Origin: Demequina lignilytica
GTDB lineage: Bacteria > Actinomycetota > Actinomycetes > Actinomycetales > Demequinaceae
DNA length: 64,000 nucleotides
Assembly (NCBI RefSeq): GCF_030418305.1
Contig: NZ_JAUHPX010000001.1
Coordinates: forward strand, 496,001-560,000
Direction: 5' to 3'
Shown here: piece after piece, positions 1 to 64,000 of the stretch
Position numbering within the stretch: the first letter of the stretch is position 1
Layout of the letters: each line of letters opens with the position of its first letter
Program-made: the position numbers and the translations under genes
The notes under the pieces: model-generated
Told to the model about the DNA's origin: nothing
The model's database searches: none
Seen by the model: only the letters and a program-made list of their open reading frames with translations

Positions 1-1230
1 ATGCGTGAGGTGCTCGAGGGTTCTCAGGCCGTGGCGCGCACCGTCGCGCGGTGCCGTCCGGGCGTGGTGTGCGCGTACCCGATCTCCCCGCAGACCCACA
101 TCGTCGAGGCGCTGTCCGTGATGGCGCGCACGGGCGAGCTGCGCGACTGCGAGTACGTCAACGTCGAGTCGGAGTTCTCCGCGATGTCCGTCTCGATCGG
201 CGCGTCCGCCGCAGGGTCGCGGGCCTACACCGCGACCGCCTCGCAGGGCCTCCTCTACATGGCGGAGGCCGTGTACAACGCCGCCGGGATGGGGCTGCCG
301 ATCGTCATGACGGTCGCGAACCGCGCGGTGGGCGCGCCCATCAACATCTGGAACGACCACTCCGACGCGATGGCGATGCGCGACTCCGGCTGGCTGCAGC
401 TGTACGCCGCGGACAACCAGGAGGCCGCCGACCTCCACGTGATCGCGTTCGCGGCCGCCGAGGAGCTCGGCATCCCCGCCATGGTGTGCATGGACGGGTT
501 CGTGCTCACCCACGCCACGGACGTCCTGGAGCTCGCGACGCAGGAGCAGATCGACGGCTTCCTGCCGCCCTACTCCCCCACCCAGGTGCTCGACATCGAC
601 CGGCCGACCACGATCGGCACCATGGCGGGCCCGGAGTCGTTCACGGAGACGAAGTACCTGCAGCACCTGCGGTTCCTCGACGCCGCCGACGTGGTCGAGG
701 CCTGGTCGGACCGGTTCACCGAGGCGTTCGGTCGTGAGGCCGGAGGGCTCGCGGTCCGCTACGACCCCGACACGCTGGACCGCGACCGGTCGGCTCCCCC
801 GGCGGGCGCCGAGGACCTGGTCGTGGTGGCCATGGGGTCGGTGATCGGCACCCTGCAGGAGGCGATCGCGCCGATGCGCGCCGAGGGCCTGCCGGTCCGC
901 CTGGTCGGGATCTCCGCGTACCGGCCGTTCCCGCGGGAGGCGCTCAAGGCGGCGCTGGGCGAGTCGCGGCACATCGTGGTGATCGACCGGGCCCTGGAGC
1001 TGGGCTCGGGCGGCGTGCTCACGGGATGCGTCGGCCGCGCCCTCGCCGGCACGGGCTCCCGCATCCACTCCGTGGTCGCGGGGCTCGGCGGTCGCCCGAT
1101 CCTCGAGGGCTCCCTGCGCGACGTCATCGCCCGGGCGCTGGCGGGCGAGCAGCGCGGGCTCGAGTTCCTCGACCTCAAGACGGGCGGCGTCCCCGTGCCG
1201 CCCGTGGGCGCGACGGAGGTGGCGCGATGA
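1..1230 (+). CDS. porA: 2-oxoacid (pyruvate):ferredoxin oxidoreductase, alpha subunit
   Basis: 409-residue protein with the typical alpha-subunit start: an EGSQAVA stretch near residue 6, then AYPISPQTHIVE (residues 25-36), the Pyr-domain signature of pyruvate/2-oxoacid:ferredoxin oxidoreductases. The family decarboxylates pyruvate or another 2-oxoacid to the acyl-CoA and passes electrons to ferredoxin. The ATG is the first base of the window, so the promoter and any upstream partner are outside it. The C-terminal half contains the transketolase C-like domain. The stop overlaps the porB start (ATGA), so the two are translationally coupled. The pyruvate specificity is inferred; 2-oxoglutarate or 2-oxoisovalerate are possible. 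No gamma subunit lies downstream; it may be upstream. Confidence 0.93.
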   Translation: MREVLEGSQAVARTVARCRPGVVCAYPISPQTHIVEALSVMARTGELRDCEYVNVESEFSAMSVSIGASAAGSRAYTATASQGLLYMAEAVYNAAGMGLPIVMTVANRAVGAPINIWNDHSDAMAMRDSGWLQLYAADNQEAADLHVIAFAAAEELGIPAMVCMDGFVLTHATDVLELATQEQIDGFLPPYSPTQVLDIDRPTTIGTMAGPESFTETKYLQHLRFLDAADVVEAWSDRFTEAFGREAGGLAVRYDPDTLDRDRSAPPAGAEDLVVVAMGSVIGTLQEAIAPMRAEGLPVRLVGISAYRPFPREALKAALGESRHIVVIDRALELGSGGVLTGCVGRALAGTGSRIHSVVAGLGGRPILEGSLRDVIARALAGEQRGLEFLDLKTGGVPVPPVGATEVAR

Positions 1231-2222
1231 GCACGGTCCACATCCCGTTCCTGCAGACCGGCACCCTCGCCGTGGGCGGGAGGCTGCTGGACGATGCGGA
1301 GCGCTCGGTCCAGTCGCAGGCCGACCGACCGTCCTCGCTCACCCGGGGTCACCGTGCGTGTCAGGGCTGCGCCGAGGCGCTCGCCGCGCGCTGGGTCATG
1401 GACACGGCGGTCGAGGCGGCCGACGGCAGGCTGGTGGTCGCGAACGCGACTGGCTGCCTCGAGGTGTTCTCGACGCTCTATCCCGAGAGCGCCTGGAAGC
1501 CGCCGTGGATCCACTCGCTCTTCGCCAACGCCGCCGCCGTGGCGACCGGGATCGCGTCCTCCCTGCACGCGCAGGGCCGCGACGACGTGCGTGTCCTGGC
1601 CCAGGGCGGCGACGGCGGCACCGTCGACATCGGGCTCGCTGCCGTGTCCGGCATGTTCGAGCGCAACGACGACGTGCTGTACGTCTGCTACGACAACCAG
1701 GGCTACATGAACACGGGCGTGCAACGCTCGTCGGCCACCCCGCCCTCGGCTCGCACCGCGACCACGCCGGCCGTGGGCCGCCAGCCGGGCGCGCCCCAGG
1801 GCACCGGCAAGTCGATGGTGAAGATCGCGATGGCCCACGAGATCCCCTACGTCGCGAGCGCCACGGTGGCGGACCTCCGCGATCTTGAGGCCAAGGTCCG
1901 CACCGCGATGTCGATCCACGGCGCGCGGTACCTGCACGTGCTGGTGCCGTGCCCGCTGGGCTGGGGATCGAGCTCCTCGGAGTCGATCTCCCTGTCGCGG
2001 GCCGCCGTGCAGTCCGGGATCTTCCCCGTGGTCGAGGCGCGCGCGGGCGAGCTCACCGACGTCCAGCGCATCCGCGAGCGCATGGACGTCGAGGCGTACC
2101 TGCGGCCGCAGGCGCGCTTCGCGCACCTGTTCAAGCCCGGCGGCGAGGACGCCCTGAACCGCTGGCGCGCGCTCGCCGAGGCGAACATCCGTCGCTACGA
2201 CCTGCTGGGAGGACGACCATGA
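1227..2222 (+). CDS. porB: 2-oxoacid (pyruvate):ferredoxin oxidoreductase, beta subunit
   Basis: 331 residues from the ATG inside the ATGA overlap with porA; longer open-frame starts lie within porA and are rejected. The thiamine diphosphate site is visible as GDGG (residues 128-131) followed by YDNQGYMNTG (from residue 155). Cysteines C45-x2-C48 (RACQGCAE), C77 (ATGCLE) and a later Cys in CPLGW match the 4Fe-4S ligands of the family. It pairs with the alpha subunit to form the catalytic TPP centre. The stop overlaps the next gene (ATGA), so all three genes form one coupled operon. Confidence 0.93.
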   Translation: MSTVHIPFLQTGTLAVGGRLLDDAERSVQSQADRPSSLTRGHRACQGCAEALAARWVMDTAVEAADGRLVVANATGCLEVFSTLYPESAWKPPWIHSLFANAAAVATGIASSLHAQGRDDVRVLAQGGDGGTVDIGLAAVSGMFERNDDVLYVCYDNQGYMNTGVQRSSATPPSARTATTPAVGRQPGAPQGTGKSMVKIAMAHEIPYVASATVADLRDLEAKVRTAMSIHGARYLHVLVPCPLGWGSSSSESISLSRAAVQSGIFPVVEARAGELTDVQRIRERMDVEAYLRPQARFAHLFKPGGEDALNRWRALAEANIRRYDLLGGRP

Positions 2223-3862
2223 GCGGCCACGACGCCCCTCCGACCCTGGGGCTGAGCACGGGTCCGGCGACCTCGCTGAGCTATCACACGGGCACGTGGC
2301 GCACCGAGCGGCCGGTCTACGTCGACCTCGCTCCCCCGTGCTCGCTGGCGTGCCCCTCGGGCGAGGACATCCGCTCCTGGCTGGGCTCCACCCAGGAGGG
2401 CGAGGCGGGCTTCGAGACCGCGTGGCGGCGCATCGTCGCCGCGAACCCGCTGCCCGCCGTCATGGGTCGCATCTGCTACCACCCCTGCCAGGCGGCCTGC
2501 AACCGCGGCGAGGTCGACGAGGAGGTCGGCATCAACGCGGTCGAGCGCTTCCTGGGCGACACCGCGCTCGAGCGGGGGTGGGCGCTGCCGGTGCCCACCG
2601 CATCGTCCGGACGCCGCGTCCTGGTGGTCGGATCCGGACCCGCGGGGCTGTCCGCGGCGTACCACCTGCGGCAGCGCGGGCACGACGTCACGGTCCGGGA
2701 GGCGGCCGCCGAGCCGGGCGGAATGATGCGCTACGGCATCCCCGCGTACCGGCTGCCGCGAACGGTGCTCGCCGCGGAGATCCGCCGCATCGAGGCGACC
2801 GGCGTCCGGATCGAGTGCGGCGTGCGGGTGGACAGCCTGGACGATGCGCAGGCCGAGTTCGACGCGGTGGTCCTGACCGTGGGGGCCGGGGTCGCGCACC
2901 ACGTGGACATCCCCGCGGGCGCGGCGGCGAAGATCGTCGACGCGATCGACGTGCTCCGCGACGTGGCGTCGGGCAACGCTCCGCTGCTGGGTCGCCGGGT
3001 CGCGGTGTACGGCGGCGGCAACACCGCGATGGACGCGGCGCGCACCGCCCGGCGCCTCGGGGCGTCCGACGCGGTCGTGGTCTACCGGCGCACGCGCGAG
3101 CAGATGCCCGCGCATCCGACGGAGCTCGAGGACGCGGTCGGCGAGGGCGTCCGGGTGCAGTGGCTGTCGACCATCTCGGAGGTGTCGGGGCCGACCGTCA
3201 CCATCGAGCGGATGGAGCTCGACGAGTCCGGCCGCCCGGTCGGAACCGGGGTGTTCGAGGAGCTCGACGCGGACACCGTGATGCTGGCGGTGGGCCAGGA
3301 GGCGGACCTGTCGCTGCTGTCCGGCGTGGACGACGTCGACGTGCGCGACGGCGTGATCGCCGTGGACCCCGGCACCCTGATGACCGGGCGCGACGGGGTG
3401 TTCGCGGCGGGCGACGCCTCGCCGGGATCCCGGACCGCGACGTTCGCGATCGGGCGGGGGGCGCGGGCCGCGGCCGCGGTCGACGCGTGGCTGGCCTCGC
3501 GCGTGCTGCCGGCCGAGCCGGTGGTCCGCGAGGCGGAGGCGTCCCGGCTCAACGCCTGGTACTACTCCGACGCCCCGAAGCAGCACCGGGCGGAGCTCGA
3601 GGCGGCCCGGCGCGTCACCGGTTTCGAGGAGGTGCTGGCGGGACTCGACGCGGAGCACGCGGTGTTCGAGGCGCGGCGATGCATGTCCTGCGGGTCGTGC
3701 TTCGAGTGCGACAACTGCTTCGGGATGTGCCCGGACGACGCGATCCGGAAGCTCGGCCCCGGGATGAGGTACGAGATCGACTACGACTACTGCAAGGGCT
3801 GCGGGATCTGCGCGGCGGAGTGTCCGTGCGGAGCGATCGACATGATCCCCGAGGAGCGGTAG
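2219..3862 (+). CDS. FAD/NAD(P)-dependent oxidoreductase with C-terminal 2x4Fe-4S ferredoxin domain
   Basis: 547 residues. The N-terminal part resembles the glutamate synthase small chain/DPD domain: Cys 41, 45, 86, 90 and 94 in CSLAC and CYHPCQAAC. A Rossmann FAD site follows (VVGSGPAGLSA, about residues 136-146), then a second nucleotide site (YGGGNTAMDAA), then a C-terminal ferredoxin module with CMSCGSC, CDNCFGMCP and CKGCGICAAECPCG. Coupled by an ATGA overlap to porB, it most likely links the oxoacid oxidoreductase to the NAD(P)H pool and supplies the delta-type ferredoxin clusters. That role is inferred from context. It is the last gene of the operon, with a strong hairpin 16 bases after the stop. 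Confidence 0.88.
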   Translation: MSGHDAPPTLGLSTGPATSLSYHTGTWRTERPVYVDLAPPCSLACPSGEDIRSWLGSTQEGEAGFETAWRRIVAANPLPAVMGRICYHPCQAACNRGEVDEEVGINAVERFLGDTALERGWALPVPTASSGRRVLVVGSGPAGLSAAYHLRQRGHDVTVREAAAEPGGMMRYGIPAYRLPRTVLAAEIRRIEATGVRIECGVRVDSLDDAQAEFDAVVLTVGAGVAHHVDIPAGAAAKIVDAIDVLRDVASGNAPLLGRRVAVYGGGNTAMDAARTARRLGASDAVVVYRRTREQMPAHPTELEDAVGEGVRVQWLSTISEVSGPTVTIERMELDESGRPVGTGVFEELDADTVMLAVGQEADLSLLSGVDDVDVRDGVIAVDPGTLMTGRDGVFAAGDASPGSRTATFAIGRGARAAAAVDAWLASRVLPAEPVVREAEASRLNAWYYSDAPKQHRAELEAARRVTGFEEVLAGLDAEHAVFEARRCMSCGSCFECDNCFGMCPDDAIRKLGPGMRYEIDYDYCKGCGICAAECPCGAIDMIPEER

Positions 3863-3877
3863 CGCGATGCGTCCCGG

Positions 3878-3924
3878 GAGGAGATGAGGGTACGGAATCG
3901 GCTGATTCGTACTCTCATCTCCTC
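3878..3924. terminator. Bidirectional hairpin between convergent genes
   Basis: Arms 3878-3899 and 3904-3924 are complementary over about 21 pairs with one bulged G and one G-T pair; the loop is GCTG. It sits between the convergent por operon and gluconokinase gene and covers the gluconokinase stop codon. There is no T-run on either side, as is common for terminators in GC-rich actinobacteria. Confidence 0.75.
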
Positions 3925-4471
3925 ACAGCGCGCGGCGGAGCGCGGCGACCGCGGCGGCCACCACGGAATCGGGCGGCAGCGTGGCGTCCACCACCACGCC
4001 CGCCTCGTCGTCGTCGAGCATCTCCAGCGTCGCGTACTGCGACGCGACCAGGCTCGCGGGCATGAAGTGCCCCTCGCGCGACGATGCGCGACGCAGGGCC
4101 TCCTCCTCCGTCAGGTGAAGGTGCAGGAAGGACGCGGTGGGAGCGCCGGCACGGATGCGGTCGCGGTAGGCACGACGCAGCGCCGAGCATGCGAGCACCA
4201 GGCCTCCGGATGCCTCCGCCTCCGCGAGCGCCGCGCCGCAGGCGTCGAGCCAGGGCCAACGGTCGTCGTCGGTCAGAGGCACGCCCGAGGCCATCTTGGC
4301 GGTGTTCTCGGCAGGGTGGAGGTCGTCGCCGTCCGCGAACGGCACCCCGAGCGCGGCGGCGAGCGCGGCCCCGATGGTGGACTTGCCGGTCGCCGACGGG
4401 CCCATCACGACGACGAGAGGGGCACGCTGCGTCGCACCTGGGCCACGACTCGGAATCGACCTGGCAGGCAT
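3923..4471 (-). CDS. gntK: Gluconokinase
   Basis: 182 residues from the ATG at 4471 (an upstream ATG would add 26 unsupported residues). The Walker A motif GPSATGKST spans residues 24-32, followed by the DGDDLHP motif typical of GntK-type carbohydrate kinases and the HFMPASLVASQ stretch near the C-terminus. The family phosphorylates D-gluconate to 6-phosphogluconate, feeding the pentose phosphate or Entner-Doudoroff route. Length fits the family (about 165-185). It stands alone, with no gluconate permease or GntR regulator nearby. Its stop codon lies inside the hairpin shared with the convergent por operon. Confidence 0.9.
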   Translation of the reverse strand: MPARSIPSRGPGATQRAPLVVVMGPSATGKSTIGAALAAALGVPFADGDDLHPAENTAKMASGVPLTDDDRWPWLDACGAALAEAEASGGLVLACSALRRAYRDRIRAGAPTASFLHLHLTEEEALRRASSREGHFMPASLVASQYATLEMLDDDEAGVVVDATLPPDSVVAAAVAALRRAL

Positions 4472-4573
4472 GTCGCTACGGTACCGGGAGCCCCGGTCCA
4501 CGGCCGGCCTGCGTGCCGTCCATCTCCGCGCCACGGGAGCCATGTGCACGTCATCGACCAGGCCTGCATGTGT

Positions 4574-5770
4574 CTACTCGTGTTCAGGCAGCCGCGGCGC
4601 CGACCAACCAGGGTCACGGCCGATGAGCGCGGCGCGCGTGACGGCGGCTGAGCCGAATCGATCGCGGACCGCATCGAGGGCGGTGTCGATGCGCGCCCCG
4701 TCATGCCAGTCGATCGGGAGCTCGGGCTGCACCGAGCCGGCGCTGGTCAGCTGCGCGAGCGAGACGCCGATGAGGGTGACGCCCCGGCCGGAGATGTCGG
4801 GACCCGCCGCCGCGAGCAATCGCTGGGCGACGCCGAGCAGCACCTCGGTGCGATCGGTAGGCGCGGCAAGCGTGTGCGATCGGGTCGCCTTCGTGAAGTC
4901 GCCGTAGCGGAGCCTCAGGACCACGGTGGCGCACACCGATCCGCGATCGCGCAGGCGCCTCGCGAGGCCGTCGACGATCTGGGTGAGGATCAGCCCGAGC
5001 TCACCACCGGTGTACGACCGATTGCCGAGCGCGCGTTGCGAGCCGATGGATCCGTGGCGCTTGGTCGTCTCGACCGGCCGCGGGTCCCGGAGCCGGGCCA
5101 GCGCGTGCAGATGCGCCCCCGCCGCCTTGCCGAGCCACTGCTCGGCGGTCGCCGCTTCGAGCTCGGCCAACTGCCCGACGGTGTAGACGCCGTTGCCGTG
5201 AAGCTTCTCCGCGGTCACCGCGCCCACGCCCCAGAGCCGTTCGACGGGGAGTGGATGAAGGAACGCCTCCTCGCTCTCCGGCTCCACGACGAGGAGACCG
5301 TCGGGCTTGCTGACCGCGCTCGCCACCTTCGCGAGGAACTTGGTTCTCGCGACGCCCACCGAGATCGGAAGCCCGACCTCGGCACGTACGCGCTCTCGCA
5401 GGCGCACGGCGATCTCCTCAGGAGTCCCGACGAGACGGCGAAGCCCGCCCACCTCGAGGAACGCCTCATCGATCGAGACGCCCTCCACGTACGGAGTGGT
5501 GTCCCGGAAGATCGCGAACACTGCACGGCTCGCGGCCGAGTAGGCCTCCATGCGGGGAGGGACGACGATGGCGTCGGGGCAGAGCGCACGCGCCCGCCGC
5601 ACCCCCATCGCGGTGCGCACGCCCCGGGCCTTCGCCTCATAGCTCGCGGCCACCACGACACCGCCGCCCACGATCACAGGACGTCCGCGCAGTGCGGGCT
5701 CGTCGCGCTGCTCGACCGAGGCGTAGAACGCGTCGAGGTCGGCGTGGAGCACCGTCGCTTCGCCGCGCAT
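4574..5770 (-). CDS. dinB: DNA polymerase IV (Y-family translesion polymerase)
   Basis: 398 residues from the ATG at 5770, preceded by a good ribosome site (GGGAGG); a longer frame to 5908 lacks family similarity. Catalytic acidic residues are in ADLDAFYASVEQ (D11, D13) and VSIDEAF (D101, E102), the palm-domain motifs of Y-family polymerases. Two helix-hairpin-helix-like stretches (LWGVGAVTAEKL) and a little-finger domain follow. The family bypasses lesions with low fidelity. No beta-clamp motif was sought in detail. I see no LexA box just upstream. Confidence 0.93.
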   Translation of the reverse strand: MRGEATVLHADLDAFYASVEQRDEPALRGRPVIVGGGVVVAASYEAKARGVRTAMGVRRARALCPDAIVVPPRMEAYSAASRAVFAIFRDTTPYVEGVSIDEAFLEVGGLRRLVGTPEEIAVRLRERVRAEVGLPISVGVARTKFLAKVASAVSKPDGLLVVEPESEEAFLHPLPVERLWGVGAVTAEKLHGNGVYTVGQLAELEAATAEQWLGKAAGAHLHALARLRDPRPVETTKRHGSIGSQRALGNRSYTGGELGLILTQIVDGLARRLRDRGSVCATVVLRLRYGDFTKATRSHTLAAPTDRTEVLLGVAQRLLAAAGPDISGRGVTLIGVSLAQLTSAGSVQPELPIDWHDGARIDTALDAVRDRFGSAAVTRAALIGRDPGWSAPRLPEHE

Positions 5771-5900
5771 CCCACACCTCCCGTCGCCACACGCTCTTCC
5801 CGGAATGGTCTCACCCGGTCCCGACACCGCGTGGGTGCGCCCGAGTGTCGGTTGACTCTGACCGCCACGAGCACCGGTCAGTGCGGGAAGGATCTCGGCC

Positions 5901-6013
5901 GTGCTCAAGTCCTATCCCGCCGAGTTCCGTCGTGATGTCGTCGCGGTCACCCGTCAGGGCGGCTCGATCGCGCAGATCGTGAAGGACCCCGGCATCGCCG
6001 AGTCGTGCCTGCG
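5901..6013 (+). pseudogene. IS3-family transposase OrfA remnant (N-terminus only)
   Basis: From the GTG at 5901 the frame reads LKSYPAEFRRDVVAVTRQGG then SIAQIVKDPGIAESCLR, the helix-turn-helix start of IS3-type OrfA proteins. It breaks off directly at the 3' end of the neighbouring tRNA gene, with no stop, no OrfB and no clear inverted repeats. About 37 codons survive. This is a dead fragment of a transposable element left beside a tRNA. Confidence 0.7.
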
Positions 6014-6015
6014 TG

Positions 6016-6089
6016 TGGGCCAGGCGGGACTTGAACCCGCGACCGATGGATTATGAGTCCACTGCTCTAACCGGCTGAGCTACTGGCCC
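6016..6089 (-). tRNA. tRNA with CAT anticodon, probably tRNA-Ile2 (lysidine type)
   Basis: The reverse strand folds as a complete cloverleaf: acceptor GGGCCAG/CTGGCCC, D arm AGCTCAGCCGGTTAGAGC, anticodon loop CTCATAA, and a T arm with GGTTCAAGTCC. The acceptor C4-G69 and C5-G68 pairs and overall resemblance to known tRNA-Ile(CAU) genes favour Ile2, whose C34 is modified by TilS, over elongator Met. CCA is not encoded. Confidence 0.85.
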
Positions 6090-6189
6090 GGGGCCCCCGA
6101 GGAGGCCGCCGGACAGTCTAGCCGGGGCCGCAGGCGCCCCCGCGGTGTCATCACCATGCCCGAAGATCCGGTACAGTATTCGAGCGCGA

Positions 6190-6262
6190 TCCTCCGTAGC
6201 TCAATTGGCAGAGCAGCCGACTGTTAATCGGCAGGTTACTGGTTCGAGTCCAGTCGGGGGAG
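6190..6262 (+). tRNA. tRNA-Asn (GTT)
   Basis: The cloverleaf has acceptor TCCTCCG/CGGGGGA, D arm AGCTCAATTGGCAGAGC, anticodon loop CTGTTAA (anticodon GTT) and T arm GGTTCGAGTCC. CCA follows directly at 6263-6265. A TACAGT-like -10 element lies about 15 bases upstream. Confidence 0.95.
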
Positions 6263-6267
6263 CCACC

Positions 6268-6306
6268 GGAGCCGGTCCTCATCGAGGGCCGGCTCCTTCT
6301 CTTTCC
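6268..6306 (+). terminator. Rho-independent terminator after tRNA-Asn
   Basis: The stem GGAGCCGGTCC/GGGCCGGCTCC (11 pairs, one wobble) with a 7-base loop is followed by a pyrimidine-rich TTCTCTTTCC tail at 6297-6306. Confidence 0.85.
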
Positions 6307-6313
6307 AGGCCTT

Positions 6314-6718
6314 TCACCGCGCCAGGCGATGCGCCCGCTCGACCAGCGCATCGGCCACCGTGTTGCGGTAGACGGTGAGGAGCTGCTGCCGCTCGATCCG
6401 CTCGCGGCGGTTCAGCCGCGGCTCCGCGAGCACGCCCCACCCCAGCAGCGCGGCGCCGATCAGCCCCACGCCGGGGTCGCCGAACACGATCGCGTATGCG
6501 AGCACCAGGGGCGCCGCAAGGATCAGCAGCGGCGAGCGGTCCCACCACGGGCGCAGGGAGCCCTCGTCCCGCATCGCGCGGCGCACCACCCCCGGCGCGT
6601 GCCGGGTCAACGCCGCGACGCGCACATCCCGCAGCGCCCGGGTCGAGGGCACGAGCGACTCGTCGAGCGCGGCCACGTCGTGGCGCGCCCGCGTGCGGAC
6701 CGTGCGCACGGCGTCCAT
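6314..6718 (-). CDS. Small membrane protein of unknown function
   Basis: 134 residues. The first 65 residues are Arg-rich and hydrophilic. Two adjacent hydrophobic segments follow (LLILAAPLVLAYAIVFG and VGLIGAALLGWGVLA), and the C-terminus is basic with RRERIERQQLL. I do not recognise a family. It is separated from the VOC gene upstream by about 50 bases and ends close to the tRNA-Asn terminator. The topology suggests a hairpin in the cytoplasmic membrane with both ends inside. Confidence 0.6.
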   Translation of the reverse strand: MDAVRTVRTRARHDVAALDESLVPSTRALRDVRVAALTRHAPGVVRRAMRDEGSLRPWWDRSPLLILAAPLVLAYAIVFGDPGVGLIGAALLGWGVLAEPRLNRRERIERQQLLTVYRNTVADALVERAHRLAR

Positions 6719-6767
6719 ATTCGGGACGTTACCAGCGGCGCCCCCGAACGCAAGTGGAGCACCGGCG

Positions 6768-7193
6768 CTATCCCCCGAACGCCACCGTGCCGTCCGGGCC
6801 CACGGGCGAGAAGGGGTTCATCGCGACCTCCCACACGTGGCCGTCGGGGTCGGCGACGTACCCGCTGTAGCCGCCCCAGAACACCTTCTCCGGTCGCTTC
6901 AGCAGGGTCGCGCCGGCGGCCAGCGCCTGGTCGACCACCGCGTCCACCTCGGCCTCCGTCGGGTAGTTCTGAGCGAGCGTCATGGCGCCCGTCCCGAGAG
7001 CGGCGCCGGGCCTCCCCTGGTCCGCGGCGAGATCCTCGCGCCCGAACAGCCCGATCACCACGCCGTTCGCCTGGAAGAAGACGATGCCCTCCTGCGCCTG
7101 CGCGGGCCTCCACCCCCAGGCCTCGTAGAAGGCGCGGGAGCGGGCGAGGTCGGCGACCCCCAGGGTGATGAAGGACACGCGCGGGGCGGGCAT
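6768..7193 (-). CDS. VOC-family (glyoxalase/bleomycin-resistance fold) protein
   Basis: 141 residues from the ATG at 7193. It reads FITLGVADLARSRAFYEAWGW at the start and GYVADPDGHVWEVAMNPF near the end, the two half-motifs of vicinal-oxygen-chelate proteins, with the metal-ligand Glu in WEVA. Substrate is unknown; such proteins are metal-dependent lyases, dioxygenases or drug binders. It lies 41 bases downstream of the phosphonate-type transporter operon on the same strand and could be co-transcribed. A role in phosphonate use is possible but not shown. Confidence 0.8.
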   Translation of the reverse strand: MPAPRVSFITLGVADLARSRAFYEAWGWRPAQAQEGIVFFQANGVVIGLFGREDLAADQGRPGAALGTGAMTLAQNYPTEAEVDAVVDQALAAGATLLKRPEKVFWGGYSGYVADPDGHVWEVAMNPFSPVGPDGTVAFGG

Positions 7194-7234
7194 GCGGGCT
7201 CCTCTCGAGGCTGCTCCCACCCTACGCGCGCGAC

Positions 7235-8116
7235 CTACAGCGTGGCGGCGTCCTGCTCGACCTTCGCGTCCGAGGTCCCGGTGCCGGAGATGATCCGGTG
7301 ACGGACGGCACCGGACACCGTGTCGACCAGCACGGTCACCACGATGATCACGAACAGCAGGATCCCGATGAAGTCCCATTCGCGGTACCGGAAGGCCTGC
7401 GACAGCACCGAGCCGATGCCTCCCGCGCCGATGATGCCCAGGATCGCCGAGGCGCGGATGTTGATCTCGAAGCGGTAGAGCCAGAACGCGAGCACCTCGG
7501 GCAGCACCTGCGTCCAGTACGTCCAGCGCAGGATGGCGCTGCCGGGCGCGCCCGATGCGCGGGCCGCCTCCACGGGGCCGGGGTCGATGCCCTCCAGCGC
7601 CTCCGCCGTGAGCTTCCCGAGCGTCCCGACCGCTCCGATGCCGAGCGCCAGCGCGCCCGCGTTGGCGCCGAAGCCGAAGATCGGGAGCAGCAGGATGATC
7701 GCGAACACCAGCTCGGGCAGCGTGCGGATCGCGTTGAGGATCACGCGCGTGACCTGCACCACGACGGGATGCGAGACGTTCCGCGCGGCGAGGAAGCCCA
7801 TCGGGATCGACAGCGCCGCCCCGATCATGGTGCCGATCCACGCCATCGAGATCGACTCGAGCATGCCGCCCAGCGCGGCGGACCAGTACTCGCTGTACGG
7901 CTCGGAGAACGGGTTCTGCACGAGCCCCTTGAGCATCAGGTAGAAGTACCGCCAGCCCTCGGTGAAGATGTCCGGCAGCTTGCCCCAGTCGGCGTTGGAC
8001 AGCCAGCCCCCGCCGACGACGAGCAGGACGAGCACGATCGCGCCGATGGTGGCGCGGGCCTTGCCTGGCTCCTCGGGGCGGACGGTACGCGTCGGCGACG
8101 CGGTCTCGGCGCTCAC
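7235..8116 (-). CDS. phnE: Phosphonate-type ABC transporter permease (second PhnE)
   Basis: 293 residues from a GTG that overlaps the upstream permease stop (GTGA). It has an N-terminal membrane anchor, a long periplasmic loop, then a BPD_transp_1 core with several membrane segments and the EAARASGAPGSAIL coupling-helix (EAA) motif. IIGAGGIGSVLSQAFRYREWDFIG is the C-terminal signature of PhnE permeases. It pairs with the adjacent permease to form the heterodimeric membrane channel for a phosphonate, phosphite or similar oxyanion. Confidence 0.9.
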   Translation of the reverse strand: MSAETASPTRTVRPEEPGKARATIGAIVLVLLVVGGGWLSNADWGKLPDIFTEGWRYFYLMLKGLVQNPFSEPYSEYWSAALGGMLESISMAWIGTMIGAALSIPMGFLAARNVSHPVVVQVTRVILNAIRTLPELVFAIILLLPIFGFGANAGALALGIGAVGTLGKLTAEALEGIDPGPVEAARASGAPGSAILRWTYWTQVLPEVLAFWLYRFEINIRASAILGIIGAGGIGSVLSQAFRYREWDFIGILLFVIIVVTVLVDTVSGAVRHRIISGTGTSDAKVEQDAATL

Positions 8117-8919
8117 ACGAGCCTCCTTCGCAGGTACTGGGAGACCTGGTCGATGATCAGCACCACCACGAACATGCTGATGACGATCGCCGAGACGTTC
8201 TCGTAGTTGAAGCGCGCGAACTGCACCTGGATCAGCTGGCCGATGCCGCCACCGCCCGCGTAGCCGATGACCACCGACGAGCGGATGTTGAGCTCGAAGA
8301 TGTAGAGCGCGTAGGACAGGAAGTTCGGCAGGATCTGCGGCTGCACCGCCCAGCGGGCGCGCGAGAACGTGCCCGCGCCGGAGGCGTCCGCGGCCTCGAG
8401 CGGCCCGGGCTCGACGGCGTCGATGGTCTCCGCCGTGAGCTTGGCCGCGATGCCGATGTTGAAGATGAACAGCGCGAGGATGCCGGCGAGCGAGCCGACG
8501 CCGACGAGCGCGACGAAGATCAGCACGTACGCGACGTCGGGCAGGGACCGCAGCACCGCGAGGAACCACTTGGTCGCCCGGTACAGGGCGTTCGACCGGT
8601 TGGTCACCTTCGACGCCATGTACGCGAGCAGCAGGCCCACGAGGATGCCGAAGAAGCTCGCGACGAGCGCGATCGAGATGGTCTCCACCCACGCGTTCCA
8701 CGACCTGCCGAGGTACGCCCAGTTGGGGTGCAGGAACTGCTCGACCACCACCCAGCCGTTGGCGAAGTCGGTGAACAGCGGGCGGAGCGTGAAGTCGATC
8801 TCCCACGCCGCCCACACCGTGATGGCCGCCGTGATGAGCAGGCCCGCGACCAGCGGCCGGCTCACCGGGGGCTTGCGGGGACGCGACGGCGCCGGGGCGC
8901 CCGCGGACGTGGCCGTCAT
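8113..8919 (-). CDS. phnE: Phosphonate-type ABC transporter permease (first PhnE)
   Basis: 268 residues. The membrane-spanning BPD_transp_1 domain includes the EAADASGAGTFSRARW coupling loop and AGGGGIGQLIQVQFARFNYE close to the end, characteristic of PhnE. It overlaps phnC upstream by 4 bases (ATGA) and the second permease downstream by 4 bases, so the three proteins are made in fixed ratio. Two divergent permease copies in tandem is the usual phnCDE1E2 layout in actinobacteria. Confidence 0.9.
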   Translation of the reverse strand: MTATSAGAPAPSRPRKPPVSRPLVAGLLITAAITVWAAWEIDFTLRPLFTDFANGWVVVEQFLHPNWAYLGRSWNAWVETISIALVASFFGILVGLLLAYMASKVTNRSNALYRATKWFLAVLRSLPDVAYVLIFVALVGVGSLAGILALFIFNIGIAAKLTAETIDAVEPGPLEAADASGAGTFSRARWAVQPQILPNFLSYALYIFELNIRSSVVIGYAGGGGIGQLIQVQFARFNYENVSAIVISMFVVVLIIDQVSQYLRRRLV

Positions 8920-9686
8920 GCGTGCCCGGGCAGGACGTCGTCGGCGGTCAGCGAGCGGCCGTAGATGTCCTCGAACACCGCATCGTCCGCCTCGGCGCCC
9001 GTACCGTCGAACACCATCTTCCCGGCGCGCATCCCGATCACCCGGTCGCCGAACTGGCGGGCCAGGTCAAGGAAGTGCAGGTTCACGAGCGTGGTGATGC
9101 CCAGCTCGCGGTTGATGCGCTGCAGGTCCTTCATGACCATCTGCGCGGTGGGCGGGTCCAGCGACGCGACCGGCTCGTCCGCGAGCATCACGCGCGGGTC
9201 CTGCGCGAGGGCCCGGGCGATCGCCACGCGCTGCTGCTGACCGCCGGACAGCTGCGAGGCCCGCGTCCAGGCCTTCTCGACGATCCCGACGCGCTCGAGC
9301 GACTGGTAGGCGCGCTCCTTCTCGTCGGCGGTCCACGCGCCGAGCAGCGAGCGGTACGCGGGGATCCCGTGCATCTGGCCCATCATGACGTTGTTCATGA
9401 CGGAGGTGCGCTTCACCAGGTTGAACGACTGGAAGATCATCCCGATCCCGGAGCGCACGTCGCGGAGCTTGCGCTGCGAGGCGCCGGCGACCTCGGCCCC
9501 GTCGACCTTGAGGCTGCCCTCGGTGACGGGCACCAGCCCGTTGATGGTGCGGATCAGCGTCGACTTGCCGGCACCCGACAGGCCGACGACGACCACGAAC
9601 TGGCCGTCGGGGATGGTGAGGGACACGTCGTCCAGGCCGACCACCCCGTTGGGGTAGCGGACGGTGACGCCTGAGAGCTCGATCAT
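8916..9686 (-). CDS. phnC: Phosphonate-type ABC transporter ATP-binding protein
   Basis: 256 residues with Walker A GLSGAGKST (residues 35-43), signature LSGGQQQRV (146-154) and Walker B LADEP (168-172). The FQSFNLVKR Q-loop and the wording around it match the PhnC branch of ABC ATPases. It energises import by the two permeases. An 82-base gap containing a GC-rich hairpin separates it from phnD, so it may be made at lower level than the binding protein. Confidence 0.92.
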   Translation of the reverse strand: MIELSGVTVRYPNGVVGLDDVSLTIPDGQFVVVVGLSGAGKSTLIRTINGLVPVTEGSLKVDGAEVAGASQRKLRDVRSGIGMIFQSFNLVKRTSVMNNVMMGQMHGIPAYRSLLGAWTADEKERAYQSLERVGIVEKAWTRASQLSGGQQQRVAIARALAQDPRVMLADEPVASLDPPTAQMVMKDLQRINRELGITTLVNLHFLDLARQFGDRVIGMRAGKMVFDGTGAEADDAVFEDIYGRSLTADDVLPGHA

Positions 9687-9709
9687 GTGACTTGCCTATC
9701 AAGAAAGGG

Positions 9710-9745
9710 GCGCCGGCGGCCAGCCACAGGGCCGACCGCCGGCGC
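9710..9745 (-). terminator. Intercistronic hairpin between phnD and phnC (attenuator or mRNA stabiliser)
   Basis: Perfect 10-base arms GCGCCGGCGG/CCGCCGGCGC enclose a 16-base loop; on the transcribed strand the stem is followed by CCCCTTTCTTG. Such a structure after a binding-protein gene usually lets phnD mRNA accumulate above the transporter mRNA. Partial termination here is inferred. Confidence 0.6.
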
Positions 9746-9768
9746 GTTGGACGGACGAACGCTTCTGC

Positions 9769-10794
9769 TTACTCGGAGCCGAAGTTCTCGTACGTCGGAG
9801 CGACGAAGTTCTCGAACGCGTCCTGGTTCGCGGCCTCGAGGCCCTCGATGTCGTACACGGCGGCGAGGGCGGCGAGGCCGTCCTCGGTCGCGGCGACGTC
9901 GAGCAGCGCCTGGGTCAGGGTCTCCTGGACCGAGGCGTCGAGGTCGCCGGAGAGGACCACGCCGTCGTTCGGGATGTTGTCGGTGTAGGCGAACACCACG
10001 ACCTTCTCGCCGACGTCCGAGAACTCCTCCGCGAGGTTGGAGCGGGCGTCGTTGTAGGAGAGGCCGATCGCCGCCTCGCCGTCGTAGACCGCCTGGACGG
10101 TCTGCGAGTGGCCGCCGGCGAAGAAGCCGCCGGTGAGGTCGTTGATCGGGTCCACGCCGAGGATGGTCGCGAGCTGGGTCGCCGGGAAGTAGTAGCCGGA
10201 GGCCGAGGTGGCGTCGGTCCACGCGATGCTCGCGTCGGCCGGGACGAGCGCGAGCGCGTCCTCACCCTGCGGGCCGGAGTAGCCGGTGGCGCCGTTGCAG
10301 TACGAGTAGTTGATGCCCTCGTCGTCGGCCTCGGTGGTGACGTCGTCGAGGCAGTAGGTGCCGGGGTCGTTGGTGAACCACTGGCCCACGTACTCCGACG
10401 AGCCGTAGCGCAGCGCCTGGAGGACGATCTCCGCGCCGGCCTCCTCGTGCGCCTGCCACATGGCGATCGGGCCGAGGAAGCCGATGTCGGCCTGGCCCGT
10501 CTGCAGCGCGACGACCACCGCGTTGTAGCTGTCGGGGACGAACACCTCGACGGGGATGCCGAGCTCGTCCGACAGCACGCCCGCGAGCGCCTCGCCGTCG
10601 GTCGTGATCTGCTCGACGTCGTCCGACGGCACCAGCGCCAGGGTGAGCGACTCGGGCAGGCCCGAGCCCGCGTCCATGGTCGCGTCCGCGCTCGCGGTGG
10701 CCTCGTCGGTGGTGTCGCCCGAGCTCGAGCAGCCCGCGACGGCGATCGCGAGGCCCGCCGCGACGGCGGCCGAGGCGAAAATCCGGTTCTTCAC
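9769..10794 (-). CDS. phnD: Phosphonate/phosphite-type ABC transporter substrate-binding lipoprotein
   Basis: 341 residues from the GTG at 10794, which follows a TGGAGGG ribosome site; an upstream ATG seven codons earlier is less likely. Lipoprotein signal with lipobox AVAGC (Cys 22). The mature part has the PhnD/PBP2 features: LTLALVPSDDVEQI, then ALQTGQADIGFLGP, and a later GLSYNDARSN. It captures the substrate outside the membrane for PhnCEE. The real ligand (alkylphosphonate, phosphite, hypophosphite) cannot be told from sequence. First gene of the operon. Confidence 0.9.
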   Translation of the reverse strand: MKNRIFASAAVAAGLAIAVAGCSSSGDTTDEATASADATMDAGSGLPESLTLALVPSDDVEQITTDGEALAGVLSDELGIPVEVFVPDSYNAVVVALQTGQADIGFLGPIAMWQAHEEAGAEIVLQALRYGSSEYVGQWFTNDPGTYCLDDVTTEADDEGINYSYCNGATGYSGPQGEDALALVPADASIAWTDATSASGYYFPATQLATILGVDPINDLTGGFFAGGHSQTVQAVYDGEAAIGLSYNDARSNLAEEFSDVGEKVVVFAYTDNIPNDGVVLSGDLDASVQETLTQALLDVAATEDGLAALAAVYDIEGLEAANQDAFENFVAPTYENFGSE

Positions 10795-10973
10795 AGCTTC
10801 AACCCTCCAGGTCAATCCTGAGCCGCCCTGCCGGCGGCGAGGCCGCCCGGGGACGGACGGCCTCCTGGCAGGCTAATCGGGTTGAGGCGCCGAGTGCCGC
10901 TATGTCGTCAAGAGTTCTTCGCATGGTTACATGCCGTTCATCGGCACTTTGCCATTTCGAGACAATTGGCGAG

Positions 10974-12974
10974 TCACCCTGCGTCGCGGAGCTCCCGCCG
11001 ACGCTGCTCGAGACGGATCATCTCGGCGAAGGCCTCCTGGGCGCCCTCGCTTCCCGCCCCGGCCCGCTGCATCCGGCCGCGCAGATCCGCGATCTGACGG
11101 GTGAGGCTGTGGTCCAGCAGCCGCGCCAGCACCGAGCGCGCGTACGCGCCGAGCTCCGACGGCTTGTCGTGCGGCAGCGGGGTGACCGCGAGCTGCGACA
11201 CGGTCGCGGCCACGTCCGGCCCGGCCTGCTCGAGCACCGCGCCGACCCAGTCCCCGTCGACGCCGCCGGGTCCGCCGGCCGCCTCGATCGCGTCGTAGAT
11301 CAGGCCGTACTGCGGCACGGTGAAGGCGTCGCGGGACAGCTCGAGGTAGATCTGCACGCACGCCGGATCCTCGGCGACCTGACGATCGGCCTGCAGCAGG
11401 ACGCCCAGCGACAGCGCCTCGGCGCGCACCACGGGATCCCGCGGGTTCGGCCGAACCGCGCCCACCGTCGCGATCTGGCCGGTCTCCGGGTCCATCGGCG
11501 GCGGGCCGTCGTCGTACGGCCGCGGTGCCTCCCCCGCTCCGGCGGGGGACGATGCGGCGCCCCGGCCCGCGGGGGCCGTCCCCGCTCCGGGAGGCCGCGC
11601 ACCGGTCCCGCCCCGCGCATCGTCCCTCCCGGAGGATCGCGAGACTGCCCGCAGCACGTCGGCGGGCTCCATCCCGAGCCATCCGGCGAGACGGCGCGCG
11701 TACTCGGGCCGCAGCGCGGTGTCGCGGATCCGGGCGACGATCGGCGCGGCCGTCCGCAGCGCGGCCACGCGACCCTCGGGGGTCTCGAGGTCGTGCGCCG
11801 CGAGGGAGGCCTTGATGACGAACTCGAACAGCGGCACCCGCCGGTCCATGAGCTGCGCGACCGCCGTGTCGCCGTAGAGCTGACGCAGGTCGCACGGGTC
11901 CTTGCCCTCGGGGTCGACGGCGACGAAGGTCTGCGCGAGGAACTGCTGGTCGAGCGCGAAGGACTTGAGCGCGGCGTTCTGCCCGGCCTCGTCCCCGTCG
12001 AACGTGAAGATCACCTTCGCCCCGGTGGAGCCGACCTTGAGCTGCGCCTGGCCGGTGTCGCCCATGAGCCGGCGCACCACCTTGACGTGGTCCTCCCCGA
12101 ACGCGGTGCCGCAGGTCGCGACCGCGTTCGTCACACCCGCGAGGTGGCACGCCATCACGTCCGTGTAGCCCTCGACCACCACGGTGGTCCGCTCCGACCG
12201 GATGGCGCCCTTGGCGAGGTCGATCCCGTAGAGGACGTGGCTCTTCTTGTAGATCTGCGTCTCAGGGGTGTTGAGGTACTTGGGTCCCTGGTCGTCCTCG
12301 TGGAGGCGCCGGGCCCCGAAGCCGATGACGTCACCCGTGACCTCGCGGATGGGCCACACGAGCCGGCCGCGGAAGCGGTCGTAGACGCCGCGCTGACCCT
12401 CGGATACGAGCCCCGAGGCCTTCAGCTCGGCCTCCGTGAAGCCCTTGCCGCGCAGGTGATCGGTGAGGTGCGACCACCCCTGAGGGGCGTAGCCGCAGCC
12501 GAACGTCCGCGCCGCCTCCCCGTCGAAGCCCCGCTCCCTCAGGAAGTCCCGGGCGATGCGGGCCTCGGGGCTGGCCAGCTGCTCGGCGAAGTACTCGGCC
12601 GCGACGCGGTGCGCCTCGAGCAGGCGGCGGCGCATGCCCGCGCCCGACTCGGAGCCCCGGCGCCCCCCGGACTCGTAGCGGAGCGTGACACCCGCGCGAT
12701 CCGCGAGGTACTCCACCGCCTCGGCGAACGGCAGGCCGTCCATCCGCATGACGAACTCGATCACGTCGCCGCCCTCGCCGCACCCGAAGCAGTGCCAGCG
12801 CCCGACGGCGGGGCGCACGTGGAAGGACGGGGAGCGCTCGTCGTGGAACGGGCACAGGCCCTTGAGCGAGCCGACCCCCGCGGGCTTCAGGGACACGTGC
12901 TGGCCCACGATGTCCTCGATGGGTGCGCGCTCGCGGACCGCCGCGATGTCGTCCCTGTTGATCGTGCCCGCCAC
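10974..12974 (-). CDS. dnaG: DNA primase
   Basis: 666 residues from the GTG at 12974; the longer frame to 13142 runs into the divergent promoter region. The CHC2 zinc finger has C41, H44, C62 and C65 (CPFHDERSPSFH, HCFGCG). The TOPRIM domain includes VVVEGYTDVMACH and FTFDGDEAG. A Pro/Gly/Ala-rich linker (about residues 440-500) leads to the helicase-binding C-terminal domain ending in ELRDAG. It synthesises RNA primers for replication. Located next to dgt and dus as in other actinobacteria. Confidence 0.95.
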   Translation of the reverse strand: MAGTINRDDIAAVRERAPIEDIVGQHVSLKPAGVGSLKGLCPFHDERSPSFHVRPAVGRWHCFGCGEGGDVIEFVMRMDGLPFAEAVEYLADRAGVTLRYESGGRRGSESGAGMRRRLLEAHRVAAEYFAEQLASPEARIARDFLRERGFDGEAARTFGCGYAPQGWSHLTDHLRGKGFTEAELKASGLVSEGQRGVYDRFRGRLVWPIREVTGDVIGFGARRLHEDDQGPKYLNTPETQIYKKSHVLYGIDLAKGAIRSERTTVVVEGYTDVMACHLAGVTNAVATCGTAFGEDHVKVVRRLMGDTGQAQLKVGSTGAKVIFTFDGDEAGQNAALKSFALDQQFLAQTFVAVDPEGKDPCDLRQLYGDTAVAQLMDRRVPLFEFVIKASLAAHDLETPEGRVAALRTAAPIVARIRDTALRPEYARRLAGWLGMEPADVLRAVSRSSGRDDARGGTGARPPGAGTAPAGRGAASSPAGAGEAPRPYDDGPPPMDPETGQIATVGAVRPNPRDPVVRAEALSLGVLLQADRQVAEDPACVQIYLELSRDAFTVPQYGLIYDAIEAAGGPGGVDGDWVGAVLEQAGPDVAATVSQLAVTPLPHDKPSELGAYARSVLARLLDHSLTRQIADLRGRMQRAGAGSEGAQEAFAEMIRLEQRRRELRDAG

Positions 12975-13092
12975 GGGCCAAGGGTACCGGCGCGGGAGCG
13001 GGCCGCAGCGCTCCTCACCGCAACGCTCGGGAGGAGCTTGGCACCGCAGGCCGCTACCCTGGTACGAGCATCCCGATGGAAGGACATCAGCT

Positions 13093-13548
13093 GTGAGAGT
13101 GGACGCATTCCTCGCCGACTCGGCCGAGGTCGTGCAGAACAAGATCTACGCGCTGGGCGCGGGATGGAACATCATCTTCGTCCGCGGCTTCCCCGCGGTC
13201 CACCGCCGCCTCTCGGTCGGCGCCGTGGTGCACGTCCCGTTCACGGAGACCAACCGCACCCACAACTTCGAGCTCAAGCTGCTCACCGAGGACGGCGTCG
13301 AGTACCCGATCGGCGTGCGCCCGGACGCGGACGGCAAGCCCGCCCCCGTGCGCGCGATGGGCGGCGAGTTCACCGTCGGCCGTCCCCCGCACCTGGTGGA
13401 CGGCGACGAGCAGGTCGCGAGCTTCGCCTTCACCATCGACGGCCTCCGCTTCGACAAGGCCCGGCTGTTCTCCTGGGTGATCTCGATCGACGGCGAGGAG
13501 ATGACGCGCCTGCCGATGCGCGTCCAGCAGGCGGCTCAGCAGGCCTGA
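13093..13548 (+). CDS. Conserved actinobacterial protein of unknown function (DUF6941-like)
   Basis: 151 residues from a GTG with GGAAGGAC upstream, diverging from dnaG. It starts VRVDAFLADSAEVVQNKIYALG and has a beta-rich pattern (FTETNRTHNFELKLL, GEFTVGRPP, FAFTIDGLRF). Proteins of this kind are annotated as hypothetical; the name DUF6941 is from memory. No signal peptide or membrane segment. First gene of a compact operon running to 15342. Confidence 0.7.
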   Translation: MRVDAFLADSAEVVQNKIYALGAGWNIIFVRGFPAVHRRLSVGAVVHVPFTETNRTHNFELKLLTEDGVEYPIGVRPDADGKPAPVRAMGGEFTVGRPPHLVDGDEQVASFAFTIDGLRFDKARLFSWVISIDGEEMTRLPMRVQQAAQQA

Positions 13549-13551
13549 CGC

Positions 13552-13974
13552 GTGGAGATCTACACCGGGGTGATCTACCCCCTGGTGCTGATCGTCGCCG
13601 CCGTGCTGGCGGTGACCGGCATCGTGACCCTGCTGTACCCGCCGGCGCACCGCGTGCTCCAGTGGGCGGTCTCGGCGACCTGGGGAGCGGTCGGCGTGCA
13701 CCTGGTCGCCGTGGTGATCCTGCTGCTGTCGGGAAGCTCGGCGGGGCTGGTGCTCACCCTCGGCTACCTGCTCGCCTCGGTGGCGCTGCTGCCCCTGCTG
13801 GGGATCGGACGGCTGGGCACGCCGGAGGCGGCGGCCGCCGATCCCGACCCCGAGCGCCCCGTCCTGTCGCCCGCCCAGATCGCGCGCGTCGACGCCGCGT
13901 CGGCCGCGATCGTCGCGATCGCGCTCGCCGTGCTCGCATGGCGCGTGCTCATCATCCTGGAGACCGCCGCATGA
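13552..13974 (+). CDS. Small integral membrane protein of unknown function
   Basis: 140 residues from a GTG 3 bases after the previous stop. About four hydrophobic segments: residues 5-30, 38-60, 64-85 and 115-138, with a short acidic/proline loop (EAAAADPDPERP) between the third and fourth. I do not recognise a family. It overlaps the next gene by 4 bases (ATGA), so the set is translationally coupled. Confidence 0.65.
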   Translation: MEIYTGVIYPLVLIVAAVLAVTGIVTLLYPPAHRVLQWAVSATWGAVGVHLVAVVILLLSGSSAGLVLTLGYLLASVALLPLLGIGRLGTPEAAAADPDPERPVLSPAQIARVDAASAAIVAIALAVLAWRVLIILETAA

Positions 13975-14378
13975 ACCCCGTGGCGCGCATCGCGCTGATC
14001 GTCGCCTACGCCGTCCTCGGGCTCGCGGCGACCGGCCGCTCGGTGGTCCAGATCACCACCAAGTTCTCCGAGGCCCCGCTCGCGTACTCCGTGTCGGCGG
14101 TCTCCGCCGTGCTGTACGTGATGATCGCGGTGGCGCTGTGGAAGCGGTGGAGGAGCCTCGCGGTCGCGGGCACCGTTGTCGAGCTCGCCGGCGTGCTGAT
14201 CGTCGGCACGCTCGGGTACGTCGAGTCCTCGTGGTGGCCCGACGAGACGGTGTGGACCGGCTACGGCTCCGCCTACGGCTGGGTGCCGCTCGCGCTCCCG
14301 ATCGTGGCGCTGACGCTCCTGCTGCGCGGCCGTCGGGCCCGGGCGACGGCGGACGATGCGGTGGTGACCGATGGTTGA
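13971..14378 (+). CDS. Small integral membrane protein of unknown function
   Basis: 135 residues from the ATG in the ATGA overlap. Hydrophobic segments around residues 5-25, 38-58, 65-85 and 102-120 give about four membrane helices; the tail is Arg-rich. The arrangement resembles small DoxX/DUF-type four-helix membrane proteins, but no motif fixes a function. It overlaps the following DUF368 gene by 8 bases. Confidence 0.65.
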   Translation: MNPVARIALIVAYAVLGLAATGRSVVQITTKFSEAPLAYSVSAVSAVLYVMIAVALWKRWRSLAVAGTVVELAGVLIVGTLGYVESSWWPDETVWTGYGSAYGWVPLALPIVALTLLLRGRRARATADDAVVTDG

Positions 14379-15342
14379 CACGCACCTCGAGCATGGCCGC
14401 CGCACCCCCGCCCAGGCGGCGCTGGACGTGGTCCGTGGCGCGCTGATCGGCACCGCCGAGACCGTGCCCGGCGTCAGCGGCGGCACGGTGGCGCTCATGA
14501 CGGGCGTCTACGAGACGCTGCTGACCTCCGCCGGCCATGCGATCGCCGGCATCCGTGAGGGAGCCGTCGACCTGGTCCGCGGACGCGGTCTCGCGCGGGC
14601 ACGAGCCCAGTTCGCGAACGTCCGCTGGGCGGTGCTCCTGCCCGTGCTGATCGGCATGGGCATCGCGCTGGTGTCGATGGCCCACGTCATGGAGACGCTG
14701 GTCACCGAGCATCCGGAGACGATGCGCGGCTTCTTCCTCGGCCTGGTGCTCGCCTCCCTCGCCGTGCCCTACCGGCACGCCACCGCATCGTCCGCCCCGC
14801 GCCGGGGGCCGGGGCGGCTGGGCGCGCGCGAGTGGGCGATCGCGGCGGCCGCCGCGGTGGTCGTCGCGGTGATCCTCTCGTTGCCGGTCGCCCAGCTCGA
14901 GCCCGCGCCCTACGTGCTCGTGCCCGCAGGCGCGATCGCGGTCTCCGCCCTGGTGCTCCCGGGCCTGTCGGGTTCGTTCCTGCTGCTGACCATGGGACTG
15001 TACGAGCCGACGCTCGAGGCGCTCAACGACCGCGACCTGGGCTACCTCGCGCAGTTCGCGGTGGGCGCCGTGATCGGCCTCGTGTCGATCGTCAAGCTGC
15101 TGCAGTGGCTGCTCGAGCACCACCGGCGGCTCACGCTGGTGATCCTGACCGGCGTGATGGCCGGGTCGCTCGTGGCGCTGTGGCCGTGGCAGGACGACGC
15201 GCGCGGCTACCTCGCGCCGACCGGGAGCGTCGCGGGCCCGCTGCTCGCGACGCTGGGCGGCTTCGCGATCGTGGTGATCGTGCTGATCGCCGAGCATCGG
15301 CTCCTCGCCCGCCGCGAGGCTCGCGAGCAGGACGCCGCCTAG
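14371..15342 (+). CDS. DUF368/PopT-family polyprenyl-phosphate transporter
   Basis: 323 residues, mostly membrane helices. Two inverted-repeat signature motifs are seen: ETVPGVSGGTVALMTG (about residues 30-45) and LVLPGLSGSFLLLTMG (about 193-208). Members of this family (PopT) recycle undecaprenyl phosphate across the cytoplasmic membrane for cell-wall synthesis. Function is taken from family knowledge. It is the last gene of the four-gene operon and converges on dgt, whose stop overlaps it by 4 bases. The operon context suggests an envelope-linked role for its small membrane partners. Confidence 0.82.
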   Translation: MVDTHLEHGRRTPAQAALDVVRGALIGTAETVPGVSGGTVALMTGVYETLLTSAGHAIAGIREGAVDLVRGRGLARARAQFANVRWAVLLPVLIGMGIALVSMAHVMETLVTEHPETMRGFFLGLVLASLAVPYRHATASSAPRRGPGRLGAREWAIAAAAAVVVAVILSLPVAQLEPAPYVLVPAGAIAVSALVLPGLSGSFLLLTMGLYEPTLEALNDRDLGYLAQFAVGAVIGLVSIVKLLQWLLEHHRRLTLVILTGVMAGSLVALWPWQDDARGYLAPTGSVAGPLLATLGGFAIVVIVLIAEHRLLARREAREQDAA

Positions 15343-16616
15343 GAGATCGCGGTCCGGCGGCGCACCACGTAGCGGTGGTGCCAGTCGTAGGCGGACTTGT
15401 CGGTGAGCGACGCCACCTGGTCGATCGCCACCCTCAGCCGCGCTGCATCGCCCGCCGCCTCGCGATGCATGACGGCGAAGTGCGGCTCGAGCGCCTCCTC
15501 CCCCAGCTCCACGAGGGCGCCGACCAGGTCGGCGAGACGCTGCCGCTGCTGCGTGTACGCCGGCTTGCGCTCGCGCGGCGCCATGAGGAAGTGCACGGCG
15601 ATGCCCTTGAGCATGAGGATCTCGTCGGCCGTCTCCTGCGGGATCACCAGCTGGGCGTGGTGCCGCGTGAGGGCACCGTCGCCGTAGCGCTGGCGCGTGG
15701 CCGTGGCCACGGTCTCGACGGTGCGGCCGATCAGCTGGCTCGTCATGTCCTTGAGGGTGGCGAGCGCACGGAACGAACCGTCGTACTCGTCCATCCACCA
15801 CGGCTCCGCCTGGAGCCTCGCGAGCGCGGCGAGCAGCGCGTCCGGGTCTCCTCGCCCGTACCACTCACGGGCGTGGGCGACGATCTCGCGCGCGCGCCCG
15901 GGATCCCGCAGCACCCCGAGCGACACCGTGTGGTGCACCACCGAGTCCTCGACGTCGTGCACCGAGTAGGCGACGTCGTCGGCGAGGTCCATCACCTGGG
16001 CCTCGAAGCTCTGGCCGCGGTCCGGGGCGTCCTCACGCAGCCAGCGGAACACCGGAAGGTCGTCGTCGTAGACGCCGAACTTGCGGGTGGGCCGGCCGTC
16101 GGGCCGGGTGGGGGTCGCGTCCTCGCGCCACGGGTACTTCACGCTCGCGTCCAGCGTGGCGCGCGTGAGGTTGAGCCCGACGCTCTCCCCCGTCACCGGG
16201 TCGAAGGACTTGGGCTCGAGCCGGGCCAGGATGCGCAGCGTCTGCGCGTTGCCCTCGAAGCCGCCGATGTCCTTCGCGACGGCGTCGAGCGCGCGCTCGC
16301 CGTTGTGCCCGAACGGCGGATGTCCCAGGTCGTGCGCGAGGCAGGCCGCGTCGACCACGTCCGGGTCGCACCCCAGCACCTTGGCGAGCCCGCGGCCCAC
16401 CTGCGCGACCTCGAGCGTGTGAGTGAGGCGCGTGCGCACGAAGTCGCCCGTGCCGGCGCCGAGCACCTGGGTCTTAGCCCCGAGGCGCCGCAGGGCCGAG
16501 GAGTGGACGATCCGGGCGCGGTCCCGCTCGAAGGGCGTGCGGTTCTTCTGCTTCGGAGGCTCCTGGACGTAGCGCAGCGCATCAGCCTGGGCATAACCGT
16601 CCGGAAGCGCGCACAC
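15339..16616 (-). CDS. dgt: Deoxyguanosinetriphosphate triphosphohydrolase-like HD protein
   Basis: 425 residues. HD-domain metal ligands: H66 in RLTHTLEVAQ, H95-D96 in LAHDLGHPPFGHNGE, and a later D in DLADDVAYSVHD. The start is marked by KNRTPFERDRARIVHSSALRRL, standard for the bacterial dGTPase family. It removes triphosphate from dNTPs and helps nucleotide pool balance. The gene belongs to the dnaG-dgt-dus-glyS neighbourhood. It converges on the DUF368 gene with a 4-base overlap, leaving no room for a terminator between them. Confidence 0.92.
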   Translation of the reverse strand: MCALPDGYAQADALRYVQEPPKQKNRTPFERDRARIVHSSALRRLGAKTQVLGAGTGDFVRTRLTHTLEVAQVGRGLAKVLGCDPDVVDAACLAHDLGHPPFGHNGERALDAVAKDIGGFEGNAQTLRILARLEPKSFDPVTGESVGLNLTRATLDASVKYPWREDATPTRPDGRPTRKFGVYDDDLPVFRWLREDAPDRGQSFEAQVMDLADDVAYSVHDVEDSVVHHTVSLGVLRDPGRAREIVAHAREWYGRGDPDALLAALARLQAEPWWMDEYDGSFRALATLKDMTSQLIGRTVETVATATRQRYGDGALTRHHAQLVIPQETADEILMLKGIAVHFLMAPRERKPAYTQQRQRLADLVGALVELGEEALEPHFAVMHREAAGDAARLRVAIDQVASLTDKSAYDWHHRYVVRRRTAIS

Positions 16617-16625
16617 GCTCCGACT

Positions 16626-17192
16626 CTAGCGGGCGGCCAGATGCACCTGGATGAACCCCTCCCCGAACCTCGCGACCTTCTCCACCGTGAGCTCGCGGCG
16701 CTCCGACAGGCCCGCGAACAGGGACGTTCCTCTGCCGAGCACCGTCGGCACCATCGTCGCGACCAGGTGATCGAGCACCCCGGCGACGAGCGCGCTGCGG
16801 ACTGTCGCGGCGCCGTCGACGTAGACGTCGGCGTCACCCGCCGTCGCCTGGGCGGACGCGACCAGCGCCTCGATGCCTCCCGCGGCCGCGCTCACGCCCG
16901 CGCGGGATCCCGTCAGGGGGCGGTGGGTCGCGACCAGCATCGGGGTGTCCCCGTACGGCCAGTCGGCGAAGGACGTGACGATGTCGAAGGTCCGCCGGCC
17001 CATGAGGATGCACCCGACCCCCGCGAGGAAGTCGTCGAAGCCCAGGGGGTCGCCGTCCGGCCCCTCCGACCACGGTCCGACGGCGACCGGCGCGGCGCCC
17101 GCGGTGCGCCGCTCGAGCCAGGACAGGTCGTCGCGCTCGCCGGCCACGAAGCCGTCGAGCGACATCGCGAGGTACGCGCGGACCCGACCCAC
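16626..17192 (-). CDS. Dihydrofolate reductase-family (RibD C-terminal) protein
   Basis: 188 residues from the GTG at 17192. It starts VRAYLAMSLDGFVAGERDDLSWL and has FLAGVGCILMGRRTFDI and DADVYVDGAATVRSAL, the NADPH-binding and core motifs of RibD C-terminal-domain proteins. These are DHFR-fold reductases; most single-domain copies have no known substrate. The stop is 10 bases from the dgt start, so both may share a transcript. A purine-rich tract lies upstream. Confidence 0.83.
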   Translation of the reverse strand: MGRVRAYLAMSLDGFVAGERDDLSWLERRTAGAAPVAVGPWSEGPDGDPLGFDDFLAGVGCILMGRRTFDIVTSFADWPYGDTPMLVATHRPLTGSRAGVSAAAGGIEALVASAQATAGDADVYVDGAATVRSALVAGVLDHLVATMVPTVLGRGTSLFAGLSERRELTVEKVARFGEGFIQVHLAAR

Positions 17193-17290
17193 GGCATCAC
17201 CGTATCCCGGCGGGCTGCGGCGGTGCCGAGCAGGAGTGGCCGTCCCGTGCGGCGCGCGGGGAGCTGCGGAGCAGAACTCAGCGTCCCGGC

Positions 17291-17341
17291 GGGAGGGAGG
17301 GGGTGAGGGAGAGAGAGGGAGAGAGGGAGAGAGGGCGGGAG
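17291..17341 (+). repeat. Purine-only GA microsatellite with a G-quadruplex motif
   Basis: Between dus and the RibD-like gene the + strand is almost pure purine, with repeated GGGAGAGA units. The first part has four G-runs with short loops (GGG-A-GGG-A-GGGGG-TGA-GGG, 17291-17309), which fits an intramolecular quadruplex. Confidence 0.7.
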
Positions 17342-17352
17342 TGGCCGGCGGG

Positions 17353-18516
17353 TCAGCCGCCGGACACGCTGAGCTCGGCCTCGCGCAGCCGCAGCTCCAG
17401 ATCCGGGGTGATGTCCTGGGTGTCGAGCCAGCCGTCCGGGCACGCGGGGACGCGGGGCGATCCCTGCCGGCCGCGGGGGCCCTCGGCCTCGGCCCCCGGG
17501 TACGGCGAGTCGAGGTCGAGCGTGTCGAGGATCGACCGCAGCTCGGCCAGCGTCGACACGAGCCCGAGCGATCGCCGCACCTCCCCACCGACCGGGTAGC
17601 CCTTGAGATACCAGGACATGTGCTTGCGGATCTCCCGCATCGCCTTGTCCTCGTCGTCGCCGAAGTGGGCGACCATGAGCTCGCCGTGGCGGTAGATGGT
17701 GTCCGCGACGGTCCGGAGGCCGGGCCGGACCCGCTCGGGCCGTCCCTCGAACGCCGCCTGGAGATCCGCGAACAGCCACGGCCGGCCCATGCAGCCGCGG
17801 CCGACCACCACGCCGTCGCAGCCGGTCTCCTCGACCATGCGGATCGCGTCCTCGGCCTGCCAGATGTCGCCGTTGCCCAGCACGGGGATGGTGCGGATCG
17901 CGTCCTTGAGCCGGGCGATCGAGGACCAGTCCGCCTCGCCCGAGTAGTACTCGGCGGCGGTGCGCGCGTGCAGCCCGACGGCCGAGACCCCCTCGCGCTC
18001 GGCGGTGCGCGCGGCGTCGAGGTACGTGAGGTGGTCGTCGTCGACGCCCTTGCGCATCTTGACCGTCACGGGGATGTCGAACCGCGAGGCCTCGCGCACG
18101 GCGGCGCGGACGATGTCGCGGAACAGGTCGCGCTTCCACGGCAGCACCGCTCCCCCGCCCTTCCGGGTCACCTTGGGCACGGGGCAGCCGAAGTTCATGT
18201 CGATGTGGTCGGCGCGGTCCTCCTCGCAGATCATCCGCACCGCGGCGCCGATGGTCGCCGGGTCCACGCCGTAGACCTGCACCGAGCGCGGGGTCTCGTC
18301 CGGGTCGTGCGCGATGATGCGCAGCGACTCGGGCGTGCGCTCGACCAGCGCGCGGGACGTCACCATCTCGGCGACGTACAGGCCGCCGCCGTGCTCGCGG
18401 CACAGGCGGCGGAACGCCGCGTTCGTGATACCCGCCATCGGCGCGAGCACCACCGGGGTGTCGACCTCGAGGGGGCCGATGCGCAGGGGCGGGAGCAGGC
18501 GGGTGGTCGAGGTCAT
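17353..18516 (-). CDS. dusB: tRNA-dihydrouridine synthase
   Basis: 387 residues from the ATG at 18516 (an alternative ATG lies 9 bases upstream). FMN-binding barrel motifs: VVLAPMAGITNAAFRRL at the start, the catalytic-cysteine loop HIDMNFGCPVPKVTRKGGG, VKMRKG, and GCDGVVVGRGCMGRPWLF. The family reduces uridines in tRNA D-loops with NADPH. Length is slightly above the usual 320-350 because of a C-terminal helical extension. Neighbours dgt and glyS match other actinobacterial genomes. Confidence 0.92.
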   Translation of the reverse strand: MTSTTRLLPPLRIGPLEVDTPVVLAPMAGITNAAFRRLCREHGGGLYVAEMVTSRALVERTPESLRIIAHDPDETPRSVQVYGVDPATIGAAVRMICEEDRADHIDMNFGCPVPKVTRKGGGAVLPWKRDLFRDIVRAAVREASRFDIPVTVKMRKGVDDDHLTYLDAARTAEREGVSAVGLHARTAAEYYSGEADWSSIARLKDAIRTIPVLGNGDIWQAEDAIRMVEETGCDGVVVGRGCMGRPWLFADLQAAFEGRPERVRPGLRTVADTIYRHGELMVAHFGDDEDKAMREIRKHMSWYLKGYPVGGEVRRSLGLVSTLAELRSILDTLDLDSPYPGAEAEGPRGRQGSPRVPACPDGWLDTQDITPDLELRLREAELSVSGG

Positions 18517-18567
18517 GGCGTCCATTCTCTCAAAGCGCCACCGCGCCGACGCCCGTCCCCGGACACA

Positions 18568-18605
18568 CTCGCGCCCGGGCCGCTGAGGGAAAGCCCGGGC
18601 GCGAG
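18568..18605 (-). repeat. Perfect 13-base inverted repeat upstream of dus
   Basis: Arms 18568-18580 and 18593-18605 (CTCGCGCCCGGGC and complement) flank a 12-base loop. No T-run. It could be part of the dus leader or end a short upstream transcript. It sits about 50 bases before the dus start. Confidence 0.6.
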
Positions 18606-18639
18606 GCGCCGCGGCGCAGCGATCAAGCGCGCAGCCGCA

Positions 18640-18725
18640 ACGATTCTGGTGAAGGCGGGACACTCCCCTCCTCAGCAGGAGCGCCCCCCGACGTTCCTGT
18701 TTTCCCGCCTGACCTCAGCGTGGTC
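18640..18725 (+). ncRNA. Candidate small RNA resembling actinobacterial 6C RNA
   Basis: Within the 260-base gap between two minus-strand genes an 8-pair outer stem (AGGCGGGA 18653-18660 with TCCCGCCT 18703-18710) encloses an inner stem (AGCAGGA 18674-18680 with TCCTGTT 18695-18701) whose loop holds six consecutive C. A second C-rich stretch, CACTCCCCTCC (18661-18671), precedes it. C-rich loops define the 6C RNA of actinobacteria. Strand follows from the C-run; a weak GATTCT -10 lies at 18642. The ends are estimates. Confidence 0.42.
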
Positions 18726-18777
18726 CCTGGTGAGGCGCCCGTCAAGGGCAAAACGGACATTTCATTGAAAAGCGGTG

Positions 18778-19965
18778 CTATTCGAGGGAATCCTGCGCCG
18801 CGGACTGCGGGCGCTCCTCGTCGTCCGCCGGTTCCGCGAGCGCCTCGCCGCCGAGCCCGACGATCAGCGCACCGATGCCCGTGGTGAGCGGCACGGCGAG
18901 CACCAGCCCGATCGAGCCGACGAGGGTCCGCACCACCTCGCCCGCGAGCTCCGAGGACGTCACCGCGGTGCTGAGGGGGTTGTCGTAGACCGCGATCAGC
19001 ATGATCAGCGGAAGGGAGGCCCCCACGTAGGCGAAGGCGATGGTGTAGACGGTCGACGCGATGTGGTCGCGACCGATCCGCATGCCGCGCACGAACAGCT
19101 GCCACGGGCCCAGGTCCGGCCGGGCGGCGCCCAGCTCCCAGACCGCCGAGGCCTGGGTGATCGTGACGTCGTTCAGCACGCCCAGCCCCGCGATCATCAG
19201 CCCGCACAGCGCGAGGCCGGACAGCGACAGCCGACCCTCGACGAACGCGATGTTGATCTGCGCGTCGTCGGGCACGCCGGGGATGCGCGCGGCGTCCACC
19301 GCCCAGGTCCCGAGCACGGCCGTGACGAGCAGTCCCGCGATGGTGCCCAGGTAGGCCGTGGTGGTGCGCGCGTTGGGACCGTGGGCGACGTACAGCAGCA
19401 CGAACAGCGCGCCCGCGCTGGTCACGAGCCCGATGATCGCGGGCGATCCGCCGTCGAGCAGGGCCGGGATCGTGTAGAAGCCGACGATGCCGAAGGCGGC
19501 CACCAGGCCGAGCAGGGCGCCGAGCCCGCGCCACCAGGCCACCGCGAGCACCAGCACCACGTAGAGGATCAGCAGGGCGAGCAGCGGCCCGCCGCGCTCG
19601 AAGTCGGAGAAGACCACCGCGCCGTCGTCGAGCTCGATCGCACGGATCCGGTCGCCCTCCTCGAAGGTGAGCGACGGGATCCCGGTGGGAGACATCACCG
19701 TCTGCTGCTCATGCCCCTCGGTGGTGACCTCGACGGTGATGTCGCCCGTCGCATCGTCGACCGCGAGCACCGTCGCGTCGACGCGCGAGGCGCCCTCGTA
19801 GAGCATCGGCTGGGAGCCGAGCATCGCGAACGTGGACGGCCACGTCACCGCCGCGCCGACCACCACGGCGGCGAGGACCGCGCCGACCAGCGCCCACAGC
19901 AGGCGCGTGGTGCCGGGCGTGGCCGCGGGCCGACGCTCCGTCAGATGCGAGTGCCCGGCACCCAT
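18778..19965 (-). CDS. YibE/F-family multi-pass membrane protein
   Basis: 395 residues. An N-terminal membrane anchor (residues 20-45) is followed by an extracytoplasmic beta-rich region with VDATVLAVDDATGDITVEV and EGDRIRAIELDDGAVVF, then seven or so membrane helices. The helical part has GVLNDVTITQASAVWEL, the conserved core of YibE/F proteins. Function is unknown; transport has been suggested for the family but not shown. It ends 260 bases before dus and starts 13 bases after the glyS stop, so it may be co-transcribed with glyS. Confidence 0.85.
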   Translation of the reverse strand: MGAGHSHLTERRPAATPGTTRLLWALVGAVLAAVVVGAAVTWPSTFAMLGSQPMLYEGASRVDATVLAVDDATGDITVEVTTEGHEQQTVMSPTGIPSLTFEEGDRIRAIELDDGAVVFSDFERGGPLLALLILYVVLVLAVAWWRGLGALLGLVAAFGIVGFYTIPALLDGGSPAIIGLVTSAGALFVLLYVAHGPNARTTTAYLGTIAGLLVTAVLGTWAVDAARIPGVPDDAQINIAFVEGRLSLSGLALCGLMIAGLGVLNDVTITQASAVWELGAARPDLGPWQLFVRGMRIGRDHIASTVYTIAFAYVGASLPLIMLIAVYDNPLSTAVTSSELAGEVVRTLVGSIGLVLAVPLTTGIGALIVGLGGEALAEPADDEERPQSAAQDSLE

Positions 19966-19978
19966 GAGCCCGCGGCCG

Positions 19979-21364
19979 TCACGCGCCGATCAGGCGCTGG
20001 GCGAGGTAGCCGCTCACCTGCGAGAGCGCGACGCGCTCCTGCTGCATGGTGTCGCGATCGCGGATGGTCACCGCCTGGTCGTCGAGCGTGTCGAAGTCGA
20101 TGGTGACGCAGAAGGGCGTGCCGACCTCGTCCTGACGGCGATAGCGCTTGCCGATGGACTGGGTCACGTCCACGTCGATGTTCCACGCCCCGCGCAGCTC
20201 CTTCGCGAGCGCCTCGGCCGTCGGCACCAGATCCGCGGACTTCGACAGCGGCAGGACCGCGGCCTTGACCGGCGCGAGGCGCGGGTCCAGGCGCAGCACG
20301 GTGCGGGTCTCGGTGCCGCCCTTCGCTGTCGGGACCTCCTCCTCCGTGTACGCCTCGACCAGGAAGGCCATCAGCGAGCGCGACAGGCCCGCCGCGGGCT
20401 CGATCACGTACGGCACGTAGCGCTCGTTCGTGGCCGGGTCCAGGTAGCTCAGGTCCTTGCCGGAGTGCTTCGCGTGGGTGCTCAGGTCGAAGTCGGTGCG
20501 GTTCGCGATGCCCTCGAGCTCGCCCCACTCGGAGCCCTGGAAGCCGAAGCGGTACTCGATGTCCGTGGTGCCCTTGGAGTAGTGCGAGAGCTTCTCGAGC
20601 GGGTGCTCGTACAGGCGCAGGTTGTCCTCGGCGATGCCGAGGTCGGTGTACCAGTTCTTGCGCGTCTCGATCCAGTGCTGGTGCCACTCCTCGTCGGTGC
20701 CGGGCACCACGAAGAACTCCATCTCCATCTGCTCGAACTCGCGGGTACGGAAGATGAAGTTGCCCGGCGTGATCTCGTTGCGGAAGGACTTGCCCACCTG
20801 CGCGATGCCGAACGGAGGCTTCTGGCGCGAGGTGCGCATGACGTTCTCGAAGTTCACGAAGATGCCCTGCGCGGTCTCGGGGCGCAGGTAATGCAGCCCC
20901 GAGTCGTCGGACGCGGCGCCCAGGTAGGTGCGGAGCAGGCCGTTGAACATCTTGGGCTCGGTCCACTGGCCGCGCGTGCCGCAGGCGGCGCAGGCGATCT
21001 CGGCGAGGCCGCCCTCGGGGGCGCGGCCCTTCTTCTCCTCGAACTCCTCGAGGAGGTGGTCCTCGCGGTAGCGCTTGTGGCAGGACAGGCACTCCACCAG
21101 CGGGTCGACGAACGCGGCGATGTGGCCGGAGGCCTCCCAGACCTGCGGCGGGAGGATCACGGAGGAGTCGAGGCCGACGATGTCGTCGCGCGAGGTGACC
21201 ATCGCGCGCCACCACTGGCGCTTGATGTTCTCCTTGAGCTCGACGCCCAGCGGCCCGTAGTCCCACGCGGAGCGCGTCCCTCCGTAGATCTCGCCGCACG
21301 GGAACACGAAGCCGCGGCGCTTCGCGAGCGAGATGACGTTGTCGAGACGGCTGGGTGCGGCCAC
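19979..21364 (-). CDS. glyS: Glycyl-tRNA synthetase (dimeric alpha2 type)
   Basis: 461 residues from a GTG seven bases after AAGGAG. Class II motifs: [15 protein letters not shown] at the start, [26 protein letters not shown] (motif 2 region), [17 protein letters not shown] (motif 3), and an anticodon-binding C-terminal domain with [25 protein letters not shown] zinc-like site (CLSCHKRY and CAACGTRG) lies in the insertion. It charges tRNA-Gly. The single-chain type is typical of actinobacteria, unlike the alpha2beta2 enzyme of many other bacteria. Confidence 0.95.
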
Positions 21365-21486
21365 GTGAATGCTCCTTGTGGAGGGGTCGGGATAGCTCGG
21401 GACAGTCTATCGGTGCGCGAGGAGGGACGATGCGGGCCCGGCGCCCGCGTGCGGGCGCCGCCAGGCGGTCGGGACGATCGTCCTTA

Positions 21487-21515
21487 TTGCGAACGATTAT
21501 CAATTGCACTACAGT
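21487..21515 (+). promoter_or_regulatory. znuA promoter with Zur-like operator in its spacer
   Basis: -35 TTGCGA (21487-21492), 17-base spacer, -10 TACAGT (21510-21515). The expected start of transcription, 7-8 bases on, falls on the ATG at 21523, which implies a leaderless mRNA. The partly palindromic box GCGAACGATTATCAATTGC (21489-21507), centred on GATTATC, overlaps the promoter and resembles Fur/Zur operators. A Zur-like gene ends the operon. Confidence 0.65.
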
Positions 21516-21522
21516 GATGCTC

Positions 21523-22455
21523 ATGAACAAGACGTCCGCGCTGATCGCCGCCGCCGCAGCCTCCTCCCTCGCCCTGACCGCCTGCTCCGCGGGCACCTCG
21601 GGCACCTCCGCATCGTCCGACGCCTCGTCGGCGTCGCTCACGGTCGCGACCGCGTTCTACCCGCTGGAGTTCGTGGCCGAGCAGGTGGGCGGCGACCTGG
21701 TGTCGCTCGTGTCCATGACGCCCGCGGGCGTGGAGCCTCACGACGTGGAGCTGTCCCCCGCGACCGTCCGCCAGCTGGGCACCGCGGACCTCGCGCTGTA
21801 CCTGTCCGAGTTCCAACCCGCCGTCGACGACGCGATCTCGACCACCGGCGTCGAGGCGCTCGATGCGGCCGCCGTGGTCGAGCTGCACGAGGCCGAGGAG
21901 CACGACCACGAGGAGGAGGGCGAGGACGAGCACGACCACGGCTCCGAGGACCCGCACTTCTGGCTCGACCCGACGCTTCTCGCGGCCTACGGCGACTCGG
22001 TGGGCGAGGCCTTCGCAGCCGCCGATCCCGACAACGCCGAGACCTACACGGCGAACGCCGCCGCGTTGCACGCCGCCCTCGACGAGCTCGACGGCCAGTT
22101 CTCGAGCGGCCTCGCCCAGTGCGAGCGCGACACGATCGTCACGAGCCACGAGGCGTTCGGGTACCTGGCCGAGGCGTACGGGCTCCACCAGGAGGGCATC
22201 GCCGGGCTCGACCCGGAGAACGAGCCCTCGCCCGCCCGCATCCTCGAGCTGAAGGACATCATCGTCGAGACGGGCGCGACCACCATCTTCACCGAGGACG
22301 CTGTCAGCGCCTCCGTCGCGGAGGCCCTCGCCTCGGACGTCGGCGTCGAGACCACCGTGCTCAGCCCCGTGGAGACGGTGGCCGACGGCGACCACTACAT
22401 TGCTGTCATGACCAGGAACCTCGCGGCGCTGGAGGACGCGCTGAGCTGTGAGTGA
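21523..22455 (+). CDS. znuA: Zinc ABC transporter substrate-binding lipoprotein
   Basis: 310 residues from the ATG at 21523 (in-frame GTG/ATG at 21514/21517 overlap the -10 box). Lipobox LTAC with Cys 21. TAFYPLEFVAEQVGGD is the cluster A-I (ZnuA/TroA) start. A His/Asp/Glu-rich loop at residues 124-145 (HEAEEHDHEEEGEDEHDHG) is the mark of zinc-specific binding proteins. Later HFWLDP and SHEAFGYLAEAYGL carry metal-ligand His. It delivers zinc to ZnuCB. The stop overlaps znuC by 8 bases. Confidence 0.93.
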   Translation: MNKTSALIAAAAASSLALTACSAGTSGTSASSDASSASLTVATAFYPLEFVAEQVGGDLVSLVSMTPAGVEPHDVELSPATVRQLGTADLALYLSEFQPAVDDAISTTGVEALDAAAVVELHEAEEHDHEEEGEDEHDHGSEDPHFWLDPTLLAAYGDSVGEAFAAADPDNAETYTANAAALHAALDELDGQFSSGLAQCERDTIVTSHEAFGYLAEAYGLHQEGIAGLDPENEPSPARILELKDIIVETGATTIFTEDAVSASVAEALASDVGVETTVLSPVETVADGDHYIAVMTRNLAALEDALSCE

Positions 22456-23275
22456 TCCCTCCCTGCACGCGGACGTCCCGCCCTCGCTGGTCGAGGCGCG
22501 GGACGTGCGCGTCTCCCTGCAGGGCACGGAGATCCTCCATGGCGTCTCGCTGCGCGCGTCGGCGGGCGAGGTCGTCGCGCTCATGGGCGGCAACGGCTCC
22601 GGGAAGTCGACGTTCGTGCGCGGCATCGTCGGCGCCGTGCCGATCGCGTCGGGCGCGATCGATCTGTTCGGCAGCCCCGCCGCCCCGCTGACCCGCGCGC
22701 GGCTCGGCTACGTGCCGCAACGCATCACGGCCGCCGGCGGTGTCTCCGCCACCGCGATCGAGGTCGTGACCTCGGGCCTGCTCGGGGCGCGCGAGACCGC
22801 CGGCCGCACCGGGTCGCGGCTCCGTGGCCTGGTGCCGCCTCACGACGCGCGAGCGCGCGCCCGCGCCGCCCTCGCCTCGATGGGCGTCGAGGACCTCGCG
22901 AAGCGCGACGTGTCGCGCCTGTCGGGCGGCCAGCAGCAGCGCGTGCTGATCGCCCGAGCCCTGGTGCGCGAGCCGCGCCTGCTGATCCTCGACGAGCCGA
23001 TGGCGGGCGTCGACCTGCAGTCGCAGGTCGCCTTCGCCCACACCCTGGGCCACCTCAAGGAGGACGGCGTCGGGATCCTCGTGGTTCTCCACGAGCTCGG
23101 TGCGCTCGCCCGCCACATCGACCGCGCCGTGGTGCTCGAGCAGGGCTGCGTGACCTACGACGGCGTCCCGCCCAAGGACCTGGGCGTGCACGCGCTCCCC
23201 GGCCACGACCATGAGCACCCGCACACCGACCCGCCCGTGCGCGAGGGCGGCTCGCTCGGATTGGAGGGGCCGTGA
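22448..23275 (+). CDS. znuC: Zinc ABC transporter ATP-binding protein
   Basis: 275 residues from a GTG overlapping znuA. Walker A GGNGSGKST (residues 47-55), signature LSGGQQQRVL, Walker B LLILDEPMAGVD. The C-terminus has the His-rich HDHEHPHTD, common in zinc transporter ATPases. It couples to ZnuB; the stop overlaps the next start (GTGA). Confidence 0.93.
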   Translation: MSDPSLHADVPPSLVEARDVRVSLQGTEILHGVSLRASAGEVVALMGGNGSGKSTFVRGIVGAVPIASGAIDLFGSPAAPLTRARLGYVPQRITAAGGVSATAIEVVTSGLLGARETAGRTGSRLRGLVPPHDARARARAALASMGVEDLAKRDVSRLSGGQQQRVLIARALVREPRLLILDEPMAGVDLQSQVAFAHTLGHLKEDGVGILVVLHELGALARHIDRAVVLEQGCVTYDGVPPKDLGVHALPGHDHEHPHTDPPVREGGSLGLEGP

Positions 23276-24108
23276 ACCTTCTCGCGGAGCCGCTGATCCA
23301 GCGCATGCTCATCGTCGGCCTGCTCGTCGGCATGGCGGCACCCGTCATGGGCACCTACCTGGTGCAGCGCCGCATGGCGCTGCTCGGCGACGGCATCGGC
23401 CACGTGGCGCTCGCGGGCGTCGCGGCGGGATGGCTCGCCGGCGCCGCCTTCGACCTCGCGCGGCAGGACGCGCTCGCCATCCCCGGCGCCGTCGTGTTCG
23501 CGATCATCGGAGCCGTGGTCATCGAGCGCATGCGCTCGCGAGGAACGGCCGCGGACATCGTCATGGCGATCCTGTTCTACGGCGGCATCGCGAGCGGTGT
23601 GCTGCTGATCGGGCTCGCCGGCGGATCCAACGCCAACCTGCTCGGCTACCTGTTCGGGTCGATCTCGACCGTGACCTGGGGCGACGTGTGGATGAGCGCC
23701 GGCCTCGCGGCGCTGATCCTGGTCGTGGGCCTCGGGCTGCGCGCGGCGCTGTTCACGGTCACCCATGACCAGGAGTTCGCGCGCTCGACGGGGCTGCCGG
23801 TCGACGCGCTGAACATGGTGGTCGCGGTGCTCGCGGCCGTCACCATCACGGTGGCGATGCGCGTGGTCGGCGTGCTGCTGGTCAGCGCGCTCATGATCGT
23901 GCCGGTCGCGATCGCGCAGCTGCTGACGCGATCCTTCGCGCGCACCATGCACGTCGCCATGGGCCTCGGCGCGGCCCTGACCCTCACCGGGATCTGGATC
24001 ACCGTCTTCCAGGACATCCAGCCGGGCTCGCTGATCGTCGTCATCGGGGTGGTCGTCTACGTGGTGGTCGCGCTGATCACCTCGCTGCTGAAGGGGTCCC
24101 GACGATGA
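23272..24108 (+). CDS. znuB: Zinc ABC transporter permease
   Basis: 278 residues of the ABC-3 permease family with about eight membrane helices. Typical stretches: MGTYLVQRRMALLGDGIGHVALAGVA near the start, LLGYLFGSI in the middle, and VGVLLVSALMIVPVAIAQLLTRSF. It forms the membrane channel of the zinc importer. Overlaps of 4 bases with both neighbours. Confidence 0.93.
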   Translation: MNLLAEPLIQRMLIVGLLVGMAAPVMGTYLVQRRMALLGDGIGHVALAGVAAGWLAGAAFDLARQDALAIPGAVVFAIIGAVVIERMRSRGTAADIVMAILFYGGIASGVLLIGLAGGSNANLLGYLFGSISTVTWGDVWMSAGLAALILVVGLGLRAALFTVTHDQEFARSTGLPVDALNMVVAVLAAVTITVAMRVVGVLLVSALMIVPVAIAQLLTRSFARTMHVAMGLGAALTLTGIWITVFQDIQPGSLIVVIGVVVYVVVALITSLLKGSRR

Positions 24109-24521
24109 GCGGCGACGCGGCCCCACGGCCCCGCATGACCCGCCAGCGCGTCGAGATCCTCGACGCGCTCGACACGCGGGACTTCCGCTCCGCCCAGGCG
24201 TGGCACGAGCGGCTGCGGGCCGACGGCTCGACCGTGGGCCTCGCGACGGTCTACCGGACGCTGCAGGCGCTCGCCGAGACGGGCGACGTCGACTCCGTCG
24301 TGTCCGAGTCCGGCGAGATCCTGTACCGCCGCTGCGAGGCCGGCGAGGAGCACCACCATCACCTCCGCTGCCGCGTGTGCGGCAAGGCCGTCGAGATCGA
24401 CGTGCCCGCGTTCGAGGAGTTCGCCCATCGGATCGGCGCCGACCACGGGTACGGGGAGATCCGGCACACGATCGAGCTGACGGGCGTCTGCCCGGAGTGC
24501 GCCGCCGCGGGCCGGGGCTGA
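24105..24521 (+). CDS. zur: Fur-family regulator, probably zinc uptake regulator Zur
   Basis: 138 residues. A winged-helix DNA-binding domain (TRQRVEILDALDTRDF, GLATVYRTLQAL) precedes the dimerisation domain with HHHH (83-86), C89-x2-C92 and C129-x2-C132, the structural zinc and sensing ligands. As last gene of the znu operon it probably represses the promoter at 21487-21515 when zinc is replete, giving a self-limiting loop. Assignment to Zur rather than Fur rests on context. Confidence 0.88.
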   Translation: MSGDAAPRPRMTRQRVEILDALDTRDFRSAQAWHERLRADGSTVGLATVYRTLQALAETGDVDSVVSESGEILYRRCEAGEEHHHHLRCRVCGKAVEIDVPAFEEFAHRIGADHGYGEIRHTIELTGVCPECAAAGRG

Positions 24522-25057
24522 TGGCCGGCGTCCCCTCGTTCGTGCTCGACGGCCCCTGGTGGGGCCTGTTCGTGTTCCTCTGCGGCGTGGTCTTCCTCCG
24601 CACCCAGGCGACGTACTGGGTGGCCCGCTGGGCGCGCACCGGGGCCGACGCGGTCGCGGACCGTGCGGAGGAGCACAGCAGCCCCCGCGCGCGCCTCGCG
24701 CGCCGGTTCTCGGGACCCGGGATGGAGCGGGCGCGCGAGTTCATCGAGCGCTGGGGCTTCCTCGCGATCCCCGTGTCCTTCCTCACGGTCGGGTTCCAGA
24801 CCATGGTCAACGCGACGGCCGGCTACACGCGCATGCGCTGGGACCTCTACACGCTGGCGATGATCCCCGGCTGCATCGCGTGGGCGACCGTGTACACGCT
24901 CGTCCTGCTCGGGCTGTGGGAGGCGTGGGTGCGCAGCCCGTGGCTGCTCGCAGCGGCGGTGCTCCTGATCGTGGCAGCCGCGTTCGGGCTCAACCGGTGG
25001 CGGCGGAGCCGCCGCCCCGCCGCGCCCGCCGACCCCACGTCGCCCTACGCGTCCTGA
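24521..25057 (+). CDS. DedA/SNARE-associated-like membrane protein
   Basis: 178 residues; its ATG shares one base with the zur stop (TGATG). It has an N-terminal hydrophobic segment, an amphipathic stretch, then ERWGFLAIPVSFLTVGFQTMVNATAGYTRMRW, which resembles the DedA/VTT core (G-P/F-x-R and AG-x-SRM), followed by two membrane helices and a basic tail. DedA proteins act as lipid or carrier-lipid flippases in the membrane. It is shorter than the usual 200 residues and the match is partial. Confidence 0.6.
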   Translation: MAGVPSFVLDGPWWGLFVFLCGVVFLRTQATYWVARWARTGADAVADRAEEHSSPRARLARRFSGPGMERAREFIERWGFLAIPVSFLTVGFQTMVNATAGYTRMRWDLYTLAMIPGCIAWATVYTLVLLGLWEAWVRSPWLLAAAVLLIVAAAFGLNRWRRSRRPAAPADPTSPYAS

Positions 25058-25097
25058 CCGCACCGCACCGCACTGCGCCGCACCGCGCCGCACTGCG
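25058..25097 (+). repeat. Tandem CCGCA-type short repeat
   Basis: Directly after the DedA-like stop the sequence is built from CCGCA and CTGCG units (CCGCACCGCACTGCG, then a near copy). It leads straight into the large palindrome at 25099. Confidence 0.6.
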
Positions 25098-25098
25098 A

Positions 25099-25150
25099 AA
25101 TGGCGGATCGGTGCACGAAACCTCGCGGTTTCGTGCACCGATCCGCCATT
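25099..25150. repeat. Perfect 24-base-pair palindrome with TCGC loop
   Basis: Arms 25099-25122 and 25127-25150 are exact reverse complements; the core is GGATCGGTGCACGAAACC. It lies between the convergent DedA-like and aldolase genes, so it may serve as a two-way terminator, yet it lacks T-runs and is far longer and more perfect than the other terminators in this window. A REP-like or miniature mobile element is possible. Confidence 0.85.
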
Positions 25151-25211
25151 GGGGCGCGGGAAGGCGCGGGGGCATGGGGGCGTGGGAGGCGCGGCGCGAG
25201 CGGCCGCGCCC

Positions 25212-26099
25212 TCAGGTGATCGACGCCCGGTAGATCGCCTCGATCGACGCATCGAGGGCCGCGTCGAACTCCTCCGCCGACTGGTCGACGCTGAGCCCCT
25301 CCAGGAGCGCGCGGCTGAAGCTGGCGATCAGCCCGGGGTTGCGCGCCAGCCTCTCGACCGCCTCCGCCCGGCTGTACCCGCCGGACAGCGCTACCACCCG
25401 CGCGATGCTCGGGTGCTCGGTCAGCTCCGTGTAGTAACCGTCCACGATCGGGATGGTGAGCTTGAGCGCGACCTTCCGGTCGCCGAGCGCGTCGAGGTGG
25501 CGCCGCAGCGCGGCCTTCAGGACCTCCTCGGTCCGTCGGCGATCCGGCGCGTCGATGCCGATCTCCGGCTCGATGATCGGCACCAGCCCCGCCGCGAGCA
25601 CACGCTCCGCGACCTCGAACTGCTGTGCGACCACGCTCCGGACCCCGTCGTCGGTGCCCGCGCCGATGACCGAGCGCTCCTTGGTGCCGAACACGCCCCG
25701 CGCCGCGGCGTCGGCCAGCGTCGCGTCCAGACCCGGGATGTCCTTCATGAGCCGGACGCCGTCCTGCTCGTCCTCGAGGCCCTTGTCGATCTTGAGGAAG
25801 GACAGGATCCCCTTCTCCCGCCACAGGTAGTCGACCACGGGCATCCCGGCGACCGTCCTGTCGACGGTGCCCTGGAACAGGATCGCGCCGAGGATCCGGT
25901 CCGAGTCGAAGACCGGGCTGGTCATGACGCGCGTGCGCGCGGTGTGGATGAGGTCGAACATCTGCGCCTCGTCGGCGTAGTGCGACTCGTCGATGCCGTA
26001 GGCGCGCAGCGCCCGCGGCGTGCTGCCGCCGCTCTGATCGAGCGCGGCGATGAACCCGCGGCCCGTCGCGAAGCGGGCCATCTTCTCTGCATCCGGCAT
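25212..26099 (-). CDS. fda: Class I fructose-bisphosphate aldolase
   Basis: 295 residues from the ATG at 26099, nine bases after AAGGAG; length equals the bacterial class I family. FIAALDQSGGSTPRAL is the start motif; FLKIDKGLEDEQDG carries an active-site Lys; ALKLTIPIVDGYY contains the expected Schiff-base Lys; VALSGGYSRAEAVE is the phosphate loop. It splits fructose 1,6-bisphosphate to triose phosphates without a metal. A class II enzyme, if any, is elsewhere. Confidence 0.92.
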   Translation of the reverse strand: MPDAEKMARFATGRGFIAALDQSGGSTPRALRAYGIDESHYADEAQMFDLIHTARTRVMTSPVFDSDRILGAILFQGTVDRTVAGMPVVDYLWREKGILSFLKIDKGLEDEQDGVRLMKDIPGLDATLADAAARGVFGTKERSVIGAGTDDGVRSVVAQQFEVAERVLAAGLVPIIEPEIGIDAPDRRRTEEVLKAALRRHLDALGDRKVALKLTIPIVDGYYTELTEHPSIARVVALSGGYSRAEAVERLARNPGLIASFSRALLEGLSVDQSAEEFDAALDASIEAIYRASIT

Positions 26100-26204
26100 G
26101 GCGATCATCTCCTTCGACAACCGTGCGCGGGGACCCACCTCCAGCCTAGGAAGGTCGGGCCCGCGCGGCGACCGGAGGGACGATGCGCGGGCGCGCGGGG
26201 CGCG

Positions 26205-26963
26205 TCAGGCGGCGCCGAAGCGGCGGTTGCGACGGGCGTACTCCTCGATCGCCGCCCACAGGTGCGTGCGGTCCACGTCGGGCCACAGCACGTCGCTGAA
26301 CACGTACTCGGCGTAGGCGGCCTGCCACGGCAGGAAGTTGCTCGACCGCTGCTCGCCGCTCGAGCGCCAGAACAGGTCGACGTCCGGCATGTCCGGCTCG
26401 TCGAGGTGGGCCGCGAGGGTCTTCTCGGTCACCTTCGACGGGTCCAGCTCCCCCGCCGCCACCTTCACCGCGATGGCTCGCGCGGCGTCCGCGATCTCGG
26501 CTCGACCCCCGTAGTTGACGCACATCGTGAGCGTGAGGACCGTGTTGTCCTGCGTCATCTCCTCGGCCTTCTCGAGCTCGGTGATGACGGAGCGCCACAG
26601 CCTGGGTCGGCGCCCGGCCCAGCGCACGCGGACGCCCCACGAGTGCATCTCGTCGCGGCGGCGGCGGATGACGTCGCGGTTGAAGCCCATGAGGAAGCGC
26701 ACCTCCTCGGGGCTGCGCTTCCAGTTCTCGGTGCTGAACGCGTAGGCGCTGATGTGGCCGACGCCGGCCTCGATCGCGCCCGCGACGACGTCGAGCAGAG
26801 CGGCCTCGCCGCGCTCGTGGCCCGCGGTGCGCGGGAGCCCGCGCTCCTTGGCCCAGCGCCCGTTGCCGTCCATCACCACGGCCACGTGCCGCGGCACCGC
26901 GTCCCGGGGCAGATCGGGCGGGGTCGCGCCCGAGGGGTGGGCGAAGGGCGGCTGCGGCGTCAC
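26205..26963 (-). CDS. uppS: Isoprenyl transferase (undecaprenyl diphosphate synthase type)
   Basis: 252 residues from the GTG at 26963. Motifs: [20 protein letters not shown] with catalytic Asp 32, [19 protein letters not shown], and [19 protein letters not shown]. The enzyme condenses isopentenyl diphosphates into the C50-C55 cis-polyprenyl carrier used for peptidoglycan and wall polymers. It is 10 bases downstream of the HAD gene and in the recO-uppS block conserved in actinobacteria. Confidence 0.93.
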
Positions 26964-26973
26964 GACTGCCAGC

Positions 26974-27648
26974 CTAGTGGCCGGCCCCGGGCGCCCCGGC
27001 GGCCTCCGCCCACGCGACGATGCCATCGTACAGCTCGGGCAGCGTCGCCGCCGCGAGCGTCGCGCGGTCCGCCCAGGACTCCCAGGTCGTGCCCACGATC
27101 GCGGTCGCGGCGCCGAGCGCGATCGCCGGCTCGAGGTCGTTGACGTAGACGTCGCCCACGCTCATCACGGGTCCGCCCTCGAGCTCGGCGGCGATGACGG
27201 CCGTGAGCCCCGCGGGCTTGCGTGCCGAGCAGACACGGCGGGTGATCGCGGTCGCCTCGAGCACCTCGAGCGCCTCCGTGATCCGGATGTCCGGCGAGTT
27301 GGTCACCAGCAGGAGGTCCGCATGGGCGGCGAGCCCTTCGAGGAACGCGCCGAGACCAGCGGGAGCCTCGATGGGCGCCCGCCCGGTCGCCAGGTGCTCG
27401 CGGCTCGCACGATAGCCCGCCTCGAGCGCCGCGCCGTCCGCACCGTGCGCGAGGGCGACCCGGCGGACCGCGTCGTAGCCGTCGATCACCGTGGCGTCCC
27501 CCGCCTCGAAGCGGGCGAGCGCGGCGCGCGACTCGACCGCGATCTCGGGCACGCCCGCCGCGTCCGCCACGCCCTGGGCGTACGCGTGCAGCGGGCCGTC
27601 GCCGAGGGCGATGGTGCCGTCGAAGTCGAAGATCACGGTGGGGCGCAT
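26974..27648 (-). CDS. HAD-superfamily hydrolase
   Basis: 224 residues from the ATG at 27648. Motif I is IFDFDGTIA (nucleophile Asp near residue 8), motif [11 protein letters not shown], the Lys is in SARKPAGL, motif [17 protein letters not shown] helical cap lies between motifs I and II. Members are phosphatases of small molecules such as phosphoglycolate; the substrate here is unknown. It is between recO and uppS, an insertion not found in every relative. Confidence 0.85.
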
Positions 27649-27719
27649 CGGTTCCTCTCCCGTCGCCCGGTGCGGCGACGGGTCAAGCGTACGGGCTGGC
27701 AGAAGGCGTCGGGCGTGGG

Positions 27720-28466
27720 TCAGCCGACCTGCGGCTCGGACCGGTCGACCAGCGGCAGCGACCGGATCCGGCGCTCCAGGTGGAACTGTGAGTAGGCCGC
27801 CGTGAGGCCCGCGGCCTCGCGCCGGTGGCGGCCGTCGGAGGCGTCCGCGACCGCCCAGTCGCCCTCGAGGAGGGAGGCGAGGAGCCGCATCGTCTCCTCC
27901 GCGGGTGCGGCGGAGCCCGACGGACGGCACTCCTCGCACGCGGCACCGCCCTCCGCGATCGCGAACGCGCGATGCGGTCCGGGGCGGCCGCAGCTGGCGC
28001 ACTCGTCGAAGCTGGGCGCGTAACCGGCGATCGCCAGGGACCGCAGCAGGAACGAGTCGAGCAGCATGCCCGGGTCATGCTCGCGGCGGCTGAGCGCACC
28101 GAGCGCGCCGTGCAGCAGCCGGTACTGCTGGTGCGCGGGCTCCTTCTCGTGGTCGACCAGCTTGTCCGCGGTCTCGACCATCGCGGTCGCGGCGGTGTAG
28201 AGGGCGTAGTCGACGGCGATGCGGCGGGCGTACGGCTCGCGCGTCTCGACCTGGCTGACGATGTCGAGGTTGCGGCCCTCGTACAGCTGGACGTCGACCA
28301 GCATGAACGGCTCCATGCGGGAGCCGATGCGGCTGGTGGTGCGCCGCACCCCCTTGGCGACCGCGCGCACCTTGCCGTGGTGGCGCGTCAGCAGCGTGAC
28401 GATGCGGTCCGCCTCCCCCAGCTTGTGGGTGCGGAGGACGATCGCGTCGTCTCGGTACAGGGGCAC
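27720..28466 (-). CDS. recO: DNA repair/recombination protein RecO
   Basis: 248 residues from a GTG. N-terminal OB fold with [38 protein letters not shown], then a helical domain and a zinc site formed by C156, C159, C177 and C180 (CASC and CEEC). It loads RecA onto SSB-coated single strands with RecR. Length and motifs fit the family. Confidence 0.94.
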
Positions 28467-28517
28467 CGGGCCATTGTCCCCCGGCCGGGACCGCGGGAGG
28501 GGCAGGCGCGGCGTCGG

Positions 28518-29189
28518 TCAGGCGTCGGCGCCGGGCCCCCGCGCCGCCTCGAGCCCGTCGAGGATGATGCCGAGCCCGACCTCGAAGGACGAGCCGAACG
28601 AGTAGCCCGGCTGCATCACGTGGTCGACGGTGAGGCGGACCAGCTGCGGGTAGGCCTCGGCGTCGAAGGCGGCCGCGATCTCCTCGGCCACGTCCGCCAT
28701 CCCCTCACCGCCCTGCGCCGGCAGGGTCGCCTCCTCGAGCGCGAAGCCGAAGACGAAGCTGTCGAGGATCGCGTACGCGTGCGCCATCAACGGCAGCGGC
28801 AGACCGCCGCGGTCGAGGGTCGCGAGCATCGACTCGTGATGGCGGAGCAGCTCGGGACCCGGCGTGCTGCGGGACTCGAGCAGCGGAACCGACCACGGGT
28901 GGCGCACCAGGACCTCGCGCGTGGACTGGCAGCGCCGGATGATCGCCTCGCGCCACGGAAGGTCCTCCGGCGGCGCCTCCATCTCCGCGAAGATCCGGTC
29001 GACCATGAGGTCGAGCAGCGCCTCCTTGCCGGCGACGTGGTGGTACAGCGTCATGGGCTTCGTGCCCAGATGGTCGGCGAGCGCCCGGATGGTGAGCGCC
29101 TCGATCCCGTCGCGGTCGGCGAGCTCGATCGCGGCCGTCGCGATGCGCTCGGGAGTGAGCCTGACCTTGCGAACCACCTGCTCAGACAC
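28518..29189 (-). CDS. TetR-family transcriptional regulator
   Basis: 223 residues. The HTH is in the first 50 residues: LTPERIATAAIELADRDGIEALTIRALADHLGTKPMTLYHHVAGKEALLD in pattern. The C-terminal all-alpha domain resembles the tetracycline-repressor C-terminal class. It is divergent from a dehydrogenase operon; two copies of CGTACTTAGTACG lie in the gap and very likely are its operators. The same palindrome occurs 4.4 kb away before another gene. The ligand is unknown. Confidence 0.9.
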   Translation of the reverse strand: MSEQVVRKVRLTPERIATAAIELADRDGIEALTIRALADHLGTKPMTLYHHVAGKEALLDLMVDRIFAEMEAPPEDLPWREAIIRRCQSTREVLVRHPWSVPLLESRSTPGPELLRHHESMLATLDRGGLPLPLMAHAYAILDSFVFGFALEEATLPAQGGEGMADVAEEIAAAFDAEAYPQLVRLTVDHVMQPGYSFGSSFEVGLGIILDGLEAARGPGADA

Positions 29190-29226
29190 CGTTCCGCTCC
29201 GAATCTCCCCCGCGGGGGTTGCGCGT

Positions 29227-29239
29227 CGTACTTAGTACG
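29227..29239. promoter_or_regulatory. TetR operator box 1
   Basis: Palindrome CGTACTTAGTACG. It overlaps a possible forward -35 (TTAGTA, 29232-29237) that is 16 bases from TATCAC (29254-29259), and lies in the 5' leader region of the divergent tetR. Confidence 0.8.
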
Positions 29240-29260
29240 TCTACAGTCGAGCCTATCACT

Positions 29261-29273
29261 CGTACTAAGTACG
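29261..29273. promoter_or_regulatory. TetR operator box 2
   Basis: CGTACTAAGTACG, the reverse complement of box 1, centred 34 bases from it (about three helical turns). Its TTAGTA on the minus strand could be the -35 of tetR, giving symmetric overlapping promoters. Confidence 0.8.
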
Positions 29274-29300
29274 AATGATCACGACACGGGGAGGAACACC

Positions 29301-30389
29301 ATGACCGCCAGCACCACCGCCCAGGCCGCAGCCGCCGCCTCGGCCGCCACCATCGCCGCCGCCGCTTCCGCGAGCGACGCATCGTCCAGCACCGCGACCG
29401 CCACCATGCAGGCCGCCGTTCAGCGCCGCTACGCCGGCCCCGAGGAGATCTGCGTCGACACCGTCCCGGTGCCGCAGCCCGGCGACGGCGAGGTCCTCAT
29501 CGAGGTTCACGCCGCGGGCGTCGACCGCGGGGTGTGGCACCTCGCCACGGGCCGCCCGCTCGTCATCCGCGCCATCGGCTTCGGCCTGCGCCGGCCCAAG
29601 CAGCCGGTCCAGGGCTCCGACGTCGCGGGCGTGGTCACCGCCGTGGGCGCCGGGGTCACCCGGTTCGCCGTGGGCGACGAGGTGTTCGGCACCGCCGACG
29701 GCTCGTTCGCGCAGTTCGCGATCGCCAAGGCCGACCGTCTGGCCGTGAAGCCCGACGCCGCGGACTTCACCGGGGCGGGCGCCATGCCCGTCTCCGCCGT
29801 CACCGCGCTGCAGGCCGTCGAGGACTGCGCCGGGGTCGAGGCCGGCCAGCGCGTGCTGGTCCTCGGCGCGTCCGGCGGGGTCGGCTCGTTCGCGGTGCAG
29901 CTCGCCGTCGCAGCGGGCGCCCACGTGACGGGCGTCGCCAGCGCCGCCAAGGCGGACCTGGTCCGCGGGCTCGGAGCGGAGCGCGTGATCGACTACCGGA
30001 CCACCGAGGTGACCGCGCTCGACGAGTCCTTCGACGTGATCATCGACGCCGGCAGCCTCACCTCGCTGCGCCGCCTGCGTCGCATCCTGTCCCCCACCGG
30101 CACGCTGGTCATGGTCGGCGGGGAGGGCGGCGACGCCCTCGTGGGCGGCGCTGGCCGCACCCTGTGGGCGCCGCTGGTCTCGCTCTTCACCTCGCAGCGG
30201 CTGATGGGATTCGTGTCCGCCACCACCACGGAGCGCCTCGAGCGCGTGAGGGACCTGGTCGACGACGGTGCCATCCGCGCCGCGGTCAGCCGCGCCTACC
30301 CGCTCGACCGCGCCGCCGACGCCGTCACCGACCTGGCCGCTGGCCGCGTCGCCGGCAAGGCCGTCGTCATCGTCCGTGACGCCCGCTGA
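29301..30389 (+). CDS. Zinc-independent medium-chain (quinone reductase-type) dehydrogenase
   Basis: 362 residues from an ATG after GGGAGGAA. The conserved part begins at MQAAVQRRYAGPEE (about residue 36). It has a GroES-like domain (GEVLIEVHAAGVDRGVWHLATG), a Rossmann motif LVLGASGGVGSFAVQLAVAAG, and FDVIIDAGSLTSLRRL. No catalytic zinc cysteines, as in NADPH:quinone reductase-like enzymes. The first 35 residues are an odd Ala/Ser/Thr-rich stretch outside the family fold. Divergent from tetR and almost surely its target; substrate unknown. Confidence 0.87.
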   Translation: MTASTTAQAAAAASAATIAAAASASDASSSTATATMQAAVQRRYAGPEEICVDTVPVPQPGDGEVLIEVHAAGVDRGVWHLATGRPLVIRAIGFGLRRPKQPVQGSDVAGVVTAVGAGVTRFAVGDEVFGTADGSFAQFAIAKADRLAVKPDAADFTGAGAMPVSAVTALQAVEDCAGVEAGQRVLVLGASGGVGSFAVQLAVAAGAHVTGVASAAKADLVRGLGAERVIDYRTTEVTALDESFDVIIDAGSLTSLRRLRRILSPTGTLVMVGGEGGDALVGGAGRTLWAPLVSLFTSQRLMGFVSATTTERLERVRDLVDDGAIRAAVSRAYPLDRAADAVTDLAAGRVAGKAVVIVRDAR

Positions 30390-30429
30390 GCGCGCCCGAC
30401 ACCGCATCGTCCCGACAGGAGAATCCGAC

Positions 30430-31173
30430 ATGACCATCCGCACCGACCTCTCGCCCCGATCCGCCGCACGCCTCGCAGGCCTCGGCTACATCGCGATCGT
30501 GCTCCTCGCCATGGGCGCGAACTTCCTGGTCCGCAACCAGCTGGTCGTCCCCGACGACCCGGCCGCGACCATGGCGAACATCGCCGAGAACGCGACCACC
30601 TTCCGTCTCGGGATCGCGGGCTTCGCCGCGATCGCGATGATCGACATCGGCATCGCCTGGGCGCTGCACGTCCTGCTGCGCTCCACCGGGGAGCGGCGCT
30701 CGCTGCTCGCCGCCTGGCTCCGCCTGGCGTACACCGTGGCGTTCATCCCCGCCATCACCTTCATGCACCTCGCGCTCCAGCTGGCGACCGGCGGCGACCT
30801 GGTCGCCGGGCTCGACGCCGGCCAGCGCGAGGCCTGGACCGGGCTCGCGATGGAGGCCTTCGACGTGACGTGGCTGCTCGCGCTGGTCGCGTTCGGCCTG
30901 CACCTGATGGTCCTCGGCCGCATCCTGGTCGCGTCACGCGTCGGACCGCGCGTGCTCGGCTACGGCCTCGGGATCGCCGGCGTCGCGTACGTCGCCGACA
31001 CCTTCGCCCACCTCCTGCTCGCCAACTACGCCGACTTCGGCGGGGCGTTCCTCGCGATCGTCGCCACGGCGTCGATCGTGACCGAGGTGTGGTTCACCGT
31101 CTGGCTCCTCACGCGCGCCCCGCGCGCGGTGGCGGCCCTCCCCGGCCGGGAGCCGGACCTGGTCGCGGCCTGA
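30430..31173 (+). CDS. DUF4386-type membrane protein
   Basis: 247 residues with six to seven membrane helices. It begins SPRSAARLAGLGYIAIVLLAMGANF and ends with a helix around TEVWFTVWLL, a layout matching DUF4386 proteins. Function is unknown for the family. It lies 40 bases after the dehydrogenase stop, so the pair forms the TetR-controlled operon. Confidence 0.78.
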   Translation: MTIRTDLSPRSAARLAGLGYIAIVLLAMGANFLVRNQLVVPDDPAATMANIAENATTFRLGIAGFAAIAMIDIGIAWALHVLLRSTGERRSLLAAWLRLAYTVAFIPAITFMHLALQLATGGDLVAGLDAGQREAWTGLAMEAFDVTWLLALVAFGLHLMVLGRILVASRVGPRVLGYGLGIAGVAYVADTFAHLLLANYADFGGAFLAIVATASIVTEVWFTVWLLTRAPRAVAALPGREPDLVAA

Positions 31174-31228
31174 GCCGCGTCCGCACCGCCCCGTCGTGCC
31201 CCTCCGGGCGCGGCGGGGCGGCCGCGCG

Positions 31229-33531
<2,303 letters not shown>

Positions 33532-33569
33532 TTAGGTCGGTCGCTGTCCTGAAGGCCGGCACACCAACC

Positions 33570-33610
33570 GCCGCGACGAGGATCCGGCCTGGATCAGGCC
33601 TCGTCGCGGC
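33570..33610 (-). promoter_or_regulatory. leuA attenuator hairpin region
   Basis: Perfect 12-base arms (GCCGCGACGAGG at 33599-33610 on the minus strand with its complement at 33570-33581) enclose a second short palindrome, GGCCTGATCCAGGCC. The left arm lies in the last codons of the leader peptide, so ribosome stalling at the Leu codons would change folding. Confidence 0.7.
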
Positions 33611-33638
33611 ACAGAAGGAGCAGCGAGCGTGCACGCAT
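33594..33638 (-). CDS. leuL: leuA leader peptide (attenuation peptide)
   Basis: 14 codons from the ATG at 33638 read MRARSLLLLCRDEA then stop, with four consecutive leucine codons (CTG CTC CTT CTG). The LLLLCRDEA ending is the known form of leuA leader peptides in actinobacteria (family knowledge). It starts about 120 bases before leuA and its 3' part forms one arm of the attenuator hairpin. Low charged tRNA-Leu should stall the ribosome here and favour read-through into leuA. Confidence 0.85.
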   Translation of the reverse strand: MRARSLLLLCRDEA

Positions 33639-33697
33639 GCGTCCACCATAGCCGACCGGGGACGATGCGGCGGTCGCGCGCGGACGGATCGCACCCG

Positions 33698-33726
33698 TTG
33701 ACTTTCGTACTTAGTACGAATATGGT
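33698..33726 (+). promoter_or_regulatory. Promoter with TetR operator filling the spacer
   Basis: -35 TTGACT (33698-33703), then the 17-base perfect palindrome TTCGTACTTAGTACGAA (33704-33720) as the whole spacer, then -10 TATGGT (33721-33726). The core is identical to the boxes beside tetR (29227-29239), so the same repressor should block this promoter. Confidence 0.85.
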
Positions 33727-33739
33727 GATGTCCACCCAT

Positions 33740-33753
33740 CGGTACTAAGCACG
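33740..33753 (+). promoter_or_regulatory. Second, degenerate TetR operator
   Basis: CGGTACTAAGCACG lies about 34 bases centre-to-centre from the spacer operator, the same spacing as the pair at 29227/29261, and differs by one base in the core GTACTAAGTAC. Confidence 0.6.
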
Positions 33754-33775
33754 AAGAACGTCAGGGGAGGACACC

Positions 33776-33931
33776 ATGACCACCATCGAGACCACCACCC
33801 AGCCCGCCGCCGCGAAGAAGGAGCTGCCCTTCTGGGCCGTGCCGGCGGTGCTCGCCACCCTCATGCTCAGCAGCGGCGGGTTCCTCCTGCTGCTCGCCCA
33901 GAGCCTCAAGATCCTGTCGTCGATCGGCTGA
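33776..33931 (+). CDS. Small single-pass membrane protein (51 residues) under TetR control
   Basis: ATG after AGGGGAGG reads MTTIETTTQPAAAKKELPFW and then one hydrophobic helix (residues 20-41) and LAQSLKILSSIG. Codon use is like its neighbours. It has its own strong promoter with operator, a good ribosome site and a terminator 20 bases after the stop, so it is a real gene. No family recognised. It may assist the dehydrogenase/DUF4386 pair in the same regulon or be a small membrane stress peptide. Confidence 0.78.
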   Translation: MTTIETTTQPAAAKKELPFWAVPAVLATLMLSSGGFLLLLAQSLKILSSIG

Positions 33932-33951
33932 CGCCCGCCGCGCCGACACCG

Positions 33952-33984
33952 ACGCCCCGGTCACCCTCGCGGTGGCCGGGGCGT
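33952..33984 (+). terminator. Terminator after the 51-residue gene
   Basis: Stem ACGCCCCGGTCACC/GGTGGCCGGGGCGT, 14 pairs with one wobble and a CTCGC loop. No clear T-run. It lies between convergent genes and may also serve era. Confidence 0.75.
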
Positions 33985-34011
33985 CGCGCGTCGTCCCCCT
34001 CCGGGACCGCC

Positions 34012-34911
34012 TCAGAAGCCGAGCCGGCCCAGCTGCTTGGGATCGCGCTGCCAGTCCTTGGCCACCTTGACGTGGAGGTCGAGGAACACGCGACGGCCCA
34101 GCAGATGCTCGATCCCCTGCCGCGCGGTCGCCCCCACCTCCTTGAGCCGCGATCCGCCCTTGCCGATGATGATGCCCTTCTGGCTCTCCCGCTCGACGAA
34201 GACGTGGGCGCGGATCTCCAGCACGTCGCGTCGCGCGTCCTCCGAGTCGGGCTCGACGATCTCCTCGATCACGACGGCGATCGAGTGCGGCAGCTCGTCC
34301 CGCACCCCCTCGAGCGCGGCCTCGCGGATCAGCTCGGCGATGCGGACGTCCTCGGGCTCATCCGTGATCTCGCCGCCGGGGTAGAGCGGGGGCCCCTCCG
34401 GCAGATGCCGCACCAGCACGTCGGTCAGCACGTCCATCTGGATGTCCGTGACGGAGCTGACCGGCACGATCTCGGCCCACTCCGCGAGCTCCGACACCGC
34501 GAGCAGGTGCTCGGCGACCCGCTCCCGCGGGACCTTGTCGACCTTGGTGACGATCGCGACCACGGGCGCCTTGGCCTCCGCCAGCTCGCGCGCGATCCAC
34601 TTGTCGCCCGGCCCGATCTTCTCGTCCGCCGGCAGGCAGAAGCCGATCACGTCGACCTCGAAGAGCGTCTCGCGCACCAGGTCGTTGAGCCGCTCCCCCA
34701 GCAGCGTCCGGGGCCGATGCAGGCCGGGCGTGTCGACGATCACCAGCTGGGCGTCGTCCCGGTGGACGATCCCTCGGATCGCGCGGCGCGTGGTCTGCGG
34801 CCGGGAGGACATGATCGCCACCTTGTCCCCCACCAGCGCGTTCATCAGCGTCGACTTGCCCGCGTTGGGGCGTCCGACGAACGCGGCGAAGCCGCTCCGG
34901 TGCTCAGTCAT
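34012..34911 (-). CDS. era: GTPase Era
   Basis: 299 residues from the ATG at 34911. G1 GRPNAGKS (13-20), G3 DTPGLHRPRT, G4 TKVDKV, then a C-terminal KH domain with VFVERESQKGIIIGKGGSRLKEVG. It binds the 3' end of 16S rRNA and assists 30S assembly. Its start overlaps the CNNM gene stop by 8 bases; end of a long operon from hrcA. Confidence 0.95.
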   Translation of the reverse strand: MTEHRSGFAAFVGRPNAGKSTLMNALVGDKVAIMSSRPQTTRRAIRGIVHRDDAQLVIVDTPGLHRPRTLLGERLNDLVRETLFEVDVIGFCLPADEKIGPGDKWIARELAEAKAPVVAIVTKVDKVPRERVAEHLLAVSELAEWAEIVPVSSVTDIQMDVLTDVLVRHLPEGPPLYPGGEITDEPEDVRIAELIREAALEGVRDELPHSIAVVIEEIVEPDSEDARRDVLEIRAHVFVERESQKGIIIGKGGSRLKEVGATARQGIEHLLGRRVFLDLHVKVAKDWQRDPKQLGRLGF

Positions 34912-36220
34912 CGTTGTCGTTCCTCCTGCCTCGGCGGCGGGGCACGGGCTCCGCCTCCTGCGTCTCATCCTCGCCCTCGGCGGGGCGCTCGCGCTCGACG
35001 ACGAGCGACACCAGGCGGCGCCGGCGCCCCTCGGCGCGCTCCGCGATCAGCACCAGGCCGTGGGCTGTCGCCTCCGAGCCGGGGATCGGGACCTTCCCCA
35101 GCGCCTTCGCCAGCAGCCCCGCGGCGGTCTCGACGTCCTCGTCGTCGATCTCGACGTCGAACAGCTCACCCAGCGAGTCCAGGTCGTAGCGCGCCGGCAC
35201 GCGGTAGCGGCCGTCGCCCAGGTCCTCGACGTCCGGAGCGGAGCGGTCGTGCTCGTCCACCACCTCGCCGACGATCTCCTCGAGCGCGTCCTCGATGGTC
35301 ACCAGCCCGGCCACGCCGCCGTACTCGTCGACGACGATCGCCATGTGGAACACCTCGTCCTGCATGCGGCGCAGGAGGTCGTCCGCGGGCACGGACTCCG
35401 GCACGAACACCGGCTCGCGCACCAGCGCGTCGATCGGCTCCTCGAGCCTCGCGGCGTGGTCCCAGGTCCACCGCACCACGTCCTTGAGGTACAGCACGCC
35501 CACCGTGTCGTCCACGCCGTCGCCGATGACCGGCACCCGGGAGAAGCCCGACCGCATGAACAGGATCATCGCCTTGCGCGCCGTGGTGCCCGCGTGGATG
35601 GTGATCATGTCCGTGCGCGGCACCATCACCTCGCGCGTGAGCGTGTCGCCCAGCCCGACGACCGAGCGCAGCAGCTCTGCGTCCTCCTCCTCGAGCGCGT
35701 CCTCGGCCTGGTCCATGAGGTCCTCGGCCTCGCGCAGCTCGGGGTACTGCAGCGCCGGCACCACCGCGCGGATCGGGGTGGTCACCCAGATGAGGAACCA
35801 CGCGAGCGGCGCGAGCGCGCGGAGCGTGTTCTCGGGGTGGGCGCGCGCGATCCCGCGCGGCACCGCGCGGACCACGAGCAGCGACACCGCCGCCCCGACG
35901 CCCGCGGCGGCGGTCACGGTCGGGATCCAGCCCCAGTCCACGTCCTCCGCCAGCTCCCACGCGACGAAGGCCCAGCTCACCAGGGCGACCGCCTCGGCGA
36001 TCGCGTACACGACCGACGAGGCGTTGTCGGCCTGATCCGGCAGGGCCGCGAGCCGTGCCGCCGCGGTGGGACGTCCGTCGGGGCGGCGCGCGGCCTCGAT
36101 CTCGCGCTCACGGGCGTAGGGCAGCTGCTCGAACGCCGCGACCACCGCGTGCATCACCGCCGCGGCCAGCGCCGCGATCACCACGATGCCGATCAGCGTG
36201 GCCCAGGGGAACGCCTCCAT
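34904..36220 (-). CDS. CNNM/CorC-type membrane protein with CBS pair and transporter-associated domain
   Basis: 438 residues. Four N-terminal hydrophobic segments (DUF21/CNNM domain) in the first 150 residues, a helical linker with [20 protein letters not shown] marking the first CBS domain, [35 protein letters not shown] closing the second, then a CorC_HlyC domain and a charged tail ([11 protein letters not shown]). Members bind adenosine nucleotides and are linked to Mg2+/Co2+ export. The position between ybeY and era is conserved in actinobacteria. Confidence 0.92.
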
Positions 36221-36224
36221 ACGG

Positions 36225-36680
36225 TCAGGACGCGCGGCTGGCGAGGAAGGTGAGGAGCAGGTTGCGCTGGAGCGCGAACATCTCCTTCTCCTCCTCCGGC
36301 TCGACGTGGTCGTAGCCCAGCAGGTGCAGCAGGCCGTGGGTGGTGAGGAGCAGCATCTCCTCCTCCGCCGTATGGCCCGCGGTGGTCGCCTGCCGCGCCG
36401 CGACCGACGGGCACACGACGATGTCCCCGAGCAGGCCCGGCGGGGTCGGGCTCTCGGCGGTGCCCGGCCGCAGCTCGTCCATCGGGAAGCTCAGCACGTC
36501 GGTCGGGCCGGGCTCGTCCATCCACTGCACGTGGAGCTGCTCCATGGCCGGCTCGTCGACGAACAGGATCGCGAGCTCCGCACCCTCGGCGACGTGCATC
36601 TTCGCGAGCACGTAGCGGGCGAGCTCCGCGAACTCGACCTCGTCGATCGCGGCGTCGGTCTCGTTGTTGACCTCGATCAC
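36225..36680 (-). CDS. ybeY: Endoribonuclease YbeY (rRNA maturation factor)
   Basis: 151 residues. The metal site HGLLHLLGYDH gives H115, H119 and H125; TDVLSFPMDE is the upstream conserved stretch. It acts in 16S rRNA 3'-end maturation and ribosome quality control. Four bases separate it from the CNNM gene and no base from phoH. Confidence 0.95.
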   Translation of the reverse strand: MIEVNNETDAAIDEVEFAELARYVLAKMHVAEGAELAILFVDEPAMEQLHVQWMDEPGPTDVLSFPMDELRPGTAESPTPPGLLGDIVVCPSVAARQATTAGHTAEEEMLLLTTHGLLHLLGYDHVEPEEEKEMFALQRNLLLTFLASRAS

Positions 36681-37714
<1,034 letters not shown>

Positions 37715-37718
<4 letters not shown>

Positions 37719-38050
37719 TCGCTCCACCCGAGCGAGCCGCCGTTCATCACGTGCCCGTGCACGTGGAAGACCGTCTGACCGGCGGACGGGCCGGTGTTGA
37801 AGATCCAGCGGAACTCGCCGCCGCTCTCCGCGTCCGCCACCTGCTGCGCCACGATCGCCATCTCCGCGAGGATCTCGGGGATCTCCCGGGCGGCGGCCGC
37901 CACGTTCGGGACGTGCGTCTTCGGGGCGACCAGCACGTGCAGCGGCGCCTTGGGCGCGATGTCGCGGAACGCGACCACGTTGTCGGTCTCGACCACCACG
38001 TCCGCGGGGATGCCGCCGGCCACGATGGTGCAGAAGATGCAGTCGCTCAT
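37715..38050 (-). CDS. HIT-family nucleotide-binding protein
   Basis: 111 residues. [16 protein letters not shown] at the start, and the histidine triad FHVHGHV (H96, H98, H100) near the end. HINT-type proteins hydrolyse nucleoside phosphoramidates. It overlaps both neighbours by 4 bases. Confidence 0.94.
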
Positions 38051-38808
38051 GCTCCCAGCGTATTCCACGTGCCGCGGCACGCCGCGAGCGCGGCGAACGC
38101 GGCCGGGCCGGCCGACGAGGCGCGCAGCACGTGCGGGCCGAGCAGGACCGGCTCGGCGCCCGCCTCGGTCAGCGCGGCGACCTCGGCGTCGGAGATCCCG
38201 CCCTCCGGGCCGACGATGCACCACACGCCCTGGCCCGCGTCGTCCCAGGTGAGGGCCGTGAGGGGGGCCGCGGACTCCTCGTGGAGCACCAGCACCCGCT
38301 CCCCCGCCGCGACGGCGTCGCGCACCAGGCCCGCGAGCTGCCGCGTGGTGGCCACCGGCGCCACCGCGGGCACGGTCGCACGGCGGCTCTGCTTCGCGGC
38401 GGCGCGGGCCAGGGACTCCCACTGCCCGCGCGCCTTGTCCGCCTTGGCCCCGCGCCACTGGACGATGCTGCGGTCGGCGGCCCAGGGCACGATCCGGGTC
38501 GCGCCGAGCTCGGTGGCGGCCTCGAGCGCCTGCTCGTCGCGGCCTCCCTTGGCGAGCGCCTGGACCAGGGTCAGCGGCGGGTCGTCGTCGCGCGAGACGG
38601 CCTCGACCCGGATGGCGAGGCTGCGGTCGCCCGTGGACACGATGGGCCCCCGGGCGCGAAGGCCGGCGCCGTCGACCAGGTCGACCACCTCGCCGACGCG
38701 TCTGCGCTGGACCGTGACCGCGTGCCGCGCCTCGTCGCCGTCGAGCTCCAGCACGTCCCCGACCGCCGCGAAGGCCGCGGCGGGCGCGAGGAAGACCGGC
38801 GCGCTCAC
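38047..38808 (-). CDS. rsmE: 16S rRNA (uracil-1498-N3)-methyltransferase
   Basis: 253 residues. An N-terminal PUA-like domain ([19 protein letters not shown]) and a SPOUT knot with [20 protein letters not shown] and [19 protein letters not shown]. It methylates U1498 of 16S rRNA with SAM. Three bases separate it from the dnaJ stop; overlap with HIT is 4 bases. Confidence 0.94.
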
Positions 38809-38811
38809 GTC

Positions 38812-39948
38812 CTAGCCGCGCCCCATGAACGCGTCCTTGAGGCGGGAGAACACGCCGCCGCCGATCGGCGCGAGGCGCGCCTCGGGAGCCTCCTCGCCGC
38901 GCAGGGCCGCGAGCTGGCGCAGCAGCTCCGCCTGCTCGTCGGTCAGCTCGGTGGGCGTGGTGACGTCGAGGTGCACGAACAGGTCGCCGCGGCCCTGGCG
39001 CTGGAGGCGCCCGACGCCCAGGCCGCGGAGCCGCACGGTCGAGCCCGCATGCGTGCCGGCCTTGACGTCGACCTCCTGCGGCCCGTCGAACGTGTCCACC
39101 GTCAGCACGGTGCCCAGCGCCGCCGCGGTCATCGGGACCTCGAGCGTGCAGTGCAGGTCGTCCCCGCGGCGCTCGAACACCTTGTCCGCGCGCTCGCGGA
39201 TCTCGATGTACAGGTCGCCCTTGGGGCCGCCCGCCACGCCGGCGTCGCCACGGCTGGTCATGCGGATCCGCGTGCCCGTCTCGACGCCCGCCGGGATGTC
39301 GACCTTGACGGTGTGGCGCGAGTGGGTGCGCCCCTGCCCCGAGCAGTCCGCGCAGGGCGACTCGATGGTCGAGCCGTAGCCGCCGCAGGTCGGGCAGGGC
39401 GCGGTGGTCATGACCTGGCCCAGCAGGGACCGCGCGATGCGCTGCACCGAGCCGGTGCCGTTGCACTGGCGGCAGGTCTGCGGCTGGGTGCCGGGCGCGC
39501 AGCAGCTGCCGTGGCACGTGCCGCACACGTCGGCGAGGTCCACCTGGATCTCGCGGGTGACGCCGAAGACGGCCTCCTCGAGCGTGACATCCGCGTGCAC
39601 CAGGGTGTCGCCGCCGCGCTGCGTGCGGGACGCGGGCCCGCGCTGCTGCTGGCCGAACGGGCTCGCGCCGCCGCCGAAGAACGTCTCGAAGATGTCCTCG
39701 AAGCCGAAGCCCTGGGCGCCGCCTGCGGCGCCGGACGCGGACCGGGGGTCCACGCCGCGGTCGTACTGCGCCCGCTTGTCGGCGTTGCCCAGCACGTCGT
39801 AGGCCGCGGCGACCTCCTTGAAGCGCTCCTCGCCCTCCGCGCCGGCGACGTCGGGGTGCAGCTCGCGCGCAAGCTTCCGGTACGCCTTCTTGATCTCCGC
39901 CTCGGATGCGTCCCGTGGGACGCCGAGGACGCCGTAGTAGTCCTTCAC
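38812..39948 (-). CDS. dnaJ: Chaperone protein DnaJ (HrcA-linked copy)
   Basis: 378 residues. J domain with HPD at 31-33, a Gly/Phe-rich region, four CxxC zinc repeats (CGTCHGSC, CRQCNGTG, CPTCGGYG, CADCSGQG) and two C-terminal substrate-binding domains. It stimulates DnaK. Actinobacteria often have a second dnaJ in the dnaK operon; this is the hrcA-linked one (DnaJ2). It starts immediately after hrcA, under CIRCE control. Confidence 0.95.
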   Translation of the reverse strand: MKDYYGVLGVPRDASEAEIKKAYRKLARELHPDVAGAEGEERFKEVAAAYDVLGNADKRAQYDRGVDPRSASGAAGGAQGFGFEDIFETFFGGGASPFGQQQRGPASRTQRGGDTLVHADVTLEEAVFGVTREIQVDLADVCGTCHGSCCAPGTQPQTCRQCNGTGSVQRIARSLLGQVMTTAPCPTCGGYGSTIESPCADCSGQGRTHSRHTVKVDIPAGVETGTRIRMTSRGDAGVAGGPKGDLYIEIRERADKVFERRGDDLHCTLEVPMTAAALGTVLTVDTFDGPQEVDVKAGTHAGSTVRLRGLGVGRLQRQGRGDLFVHLDVTTPTELTDEQAELLRQLAALRGEEAPEARLAPIGGGVFSRLKDAFMGRG

Positions 39949-40956
39949 CTAGAGCTCCACCACTCTCGACAGATAGCGGGCGACGGCGCGGACCGCGGCC
40001 ATCGTCCCTGGGTAGTCCATTCGTGTCGGCCCGAGCGCTCCCACCAGGGAGAGCGTGTCGCGCCCGTAGTTCGCGGCGACGATCGACGTGCTGCGCAGCG
40101 CCTCGTGGTGAGTCTCGGCGCCGATGCGGACCGAGACATCGTCCCCCTGGTCGGCCATCTCGTGCAACAGCCGCAGCAGCAGCACCTGCTCCTCGAGCGC
40201 GTCGAGGACCGGGGCGATGGTGTCCGCCTCGAGGCCCGAGCCCGCTCGCGCCAGGTTCGAGGTGCCCGCGAACATCACGCGCTCGACGGTGCCGGCACGG
40301 GTCGCTCCGACGACCACGTCCGCAAGCGTGGCCGCCCACGGGACCTGGCCCGGCTGCGCCGCCCAGGCGCCGAGCGCGGTCGCGAGCGTCGCGCCGCTGA
40401 GGCCCTGACCGACCTCGTTGACCTCGCGCACGGCCCTCTCGAACGCCTCGTCCGCGGTCGCCTCGCCGAGCGGGATGGTCTGCTGCTCGACGCGCGCGTC
40501 GGCCGAGACCACCACCACGAGCGCCCGCTCGAGGCCGAGCCGCACGAGCTCGACCCGGCGCACGGCCGACTCCCGCAGCGACGGGTACTGGACGACCGCG
40601 ACCTGGCGGGTCAGCTGGCTGAGCAGGCGCACCGAGCGCTCGACCACGTCGTTGAGGTCGACCGCGTCGGACAGGAAGGTGGCGATCGCGCGCTTGTGCG
40701 GGTCGGGGATCGCGGAGGCGGCGAGGTGGTCGACGAAGGACCGGTAGCCGGCATCGGTCGGGATGCGGCCCGCCGACGTATGAGGCTGGGCGATCAGCCC
40801 CTCCTCCTCGAGGATCGCCATGTCGTTGCGGATGGTCGCGGAGGAGACGCCCAGGCCCTTGGAGTCCGCGAGCGCCTTGGAGCCCACGGGCTCGTGCGTG
40901 GCGACGTAGTCCTCGACGATCGCGCGGAGCACGGCCTGCCGACGTTCCTCGCTCAC
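39949..40956 (-). CDS. hrcA: Heat-inducible transcription repressor HrcA
   Basis: 335 residues from a GTG with GGAGGAGG upstream. Winged helix with SSATIRNDMAILEEEGLIAQPHTSAGRIPTDAGYR pattern, then the GAF-like and dimerisation domains. It represses class I heat-shock genes by binding CIRCE; a perfect CIRCE lies 52 bases upstream of the start, so the operon is autoregulated. Confidence 0.95.
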   Translation of the reverse strand: MSEERRQAVLRAIVEDYVATHEPVGSKALADSKGLGVSSATIRNDMAILEEEGLIAQPHTSAGRIPTDAGYRSFVDHLAASAIPDPHKRAIATFLSDAVDLNDVVERSVRLLSQLTRQVAVVQYPSLRESAVRRVELVRLGLERALVVVVSADARVEQQTIPLGEATADEAFERAVREVNEVGQGLSGATLATALGAWAAQPGQVPWAATLADVVVGATRAGTVERVMFAGTSNLARAGSGLEADTIAPVLDALEEQVLLLRLLHEMADQGDDVSVRIGAETHHEALRSTSIVAANYGRDTLSLVGALGPTRMDYPGTMAAVRAVARYLSRVVEL

Positions 40957-41007
40957 GCTCGCCTCCTCCGCGCTCTCCCCACCATCCCGTGGGACCAGCC
41001 CCGCGGC

Positions 41008-41032
41008 TGGCACTCTCCGTGGTCGAGTGCCA
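41008..41032 (-). promoter_or_regulatory. CIRCE operator
   Basis: TGGCACTC-N9-GAGTGCCA, exact 8-base arms with 9-base spacer, close to the CIRCE consensus. A TACTAT -10 element on the minus strand sits directly beside it (about 41033-41038). Confidence 0.92.
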
Positions 41033-41098
41033 ATAGTAACGCGCGCTCGGGGGGCGGTCGCCGGGCACGCCACGCGGCGCGCGAAACGTGGGCAGGTG

Positions 41099-41127
41099 CT
41101 GACGTACGGGCGGCTTCTGTGTAGATT
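41099..41127 (+). promoter_or_regulatory. Promoter of first DUF4870 gene
   Basis: CTGACG (41099-41104), 17-base spacer, TAGATT (41122-41127), 35 bases before the start codon. Confidence 0.6.
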
Positions 41128-41162
41128 GCGAGCGTCCGTTCCGCACTCACCTTGGAGGAACC

Positions 41163-41540
41163 ATGACCGACTACCCGCCGCCGCCTCAGGCGCCTCAGCC
41201 GCCCGCCGCGCAGCCCCTGTCCGAGTCCGACGAGAAGCTCTGGTCGATCATCGCGCACGTCGGCGTGATCCTGTTCGGGATCATCCCGCCGCTGGTGGTC
41301 TGGCTGGTCTTCCGCGACCGGTCCGCGTTCGTGAACGAGGAGGCCAAGGAGGCGCTGAACTGGTCGATCCTCGCGACCATCGGGTACGTCGTCGGCTTCA
41401 TCACCACGTTCCTGCTCATCGGCTTCCTGATCCTCGCCGTGGTCGGCATCGCCGTGCTCGTCTTCGGCATCATGGCCGCCGTCAAGGTCAGCTCGGGTGA
41501 GCACTACCGCTATCCGCTCAACTGGCGCATCGTGAAGTAG
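41163..41540 (+). CDS. DUF4870 membrane protein (copy 1)
   Basis: 125 residues, ATG after TTGGAGGAACC. A Pro/Gln-rich N-terminus (PPPPQAPQPPAAQP) is followed by SESDEKLWSIIAHVGVILFG and the FVNEEAKEALNWSI motif of DUF4870 proteins, with three membrane helices. Function unknown; they are widespread in Gram-positive bacteria. Monocistronic, with its own promoter and terminator. Confidence 0.85.
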   Translation: MTDYPPPPQAPQPPAAQPLSESDEKLWSIIAHVGVILFGIIPPLVVWLVFRDRSAFVNEEAKEALNWSILATIGYVVGFITTFLLIGFLILAVVGIAVLVFGIMAAVKVSSGEHYRYPLNWRIVK

Positions 41541-41561
41541 GGGTCGCACCCCGACGAAGAT

Positions 41562-41600
41562 CAGGGCCCCGCTCCCCCTCCGGGTGGATGCGGGGCCCTG
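41562..41600 (+). terminator. Terminator after DUF4870 copy 1
   Basis: Perfect 11-base arms CAGGGCCCCGC/GCGGGGCCCTG around a 17-base loop, 22 bases after the stop. Confidence 0.8.
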
Positions 41601-41623
41601 GCGTCTGTTGGGACGCTGGGAGC

Positions 41624-42079
41624 ATGAACGACACCGACCAGACCCCGGGCTCCCCGCAGCCCGAGCCCGCGCCCGCCGCGGGCGCCGTCCCTCCCTACGC
41701 CGCCCCGGCCCCGATGCTCGAGCGCGACGCCCGCACCATGGCCATGCTGGTGCACATCATCGCCGCCGCGGCGATGGTCCTCTCGGCCGGCACGCTCGCC
41801 TTCCTGGTGCCGCTGGTGATGTGGCTCGTGTACCGCGAGCGCAGCGCCCTGATCGACCACCACGGCCGGCTCAACCTGAACCTCCAGCTCACCATGCTCG
41901 CCGTGATCGTGGGCGGCGTGATCCTCGGGCTCGTGACCATCGGGCTCGGCTTCATCGTCACCATCCCGCTCATGATCGTCTACGGCATCTACGCGCTGGT
42001 GATGTCGATCATCGCGGGAGTCCAGGCGAACAACGGCGAGTACTCGCGGATCCCGCTGGTGATCCCGTTCGTGCGCTGA
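41624..42079 (+). CDS. DUF4870 membrane protein (copy 2)
   Basis: 151 residues from the ATG at 41624. Pro/Ala-rich N-terminus, then ERDARTMAMLVHIIAAAAMV and LVYRERSALIDHHGRLNLNLQLT, the DUF4870 pattern with three membrane helices. It has diverged strongly from copy 1, so the tandem duplication is old. It starts only 24 bases after the copy 1 hairpin and may rely on read-through. Confidence 0.82.
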   Translation: MNDTDQTPGSPQPEPAPAAGAVPPYAAPAPMLERDARTMAMLVHIIAAAAMVLSAGTLAFLVPLVMWLVYRERSALIDHHGRLNLNLQLTMLAVIVGGVILGLVTIGLGFIVTIPLMIVYGIYALVMSIIAGVQANNGEYSRIPLVIPFVR

Positions 42080-42091
42080 CGTCCGCCGCTC

Positions 42092-42124
42092 GGTGCCCCG
42101 CCCCCGCTCGGGTGGCGGGGCACC
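42092..42124 (+). terminator. Terminator after DUF4870 copy 2
   Basis: Arms GGTGCCCCGCC/GGCGGGGCACC, 11 perfect pairs, 11-base loop. It also lies 29 bases past the end of the convergent acyltransferase gene. Confidence 0.8.
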
Positions 42125-42152
42125 GTCGCGTCCCGGTCCCGACTCGGGTGGC

Positions 42153-44171
42153 TCAGAGCGCGGCGGCGCGCTCGAGCGCGTCCTCGATGACGCTCACGAA
42201 GAGCTCGACGCCGTCGGCGCGCGGGTGGATGCCGTCCGGACCCAGGACCGATGTGTCCCGCGCGACGGCCGCGTTCCAGTCCGCAAGCACCACCGTGGGG
42301 TGCGCCTCCGCCGCGGCGCGCAGGTCCGCCACAGCGCCGGGGATCCATGACCGGTCGCCGTACGGCGTGACGAGCACGACCGGCCGTTCGCCGGCCGCCG
42401 CGAGGAGCCGCTCGAGGTTCTCCGCGCCGACCCTCCCGTTGGTGCCCAGCGCCACCACGAGGTAGTCGCGGAGCCGGTCCTCACCCGCGAGCCGCGCGAC
42501 CTGGTCGACGCCCGTGGCGAACTGCTTGCCCACCTCCGCGGTGATGCGGATGCCGGGCAGCGCCTCCGCGAGCGCTCCCGCCGACCCGACCGTGACCGAG
42601 TCGCCGATCACCTGGACGCGGGCGCCGTCCGGCACCTCCACGACGGGGGCCGGCGTGGGGGACGATGCGCCGCTCGCGGGAGACGATGCGCCGCTCGAGG
42701 GGGACGGGGCGGCAACGGCCGTCGCCGCGGCGGACGGCGTGGTCGCCGGCGCCGCGGACGCTGAGGTCTCCGCCGCCACCTTCGCGCCCTCGTCGAGCTG
42801 CGTCTCGAGGGTGGTCTGCTCGGGTGCCTCGGCGACGGCTGACGCGGCGAGCGCGAGGACCGCCGCCACCGTGCCGCCGAACACGGCGGCGCGGCGCCTG
42901 CGCGCGGCCTGGAGGCTCGACCGGTCGTGCTCGACGGGGTAGAGCCAGTCGACGAGCCCGCGGAGCGCGGCGCGGAACCCGCGCCTGCGCACGGGCACCT
43001 CGAGCCAGCGGTAGCAGGCGGCCGAGACGGCGACGGTGATGACGCTCGCGAGCACGAGCGTCGGCCACGTGGCGTCGCGGAGGCGACCGCCGTCGATGCC
43101 GGTCGCCAGGATCACGAAGACCGGCCAGTGCCAGAGGTAGATGCCGTACGAACGCTCGCCGATCCACCGCAGCGGGCCGGCGTCGAGGGCACGTCCGGTC
43201 GCCGGCACCGTGACGAGCGCGACGATCACGGCGGCGGTCGCGACCGAGGCGAGCAGCAGCCCGCCGCGGTACGGCAGCGCCGTGTCCCACGGCATCAGCG
43301 CCGCGAGGGCGGCGATCGCCAGCGCCCCGCCGAACCCGGCCGCGAGCGCCGGCCGGCGACCGGGCCACCACGCCGGCCGCGTGCCCTGCCGGCTCGCGTT
43401 CCACCAGAACGCCAGCGCCGCGCCGATCATGAGGCCGAACGCGTGGGTGTCCGTGCCCACGTAGACGCGCGTCGGATCGCTGCCGAGGTCGAGGAGCAGC
43501 GCCATCGCGCCCGCCGACCCGAGCGCCAGGGCCGCCGCGCCGTAGGCCGCCTTGCGCACGGCGAGACCGGCACCGATCACGCCGACCACGACCAGCGGCC
43601 ACACCAGGTAGAACTGCTCCTCGACCGCGAGCGACCACAGGTTGCCGAACAGGTGCGGCGAGCTGGCGGCGGCGTAGCTCTGCTCCGTGAGCACCGTCAG
43701 CCAGTTGCTGGTGAAGGTGGCGGCGGCGGCGATCTGCGCCCCGACGCCCACGAGCAGATCGCTCCACAGCGACCCCTGCGCGGAGGCGCCTCCGATGCGA
43801 TCGATCCCGAGAGCGACCGCCACCGCCGCGACGCACACGACCACGACGGCGGCGAGCGCCGGCAGCAGCCGGCGGGCACGATGACGCCAGAACCTGCGCA
43901 GCGAGACGCCGCCGGTCGCGTCGCGCTCCGCCAGGAGGATGGTCGTGATGAGGAAGCCCGAGAGGACGAAGAAGACGTCGACGCCGAGGTAGCCGCCCGG
44001 CAGCGGCACCGGTGCGAAGTGGTACAGGACCACCAGCAGCACGGCGATCGCGCGCAGGCCGTCGAGACCCGCGATCCGCCCCGTCCGGGCGATGCGGGTC
44101 TCCGAGGTGCGCGGCAGGTCCCGCGTGGCCGGCTGACTGGTGATGCGATCCCCGGCGGCCCGGGCGGCCAC
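42153..44171 (-). CDS. OafA/YrhL-type membrane O-acyltransferase with C-terminal SGNH domain
   Basis: 672 residues. The Acyl_transf_3 domain starts at IAGLDGLRAIAVLLVVLYHFAP and has GYLGVDVFFVLSGFLIT and RRFWRHRARRLLPAL; about ten membrane helices. A Ser/Ala/Pro-rich linker (SSGASSPASGASSP) leads to an SGNH hydrolase domain with VIGDSVTVGSAG (catalytic Ser) and DGIHPR (Asp-His). Such fusions acetylate cell-wall glycans such as peptidoglycan, teichoic or polysaccharide chains outside the membrane. Target unknown. Confidence 0.9.
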   Translation of the reverse strand: MAARAAGDRITSQPATRDLPRTSETRIARTGRIAGLDGLRAIAVLLVVLYHFAPVPLPGGYLGVDVFFVLSGFLITTILLAERDATGGVSLRRFWRHRARRLLPALAAVVVVCVAAVAVALGIDRIGGASAQGSLWSDLLVGVGAQIAAAATFTSNWLTVLTEQSYAAASSPHLFGNLWSLAVEEQFYLVWPLVVVGVIGAGLAVRKAAYGAAALALGSAGAMALLLDLGSDPTRVYVGTDTHAFGLMIGAALAFWWNASRQGTRPAWWPGRRPALAAGFGGALAIAALAALMPWDTALPYRGGLLLASVATAAVIVALVTVPATGRALDAGPLRWIGERSYGIYLWHWPVFVILATGIDGGRLRDATWPTLVLASVITVAVSAACYRWLEVPVRRRGFRAALRGLVDWLYPVEHDRSSLQAARRRRAAVFGGTVAAVLALAASAVAEAPEQTTLETQLDEGAKVAAETSASAAPATTPSAAATAVAAPSPSSGASSPASGASSPTPAPVVEVPDGARVQVIGDSVTVGSAGALAEALPGIRITAEVGKQFATGVDQVARLAGEDRLRDYLVVALGTNGRVGAENLERLLAAAGERPVVLVTPYGDRSWIPGAVADLRAAAEAHPTVVLADWNAAVARDTSVLGPDGIHPRADGVELFVSVIEDALERAAAL

Positions 44172-44304
44172 CGCTCCTTCCCTGGCGGTCAGGATAGGCA
44201 GGAGCGCGGCGCGTCCCGGGGAGGCTGGCGAACCGCGACGTCCCGTCGGCGAGTCGTTCCGGACAAATCGCCCCCACGCATGGTGGCGGCGGCGTCCGCC
44301 CCGC

Positions 44305-45492
44305 TCAGAAGGCGAGCGCGCGGACGGCGAGGTCCGCGAGGAGGCGCCCGCGGCGGGTCAGCCGGAGGGTGCCGGCGACGGCCGCCGCGCCGTCGAGCAG
44401 GCCGTCGGCGACGAGCCGCGCGACGGCCTCCGGACGGTCGGCGACCTCGGCGGCGTCGACCCCCTCGGACAGGCGCAGCCGCAGCATCACCCTCTCGAGG
44501 CGGAGGTCGTCCGCGCCCAGCTCCTCGCCGTCGGCCTCGGGGCTCTCGCCCGCGCCCAGCCTGGCGGCGTACGCCCGCGGGTGCTTGACGTTCCACCAGC
44601 GCCTCGCCGGGACCTCCGCCCCGTCGGCGCCGATGCGCGGACCCAGGTAGGAGTGCGCGCCCGGGCCGACGCCCCACCAGTCCTGGCTGCGCCAGTACGC
44701 GACGTTGTGGCGGCACCGCTGGTCCGGGCTCCGGGCCCAGTTCGAGACCTCGTACCAGGCGTAGCCCGCCCGCGACAGCAGCGTGTCGGCGAGCTCGTAC
44801 ATCTCGGCCTGGGTGTCGGGGTCCGTCGGCTGGACCTCGCCGCGGCGCAGCTGCCCGCCCATACGGGTGCCCGGCTCGATGACCAGCGCGTACGCGCTCA
44901 CGTGGTCGGGCTCGAGCGCGATCGCCGCCTCGAGGCTCGCGCGCCAGTCGGACAGGCTCTCCCCCGGGGTGCCGTAGATGAGGTCGAGGCTGACGGCCAG
45001 CCCCGCCTCGCGGGCCATCGCCACCGCCCGCGCGACGTTCGCGGGGTTGTGGGTGCGGTCGAGCGTCGCCAGCACGTGCGGCACGGCGGACTGCATGCCG
45101 AGGCTCACCCGCGTGAACCCGGCGCGCGCGAGCGCCTGCAGGGACTCCCGCGACACCGAGTCGGGGTTCGCCTCGGTGGTCACCTCCGCGTCGGCGGCCA
45201 GCCCCCAGGTGCCGCGCACCGCCTCGAGCAGCGTGGTGAGCGCGGCGGAGTCGAGCATCGTCGGGGTGCCGCCGCCGAAGAACACCGTGCGAACCGTGCG
45301 GTCGTCGCCCTGCATCGTCCGGCGGGCCAGCGCCATCTCCTCGAGCGCCGCCTCGACGTAGCCCTCTCGGGTGGCACCCTCGACCTCACCCGGGGCGTAC
45401 GTGTTGAAGTCGCAGTAGCCGCAGCGGACGGCGCAGAACGGGACGTGGATGTAGATGCCGAGGTCCCGGCGCGCGCCGACGAGGGTGGTCAC
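44305..45492 (-). CDS. hemW: Radical SAM heme chaperone HemW
   Basis: 395 residues. Radical SAM cluster C20-x3-C24-x2-C27 in VPFCAVRCGYCDF, GGGTPTML SAM motif, and a C-terminal HemW domain (NVAYWRSQDWWGVGPGAHSYLG). Unlike HemN it is not an oxidase but delivers heme (family knowledge). Next to lepA as in many bacteria. Confidence 0.92.
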   Translation of the reverse strand: MTTLVGARRDLGIYIHVPFCAVRCGYCDFNTYAPGEVEGATREGYVEAALEEMALARRTMQGDDRTVRTVFFGGGTPTMLDSAALTTLLEAVRGTWGLAADAEVTTEANPDSVSRESLQALARAGFTRVSLGMQSAVPHVLATLDRTHNPANVARAVAMAREAGLAVSLDLIYGTPGESLSDWRASLEAAIALEPDHVSAYALVIEPGTRMGGQLRRGEVQPTDPDTQAEMYELADTLLSRAGYAWYEVSNWARSPDQRCRHNVAYWRSQDWWGVGPGAHSYLGPRIGADGAEVPARRWWNVKHPRAYAARLGAGESPEADGEELGADDLRLERVMLRLRLSEGVDAAEVADRPEAVARLVADGLLDGAAAVAGTLRLTRRGRLLADLAVRALAF

Positions 45493-45532
45493 ACGGCCAG
45501 ACTAGGGTCTACCAGCGCCGAGGCGCCCGCCG

Positions 45533-47386
<1,854 letters not shown>

Positions 47387-47473
47387 GGTGATGGTGTTCC
47401 TCGGCTCGGACGGTGGGCGGACAAGACCTCCATGGTCCCACGAACTGCGGGCCGAGCGCCGCCCCGGGATTCA

Positions 47474-47489
47474 TGTGACGCACATCACT
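47474..47489. promoter_or_regulatory. Candidate CRP/GlxR-type binding site
   Basis: TGTGA-N6-TCACT matches the CRP-family consensus in 9 of 10 defined bases. It is 57 bases before the GGDEF/EAL start and could act on this or on the divergent lepA. A TACATA element lies at 47495. Confidence 0.5.
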
Positions 47490-47546
47490 GCCGATACATA
47501 GGGGCGGAGGGGGCGTCACCGTGGCGCCACGGCAGAGAGGGATGTC

Positions 47547-49247
47547 ATGTCCGAGACCCCGCTGTACGGACCCGTCTTCGACGGCTCGCCCATCGGCGTG
47601 GCCGTGCTGGGCGCCGACGGCGCCATCATCGAGGCCAACCCCGCCTTCGCGCGCCTCCTCGGGCGCTCGCCCATGAGCCTGCGGACCTACCGGCTGCGGG
47701 ACCTCACGCATCCCGACGACGTCTCCCGCGACGAGGAGCTGCTCGCTCAGCTCGCCGACGGCGGGCTCCCCTACTTCCAGGCGCAGACGCGGCTGGTGCA
47801 CCGCACCGGCGACGCCGTGTGGACCCGGCTGTCGGTCTCACCGGTCGCCGAGCCCGGCGGTCCCGCGCGGTTCGTCGCGCACATCGAGGACGTCACCGAG
47901 GTCCGCCGTGCCAAGGACCTGCTCGAGCGTCGCGCGCTCTACGACCACCTCACGGGCCTCGCGAACCGCACCCTGCTGCTCGAGCAGCTCGGCGCCGCGC
48001 TCGAGTTGCGTGGCGGCGACACCACGACCGTGGCGTGCATCTTCCTCGACGTGGACCACTTCAAGCTGGTGAACGACTCGCTCGGGCACGAGGCAGGCGA
48101 CACCCTGCTCCAGGAGATCGCCCGCCGGATCCGGGTCGCGGTCCGCCCGGGCGACCTGGTCGCCCGGTTCGGCGGCGACGAGTTCGTGGTGGTGCTCGAG
48201 GCGGCCGCCAGCGTCGCCGCCGCCGAGGCGCTGGTCACCGTGATCGCGGCCGAGGTGCAGGCGCCGGTGGTGGTCTCCGGCCACGAGGTGGTGCCGACCG
48301 TGAGCGCGGGCCTCGCCTTCGCCGAGCCGGGCGTCACGCCCGAGACCCTGGTGCGCAACGCCGACACGGCGATGCACGCGGCGAAGCGCCGCGGCCGGGC
48401 GCGGGTCGAGGTGTTCTCCCCCGACCTGCGCCATCACGCCCTCACCAAGCTGTCGATCGAGTCGGAGCTGCGCACCGCGATCCGCGAGGGCGAGCTCGTG
48501 GTGCACTACCAGCCGATCGTCCGGCTCGACACCCGCGAGACCGTGGCGTTCGAGGCGCTCGTGCGCTGGCAGCACCCGAACCGAGGGCTGCTCATGCCCG
48601 AGGAGTTCATCGAGGTCTGCGAGGAGGCGAACCTCGTGGTGCCCCTGGGCGCCTTCGTCATCATGGAGACGTGCGAGCTGCTCGCCGCCCACCCGGAGTT
48701 CCCCGGACGGATCTACGTCAACGTCTCGACGCGTCAGATCGGCTCCGCCGACCTGACGCGCGTGGTGATGCACGCGCTCGAGACCACCGGCGTCGACCCG
48801 TCCCGGCTCGGGCTCGAGATCACCGAGTCCGGGATGCTCATCGCCACCCAGGCCGCGCGCACGGACCTCGACGGCCTGACCCGGCTCGGCGTCGACCTGG
48901 TGATCGACGACTTCGGGACCGGCTACTCGTCGCTGAGCTCCGTGCTGCTCAACCCCGTGGCGGGGCTCAAGCTGGCCCGCGAGTTCACGCTCCGGCTCGG
49001 CGACCGCTCGACCGGCGATCGCATCTCGGGGACCGTCGCCCAGCTCACGTCGAACCTCGACCTCTACGGCGTGATCGAGGGGATCGAGTCCGAGGCGCAG
49101 CGGGCGATGGCGATCGAGCACGGGTGGACCCACGGCCAGGGCTTCCTCTTCGGGCACGGTGTGCCCGCGGAGCGACTGGCGTTCTCCCCCGACGGCCACG
49201 TGTCCCTCACCGACGACGAGCACGGCACGATACCGTCGGCCGGGTGA
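47547..49247 (+). CDS. PAS-GGDEF-EAL cyclic-di-GMP protein
   Basis: 566 residues. PAS domain at about 5-125 (GSPIGVAVLGADGAIIEANPAF). GGDEF at 209-213 in RFGGDEFVVV with an RxxD inhibitory site (RPGD, 200-203) five residues before it. EAL at 336-338 (FEALVRWQHPNRG), DDFGTGYSSLSS, and GQGFLFG near the end. Both catalytic motifs look intact, so it could make and break c-di-GMP, with the PAS domain as sensor. The stretch LKLAREFTLRL departs from the usual KIDRSFV after the conserved Lys. No membrane segment. Confidence 0.92.
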   Translation: MSETPLYGPVFDGSPIGVAVLGADGAIIEANPAFARLLGRSPMSLRTYRLRDLTHPDDVSRDEELLAQLADGGLPYFQAQTRLVHRTGDAVWTRLSVSPVAEPGGPARFVAHIEDVTEVRRAKDLLERRALYDHLTGLANRTLLLEQLGAALELRGGDTTTVACIFLDVDHFKLVNDSLGHEAGDTLLQEIARRIRVAVRPGDLVARFGGDEFVVVLEAAASVAAAEALVTVIAAEVQAPVVVSGHEVVPTVSAGLAFAEPGVTPETLVRNADTAMHAAKRRGRARVEVFSPDLRHHALTKLSIESELRTAIREGELVVHYQPIVRLDTRETVAFEALVRWQHPNRGLLMPEEFIEVCEEANLVVPLGAFVIMETCELLAAHPEFPGRIYVNVSTRQIGSADLTRVVMHALETTGVDPSRLGLEITESGMLIATQAARTDLDGLTRLGVDLVIDDFGTGYSSLSSVLLNPVAGLKLAREFTLRLGDRSTGDRISGTVAQLTSNLDLYGVIEGIESEAQRAMAIEHGWTHGQGFLFGHGVPAERLAFSPDGHVSLTDDEHGTIPSAG

Positions 49248-49768
49248 GCCGCACCTCCTGGACCGACCTGCTCCGGCGCATCGTCGCCGCGATCCGCACC
49301 ACACCGGCGCCGGGGAGGCGCGCCGGGGCGCAGACCCCTGCGGCGCGTGCCGCACGCACCGCGGCCTACCCCGGCGACTTCACCGGTCGACCGCGCGTCG
49401 CGTACCGACCGCAGCTCGACGGCGATCCCGACCCCGGCGAGGTCGTGTGGACCTGGGTCCCGTTCGAGGAGGACCACGCGCAGGGCAAGGATCGCCCCGT
49501 CCTCCTGATCGGGCACGACGGCCCGTGGCTGCTCGCGCTCATGCTGTCGAGCAAGGACCATGACGCCGACGCCCGCGACGAGGCGCGCTGGGGCCGGTAC
49601 TGGATGGACATCGGGTCGGGTCCATGGGACAGTCGGGGGCGCCCGAGCGAGGTCCGGCTCGACCGGATCATCCGGGTCGACCCTGGGGCCGTGCGGCGCG
49701 AGGGCGCGGTGCTCGATCGCGCGACCTTCGATCGGGTCGCGGACTCGCTCAAGAGGCACCATCCCTGA
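49244..49768 (+). CDS. PemK/MazF-like protein without antitoxin partner
   Basis: 174 residues from a GTG overlapping the previous stop (GTGA). A basic N-terminus of about 50 residues is followed by PDPGEVVWTWVPFEEDHAQGKDRPVLLIG, the start of the PemK/MazF fold, and LMLSSKDHD. No antitoxin gene is on either side. Such solitary forms with an N-terminal extension are found near rpsT in actinobacteria (from memory). RNase activity is not certain. Confidence 0.75.
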   Translation: MSRTSWTDLLRRIVAAIRTTPAPGRRAGAQTPAARAARTAAYPGDFTGRPRVAYRPQLDGDPDPGEVVWTWVPFEEDHAQGKDRPVLLIGHDGPWLLALMLSSKDHDADARDEARWGRYWMDIGSGPWDSRGRPSEVRLDRIIRVDPGAVRREGAVLDRATFDRVADSLKRHHP

Positions 49769-49774
49769 TATGAT
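49766..49774 (+). promoter_or_regulatory. Extended -10 promoter of rpsT
   Basis: TGATATGAT contains an extended -10 TG and TATGAT (49769-49774), 70 bases before the rpsT GTG. The -35 is poor. It overlaps the end of the PemK-like gene. Confidence 0.5.
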
Positions 49775-49843
49775 TTCCGTTCGTGTGTGAGCGCCTGCTC
49801 GCGCTCCACCCCGAAACTTTCCCAGAAACGCAGAAGGAACGCT

Positions 49844-50104
49844 GTGGCAAACATCAAGTCGAAGATCAAGCGCATCGGCACCAACGAGAAGGCGCGCCTG
49901 CGCAACGTCGCCGTCAAGTCCGAGCTGAAGACCAACGTCCGCAAGGTGCGCGAGGCCATCGCCGCCGGCGACAAGGCCTCCGCCGAGACCGCCCTTAAGA
50001 CCGCCTCCGTCAAGCTCGACAAGGCCGTGTCGAAGGGCGTCATCCACAAGAACCAGGCCGCGAACCGCAAGTCCGCGCTGGCGAAGCAGGTCGCCGCGCT
50101 CTGA
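49844..50104 (+). CDS. rpsT: 30S ribosomal protein S20
   Basis: 86 residues from the GTG at 49844 with AAGGA upstream. [21 protein letters not shown] and [16 protein letters not shown] are the conserved ends of S20. It binds 16S rRNA early in 30S assembly. Divergent lepA and convergent holA are its usual neighbours, separated here by inserted c-di-GMP genes. Confidence 0.96.
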
Positions 50105-50119
50105 CGGTTCGAGCACCCG

Positions 50120-50152
50120 ACGCCCCGATGCGCCCCTGGCGCGCCGGGGCGT
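50120..50152 (+). terminator. rpsT terminator
   Basis: Arms ACGCCCCG/CGGGGCGT extend inward through GCGC pairs around a CCCTG loop, 16 bases after the rpsT stop. Confidence 0.75.
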
Positions 50153-50227
50153 TCGTGCGTTCGGGCTGAGGAGCATCGTCCGAGGCAGATGCTTTCATCC
50201 TCGACTTTCGTGGACTAGTGTCAAGGT

Positions 50228-50908
50228 GTGACCTCCCCCCACGGTCTCCGCCTCTGGCACCCCCCGCACCTGCCGCGCCACGGCACCGGCAGCGCGATCG
50301 GCCGCCAGCCGATCGTCACGGCCGGCCGCGCCGTCCGCGGCTACGAGCTGCTCTACCGAGCCCCCGGCCACGACGGGCTTCCCGTCGACCGGTGGCCGGC
50401 ACGGTTCCAGGACCGCGCGACGGAGCACGTGATCGCGTTCGACGCCCGGGACGGGCGCGCCGTCGCGGCACCGCACCCGTCCTTCATCAACTTCTCGCGC
50501 TCCTACCTGCTGAACGAGCCCGGCACCATGGGATGCGATCCCGCGCGCGTGGTGATCGAGGTGGTCGAGTCGGCCCACGCCGACGCGACGCTCGTGCGCC
50601 GGCTGATGGCGCTCCGGGACCTGGGGTTCCGCCTCGCCCTCGACGACTTCGTCGGCACCGAGTCGCAGCTGACGCTGCTGGGGCTGGTCGACTTCGTCAA
50701 GATCGACGTGCGCGACCTCACCCGCCAAGGGACGCGCCTGGCCGACTCGGCACGCCTCCACGGCGCTACGCTGATCGCCGAGCGGGTCGAGGACCAGCCG
50801 ATGCTCGAGCTGTGCGCGCGCTCGGGCTTCGACCTGTTCCAAGGGTTCCTGTTCGGCGAGGTCGAGGTCATCGAGCGTGCCGGCGTGGCCGACGAGGGGG
50901 CGGCGTAG
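50228..50908 (+). CDS. Stand-alone EAL-domain protein (putative c-di-GMP phosphodiesterase)
   Basis: 226 residues from a GTG. IGRQPIVTAGRAVRGYELLYR replaces the usual EAL with ELL, as in EAL-HDOD (YuxH-like) proteins, but no HDOD domain follows. Expected catalytic residues appear in order: E (YELL), N (FINFSR), E (VIEVVES), DD (LALDDF), K (FVKIDV), E (LIAERVED), Q (FQGFLFG). Activity is therefore plausible. It lies 3' of rpsT, 1 kb from the PAS-GGDEF-EAL gene, and converges on holA. Confidence 0.82.
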   Translation: MTSPHGLRLWHPPHLPRHGTGSAIGRQPIVTAGRAVRGYELLYRAPGHDGLPVDRWPARFQDRATEHVIAFDARDGRAVAAPHPSFINFSRSYLLNEPGTMGCDPARVVIEVVESAHADATLVRRLMALRDLGFRLALDDFVGTESQLTLLGLVDFVKIDVRDLTRQGTRLADSARLHGATLIAERVEDQPMLELCARSGFDLFQGFLFGEVEVIERAGVADEGAA

Positions 50909-50929
50909 CGCCCCGTCCCGACCGGGGCG

Positions 50930-51919
50930 TCAGCGCCCCGACGCGAGCGAGGCCACGGTGCGGACCGCCCGCTCGAGCGCGAAGCCGGGCGCGCGCGACG
51001 CCCCTTTGATCTCCGCGTCCGCCTGCGCCACGGCCTGGACGGCGAGCGCCAGGGACTCGGCGTCCCAGCGCTGCAGCTCGCGACGGGCCCGATCCACCTG
51101 CCACGGCTGGATCCCGAGGTCCTTGGTCGGGTCGAGGCGCCGTCCGCGCGCGGCGCCGACCTTGATCAGCGTGCGCAGCTTGCTCGCGAGCGCCGCGACC
51201 AGGGGCACGGGGTCGGTGCCGGTCGACAGGGCGTGACGCACGAGGGCGATCGCCTCACCGCCCTTGCCGGCGATGGCCGCGTCCGCGACGGCGAAGCCGG
51301 TGGCGTTGACCCGCGTGCCGTAGTAGCGGGCGACCACCTGCTCGTCGATCGGCCCCGACACGTCGCTGATCAGCTGGGCGCACGCCGCCGCGATCTCCGC
51401 GACGTCCGAGCCGATCGCGTCGACCAGCGCACGCACCGCGCGCGCGCCCGTGGGCCTGCCCGCGCGCTCGAACTCGCCGGCCGCGAAGTCGACCAGGTCC
51501 GCGTCCTTCTTGATCGCCGGGCACGTGTACTCGGGCGCGTTCCCCTTGCGCAGCGTGTCGAGCAGCTTCTTCCCCCGCACCCCGCCGCCGTGCAGCAGGA
51601 CGACCACGCACTCGGGATCCGGTCCCGCCACGTACGCGAGCGAGTCCTGCAGGAAGTCGTCGCTCATCGCCTCGACCGCCTCGACGATCACGAGGCCCGG
51701 CTCGGCGAACAGGGAGGGGCTGGTGGCCGCCTGAAGCTGGCCTCGCGAGTACCCCGCGGCATCGAGCCGGGTGATCTCGATCTCCCCTCGCTTGCGCATC
51801 GCCGCGACGATGCGCTCGACCGCACGCGAGGCGAGCACCGCCTCGGGGCCGGACACCAGCACCACGGGAGCGGGCGCCGCACGATGCCACGTCGCCTCCA
51901 CCGCCTGTCTCGCCGCCAC
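50930..51919 (-). CDS. holA: DNA polymerase III delta subunit
   Basis: 329 residues from the GTG at 51919; a GTG at 51949 overlapping comEC is an alternative. PVVLVSGPEAVLASRAVERI opens the AAA+-like fold, SLFAEPGLVIVEAVE and VVVLLHGGGVRGKKLLDTL follow, and the C-terminal collar domain contains LGIQPWQVDRARRELQRW. It opens the beta clamp in the clamp loader. Follows comEC as in most actinobacteria. Confidence 0.92.
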   Translation of the reverse strand: MAARQAVEATWHRAAPAPVVLVSGPEAVLASRAVERIVAAMRKRGEIEITRLDAAGYSRGQLQAATSPSLFAEPGLVIVEAVEAMSDDFLQDSLAYVAGPDPECVVVLLHGGGVRGKKLLDTLRKGNAPEYTCPAIKKDADLVDFAAGEFERAGRPTGARAVRALVDAIGSDVAEIAAACAQLISDVSGPIDEQVVARYYGTRVNATGFAVADAAIAGKGGEAIALVRHALSTGTDPVPLVAALASKLRTLIKVGAARGRRLDPTKDLGIQPWQVDRARRELQRWDAESLALAVQAVAQADAEIKGASRAPGFALERAVRTVASLASGR

Positions 51920-51924
51920 GGGGA

Positions 51925-54249
51925 CTAGCCTGCCACGCCGCTCGGACACGGCCGGACCAGCCCGACTCCCCCGCCGACCGGCGCGAGCAGGATGTCGCCG
52001 CAGAGGTCGGTGCGCAGCACCGGAGTGCCGGCGAGCAGCGCCAGGGTCGCGGGCGCGGGATGGCCATGGCGGTTGCCCTCCCCCGCGGAGATCACGGCGA
52101 CGCGTGACGCGACCGCCGCGACGAGCCTCGGGTCCTGCACCGCCGAGCCATGGTGGGCGACCTTCAGCACGTCGACCGACAGCGCCGCGGAGGTGGTCGC
52201 GAGGCCCGACAGCAGCCGCGCCTGCCCGTCGAGCTCGAGGTCGCCCAGCGCGAGCGTGGCGAGCCCGCCCGCGCCGGAGGAGGCCTCGATCAGGGTCACG
52301 ATGCTCGAGTCGTTGAGCGCGGTCCCATCGCGGCTCGCGGGCACGGGGCCCGCCTGCAGCACCGTCACGGCGACGCCGCCGAGCACGGTCCTCGTGCCGG
52401 CGTCCGGCGCCGGCCTCGCGTGTGCCGCGCCACGTGCGTCGGCCACCGTGGCGGCGCTCGCCCCGGGAGGGAGCCAGACGTCCCGCACCGCCACCCGCCT
52501 GGTCAGCTCCTCGACTCCGCCGACGTGGTCGTCGTGATCATGGGTGAGGATCAGGAGGTCCACCGCGCGCACGCCGAGCCGCCGCAGGCAGTCCCCCGAC
52601 CCGTCGCCCGGCGGCCCCGCATCCACCATCACCACGGCGCCCCCGGCGCTCACCACCAGCGCGTCACCCTGGCCGACGTCGCAGGCGGCGACCATCCACC
52701 CGCGCGCGGCGCCTCCGAGCGCGGGCGGGAGCAGGCCGGGCGCCACGACCAGGGCGATCAGCCCGAGGTGCGCTCCGAGCGCCAGGCGCGGCGCGACGCC
52801 CGCGAGGGCAAGAGGCGCGGCGGCGACCAGCGCCAGCACGGCGCCGGCGACGCCGCCGGGCCATCGCAGGTCGCCTCCCGGGGCCGCGGCGAACGCCCGC
52901 GCGGCGAGCGCGATCGGCCATGCCGCCCAGGAGGCGAGCTGTGCACACGCGGCTGCCGCGACCGGAGCGGCCGGAGCAACCACGAGCGCGGCCAGGCCGG
53001 CGAGCGTGACCGGGGCGGCGAACGGCGCGGCGACAGCGTTGGCGGCGACCGCCCACGGGCCCACATCCGCACCGATCGACGCGAGCAGCGGGAGGCAGGC
53101 CGCCTGCGCGGCGACCGTCATCGCGATCGCGTGCGCCAGCCACCCGTGGAGCCGCCGCGACAGCGGCACGGCGAGCGCGGGCGCCACGACCCCGATCGCG
53201 AGGACCGCGGCCACGGACAGGGCGAAGCCCAGGTCCGAGGCGAGCCGGGGCGAGACCACCACCAGCACTGTGACCACGGCGGCGAGCGCGGGAACCGCCC
53301 GCGACGGGCGGCCGACGGCCAGCGCCGCGGCGGCGACCGCGGCGGTCCCGACCGCGCGCGCCACCGACCCGCCTCCGTCGACCACGGAGGCCAGCGCGAG
53401 GGCGCTGCCGACCACCGCCACGGCGATGACGGCGCGGGCCGCGCGTGCCCGCCGTGCGACGGCCACCACCGCGCCCGCCACGATGGCGAAGTGCGCGCCG
53501 GAGACCGCCGTCAGGTGGGCGAGGCCGCTCACCCGGAGCTCGGCGAGCTGCGCGGCCGGCACCGCGGCGTCGTCGCCCGTGACCATGCCGTGCACGAGCC
53601 CGCGGGTCGGCTGCGGGAGACCCGAGGCGGCGAGCGCGAAGCCGGACCGCGCCCGGATCACCGCGGCGGACCACCCCGCGGGCGGGTCCCGCGCGAGCAC
53701 CACCGCGTCGCGCACCAGCGCGGCACGACGCGGCGTGGCGCCGGAGACGACCCTGCCGGCCACGACGAGGGTGTCGCCCACCGCGGCCTCCACCACCGCC
53801 TCGCCCGGCACGCCGCCCGCGGCGTCGTCGAGCGCCACGCCCACCGCGCCCGACGCGGCCGCCCGCGATCCCTCCGCCTCGCGACCCCACGACGCGGCGG
53901 AGAGCTCGACCCACGTCGAGCCCGCTCCTCCGCGCACCTCGAGGACGCGTCCCTCGAGGACGATGCGGTCGCCCACCGGCGCCCATGCGCGCGCATCGGC
54001 CGCGGCCACCGCCGTGGCCATGGCGGCAGATCCGGCGACCGCCGCCACGACCGCCGCCGCGGCGGCCGCGCGGGTGCGGCCGGCCGGCTCTCCCGGCCGC
54101 CGTCTCCGCAGACCCGCCGCGCCGATCACCAGGACGACGGCCAGGCCGACGATCGCCCACCGCCGGGGCGCGGGCCCCGCCACAGCGAGCAGCGAGCCCG
54201 ACCAGGCCGCGACCGCGGCGGGCACCAGGCGCGCATCGTGGCCGTTCAC
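51925..54249 (-). CDS. comEC: ComEC/Rec2-family competence membrane protein
   Basis: 774 residues. N-terminal membrane helices and an OB-like extracytoplasmic part, a central competence domain with about eight helices (GLAHLTAVSGAHFAIVAGAV), and a C-terminal metallo-beta-lactamase domain with LLILTHDHDDHVGGVEEL and VLKVAHHGSAVQDP. The protein forms the DNA uptake channel in transformable bacteria. Actinobacteria often carry comEA-comEC with no shown competence. Confidence 0.93.
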   Translation of the reverse strand: MNGHDARLVPAAVAAWSGSLLAVAGPAPRRWAIVGLAVVLVIGAAGLRRRRPGEPAGRTRAAAAAAVVAAVAGSAAMATAVAAADARAWAPVGDRIVLEGRVLEVRGGAGSTWVELSAASWGREAEGSRAAASGAVGVALDDAAGGVPGEAVVEAAVGDTLVVAGRVVSGATPRRAALVRDAVVLARDPPAGWSAAVIRARSGFALAASGLPQPTRGLVHGMVTGDDAAVPAAQLAELRVSGLAHLTAVSGAHFAIVAGAVVAVARRARAARAVIAVAVVGSALALASVVDGGGSVARAVGTAAVAAAALAVGRPSRAVPALAAVVTVLVVVSPRLASDLGFALSVAAVLAIGVVAPALAVPLSRRLHGWLAHAIAMTVAAQAACLPLLASIGADVGPWAVAANAVAAPFAAPVTLAGLAALVVAPAAPVAAAACAQLASWAAWPIALAARAFAAAPGGDLRWPGGVAGAVLALVAAAPLALAGVAPRLALGAHLGLIALVVAPGLLPPALGGAARGWMVAACDVGQGDALVVSAGGAVVMVDAGPPGDGSGDCLRRLGVRAVDLLILTHDHDDHVGGVEELTRRVAVRDVWLPPGASAATVADARGAAHARPAPDAGTRTVLGGVAVTVLQAGPVPASRDGTALNDSSIVTLIEASSGAGGLATLALGDLELDGQARLLSGLATTSAALSVDVLKVAHHGSAVQDPRLVAAVASRVAVISAGEGNRHGHPAPATLALLAGTPVLRTDLCGDILLAPVGGGVGLVRPCPSGVAG

Positions 54250-54926
54250 CCGACGGTCGCGACGTCGGCGATGCCCGCGAGGATCGCGGGCCCGACCCCG
54301 GGCACCCGTCCCAGGTCCTCGACCGTCGTGAACGGCCCGTTGGCCTCCCGATCGGCGGTGATCCGCGCGGCCAGCACCGGGCCGACCCCCGGCAGCCCCT
54401 CGAGCGCGGCAGGGTCGGCACGGTTGAGATCGATCCTCCCGTCGGCGACCGCCTCACCCTCGACGGCGACCACGACGTGCTCGCCGTCCTGGACGGGCCG
54501 GGCGAGGTTCACGCTCGACTCGTCCGCCGCCGCCAGCATCCCGCCCGCGGCCTCGACCGCGTCCGCCACCCGTGCGCCTGCCGCGAGCTCGACGAGCCCG
54601 GGCGCGGCGACCGACCCGCTCACATGGACCAGCACCCGCGCGTCGGCGCCGGCGGAGGAGGACGGCACGAGCGCCGGCGAGGAGACCGAGGCGTCAGGGA
54701 GGGGGACGGCCCCGGGATCGCGCAGGCCCCACCACGCCACCGCGCCGACGAGCACGATCACGACGACGGCGGTGGCCGCGGCACGCGGCTCGATGCGCCA
54801 GCGGGCGCGACCGGCCGCCGCGCCGCGCGACTCGGGCTCGACCCCATGCGTGCGCGCGTAGGCACGCTGCGCCGCCTGCTCGAGCCCTCGTGCCCATCGC
54901 GCCTCGACGGCGTCCGCATCGTCCAT
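54246..54926 (-). CDS. comEA: ComEA-type helix-hairpin-helix DNA-binding protein
   Basis: 226 residues. A basic cytoplasmic start, one membrane helix (ATAVVVIVLVGAVAWWGL), a SLBB-like domain (VLVHVSGSVAAPGLVEL), and a C-terminal double HhH (IDLNRADPAALEGLPGVGPVLAARI, LGRVPGVGPAILAGIADV). It binds incoming DNA outside the membrane. ATGA overlap with comEC. Confidence 0.93.
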   Translation of the reverse strand: MDDADAVEARWARGLEQAAQRAYARTHGVEPESRGAAAGRARWRIEPRAAATAVVVIVLVGAVAWWGLRDPGAVPLPDASVSSPALVPSSSAGADARVLVHVSGSVAAPGLVELAAGARVADAVEAAGGMLAAADESSVNLARPVQDGEHVVVAVEGEAVADGRIDLNRADPAALEGLPGVGPVLAARITADREANGPFTTVEDLGRVPGVGPAILAGIADVATVG

Positions 54927-55061
54927 GCGGCGACGCTAGGGCGGCGTCCCCGTCGCCGGGCCCTGCGGCACCCGACACGGGGATCGCTCGGTGCAGCGCG
55001 ACGGCCGGGGACATCTCACCCGGTCGCGCGCGGCGCTCAGCCACGCCGCGCGAACGAGCGG

Positions 55062-55922
55062 TCAGCCGGGCGGCGCGTCGAGCGTCGCCAGCGGCGCCAC
55101 CATCGCGGCCACCGTCCCCGGGCCGGTGTGCGCCGCGAGCACCGCGCTGACGGGTCCGTCGACCGCCAGATCCGCGGCCGAGCCGTCGACATCGAGCTCC
55201 CAGTGCGCACCCGCGTGCAGGACCGCGAGCCCCACCGGCGCCCCGAGGCCGCGCGCCGATGCGAGCGCCGCCCCGATCTCCTGGGCGATCGCCGACCTGG
55301 CGCGCGCGCCGGAGCGGGCTCGCGACCGCGGCGCGATCCGGCCGTCCTCCACCGCGAGCACCGGGCGGATCCCCAGCACCCTGCCGGCGGCGGCCACCGC
55401 GGGGCCGATGCGTCCCCCGCGGCGCAGATGGTCGAGGGTCTCGACGGTGAACAGGCAGGTCGACCGCTCGGCGGTCCACCTCGCGGCGGCGGCGACCTGG
55501 GCGAGCGTGCCGCCCGCGGATGACGCGCGAGCCGCGGCGATCGCCGCGAGCCCCTGCGCCATCGCCACCGTGCGCGAGTCGACGACCTCGACGGCGAGGC
55601 CGCCGGCGGTCGACGCCGCGACCGCCGAGGCGTAGGTCCCGGACAGCTCGGACGAGAGCGTCACGACCACCACGCCGCTCGCCCCGGCGGCCGCCTCGGA
55701 GCGGATGGCCTCCAGGAACGCCTCGGACGACGGCTGCGACGTGGTGACGTCGCACCCGGCCTCCAGGTGCGCGATCACCTGGTCAGGCGTGATGTCGACG
55801 CCCTCGAGGAAGGGCTCGCCGTCCACGATGATCTGCATCGGCACCACCCGGATGCCATGGCGTGCCGCGACCTCGGCGGGCAGCGAGGCCGCCGAGTCCG
55901 TGACGACGCCGATGCCAGCCAT
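55062..55922 (-). CDS. DegV-family fatty-acid-binding protein
   Basis: 286 residues. GVVTDSAASLPAEVAARHGIRVVPMQIIVDGEPFLEGVDIT is the DegV start and TSQPSSEAFLEAI carries the Thr-Ser that contacts the lipid carboxylate. Members (FakB-like) present fatty acids to a kinase. Four bases after leuS and upstream of comEA, a common order. Confidence 0.92.
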   Translation of the reverse strand: MAGIGVVTDSAASLPAEVAARHGIRVVPMQIIVDGEPFLEGVDITPDQVIAHLEAGCDVTTSQPSSEAFLEAIRSEAAAGASGVVVVTLSSELSGTYASAVAASTAGGLAVEVVDSRTVAMAQGLAAIAAARASSAGGTLAQVAAAARWTAERSTCLFTVETLDHLRRGGRIGPAVAAAGRVLGIRPVLAVEDGRIAPRSRARSGARARSAIAQEIGAALASARGLGAPVGLAVLHAGAHWELDVDGSAADLAVDGPVSAVLAAHTGPGTVAAMVAPLATLDAPPG

Positions 55923-55925
55923 GGG

Positions 55926-58427
55926 TCAGGCCGTGACGATGTTGACCAGCTTGGGCGCGCGCACGATGACCGTGCGGATGCCCGCGTCGCCGATCGCCCG
56001 CACCGCGCCCGGTGCCGCGAGCGCGAGCTCACGGAGCTCGTCCTGGCTGATGCCCGGGGGAACCTCGAGGCGGTCCCTCACCTTGCCCATTACCTGGACG
56101 ATGCAGGTGACGGTCTCCTCGACCAGCAGCGACTCGTCGACGGCCGGGTAGGTCGCCAGCGCCACGTCCTGGTGGCCGAGCATGCTCCACATGTCCTCGG
56201 CGCAGTACGGCGCGAAGAGGCTGAGGAGGATGGTGACCACCTCGGAGGCCTCGCGGACCGCCGGGTCCGCGGGCCCGGCGCCGCCGTCGATGGCCTTGCG
56301 GGTGGCGTTGACCAGCTCCATGACGCGCGCGACCACGACGTTGAACTTGAAGCCCTCGACCAGCTCCTGCGACTCGGCCAGGGTCCGGTGCGTGACGGCC
56401 CGCAGCGCGGCGTCCCCGCTCGCCGGGTCGACGCCCGGCTCGGAGGTCACATCGCGGGCGAGGCGCCACGCGCGGGCGAGGAACTTCGCGGACCCGGCCG
56501 GCGAGACGTCAGCCCAGTCGATGTCGTCCTCCGGCGGCCCGGCGAACGCCATGGTGAGGCGGATCGAGTCGACGCCGAACTCGTCGAGCTGCTCGGACAG
56601 GCGCACCAGGTTGCCGCGGGACTTCGACATCGCGGAGCCGTCCATCTGGACCATGCCCTGGTTGAGGAGCGCGGAGAAGGGCTCGCCGAAGTCGATCATC
56701 CCCATGTCCCTGAGCGCCTTGGTGAAGAAGCGCGCGTACAGCAGGTGGAGGATCGCGTGGGTCACACCGCCGACGTACTGGTCGATGGGCGCCCAGCGCT
56801 TCGCCTGGACCGGGTCGAACGGCCCGTCGGTCTTCTGGGGAGACAGGAACCGCAGGAAGTACCAGGACGAGTCGACGAAGGTGTCCATGGTGTCGGTGTC
56901 GCGCAGGGCGGCACCGCCGCAGGTCGGGCAGGTGGTGTTCACCCAGTCCGTGGCGGCCGCCAGCGGCGACTGCCCCTTGGGCTTGAGGTCGAGGCCCTCG
57001 GCCGGCGGCAGCGTCACGGGGAGCTGGTCGTCGGGGACCGGGACCTCGCCGCAGGTCTCGCAGTGGACGATCGGGATGGGCGTGCCCCAGTAGCGCTGGC
57101 GCGAGATGAGCCAGTCGCGCAGGCGGTAGTTCGTGGAGGCGTGGCCGGTGCCGGCCGCCTCGAGCTCGGCCGTGATCGCGGCGATCGCCTCAGCCTTCGC
57201 GAGGCCGTTCAGCGCCTCCGAGTTGACCAGCACGCCGTCGCCCGTCGCGGCGACGCCCGTCTCGACGGGGTCGCCGAACGGCTCGCCCGCATCGTCCCGG
57301 CAGTCGAGGACCACCCGGACCGGCAGGTCCATCGCGCGAGCGAAGTCGAGGTCGCGCTGGTCGTGAGCCGGCACCGCCATGATCGCGCCGTGACCGTAGT
57401 CCGCGAGGACGTAGTCCGATGCCCAGATGGGCAGGCGCTCGCCGTTGACCGGGTTGATGCCGTAGCGCTGCAGGAACACGCCGGTCTTCGGCCGGTCGGT
57501 GGAGAGGCGGTCGATCTCGTTCTCACCCTTGACGCGCTCGACGTACGCCGCGAACTCGGCCCGGGTCGCGTCGTCCGCGCCCTCGGCCAGCTCGGCCGCG
57601 AGGTCGGAGTCCGCCGCGACCACCATGAACGTCGCGCCGTACAGGGTGTCGGGGCGCGTCGTGTAGATGGCGATCGGCTCGTCGCGGCCCTCGATCGTGA
57701 ACGACACGTCGGCTCCCGCGGAGCGGCCGATCCAGTTGCGCTGCATCGCGATCACCTTGGACGGCCACGAGCCGCGCAGGTTCTCCAGCTCGTCGAGCAG
57801 CTCGTCGGCGTACTCGGTGACCTTGAAGTACCACTGGGTGAGCTTCTTCTTGGTGACCGCGGTGTCGCATCGCTCGCACAGCCCGTTCACGACCTGCTCG
57901 TTCGCGAGCACCGTCTGGTCGTTCGGGCACCAGTTGACCTGGCTGGGCTTGCGGTAGGCGAGGCCGCGCTCGAACAGCCGCGTGAAGATCCACTGGTTCC
58001 AGCGGTAGTAGTCGGGACGATGCGTCATCAGGACGCGGTCCCAGTCGAAGGAGCACGCGTAGCGCTTCATCGACGCCTTCTGCTGCGCGATGTTGTCCTC
58101 GGTCCAGCCGGCGGGGTCGACCCCGCGCTTGATCGCCGCGTTCTCCGCGGGCAGGCCGAAGGAGTCCCAGCCGATGGGGTGGAGGACGTTGTAGCCCTTC
58201 TGCACCCAGTGGCGCGAGATCACGTCGCCGAGGGCGTAGGCCTCCGCGTGGCCCATGTGAAGGTCGCCCGAGGGGTACGGGAACATGTCCAGCACGTACT
58301 TGGTGGGACGCGCATCGTCCTCGCGGCCCGAGCGGAAGGGCTGGCGCTCCTCCCACACGGGGAGCCAGCGGTCCTCGATGGCGCGGAAGTCGTAGCGGTG
58401 CTCGTCGGTCTGGGGCGTCTCGGTCAC
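55926..58427 (-). CDS. leuS: Leucyl-tRNA synthetase
   Basis: 833 residues. Class I HIGH motif as HMGH (57-60, [14 protein letters not shown]), a zinc-like [13 protein letters not shown], the CP1 editing domain ([16 protein letters not shown]), and MSKS in [13 protein letters not shown] near residue 597-600. It charges tRNA-Leu, and so feeds the same signal read by the leuA leader peptide at 33594. Confidence 0.96.
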
Positions 58428-58645
58428 CCCAGGATTCTAGCGAGCGCTCGGGACCCCTCGATATGACCCCGTCGGAGGCCTCCGGAGCGCCCGCGCCGCG
58501 TGACATTCCTCACACGTGTCGCACAGTTCGGGCCCGACGTGGCCAAAGTCACACCGTTATCGGCTTACATACCAGCCCCATTGTGCCGTTAATGGTGCCG
58601 GACAGATCGCCCAATCACTCTTCAACCGGGCGTGAAGGAGGCACC

Positions 58646-60037
58646 ATGCAGCACACGTTCCGCACGCGTTCGACGCGGCTCCTGGCCGCCTTCGGCGCGC
58701 TCGCCCTCGCGGTGACCATCCCCGTGGCCACGGCGCCCGCGGCGCAGGCGCTCACCCCCTCGAGCCTCCTGCTGGACCTCACGAACGACTACCGGGCCTC
58801 GAAGGGCCTCTCGGCGCTGCACTGGAACACGGGCGCGGCCAAGGTGGCGCAGACGTGGAGCGAGAAGATGCTCGCCGAGGGTCGGATGTATCACAACCCG
58901 AACGTGTTCTCGCAGATCCCGTCGGGCTGGACGGGCGCGGCGGAGAACGTCGGCTTCGCGTGCGGCTACTCCTCCGCCGCCGCCGCGGCCAAGGCGATCA
59001 TGAAGGCCTGGATCGCGTCGTCCGGGCACGAGAAGAACCTGCGTGGCTCGTACACCGACATCGGCATCGGCTTCGCCTGGGACTCGTCGACCCGATGCGC
59101 GTACACGACGCAGGACTTCGCCAAGTACTCCGGCACCCCGTCGACCTACTCGATCTTCGGCACCGTGAAGAACAGCTCCGGCGGCGCCGCCGCGAACGTG
59201 AAGGTGTACGCGCGCAAGGGCACGTCGACCTACACGGCCACCACCGACTCGACCGGCAGCTACTCGCTGACGGGGCTGCCCAAGGGCACCTACACCCTCC
59301 AGTTCTCCCCCGCGTCCACCTCGCAGCGGGGCGAGTTCTACACCGATGCCACGGCCAAGGCCTGCGCCTCCCGGATCTCGCTGTCCAAGGACAAGGTCGG
59401 GCTGACCACGAAGCTCTCGAGCTCGTCCGCGCCGACGGTCGACGGCGAGGTGCTGATCTGCGACATCGCGGCCGACAAGTCGTCGACGTACTACTCCGCC
59501 TTCGCCGACGAGATCCAGTGGCTGGCCGACGAGGGCGTGACCACCGGTTGGGACAACGGCTACGGCGCGAAGGTCTACAAGCCCCTGTCGAGCGTGACCC
59601 GCGAGGCGATGGCCGCCTTCATGTACCGCCTGGCGGGCTCCCCGAAGATCACCGGCTCCGACAACTTCGTCGACATCTCCGGCACCGCGTTCGAGGACGA
59701 GATCACCTGGCTCGCCGGCCAGGGCATCACCAACGGCTGGAGCAACGGCGACGGCACCGCGGACTTCCAGCCGAAGTCGAAGATCTCGCGCGAGGCGATG
59801 GCGGCGTTCCTCTACCGCTACGCGGGGTCCCCGTCGTACACCGCACCCTCGACCTCGCCCTTCGTCGATGTGAAGCCCTCCTCGATGTTCTACAAGGAGA
59901 TCTGCTGGCTCGCCTCGACCGGGATCAGCACGGGCTGGAGCCTGTCGAACGGCAAGAAGGAGTACCGCCCGTCCTCGTCGATCACCCGTGACGCGATGGC
60001 CGCGTTCCTCAGCCGCTTCGACGCCAAGGGCCTCTGA
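58646..60037 (+). CDS. Secreted CAP-domain protein with three SLH-like repeats
   Basis: 463 residues, ATG after GAAGGAGG. Signal peptide (residues 1-35, cut near AQA). CAP/SCP domain at about 40-165 with LLLDLTNDYRASKGLSALHW and SSGHEKNLRGSYTDIGIGF. A carboxypeptidase-regulatory-like beta domain at about 172-230 (DSTGSYSLTGLPKGTYTLQF). Then three repeats of the form F-DV/DI...EI-WLA--GI--GW...(I/V)(S/T)RE/DAMAAF, about 290-463. SLH-like repeats tether proteins to wall polymers; the CAP domain function is unknown. Confidence 0.9.
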   Translation: MQHTFRTRSTRLLAAFGALALAVTIPVATAPAAQALTPSSLLLDLTNDYRASKGLSALHWNTGAAKVAQTWSEKMLAEGRMYHNPNVFSQIPSGWTGAAENVGFACGYSSAAAAAKAIMKAWIASSGHEKNLRGSYTDIGIGFAWDSSTRCAYTTQDFAKYSGTPSTYSIFGTVKNSSGGAAANVKVYARKGTSTYTATTDSTGSYSLTGLPKGTYTLQFSPASTSQRGEFYTDATAKACASRISLSKDKVGLTTKLSSSSAPTVDGEVLICDIAADKSSTYYSAFADEIQWLADEGVTTGWDNGYGAKVYKPLSSVTREAMAAFMYRLAGSPKITGSDNFVDISGTAFEDEITWLAGQGITNGWSNGDGTADFQPKSKISREAMAAFLYRYAGSPSYTAPSTSPFVDVKPSSMFYKEICWLASTGISTGWSLSNGKKEYRPSSSITRDAMAAFLSRFDAKGL

Positions 60038-60174
60038 GCATCGCGACCCGCCTCCGCCCGAGGCCGCGGTGACGCGATGCTGATCGACCGGCCTCGTGCC
60101 GCACGGGGAACGTGCCGATGACAAGGATGCGCCACGCGACCGCTGGCGCCGACCAGGAAGGGAGCTCCGCGAAC

Positions 60175-61824
60175 GTGAAGCCGGCGCAGCCGCAGTGGCG
60201 ATGGGTCCGCGCCTGGGCGCGGACCCTCACCGTGCTGGCGGCCTCCTGCGCGCTTCTGATCGGCACGTTGCCGAGCGGCGCCGAGGCCTCCGACGGACCT
60301 CTCGACCCGGATGCCGCCGCGAGCGCCTCCCCCGCGGCGGAGCCCCAGGCCTCGTCCACCCCCGCGCCCTCCGCCTCGACCGAGCCGGACATGGGCCTCA
60401 CCTCGACACCGGAGCCGGCTGCGACCGCATCCCCGACGCCGTCGCCCGAGCCCTCCGCATCCGCCTCCCCTGATCCGACGGAGGCGCCGACCGAGGACGC
60501 CCCGGCCGAGCAGGTCGAGCCCGAGCCGGAGCCGGCCGACGACTCGCCGCTGGTCGGCGTGCTCTCCGCGACGTCCGCCGTGTTCACCGACGTGTCCGCG
60601 ATCCAGGGCGCCACGACGTACTCCCAGTTCGCGACCGAGATCGCGTGGATGGCCGAGACCGGGATCTCGACGGGCTGGGTCACGGCCGACGGAAGCGCCC
60701 AGTACCGGCCGACGGAACCGGTCAGCCGCGACGCGATGGCCGCGTTCCTCAACCGCTTCGCCGGCTCCCCCGCGTTCGCTCAGCCGTCGGTGTCGCCGTT
60801 CGTGGACGTCCCCACCTCCCGGCAGTTCTACCGCGAGATCACCTGGCTGCGCTCGGCCGGCGTGTCGACGGGCTGGACGACGGCGACCGGCGTGGAGTAC
60901 CGGCCGACGAAGTCCATCACGCGCGACGCGATGGCGGCGTTCCTGTACCGGCTCGCGGGCTCGCCCGACTTCACCTTCCCGACGACCTCGCCGTTCGTCG
61001 ACGTCACGGCGAGCACGCCGTTCGCCAAGGAGATCGCGTGGCTCGCCTCGGCCGGCGTGACCACGGGCTGGTCGACGTCGAGCGGGGCGCAGTACCGGCC
61101 CCTCGCCTCGATCACCCGCGATGCGATGGCGGCGTACCTGTACCGGCTGGACGCGGCGGGGATCATCGACCTGTCGGCGGCGCTCGGGACCACGCTGCGG
61201 CACACCACGGTGTACGTGTACGTGGCCACGACGCTGAACCTCCGCACCGGTCCGGCGACGACATTCGACGTCGCGCGACAGGTCGCGGAGGGGACCGCCC
61301 TCGTGCCGACCGGCACCACCCAGGACGGATGGATCCAGGTCACCGTGGACGGCGAGCTGCTGTGGGCCTCGAGCTACTACCTCGTGGGCCGTCAGGGCGC
61401 CGCGGTCACGCGGATCACCTCCCTGTACGAGAACGGCCGGCTTCCCGAGGAGGAGCTGTGCACGCTGTCCTGGGACGCCGTGGAGTCGCTCGAGTGCGAC
61501 GCGGCCTTCGACCTGGAGATGCTCAACATCGAGTTCAGGAACCAGTTCGGGTTCGACCTGCCGCTCAACGACTCCTACCGCGACTACGACACGCAGGTCC
61601 TGTTCAAGGCCGTGTACGGCGATCTCGCGGCCAAGCCCGGCACCTCCAACCACGGGTGGGGCATGGCGATCGACGTGTCGACCTCGCGGCTCCCCGGCGG
61701 CACGGGCGGCGCGGCGTACGCCTGGCTCACCCAGCACGTCGGCGTCTACAACTGGGTCCTGCCGGCGTGGGCGCGCCCGACGGGGACCAAGCCCGAGGCC
61801 TGGCACTTCGAGTACACCGGCTGA
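60175..61824 (+). CDS. SLH-repeat VanY-type D,D-carboxypeptidase
   Basis: 549 residues from the GTG at 60175, which places a standard signal peptide (RTLTVLAASCALLIG, cut near AEA) at the N-terminus; in-frame starts at 60112-60127 are possible. A Pro/Ser/Glu-rich stalk of about 90 residues leads to three SLH-like repeats (about 140-335), an SH3b-like domain (LNLRTGPATTFDVARQV), and a peptidase M15B/VanY domain with His493 and Asp500 (SNHGWGMAID) and His544 (WHFEY), the zinc ligands. It should trim D-Ala from peptidoglycan stems at the wall. Confidence 0.9.
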   Translation: MKPAQPQWRWVRAWARTLTVLAASCALLIGTLPSGAEASDGPLDPDAAASASPAAEPQASSTPAPSASTEPDMGLTSTPEPAATASPTPSPEPSASASPDPTEAPTEDAPAEQVEPEPEPADDSPLVGVLSATSAVFTDVSAIQGATTYSQFATEIAWMAETGISTGWVTADGSAQYRPTEPVSRDAMAAFLNRFAGSPAFAQPSVSPFVDVPTSRQFYREITWLRSAGVSTGWTTATGVEYRPTKSITRDAMAAFLYRLAGSPDFTFPTTSPFVDVTASTPFAKEIAWLASAGVTTGWSTSSGAQYRPLASITRDAMAAYLYRLDAAGIIDLSAALGTTLRHTTVYVYVATTLNLRTGPATTFDVARQVAEGTALVPTGTTQDGWIQVTVDGELLWASSYYLVGRQGAAVTRITSLYENGRLPEEELCTLSWDAVESLECDAAFDLEMLNIEFRNQFGFDLPLNDSYRDYDTQVLFKAVYGDLAAKPGTSNHGWGMAIDVSTSRLPGGTGGAAYAWLTQHVGVYNWVLPAWARPTGTKPEAWHFEYTG

Positions 61825-61852
61825 CGGGGCCGGATCGCCCTCCGCGGGCCGG

Positions 61853-64000
61853 TCAGGGGAGCTCGGCGAGCACCTCGAGCCAGGCTCTCCGGGCCCCGAG
61901 CTCGGCGGGGATCTCCAGGCGGTAGGCACCGGGATCCCTGAGGAAGTCGCCCAGCTCCGGCAGCTCGAACAGCTGCGCCTTCTGGCGGAAGTACGCGCTG
62001 GCGCCCATCAGGTAGGCGGGCACCCCCATGAAGCTGGCGAAGAGCGCCGTGTGGTACGAGGAGGACAGCGCGAGATCCACGTCGAGCACGGGTCGCAGCG
62101 CGTCGGGAAGCCCCGCGCCGAACCGGTACTCCAGCGACGCCTTCGCGATGTCGATCACCTCGAAGCGGGAGAAGGGCATGTCCTCCGCCAGCGCCGCGAC
62201 CGTGTCCAGCGTGTCCCGGACGTCGAGGCGCGGGTCGTCGTAGGCATGCAGGAGCAGGAGCTCGCAGCCGGGCAGCTCCTCCGCGACCTGGCGCAGGACG
62301 TCGCGCCACAGGTCGAGCGCCACGTCTCCCCCGGCGTAGTCCGAGGTGTTCATGTGGACGGCGACGCGCGTGGGGCCGTCGAGGCGCACGTGACCGTCAC
62401 GGGCGCGCGCCCAGTCCTGGAAGGTCTCGGTCAGGTCGTCGAAGGTGAAGCGCACCGGCACGTCGAGCGCCTCCGTCGCGAGAGCATGCGAGACGTGGTC
62501 GCGCAGCCCGACGCTGACGATGCGGTGGTGGCGGGCGAGCTCCGTGAAGCCGGCGAGCGCCGGCTCGTCCACCTGCAGGCCCGAGAACAGGATCGGGGCG
62601 CCGCAGCCCGACGCGACCGCGTCGATGACCGGGAAGTGCTCGCCGCCCCAGCGGGCGTTGAGATAGCCGCCGCCGACCACGTGCACGAGCGTGCCACCGG
62701 CAGGCGCGGGGATCTCGACGAGGCCAGCGCCGCGGACGTCGACCGCGGTGGTCGAGACGAAGACGACGTCGTCGGCCGGGTACCAGGCCTCGAGCTCCGC
62801 GGAGCGCCCGGCGGGAAGCGCCGCGTACGCGGGCATCACCAACGTGGTGCGGCGGCCCGCGCGACCCGCCCAGTACGCGAGGATGTTCTTGGTCTGGAGG
62901 ATGTCGCCGAAGTTCGAATGGCCGTTGGACCCCGTGTACACGACGACATCGGCGTCGCGCGCCGCCAGCCGCTCCGCCGCCTCGGGCGACGCGAACCAGC
63001 GCACGCCGAGCCGCGCCCACGCACCGGGCCCGGTCACGCGCGGGAGGTAGCCCGGCAGCCGCTCGAGCGTCCGGTCGAAGGCGGCGCGCGACGAGGTCTG
63101 CTCCAGGCGGGAGCGTGCCGCCGCGACGCGCGCGGCGACCTCGTCGGGCGCGTCGCGGAGCAGGTGGACGCGGTCGAGGTAGCCGGCGATGCCCTCCTCG
63201 GGATCGACCGGGAGCCCGGTGTTCGCGTCGAGCGCCTCCCCCACGCCGCCGACCAGCGGCGCGATCACCGGCAGGCCCGACGCCATGGCCTCCAGCATGA
63301 CCATGGGCACACCCTCGTAGTCGGAGGTCATCAGGAGCGCGTCGTAGCGCTCCGGGTGGGCGCTCGGGAAGCCGTCCCGGTAGGCCTCTCCCCGCACCGC
63401 GACGCCGGCGAGCGCGCGGTCGAGGTGGTCCTGCCAGTCGGGATCCGAGCCCACCAGGGGCTCGCCGATGATGGTGATCTCGACGTCCGCGCCTTCCGCG
63501 GCGAGCGCCTCGGAGATGTCCGCGAGCCGGTCGAGTCGCTTCTGGAGGTCGAAGCGGCCGACCCACAGGAGGCGCAGGGTGCGTCCCGCCGGGGCGGCCA
63601 TGCCCGCGCGGGCCTCCGCCGAGGGCGCGAGCGCCACCGTGTCGACCACCGTGTGCACGGTGAACAGCTCCCGCGGGATCCCCTGGGTCTCGACGACGTG
63701 GTCGACGAAGGCCTCGCTGTCCGTGAGGATCCCGGTGAAGCGGTCGAAGTAGTCGCGGGAGCGGTTGTAGAGGAAGGACCACTCCGAGCCGTCGTCGAAG
63801 CGGTCGACCACGAAGGTCTGGGCGTAGACGCGGCTGTGCCGGGCGATCTGGACGCCCCAGCGCTCCATCATCCAGAAGCCGCGCTCGGCATTGTTGATGT
63901 GGATGGTCTCCGGCCGGAGCTGCGCGCAGACCATCGCGAGCACCTGCTCGAGGAACTCGGGCCACAACCGGAAGCGGCCGAGCTCGACCACGGTCACGCC
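61853..64000 (-). CDS. Glycosyltransferase (GT4-like) fused to polysaccharide pyruvyltransferase-like domain, 5' end outside window
   Basis: At least 715 codons; the frame stays open past the right edge, so the N-terminus is missing. The first half is GT-B/GT4: LRLLWVGRFDLQKRLDRL, then SDYEGVPMVMLEAMASGLPVIAP. The second half (from about residue 350) reads NFGDILQTKNILAYW, VHVVGGGYLNARWGG, VGLRDHVSHAL and SSSYHTALFASFMGVPAYL, the pattern of PF04230 pyruvyltransferases such as CsaB/WcaK. It lies convergent to the SLH genes. The combined enzyme could build and pyruvylate the wall polymer that SLH domains bind. Inferred from pattern; no alignment run. Confidence 0.75.
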   Translation of the reverse strand, partial: GVTVVELGRFRLWPEFLEQVLAMVCAQLRPETIHINNAERGFWMMERWGVQIARHSRVYAQTFVVDRFDDGSEWSFLYNRSRDYFDRFTGILTDSEAFVDHVVETQGIPRELFTVHTVVDTVALAPSAEARAGMAAPAGRTLRLLWVGRFDLQKRLDRLADISEALAAEGADVEITIIGEPLVGSDPDWQDHLDRALAGVAVRGEAYRDGFPSAHPERYDALLMTSDYEGVPMVMLEAMASGLPVIAPLVGGVGEALDANTGLPVDPEEGIAGYLDRVHLLRDAPDEVAARVAAARSRLEQTSSRAAFDRTLERLPGYLPRVTGPGAWARLGVRWFASPEAAERLAARDADVVVYTGSNGHSNFGDILQTKNILAYWAGRAGRRTTLVMPAYAALPAGRSAELEAWYPADDVVFVSTTAVDVRGAGLVEIPAPAGGTLVHVVGGGYLNARWGGEHFPVIDAVASGCGAPILFSGLQVDEPALAGFTELARHHRIVSVGLRDHVSHALATEALDVPVRFTFDDLTETFQDWARARDGHVRLDGPTRVAVHMNTSDYAGGDVALDLWRDVLRQVAEELPGCELLLLHAYDDPRLDVRDTLDTVAALAEDMPFSRFEVIDIAKASLEYRFGAGLPDALRPVLDVDLALSSSYHTALFASFMGVPAYLMGASAYFRQKAQLFELPELGDFLRDPGAYRLEIPAELGARRAWLEVLAELP

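Follow-up and report, generated by a model that had tools for sequence, protein, structure and literature searches.

The right end of the 64,000-nucleotide stretch of Demequina lignilytica DNA analysed here (the window) encodes two secreted SLH proteins that stand tail to tail with a gene fusing glycosyltransferase domains to a distant relative of the PF04230 family. We give roughly even chances to the proposal that this is a divergent Demequina variant of an actinobacterial SLH–pyruvyl wall-anchoring module, in which the fusion protein helps to make the SLH ligand. Comparison across the order suggests that actinobacteria repeatedly pair SLH with PF04230 to hang proteins on the wall. If so, the pair, in which the PF04230 enzyme often carries its own glycosyltransferase, would assign wall polymers a testable role and would predict the anchor-making enzyme genome by genome.

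Gene layout and SLH repeats

Pfam and a local SLH profile confirmed the two SLH-like surface proteins of the first-pass annotation, one with a CAP domain and one of VanY type, and placed three SLH repeats in each (Table 1). Their PF00395 scores were 59.8 and 41.9 bits, against a cut-off of 20.8. Pfam scanning of the CAP protein identified CAP (E 2.5e-13), CarboxypepD_reg and SLH (2.4e-16, in three stretches), and that of the VanY protein identified SLH (9.8e-11, in two stretches), SH3_3 and VanY (1.4e-10). The two genes face the fusion gene, as had been described, and the end of the latter at 61853 lies 28 bases from the VanY gene. The fusion gene overruns the window as far as 65278 (L002:11853-15278) and its full product has 1141 aa; the GT4 domain that had been assigned to it was found, but the description was incomplete, since the protein also carries an N-terminal GT2 domain encoded outside the window. 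To the right of position 64000, where a look for more wall-glycan enzymes had been suggested, inspection of the translated frames by eye revealed none, the next proteins being ATP-grasp-like and transglutaminase-like.

Table 1. Features at the right end of the window.
Feature	Position	Strand	Basis
CAP–CarboxypepD_reg–3xSLH protein, secreted, 463 aa	58646..60037	+	Pfam, local SLH profile
SLH trimer of the CAP protein	59456..60034	+	local SLH profile, structure model
3xSLH–SH3_3–VanY protein (D-Ala-D-Ala carboxypeptidase type), secreted, up to 570 aa	60112..61824	+	Pfam, local SLH profile
SLH trimer of the VanY protein	60583..61164	+	local SLH profile
GT2–GT4–PF04230-like fusion gene, in-window part (aa about 427-1141 of 1141)	61853..64000	-	
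GT4 domain (aa 569-704 of the fusion)	63167..63574	-	PF13692, PF00534
Divergent PF04230-like C-terminal domain of the fusion, aa 770-1141	61856..62971	-	PF04230 profile comparison, motifs

The SLH trimer of the CAP protein is predicted to adopt the three-pronged spindle fold. Its model (pLDDT 94.0) matched the Sap SLH structure 3PYW (Z 22.6, rmsd 2.0 over 171 residues) and 6BT4 (Z 21.3, rmsd 2.2 over 162 residues), and several of the Sap and SpaA SLH structures matched by the model contain 4,6-pyruvyl-ManNAc ligands. Comparison of sequence profiles likewise paired the trimer with Sap/SpaA-type structures (E 3.1e-15). SLH-Gly29 and SLH-Arg43 are described as pyruvate-contacting residues in PMC6081394. 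Equivalents of both were present in 6/6 window repeats. Among 33 aligned repeats drawn from 11 proteins each was present in 32, and the deviating repeats are two weak ones in L016:11080-12732; these counts are to be read knowing that the local SLH profile was built from repeats chosen by an Arg-containing pattern. Both also occurred in all 81 SLH repeats passing the cut in 40 order-wide PF04230 regions. The repeats had been described as using S/TRE-AMAAF in place of the classic ITRAE, and the Arg of this motif is the Arg of TRAE. At the profile column of the sugar-stacking SLH-Trp13, none of the 31 repeats passing the cut in the window and its relatives has Trp (A 14, E 7, Q 5, P 3, M 1, S 1), and the following column holds Phe in 24 and His in 7 of them.

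The C-terminal domain of the fusion

By profile homology, the C-terminal domain of the fusion is a distant relative of PF04230. A profile of the domain aligned with PF04230 over 289 columns in hhalign (score 51.6, E 2.7e-6), against control scores of 10.4-15.2 (the GT4 domains gave 15.2, and none of eight column-shuffled profiles and one reversed profile exceeded 12.5). PF04230 matched four of the five aligned C-terminal-domain sequences at E up to 1, with a best value of 5.6e-4. In Pfam, the C-terminal part alone missed the gathering score (12.1 bits, E 0.19, cut-off 25.3) and with the whole fusion protein PF04230 was absent from the matches even at E up to 1. The CsaB/WcaK-like half proposed earlier thus holds as a profile relationship but lies below the family threshold.

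Structure prediction, which had been suggested as a check on this half together with the PF04230 search, yielded a GT-B-like model (pLDDT 81.8) whose best listed PDB folds were UDP-GlcNAc epimerases and glycosyltransferases, a point against the proposed module. Pvg1p (5AX7), which has the ketal-pyruvyltransferase fold, was not among the listed matches of two fold searches with the domain. PDB sequence searches returned five weak, unrelated-looking matches with a single C-terminal-domain sequence (E 0.08-0.65) and one with the five-row profile (E 0.42), and no NCBIfam family exceeded its cut-off among the matches listed for the fusion (best 25 of 26), both SLH proteins and the C-terminal domain.

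We take Arg157 of the GxRDxxS motif, His307 of SSYH and Lys331 of QKA to be the counterparts of CsaB R148, H308 and K328, and Ser305 to occupy the place of R306, a numbering transferred by PF04230 motifs rather than by alignment to CsaB, with Lys331 lying outside the hhalign alignment. In Paenibacillus alvei CsaB these four residues belong to the PEP site, according to PMC10435577. The putative counterparts of R148, H308 and K328 are identical in 5/5 aligned C-terminal-domain sequences, and Ser stands at the R306 place in 5/5. Ser also occupies this place in three other PF04230 proteins, L029, L038 and L049; RxH is kept in 12/12 SLH-adjacent PF04230 genes order-wide, unlike in the fusion. With one of the four PEP-site residues apparently lost, the domain is a putative pyruvyltransferase; in the earlier picture of chain building and pyruvylation in one protein, it is the joining of glycosyltransferases to a PF04230-type domain that was found.

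SLH and PF04230 genes across genomes

Of 198 genomes sampled from the order, 43 gave a PF00395 match to SLH. Because PF00395 under-detects these repeats (in genome G042 the local profile picks out a 3xSLH protein, whereas PF00395 has 0 matches), the SLH co-occurrence tables that it yields are rough. SLH genes were found in 18/40 PF04230 regions of SLH-bearing genomes versus 0/20 fixed-position controls; the former cover 40 of at least 41 PF04230 places in SLH-bearing genomes outside Demequina (G071:C110 was omitted for an internal stop), and the latter were placed at round coordinates in a subset of 10 genomes from this set. In 12/40 regions, from 12 genomes, 7 genera and 3 families, SLH lay no more than 1 kb from PF04230. 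SLH within 1.5 kb was seen in 9/40 PF04230 regions versus 0/30 LCP loci, the LCP control comprising 30 loci from at least 39 LCP matches in 12 genomes preselected for adjacency; within these genomes the count becomes 9/19, which is biased by genome choice, whereas 9/40 is unbiased by it. PF04230 was present in 38/43 SLH-bearing versus 89/155 other genomes (p 1.2e-4), a comparison confounded by kinship; at genus level the figures were 17/19 versus 34/53 (p 0.04) under one rule for both groups, and 16/19 versus 35/53 (p 0.16) when only SLH-bearing genomes were counted.

A GT2 domain is fused in 8/12 SLH-adjacent PF04230 proteins, all 12 scanned with Pfam (L183, L185, L210 and L222 are unfused). 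Among eight non-adjacent PF04230 proteins, chosen for long frames some of which may start too early, six carry a glycosyltransferase domain: L206 and L194 are PF04230-GT2 proteins, and L198, L199, L208 and L196 have a PF13524 domain; of the others, L197 has a nitroreductase and L184 no further domain. Because the non-adjacent proteins are also often fused, glycosyltransferase fusion is common in the order's PF04230 proteins with or without a nearby SLH gene.

Within Demequina the window fusion is rare, being found in 3/44 genomes and absent from 41. An SLH gene stands without the fusion in 19/40 other leuS-side regions, that is, in 19 of the 21 that hold an SLH gene. The fusion is therefore not a fixed partner of the SLH gene in this genus, and SLH–fusion adjacency in the window by itself proves little. 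PF04230 was present in 24/31 SLH-bearing versus 7/13 other Demequina genomes (p 0.16), and no SLH enrichment was found around Demequina PF04230 genes (4/40 regions of about +-10 kb, centred on 40 of at least 66 matches, seven regions including a second match). Some of these genomes have SLH matches 10-18 kb from PF04230 genes. An actinobacterial counterpart of SLH–pyruvyl anchoring, as first envisaged, thus draws on SLH trimers with contact residues and on the order-wide pairing, but not on a constant fusion in Demequina.

Outside Demequina, the fusion of Pseudoclavibacter soli (C1:204214-207723) lies beside an SLH block, C1:209537-215027, that contains 12/12 PF00395 matches of the genome, and genes of the locus resemble, by eye, rml, glf, Wzm and Wzt. 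The Wzt-like exporter ATPase of this locus, the one example and from a draft genome, ends in SLH repeats (one according to PF00395, three when the local profile was applied with a permissive cut). A search of 396 genomes of the order for further such ATPases scored four candidates per genome; the matches listed all end by residue 287, where the nucleotide-binding part stops or shortly beyond it, so that none of those listed is full length. In an Actinomyces MAG, the fusion adjoins an rmlB-like dehydratase, glycosyltransferases and an LCP gene.

Proposed mechanism, alternatives and known systems

In the mechanism that we propose, the CAP and VanY proteins would use their SLH trimers to hold on to the non-reducing terminus of a wall glycopolymer. 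This terminus would be negatively charged and is most likely a pyruvylated sugar. The GT2 and GT4 domains of the fusion would extend a lipid-linked sugar chain in the cytosol, and the PF04230-like domain would then cap the last sugar, probably with pyruvate; the cap would halt chain growth and flag the chain as ready to leave the cell. The exporter of P. soli may read the cap intracellularly through its own SLH repeats, and secreted SLH proteins would read the same cap again outside. We infer that PEP is used, what the cap is, in which order these steps run, and that the ligand maker of this genome is the fusion rather than the canonical PF04230 gene on contig C12. That a single cap is read twice, by SLH repeats of a Wzt-like ATPase licensing export and by secreted SLH proteins binding it on the wall, is a tentative and somewhat doubtful idea. 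If the cap is read at both places, SLH would therefore be a general cap-reading module, beyond a surface anchor; only chains that are complete and licensed would receive anchoring sites, and the P. soli ATPase would connect the reading of the cap during export with the anchoring of proteins at the surface.

The canonical PF04230 (WcaK-like) gene of C12 might instead be the source of the SLH ligand in this genome, with the window fusion making another polymer, which we consider unlikely. The C12 gene is the sole match of the own-genome PF04230 search (E 2.8e-31), a list in which the fusion does not appear; its product has the RxH motif, and a 3xSLH protein is encoded about 0.65 kb downstream. 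Its neighbours resemble a UDP-galactopyranose mutase, a galactofuranosyltransferase and a Wzm/Wzt exporter, the Wzt-like protein of this genome being the nucleotide-binding part only, and PMC6801904 reports that the galactan of a Promicromonospora contains 4,6-pyruvyl-galactose. Moreover, 6/31 SLH-bearing Demequina genomes have neither a PF04230 match nor the fusion, so the SLH ligand or its source varies in the genus. However, D. sediminis (G022) has 26 SLH matches and 0 PF04230 matches, leaving its fusion as the only PF04230-type candidate found, and the SLH linkage of the fusion is repeated in P. soli.

It is similarly improbable that the PF04230-derived domain no longer transfers pyruvate, using another donor or being non-catalytic, and that the fusion is an ordinary capsule or wall-polymer glycosyltransferase which landed by chance beside an old SLH–VanY gene. 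The Ser that replaces the PEP-site Arg, the sub-threshold PF04230 score and the 19 Demequina regions with an SLH gene alone are consistent with such a history. Yet the three remaining PEP-site counterparts are invariant in the five sequences, the same Ser is shared by three other PF04230 proteins, and the P. soli fusion adjoins the entire SLH match set of its genome.

An SLH–pyruvyl anchoring module in the window would resemble the CsaB/SLH system of Firmicutes, including Bacillus, exemplified by the csaB-tagA-tagO-slhA-spaA cluster of P. alvei (PMC6801904 and PMC6081394). Both combine SLH trimers having Gly29 and Arg43 with an adjoining PF04230-type gene, and the fusion appears to keep three of the four PEP-site residues of CsaB. 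The window enzyme differs in its fusion to GT2 and GT4, its only distant sequence kinship and its Ser at the Arg306 place; the window repeats lack Trp at the Trp13 position, and the polymer of the window system and its pyruvylation are putative. By titles and abstract openings, we found no description of an actinobacterial SLH–pyruvyltransferase pair, and no paper was found combining SLH, Wzt, ABC transporter and polysaccharide export. Also similar in design are the PF04230-GT2 fusions of other genera of the order (L201-L205, L207, L216 and, in reversed order, L192), which also unite a glycosyltransferase and a pyruvyltransferase-type domain beside 3xSLH genes; unlike the window fusion, they score 63-95 bits (cut-off 25.3) and keep RxH, and the GT2 domains of L192, L203, L205 and L216 gave no BLAST match to the window GT2 at E 1e-3. 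In Wzm/Wzt export, the carbohydrate-binding domain of Wzt recognises capped O antigens and licenses their export (PMC9445017). The P. soli locus is similar in having Wzm- and Wzt-like genes and an extra C-terminal domain on the ATPase, but in this one genome the extra domain consists of SLH repeats instead of a jelly-roll carbohydrate-binding domain.

SLH genes and their predicted ligand pocket

The first-pass annotation of this stretch (C1:496001-560000) of the 2.9-Mb Demequina lignilytica genome had described two SLH-like proteins, one CAP and one VanY-type, facing one gene, and the genes and domains at 58646-61824 are as described. The facing gene, hereafter the fusion, lies tail to tail with the SLH-SH3-VanY gene across a gap of 28 bases, extends 1278 bases past the window and encodes a product of 1141 aa. 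The object is real, and its parts were well named from sequence alone. To the right of the window (L002:17064-18680) lies a gene for a protein that is ATP-grasp-like by eye and has a long stretch of glutamines close to the C-terminus, a feature shared by the neighbour of the fusion in region L016.

Features of the window and of related loci (unprefixed coordinates are window positions)
Feature	Position	Strand	Basis or remark
CAP-CarboxypepD_reg-SLH gene	58646-60037	+	Pfam domains
SLH-SH3-VanY gene	60112-61824	+	Pfam domains
Fusion, GT2 domain	aa 10-170	-	domain scan
Fusion, GT4 domain	aa 569-704	-	domain scan
Fusion, C-terminal domain	aa 770-1141	-	PF04230 below Pfam threshold
Contig C12 locus: canonical PF04230, 3xSLH surface protein, glf-like, GlfT-like, Wzm-like, Wzt-like	L004:9579-18363 and L179:368-2007		window genome
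Pseudoclavibacter soli fusion homologue	C1:204214-207723		46 percent identity in last domain
P. soli Wzt-like exporter ATPase, SLH-ended, 410 aa	L143:11542-12774	-	

A local SLH profile, built from repeats chosen with an Arg-containing pattern, found three repeats in each of 11 proteins picked from the window and regions L015, L016 and L017, repeats 2 and 3 of L016:11080-12732 scoring weakly. The predicted model of the CAP-protein SLH trimer (pLDDT 94.0) had as its top PDB match the Sap SLH structure 3PYW (Z 22.6, rmsd 2.0, 171 residues); 6BT4, Sap SLH with the pyruvylated polymer unit, gave Z 21.3 and rmsd 2.2 over 162 residues, and SpaA SLH ranked after these two. In SpaA, SLH-Arg43 and the SLH-Gly29 backbone hold the pyruvate, and SLH-Trp13 is the stacking surface for the sugar (excerpts of PMC6081394). 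Equivalents of Gly29 and Arg43 occur in 6/6 window repeats, each in 32/33 repeats of the 11 proteins (Arg43 is missing from one weak L016 repeat, Gly29 from another) and both together in 81/81 cut-passing repeats of 40 PF04230 regions. At the Trp13 position the repeats of the window group have residues other than Trp, and the column after it is Phe or His. Because Gly29 and Arg43 are kept and Trp13 is not, the S/TRE-AMAAF motif, noticed earlier in place of the classic ITRAE, retains the key Arg, and the pocket, judged from the aligned residues, differs mainly at the stacking residue. Region L067 of genome G042 encodes a 3xSLH-VanY protein by the local profile; because this protein escapes PF00395 at E 0.001, a cut at which the genome yields no match, Pfam SLH under-detects such repeats.

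The C-terminal domain of the fusion

The C-terminal domain, whose closest named match is from Demequina sediminis (76 percent identity), had been read as CsaB/WcaK-like and joined to a GT4 domain. The GT4 domain is present, and a PF04230 search of the C-terminal domain stayed below the Pfam threshold, with matches at E up to 1 in 4/5 aligned fusion sequences (the window and four relatives; best 5.6e-4). Profile comparison favours the assignment: hhalign of the five domains against 22 PF04230 proteins of Demequina scored 51.6 (E 2.7e-6, 289 columns), versus 15.2 for GT4 domains taken from those fusions, 10.4-12.5 for eight column shuffles and 11.0 for the reversed alignment. CsaB of P. alvei requires R148 and H308; a role is also suggested for K328, and PEP docking places R306 at the binding site (excerpts of PMC10435577). 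Assigned to these numbers by motif, Arg157 (GxRDxxS), His307 (SSYH) and Lys331 (QKA, outside the hhalign-aligned stretch) of the fusion are each present in 5/5 aligned sequences; the R306 place is Ser in 5/5, as it is in 3/22 PF04230 proteins (L029, L038, L049). Structure prediction, suggested earlier as a check, gave a GT-B-like model (pLDDT 81.8) closest to UDP-GlcNAc epimerases and glycosyltransferases, a result equally compatible with pyruvyl transfer and with its absence.

Linkage in Demequina and across the order

The fusion is present in 3/44 Demequina genomes, and SLH and PF04230 are each present in 31/44. Among 40 further Demequina regions on the leuS side, three of them cut to under 4 kb by a contig end, an SLH gene is present in 21; two of these 21 carry the fusion and the remaining 19 lack it. 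SLH occurs in 4/40 regions surrounding Demequina PF04230 genes, and in six of the genomes with SLH both PF04230 and the fusion are missing. Taken alone, the SLH-fusion pairing inside Demequina is hardly meaningful. Moreover, contig C12 offers a serious alternative, a second possible source of SLH ligand in the window genome: the single canonical PF04230 gene of that genome adjoins a 3xSLH protein there, together with genes resembling (by eye) UDP-galactopyranose mutase, a GlfT-like enzyme, Wzm and Wzt. In D. sediminis, however, PF04230 has no match, although the fusion and 26 SLH matches are present.

In 198 genomes of the order, named Actinomycetales in GTDB, SLH occurs in 43 and PF04230 in 127; PF04230 is found in 38/43 SLH genomes versus 89/155 others (p 1.2e-4). 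By genus the signal is weak (17/19 versus 34/53, p 0.04; p 0.16 by a stricter count). Gene position is more telling than genome co-occurrence. SLH genes stand in 18/40 PF04230 regions of SLH-bearing genomes and in 0/20 fixed-position controls drawn from ten of the same genomes; the gap is at most 1 kb in 12 of the 40, from 7 genera and 3 families; and SLH lies within 1.5 kb of 9/40 PF04230 matches versus 0/30 matches to LCP, another wall-polymer family. All 12 SLH-adjacent PF04230 proteins keep the RxH motif, seven being PF04230-GT2 and one GT2-PF04230; GT fusion is also seen in 6/8 scanned PF04230 proteins not adjacent to SLH. For the proposed module, domains, predicted folds, residue conservation and gene linkage are established.

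Proteins of either domain order lie beside 3xSLH genes in several genera (L201-L205, L207, L216, L192). The PF04230-GT2 blocks of L203 and L204 and a stand-alone PF04230 block in L222 adjoin rplQ-like and rpoA-like ribosomal genes, and the open frame L197:7030-9615 has an N-terminal PF04230 and a C-terminal nitroreductase domain (PF00881).

The Pseudoclavibacter soli locus and a proposed make-and-cap model

All 12 PF00395 matches of the P. soli genome fall within C1:209537-215027. Four 3xSLH genes make up part of this block, together with a GT2-like gene and genes for a Wzm-like permease and a Wzt-like ATPase; rmlA-, rmlB-, rmlCD- and glf-like genes lie upstream (names by eye from translations). 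In the SLH end of the ATPase the local profile, run with a lax cut, finds three repeats and PF00395 one; no strongly hydrophobic segment separates its ATPase and SLH parts, and no full-length counterpart appeared among the matches listed from 396 genomes of the order. Compared with the pair on C12 in the window genome, identity is 49 percent for the P. soli Wzm and 62 percent for the ATPase part of its Wzt. The locus is tied to the PF04230/SLH module of the order because its free GT2 resembles four PF04230-fused GT2 domains (34-40 percent identity over 270-304 aa) and also the unfused GT2 in L210 (36 percent identity, 315 aa); the GT2 of the window fusion gave no comparable match to those domains. 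An Actinomyces MAG has a fusion homologue, with no detectable GT4, beside an rmlB-like dehydratase gene, glycosyltransferases and an LCP gene; the genome has 38 SLH matches, none on the fusion contig, which is too short for a linkage test.

The first-pass proposal that SLH-pyruvyl anchoring has a counterpart in actinobacteria finds more support in other genomes, through order-wide linkage and P. soli, than in the window itself. There the fusion is of a rare kind with one divergent PEP-site residue, and the SLH gene next to it is mostly found with no fusion at its side. We suggest that the module would build and cap a wall glycopolymer, with the SLH ligand at its non-reducing end, and that in P. 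soli SLH repeats would replace the Wzt carbohydrate-binding domain and read the cap. The fusion of glycosyltransferase and pyruvyltransferase-type domains in one protein beside SLH genes, and the P. soli Wzt-SLH protein, fit this picture, from which we infer the PEP donor, the pyruvate cap, its reading by Wzt-SLH and the polymer identity. Pyruvylated galactan is known from Promicromonospora (excerpts of PMC6801904), and SLH domains of P. alvei and Sap recognise a non-reducing terminal pyruvylated sugar (excerpts of PMC6081394). In capped O-antigen systems, the cap halts chain growth and licenses export, and the C-terminal carbohydrate-binding domain of Wzt reads this non-reducing cap (excerpts of PMC9445017), whereas the P. 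soli Wzt-like ATPase has SLH repeats in place of that domain.
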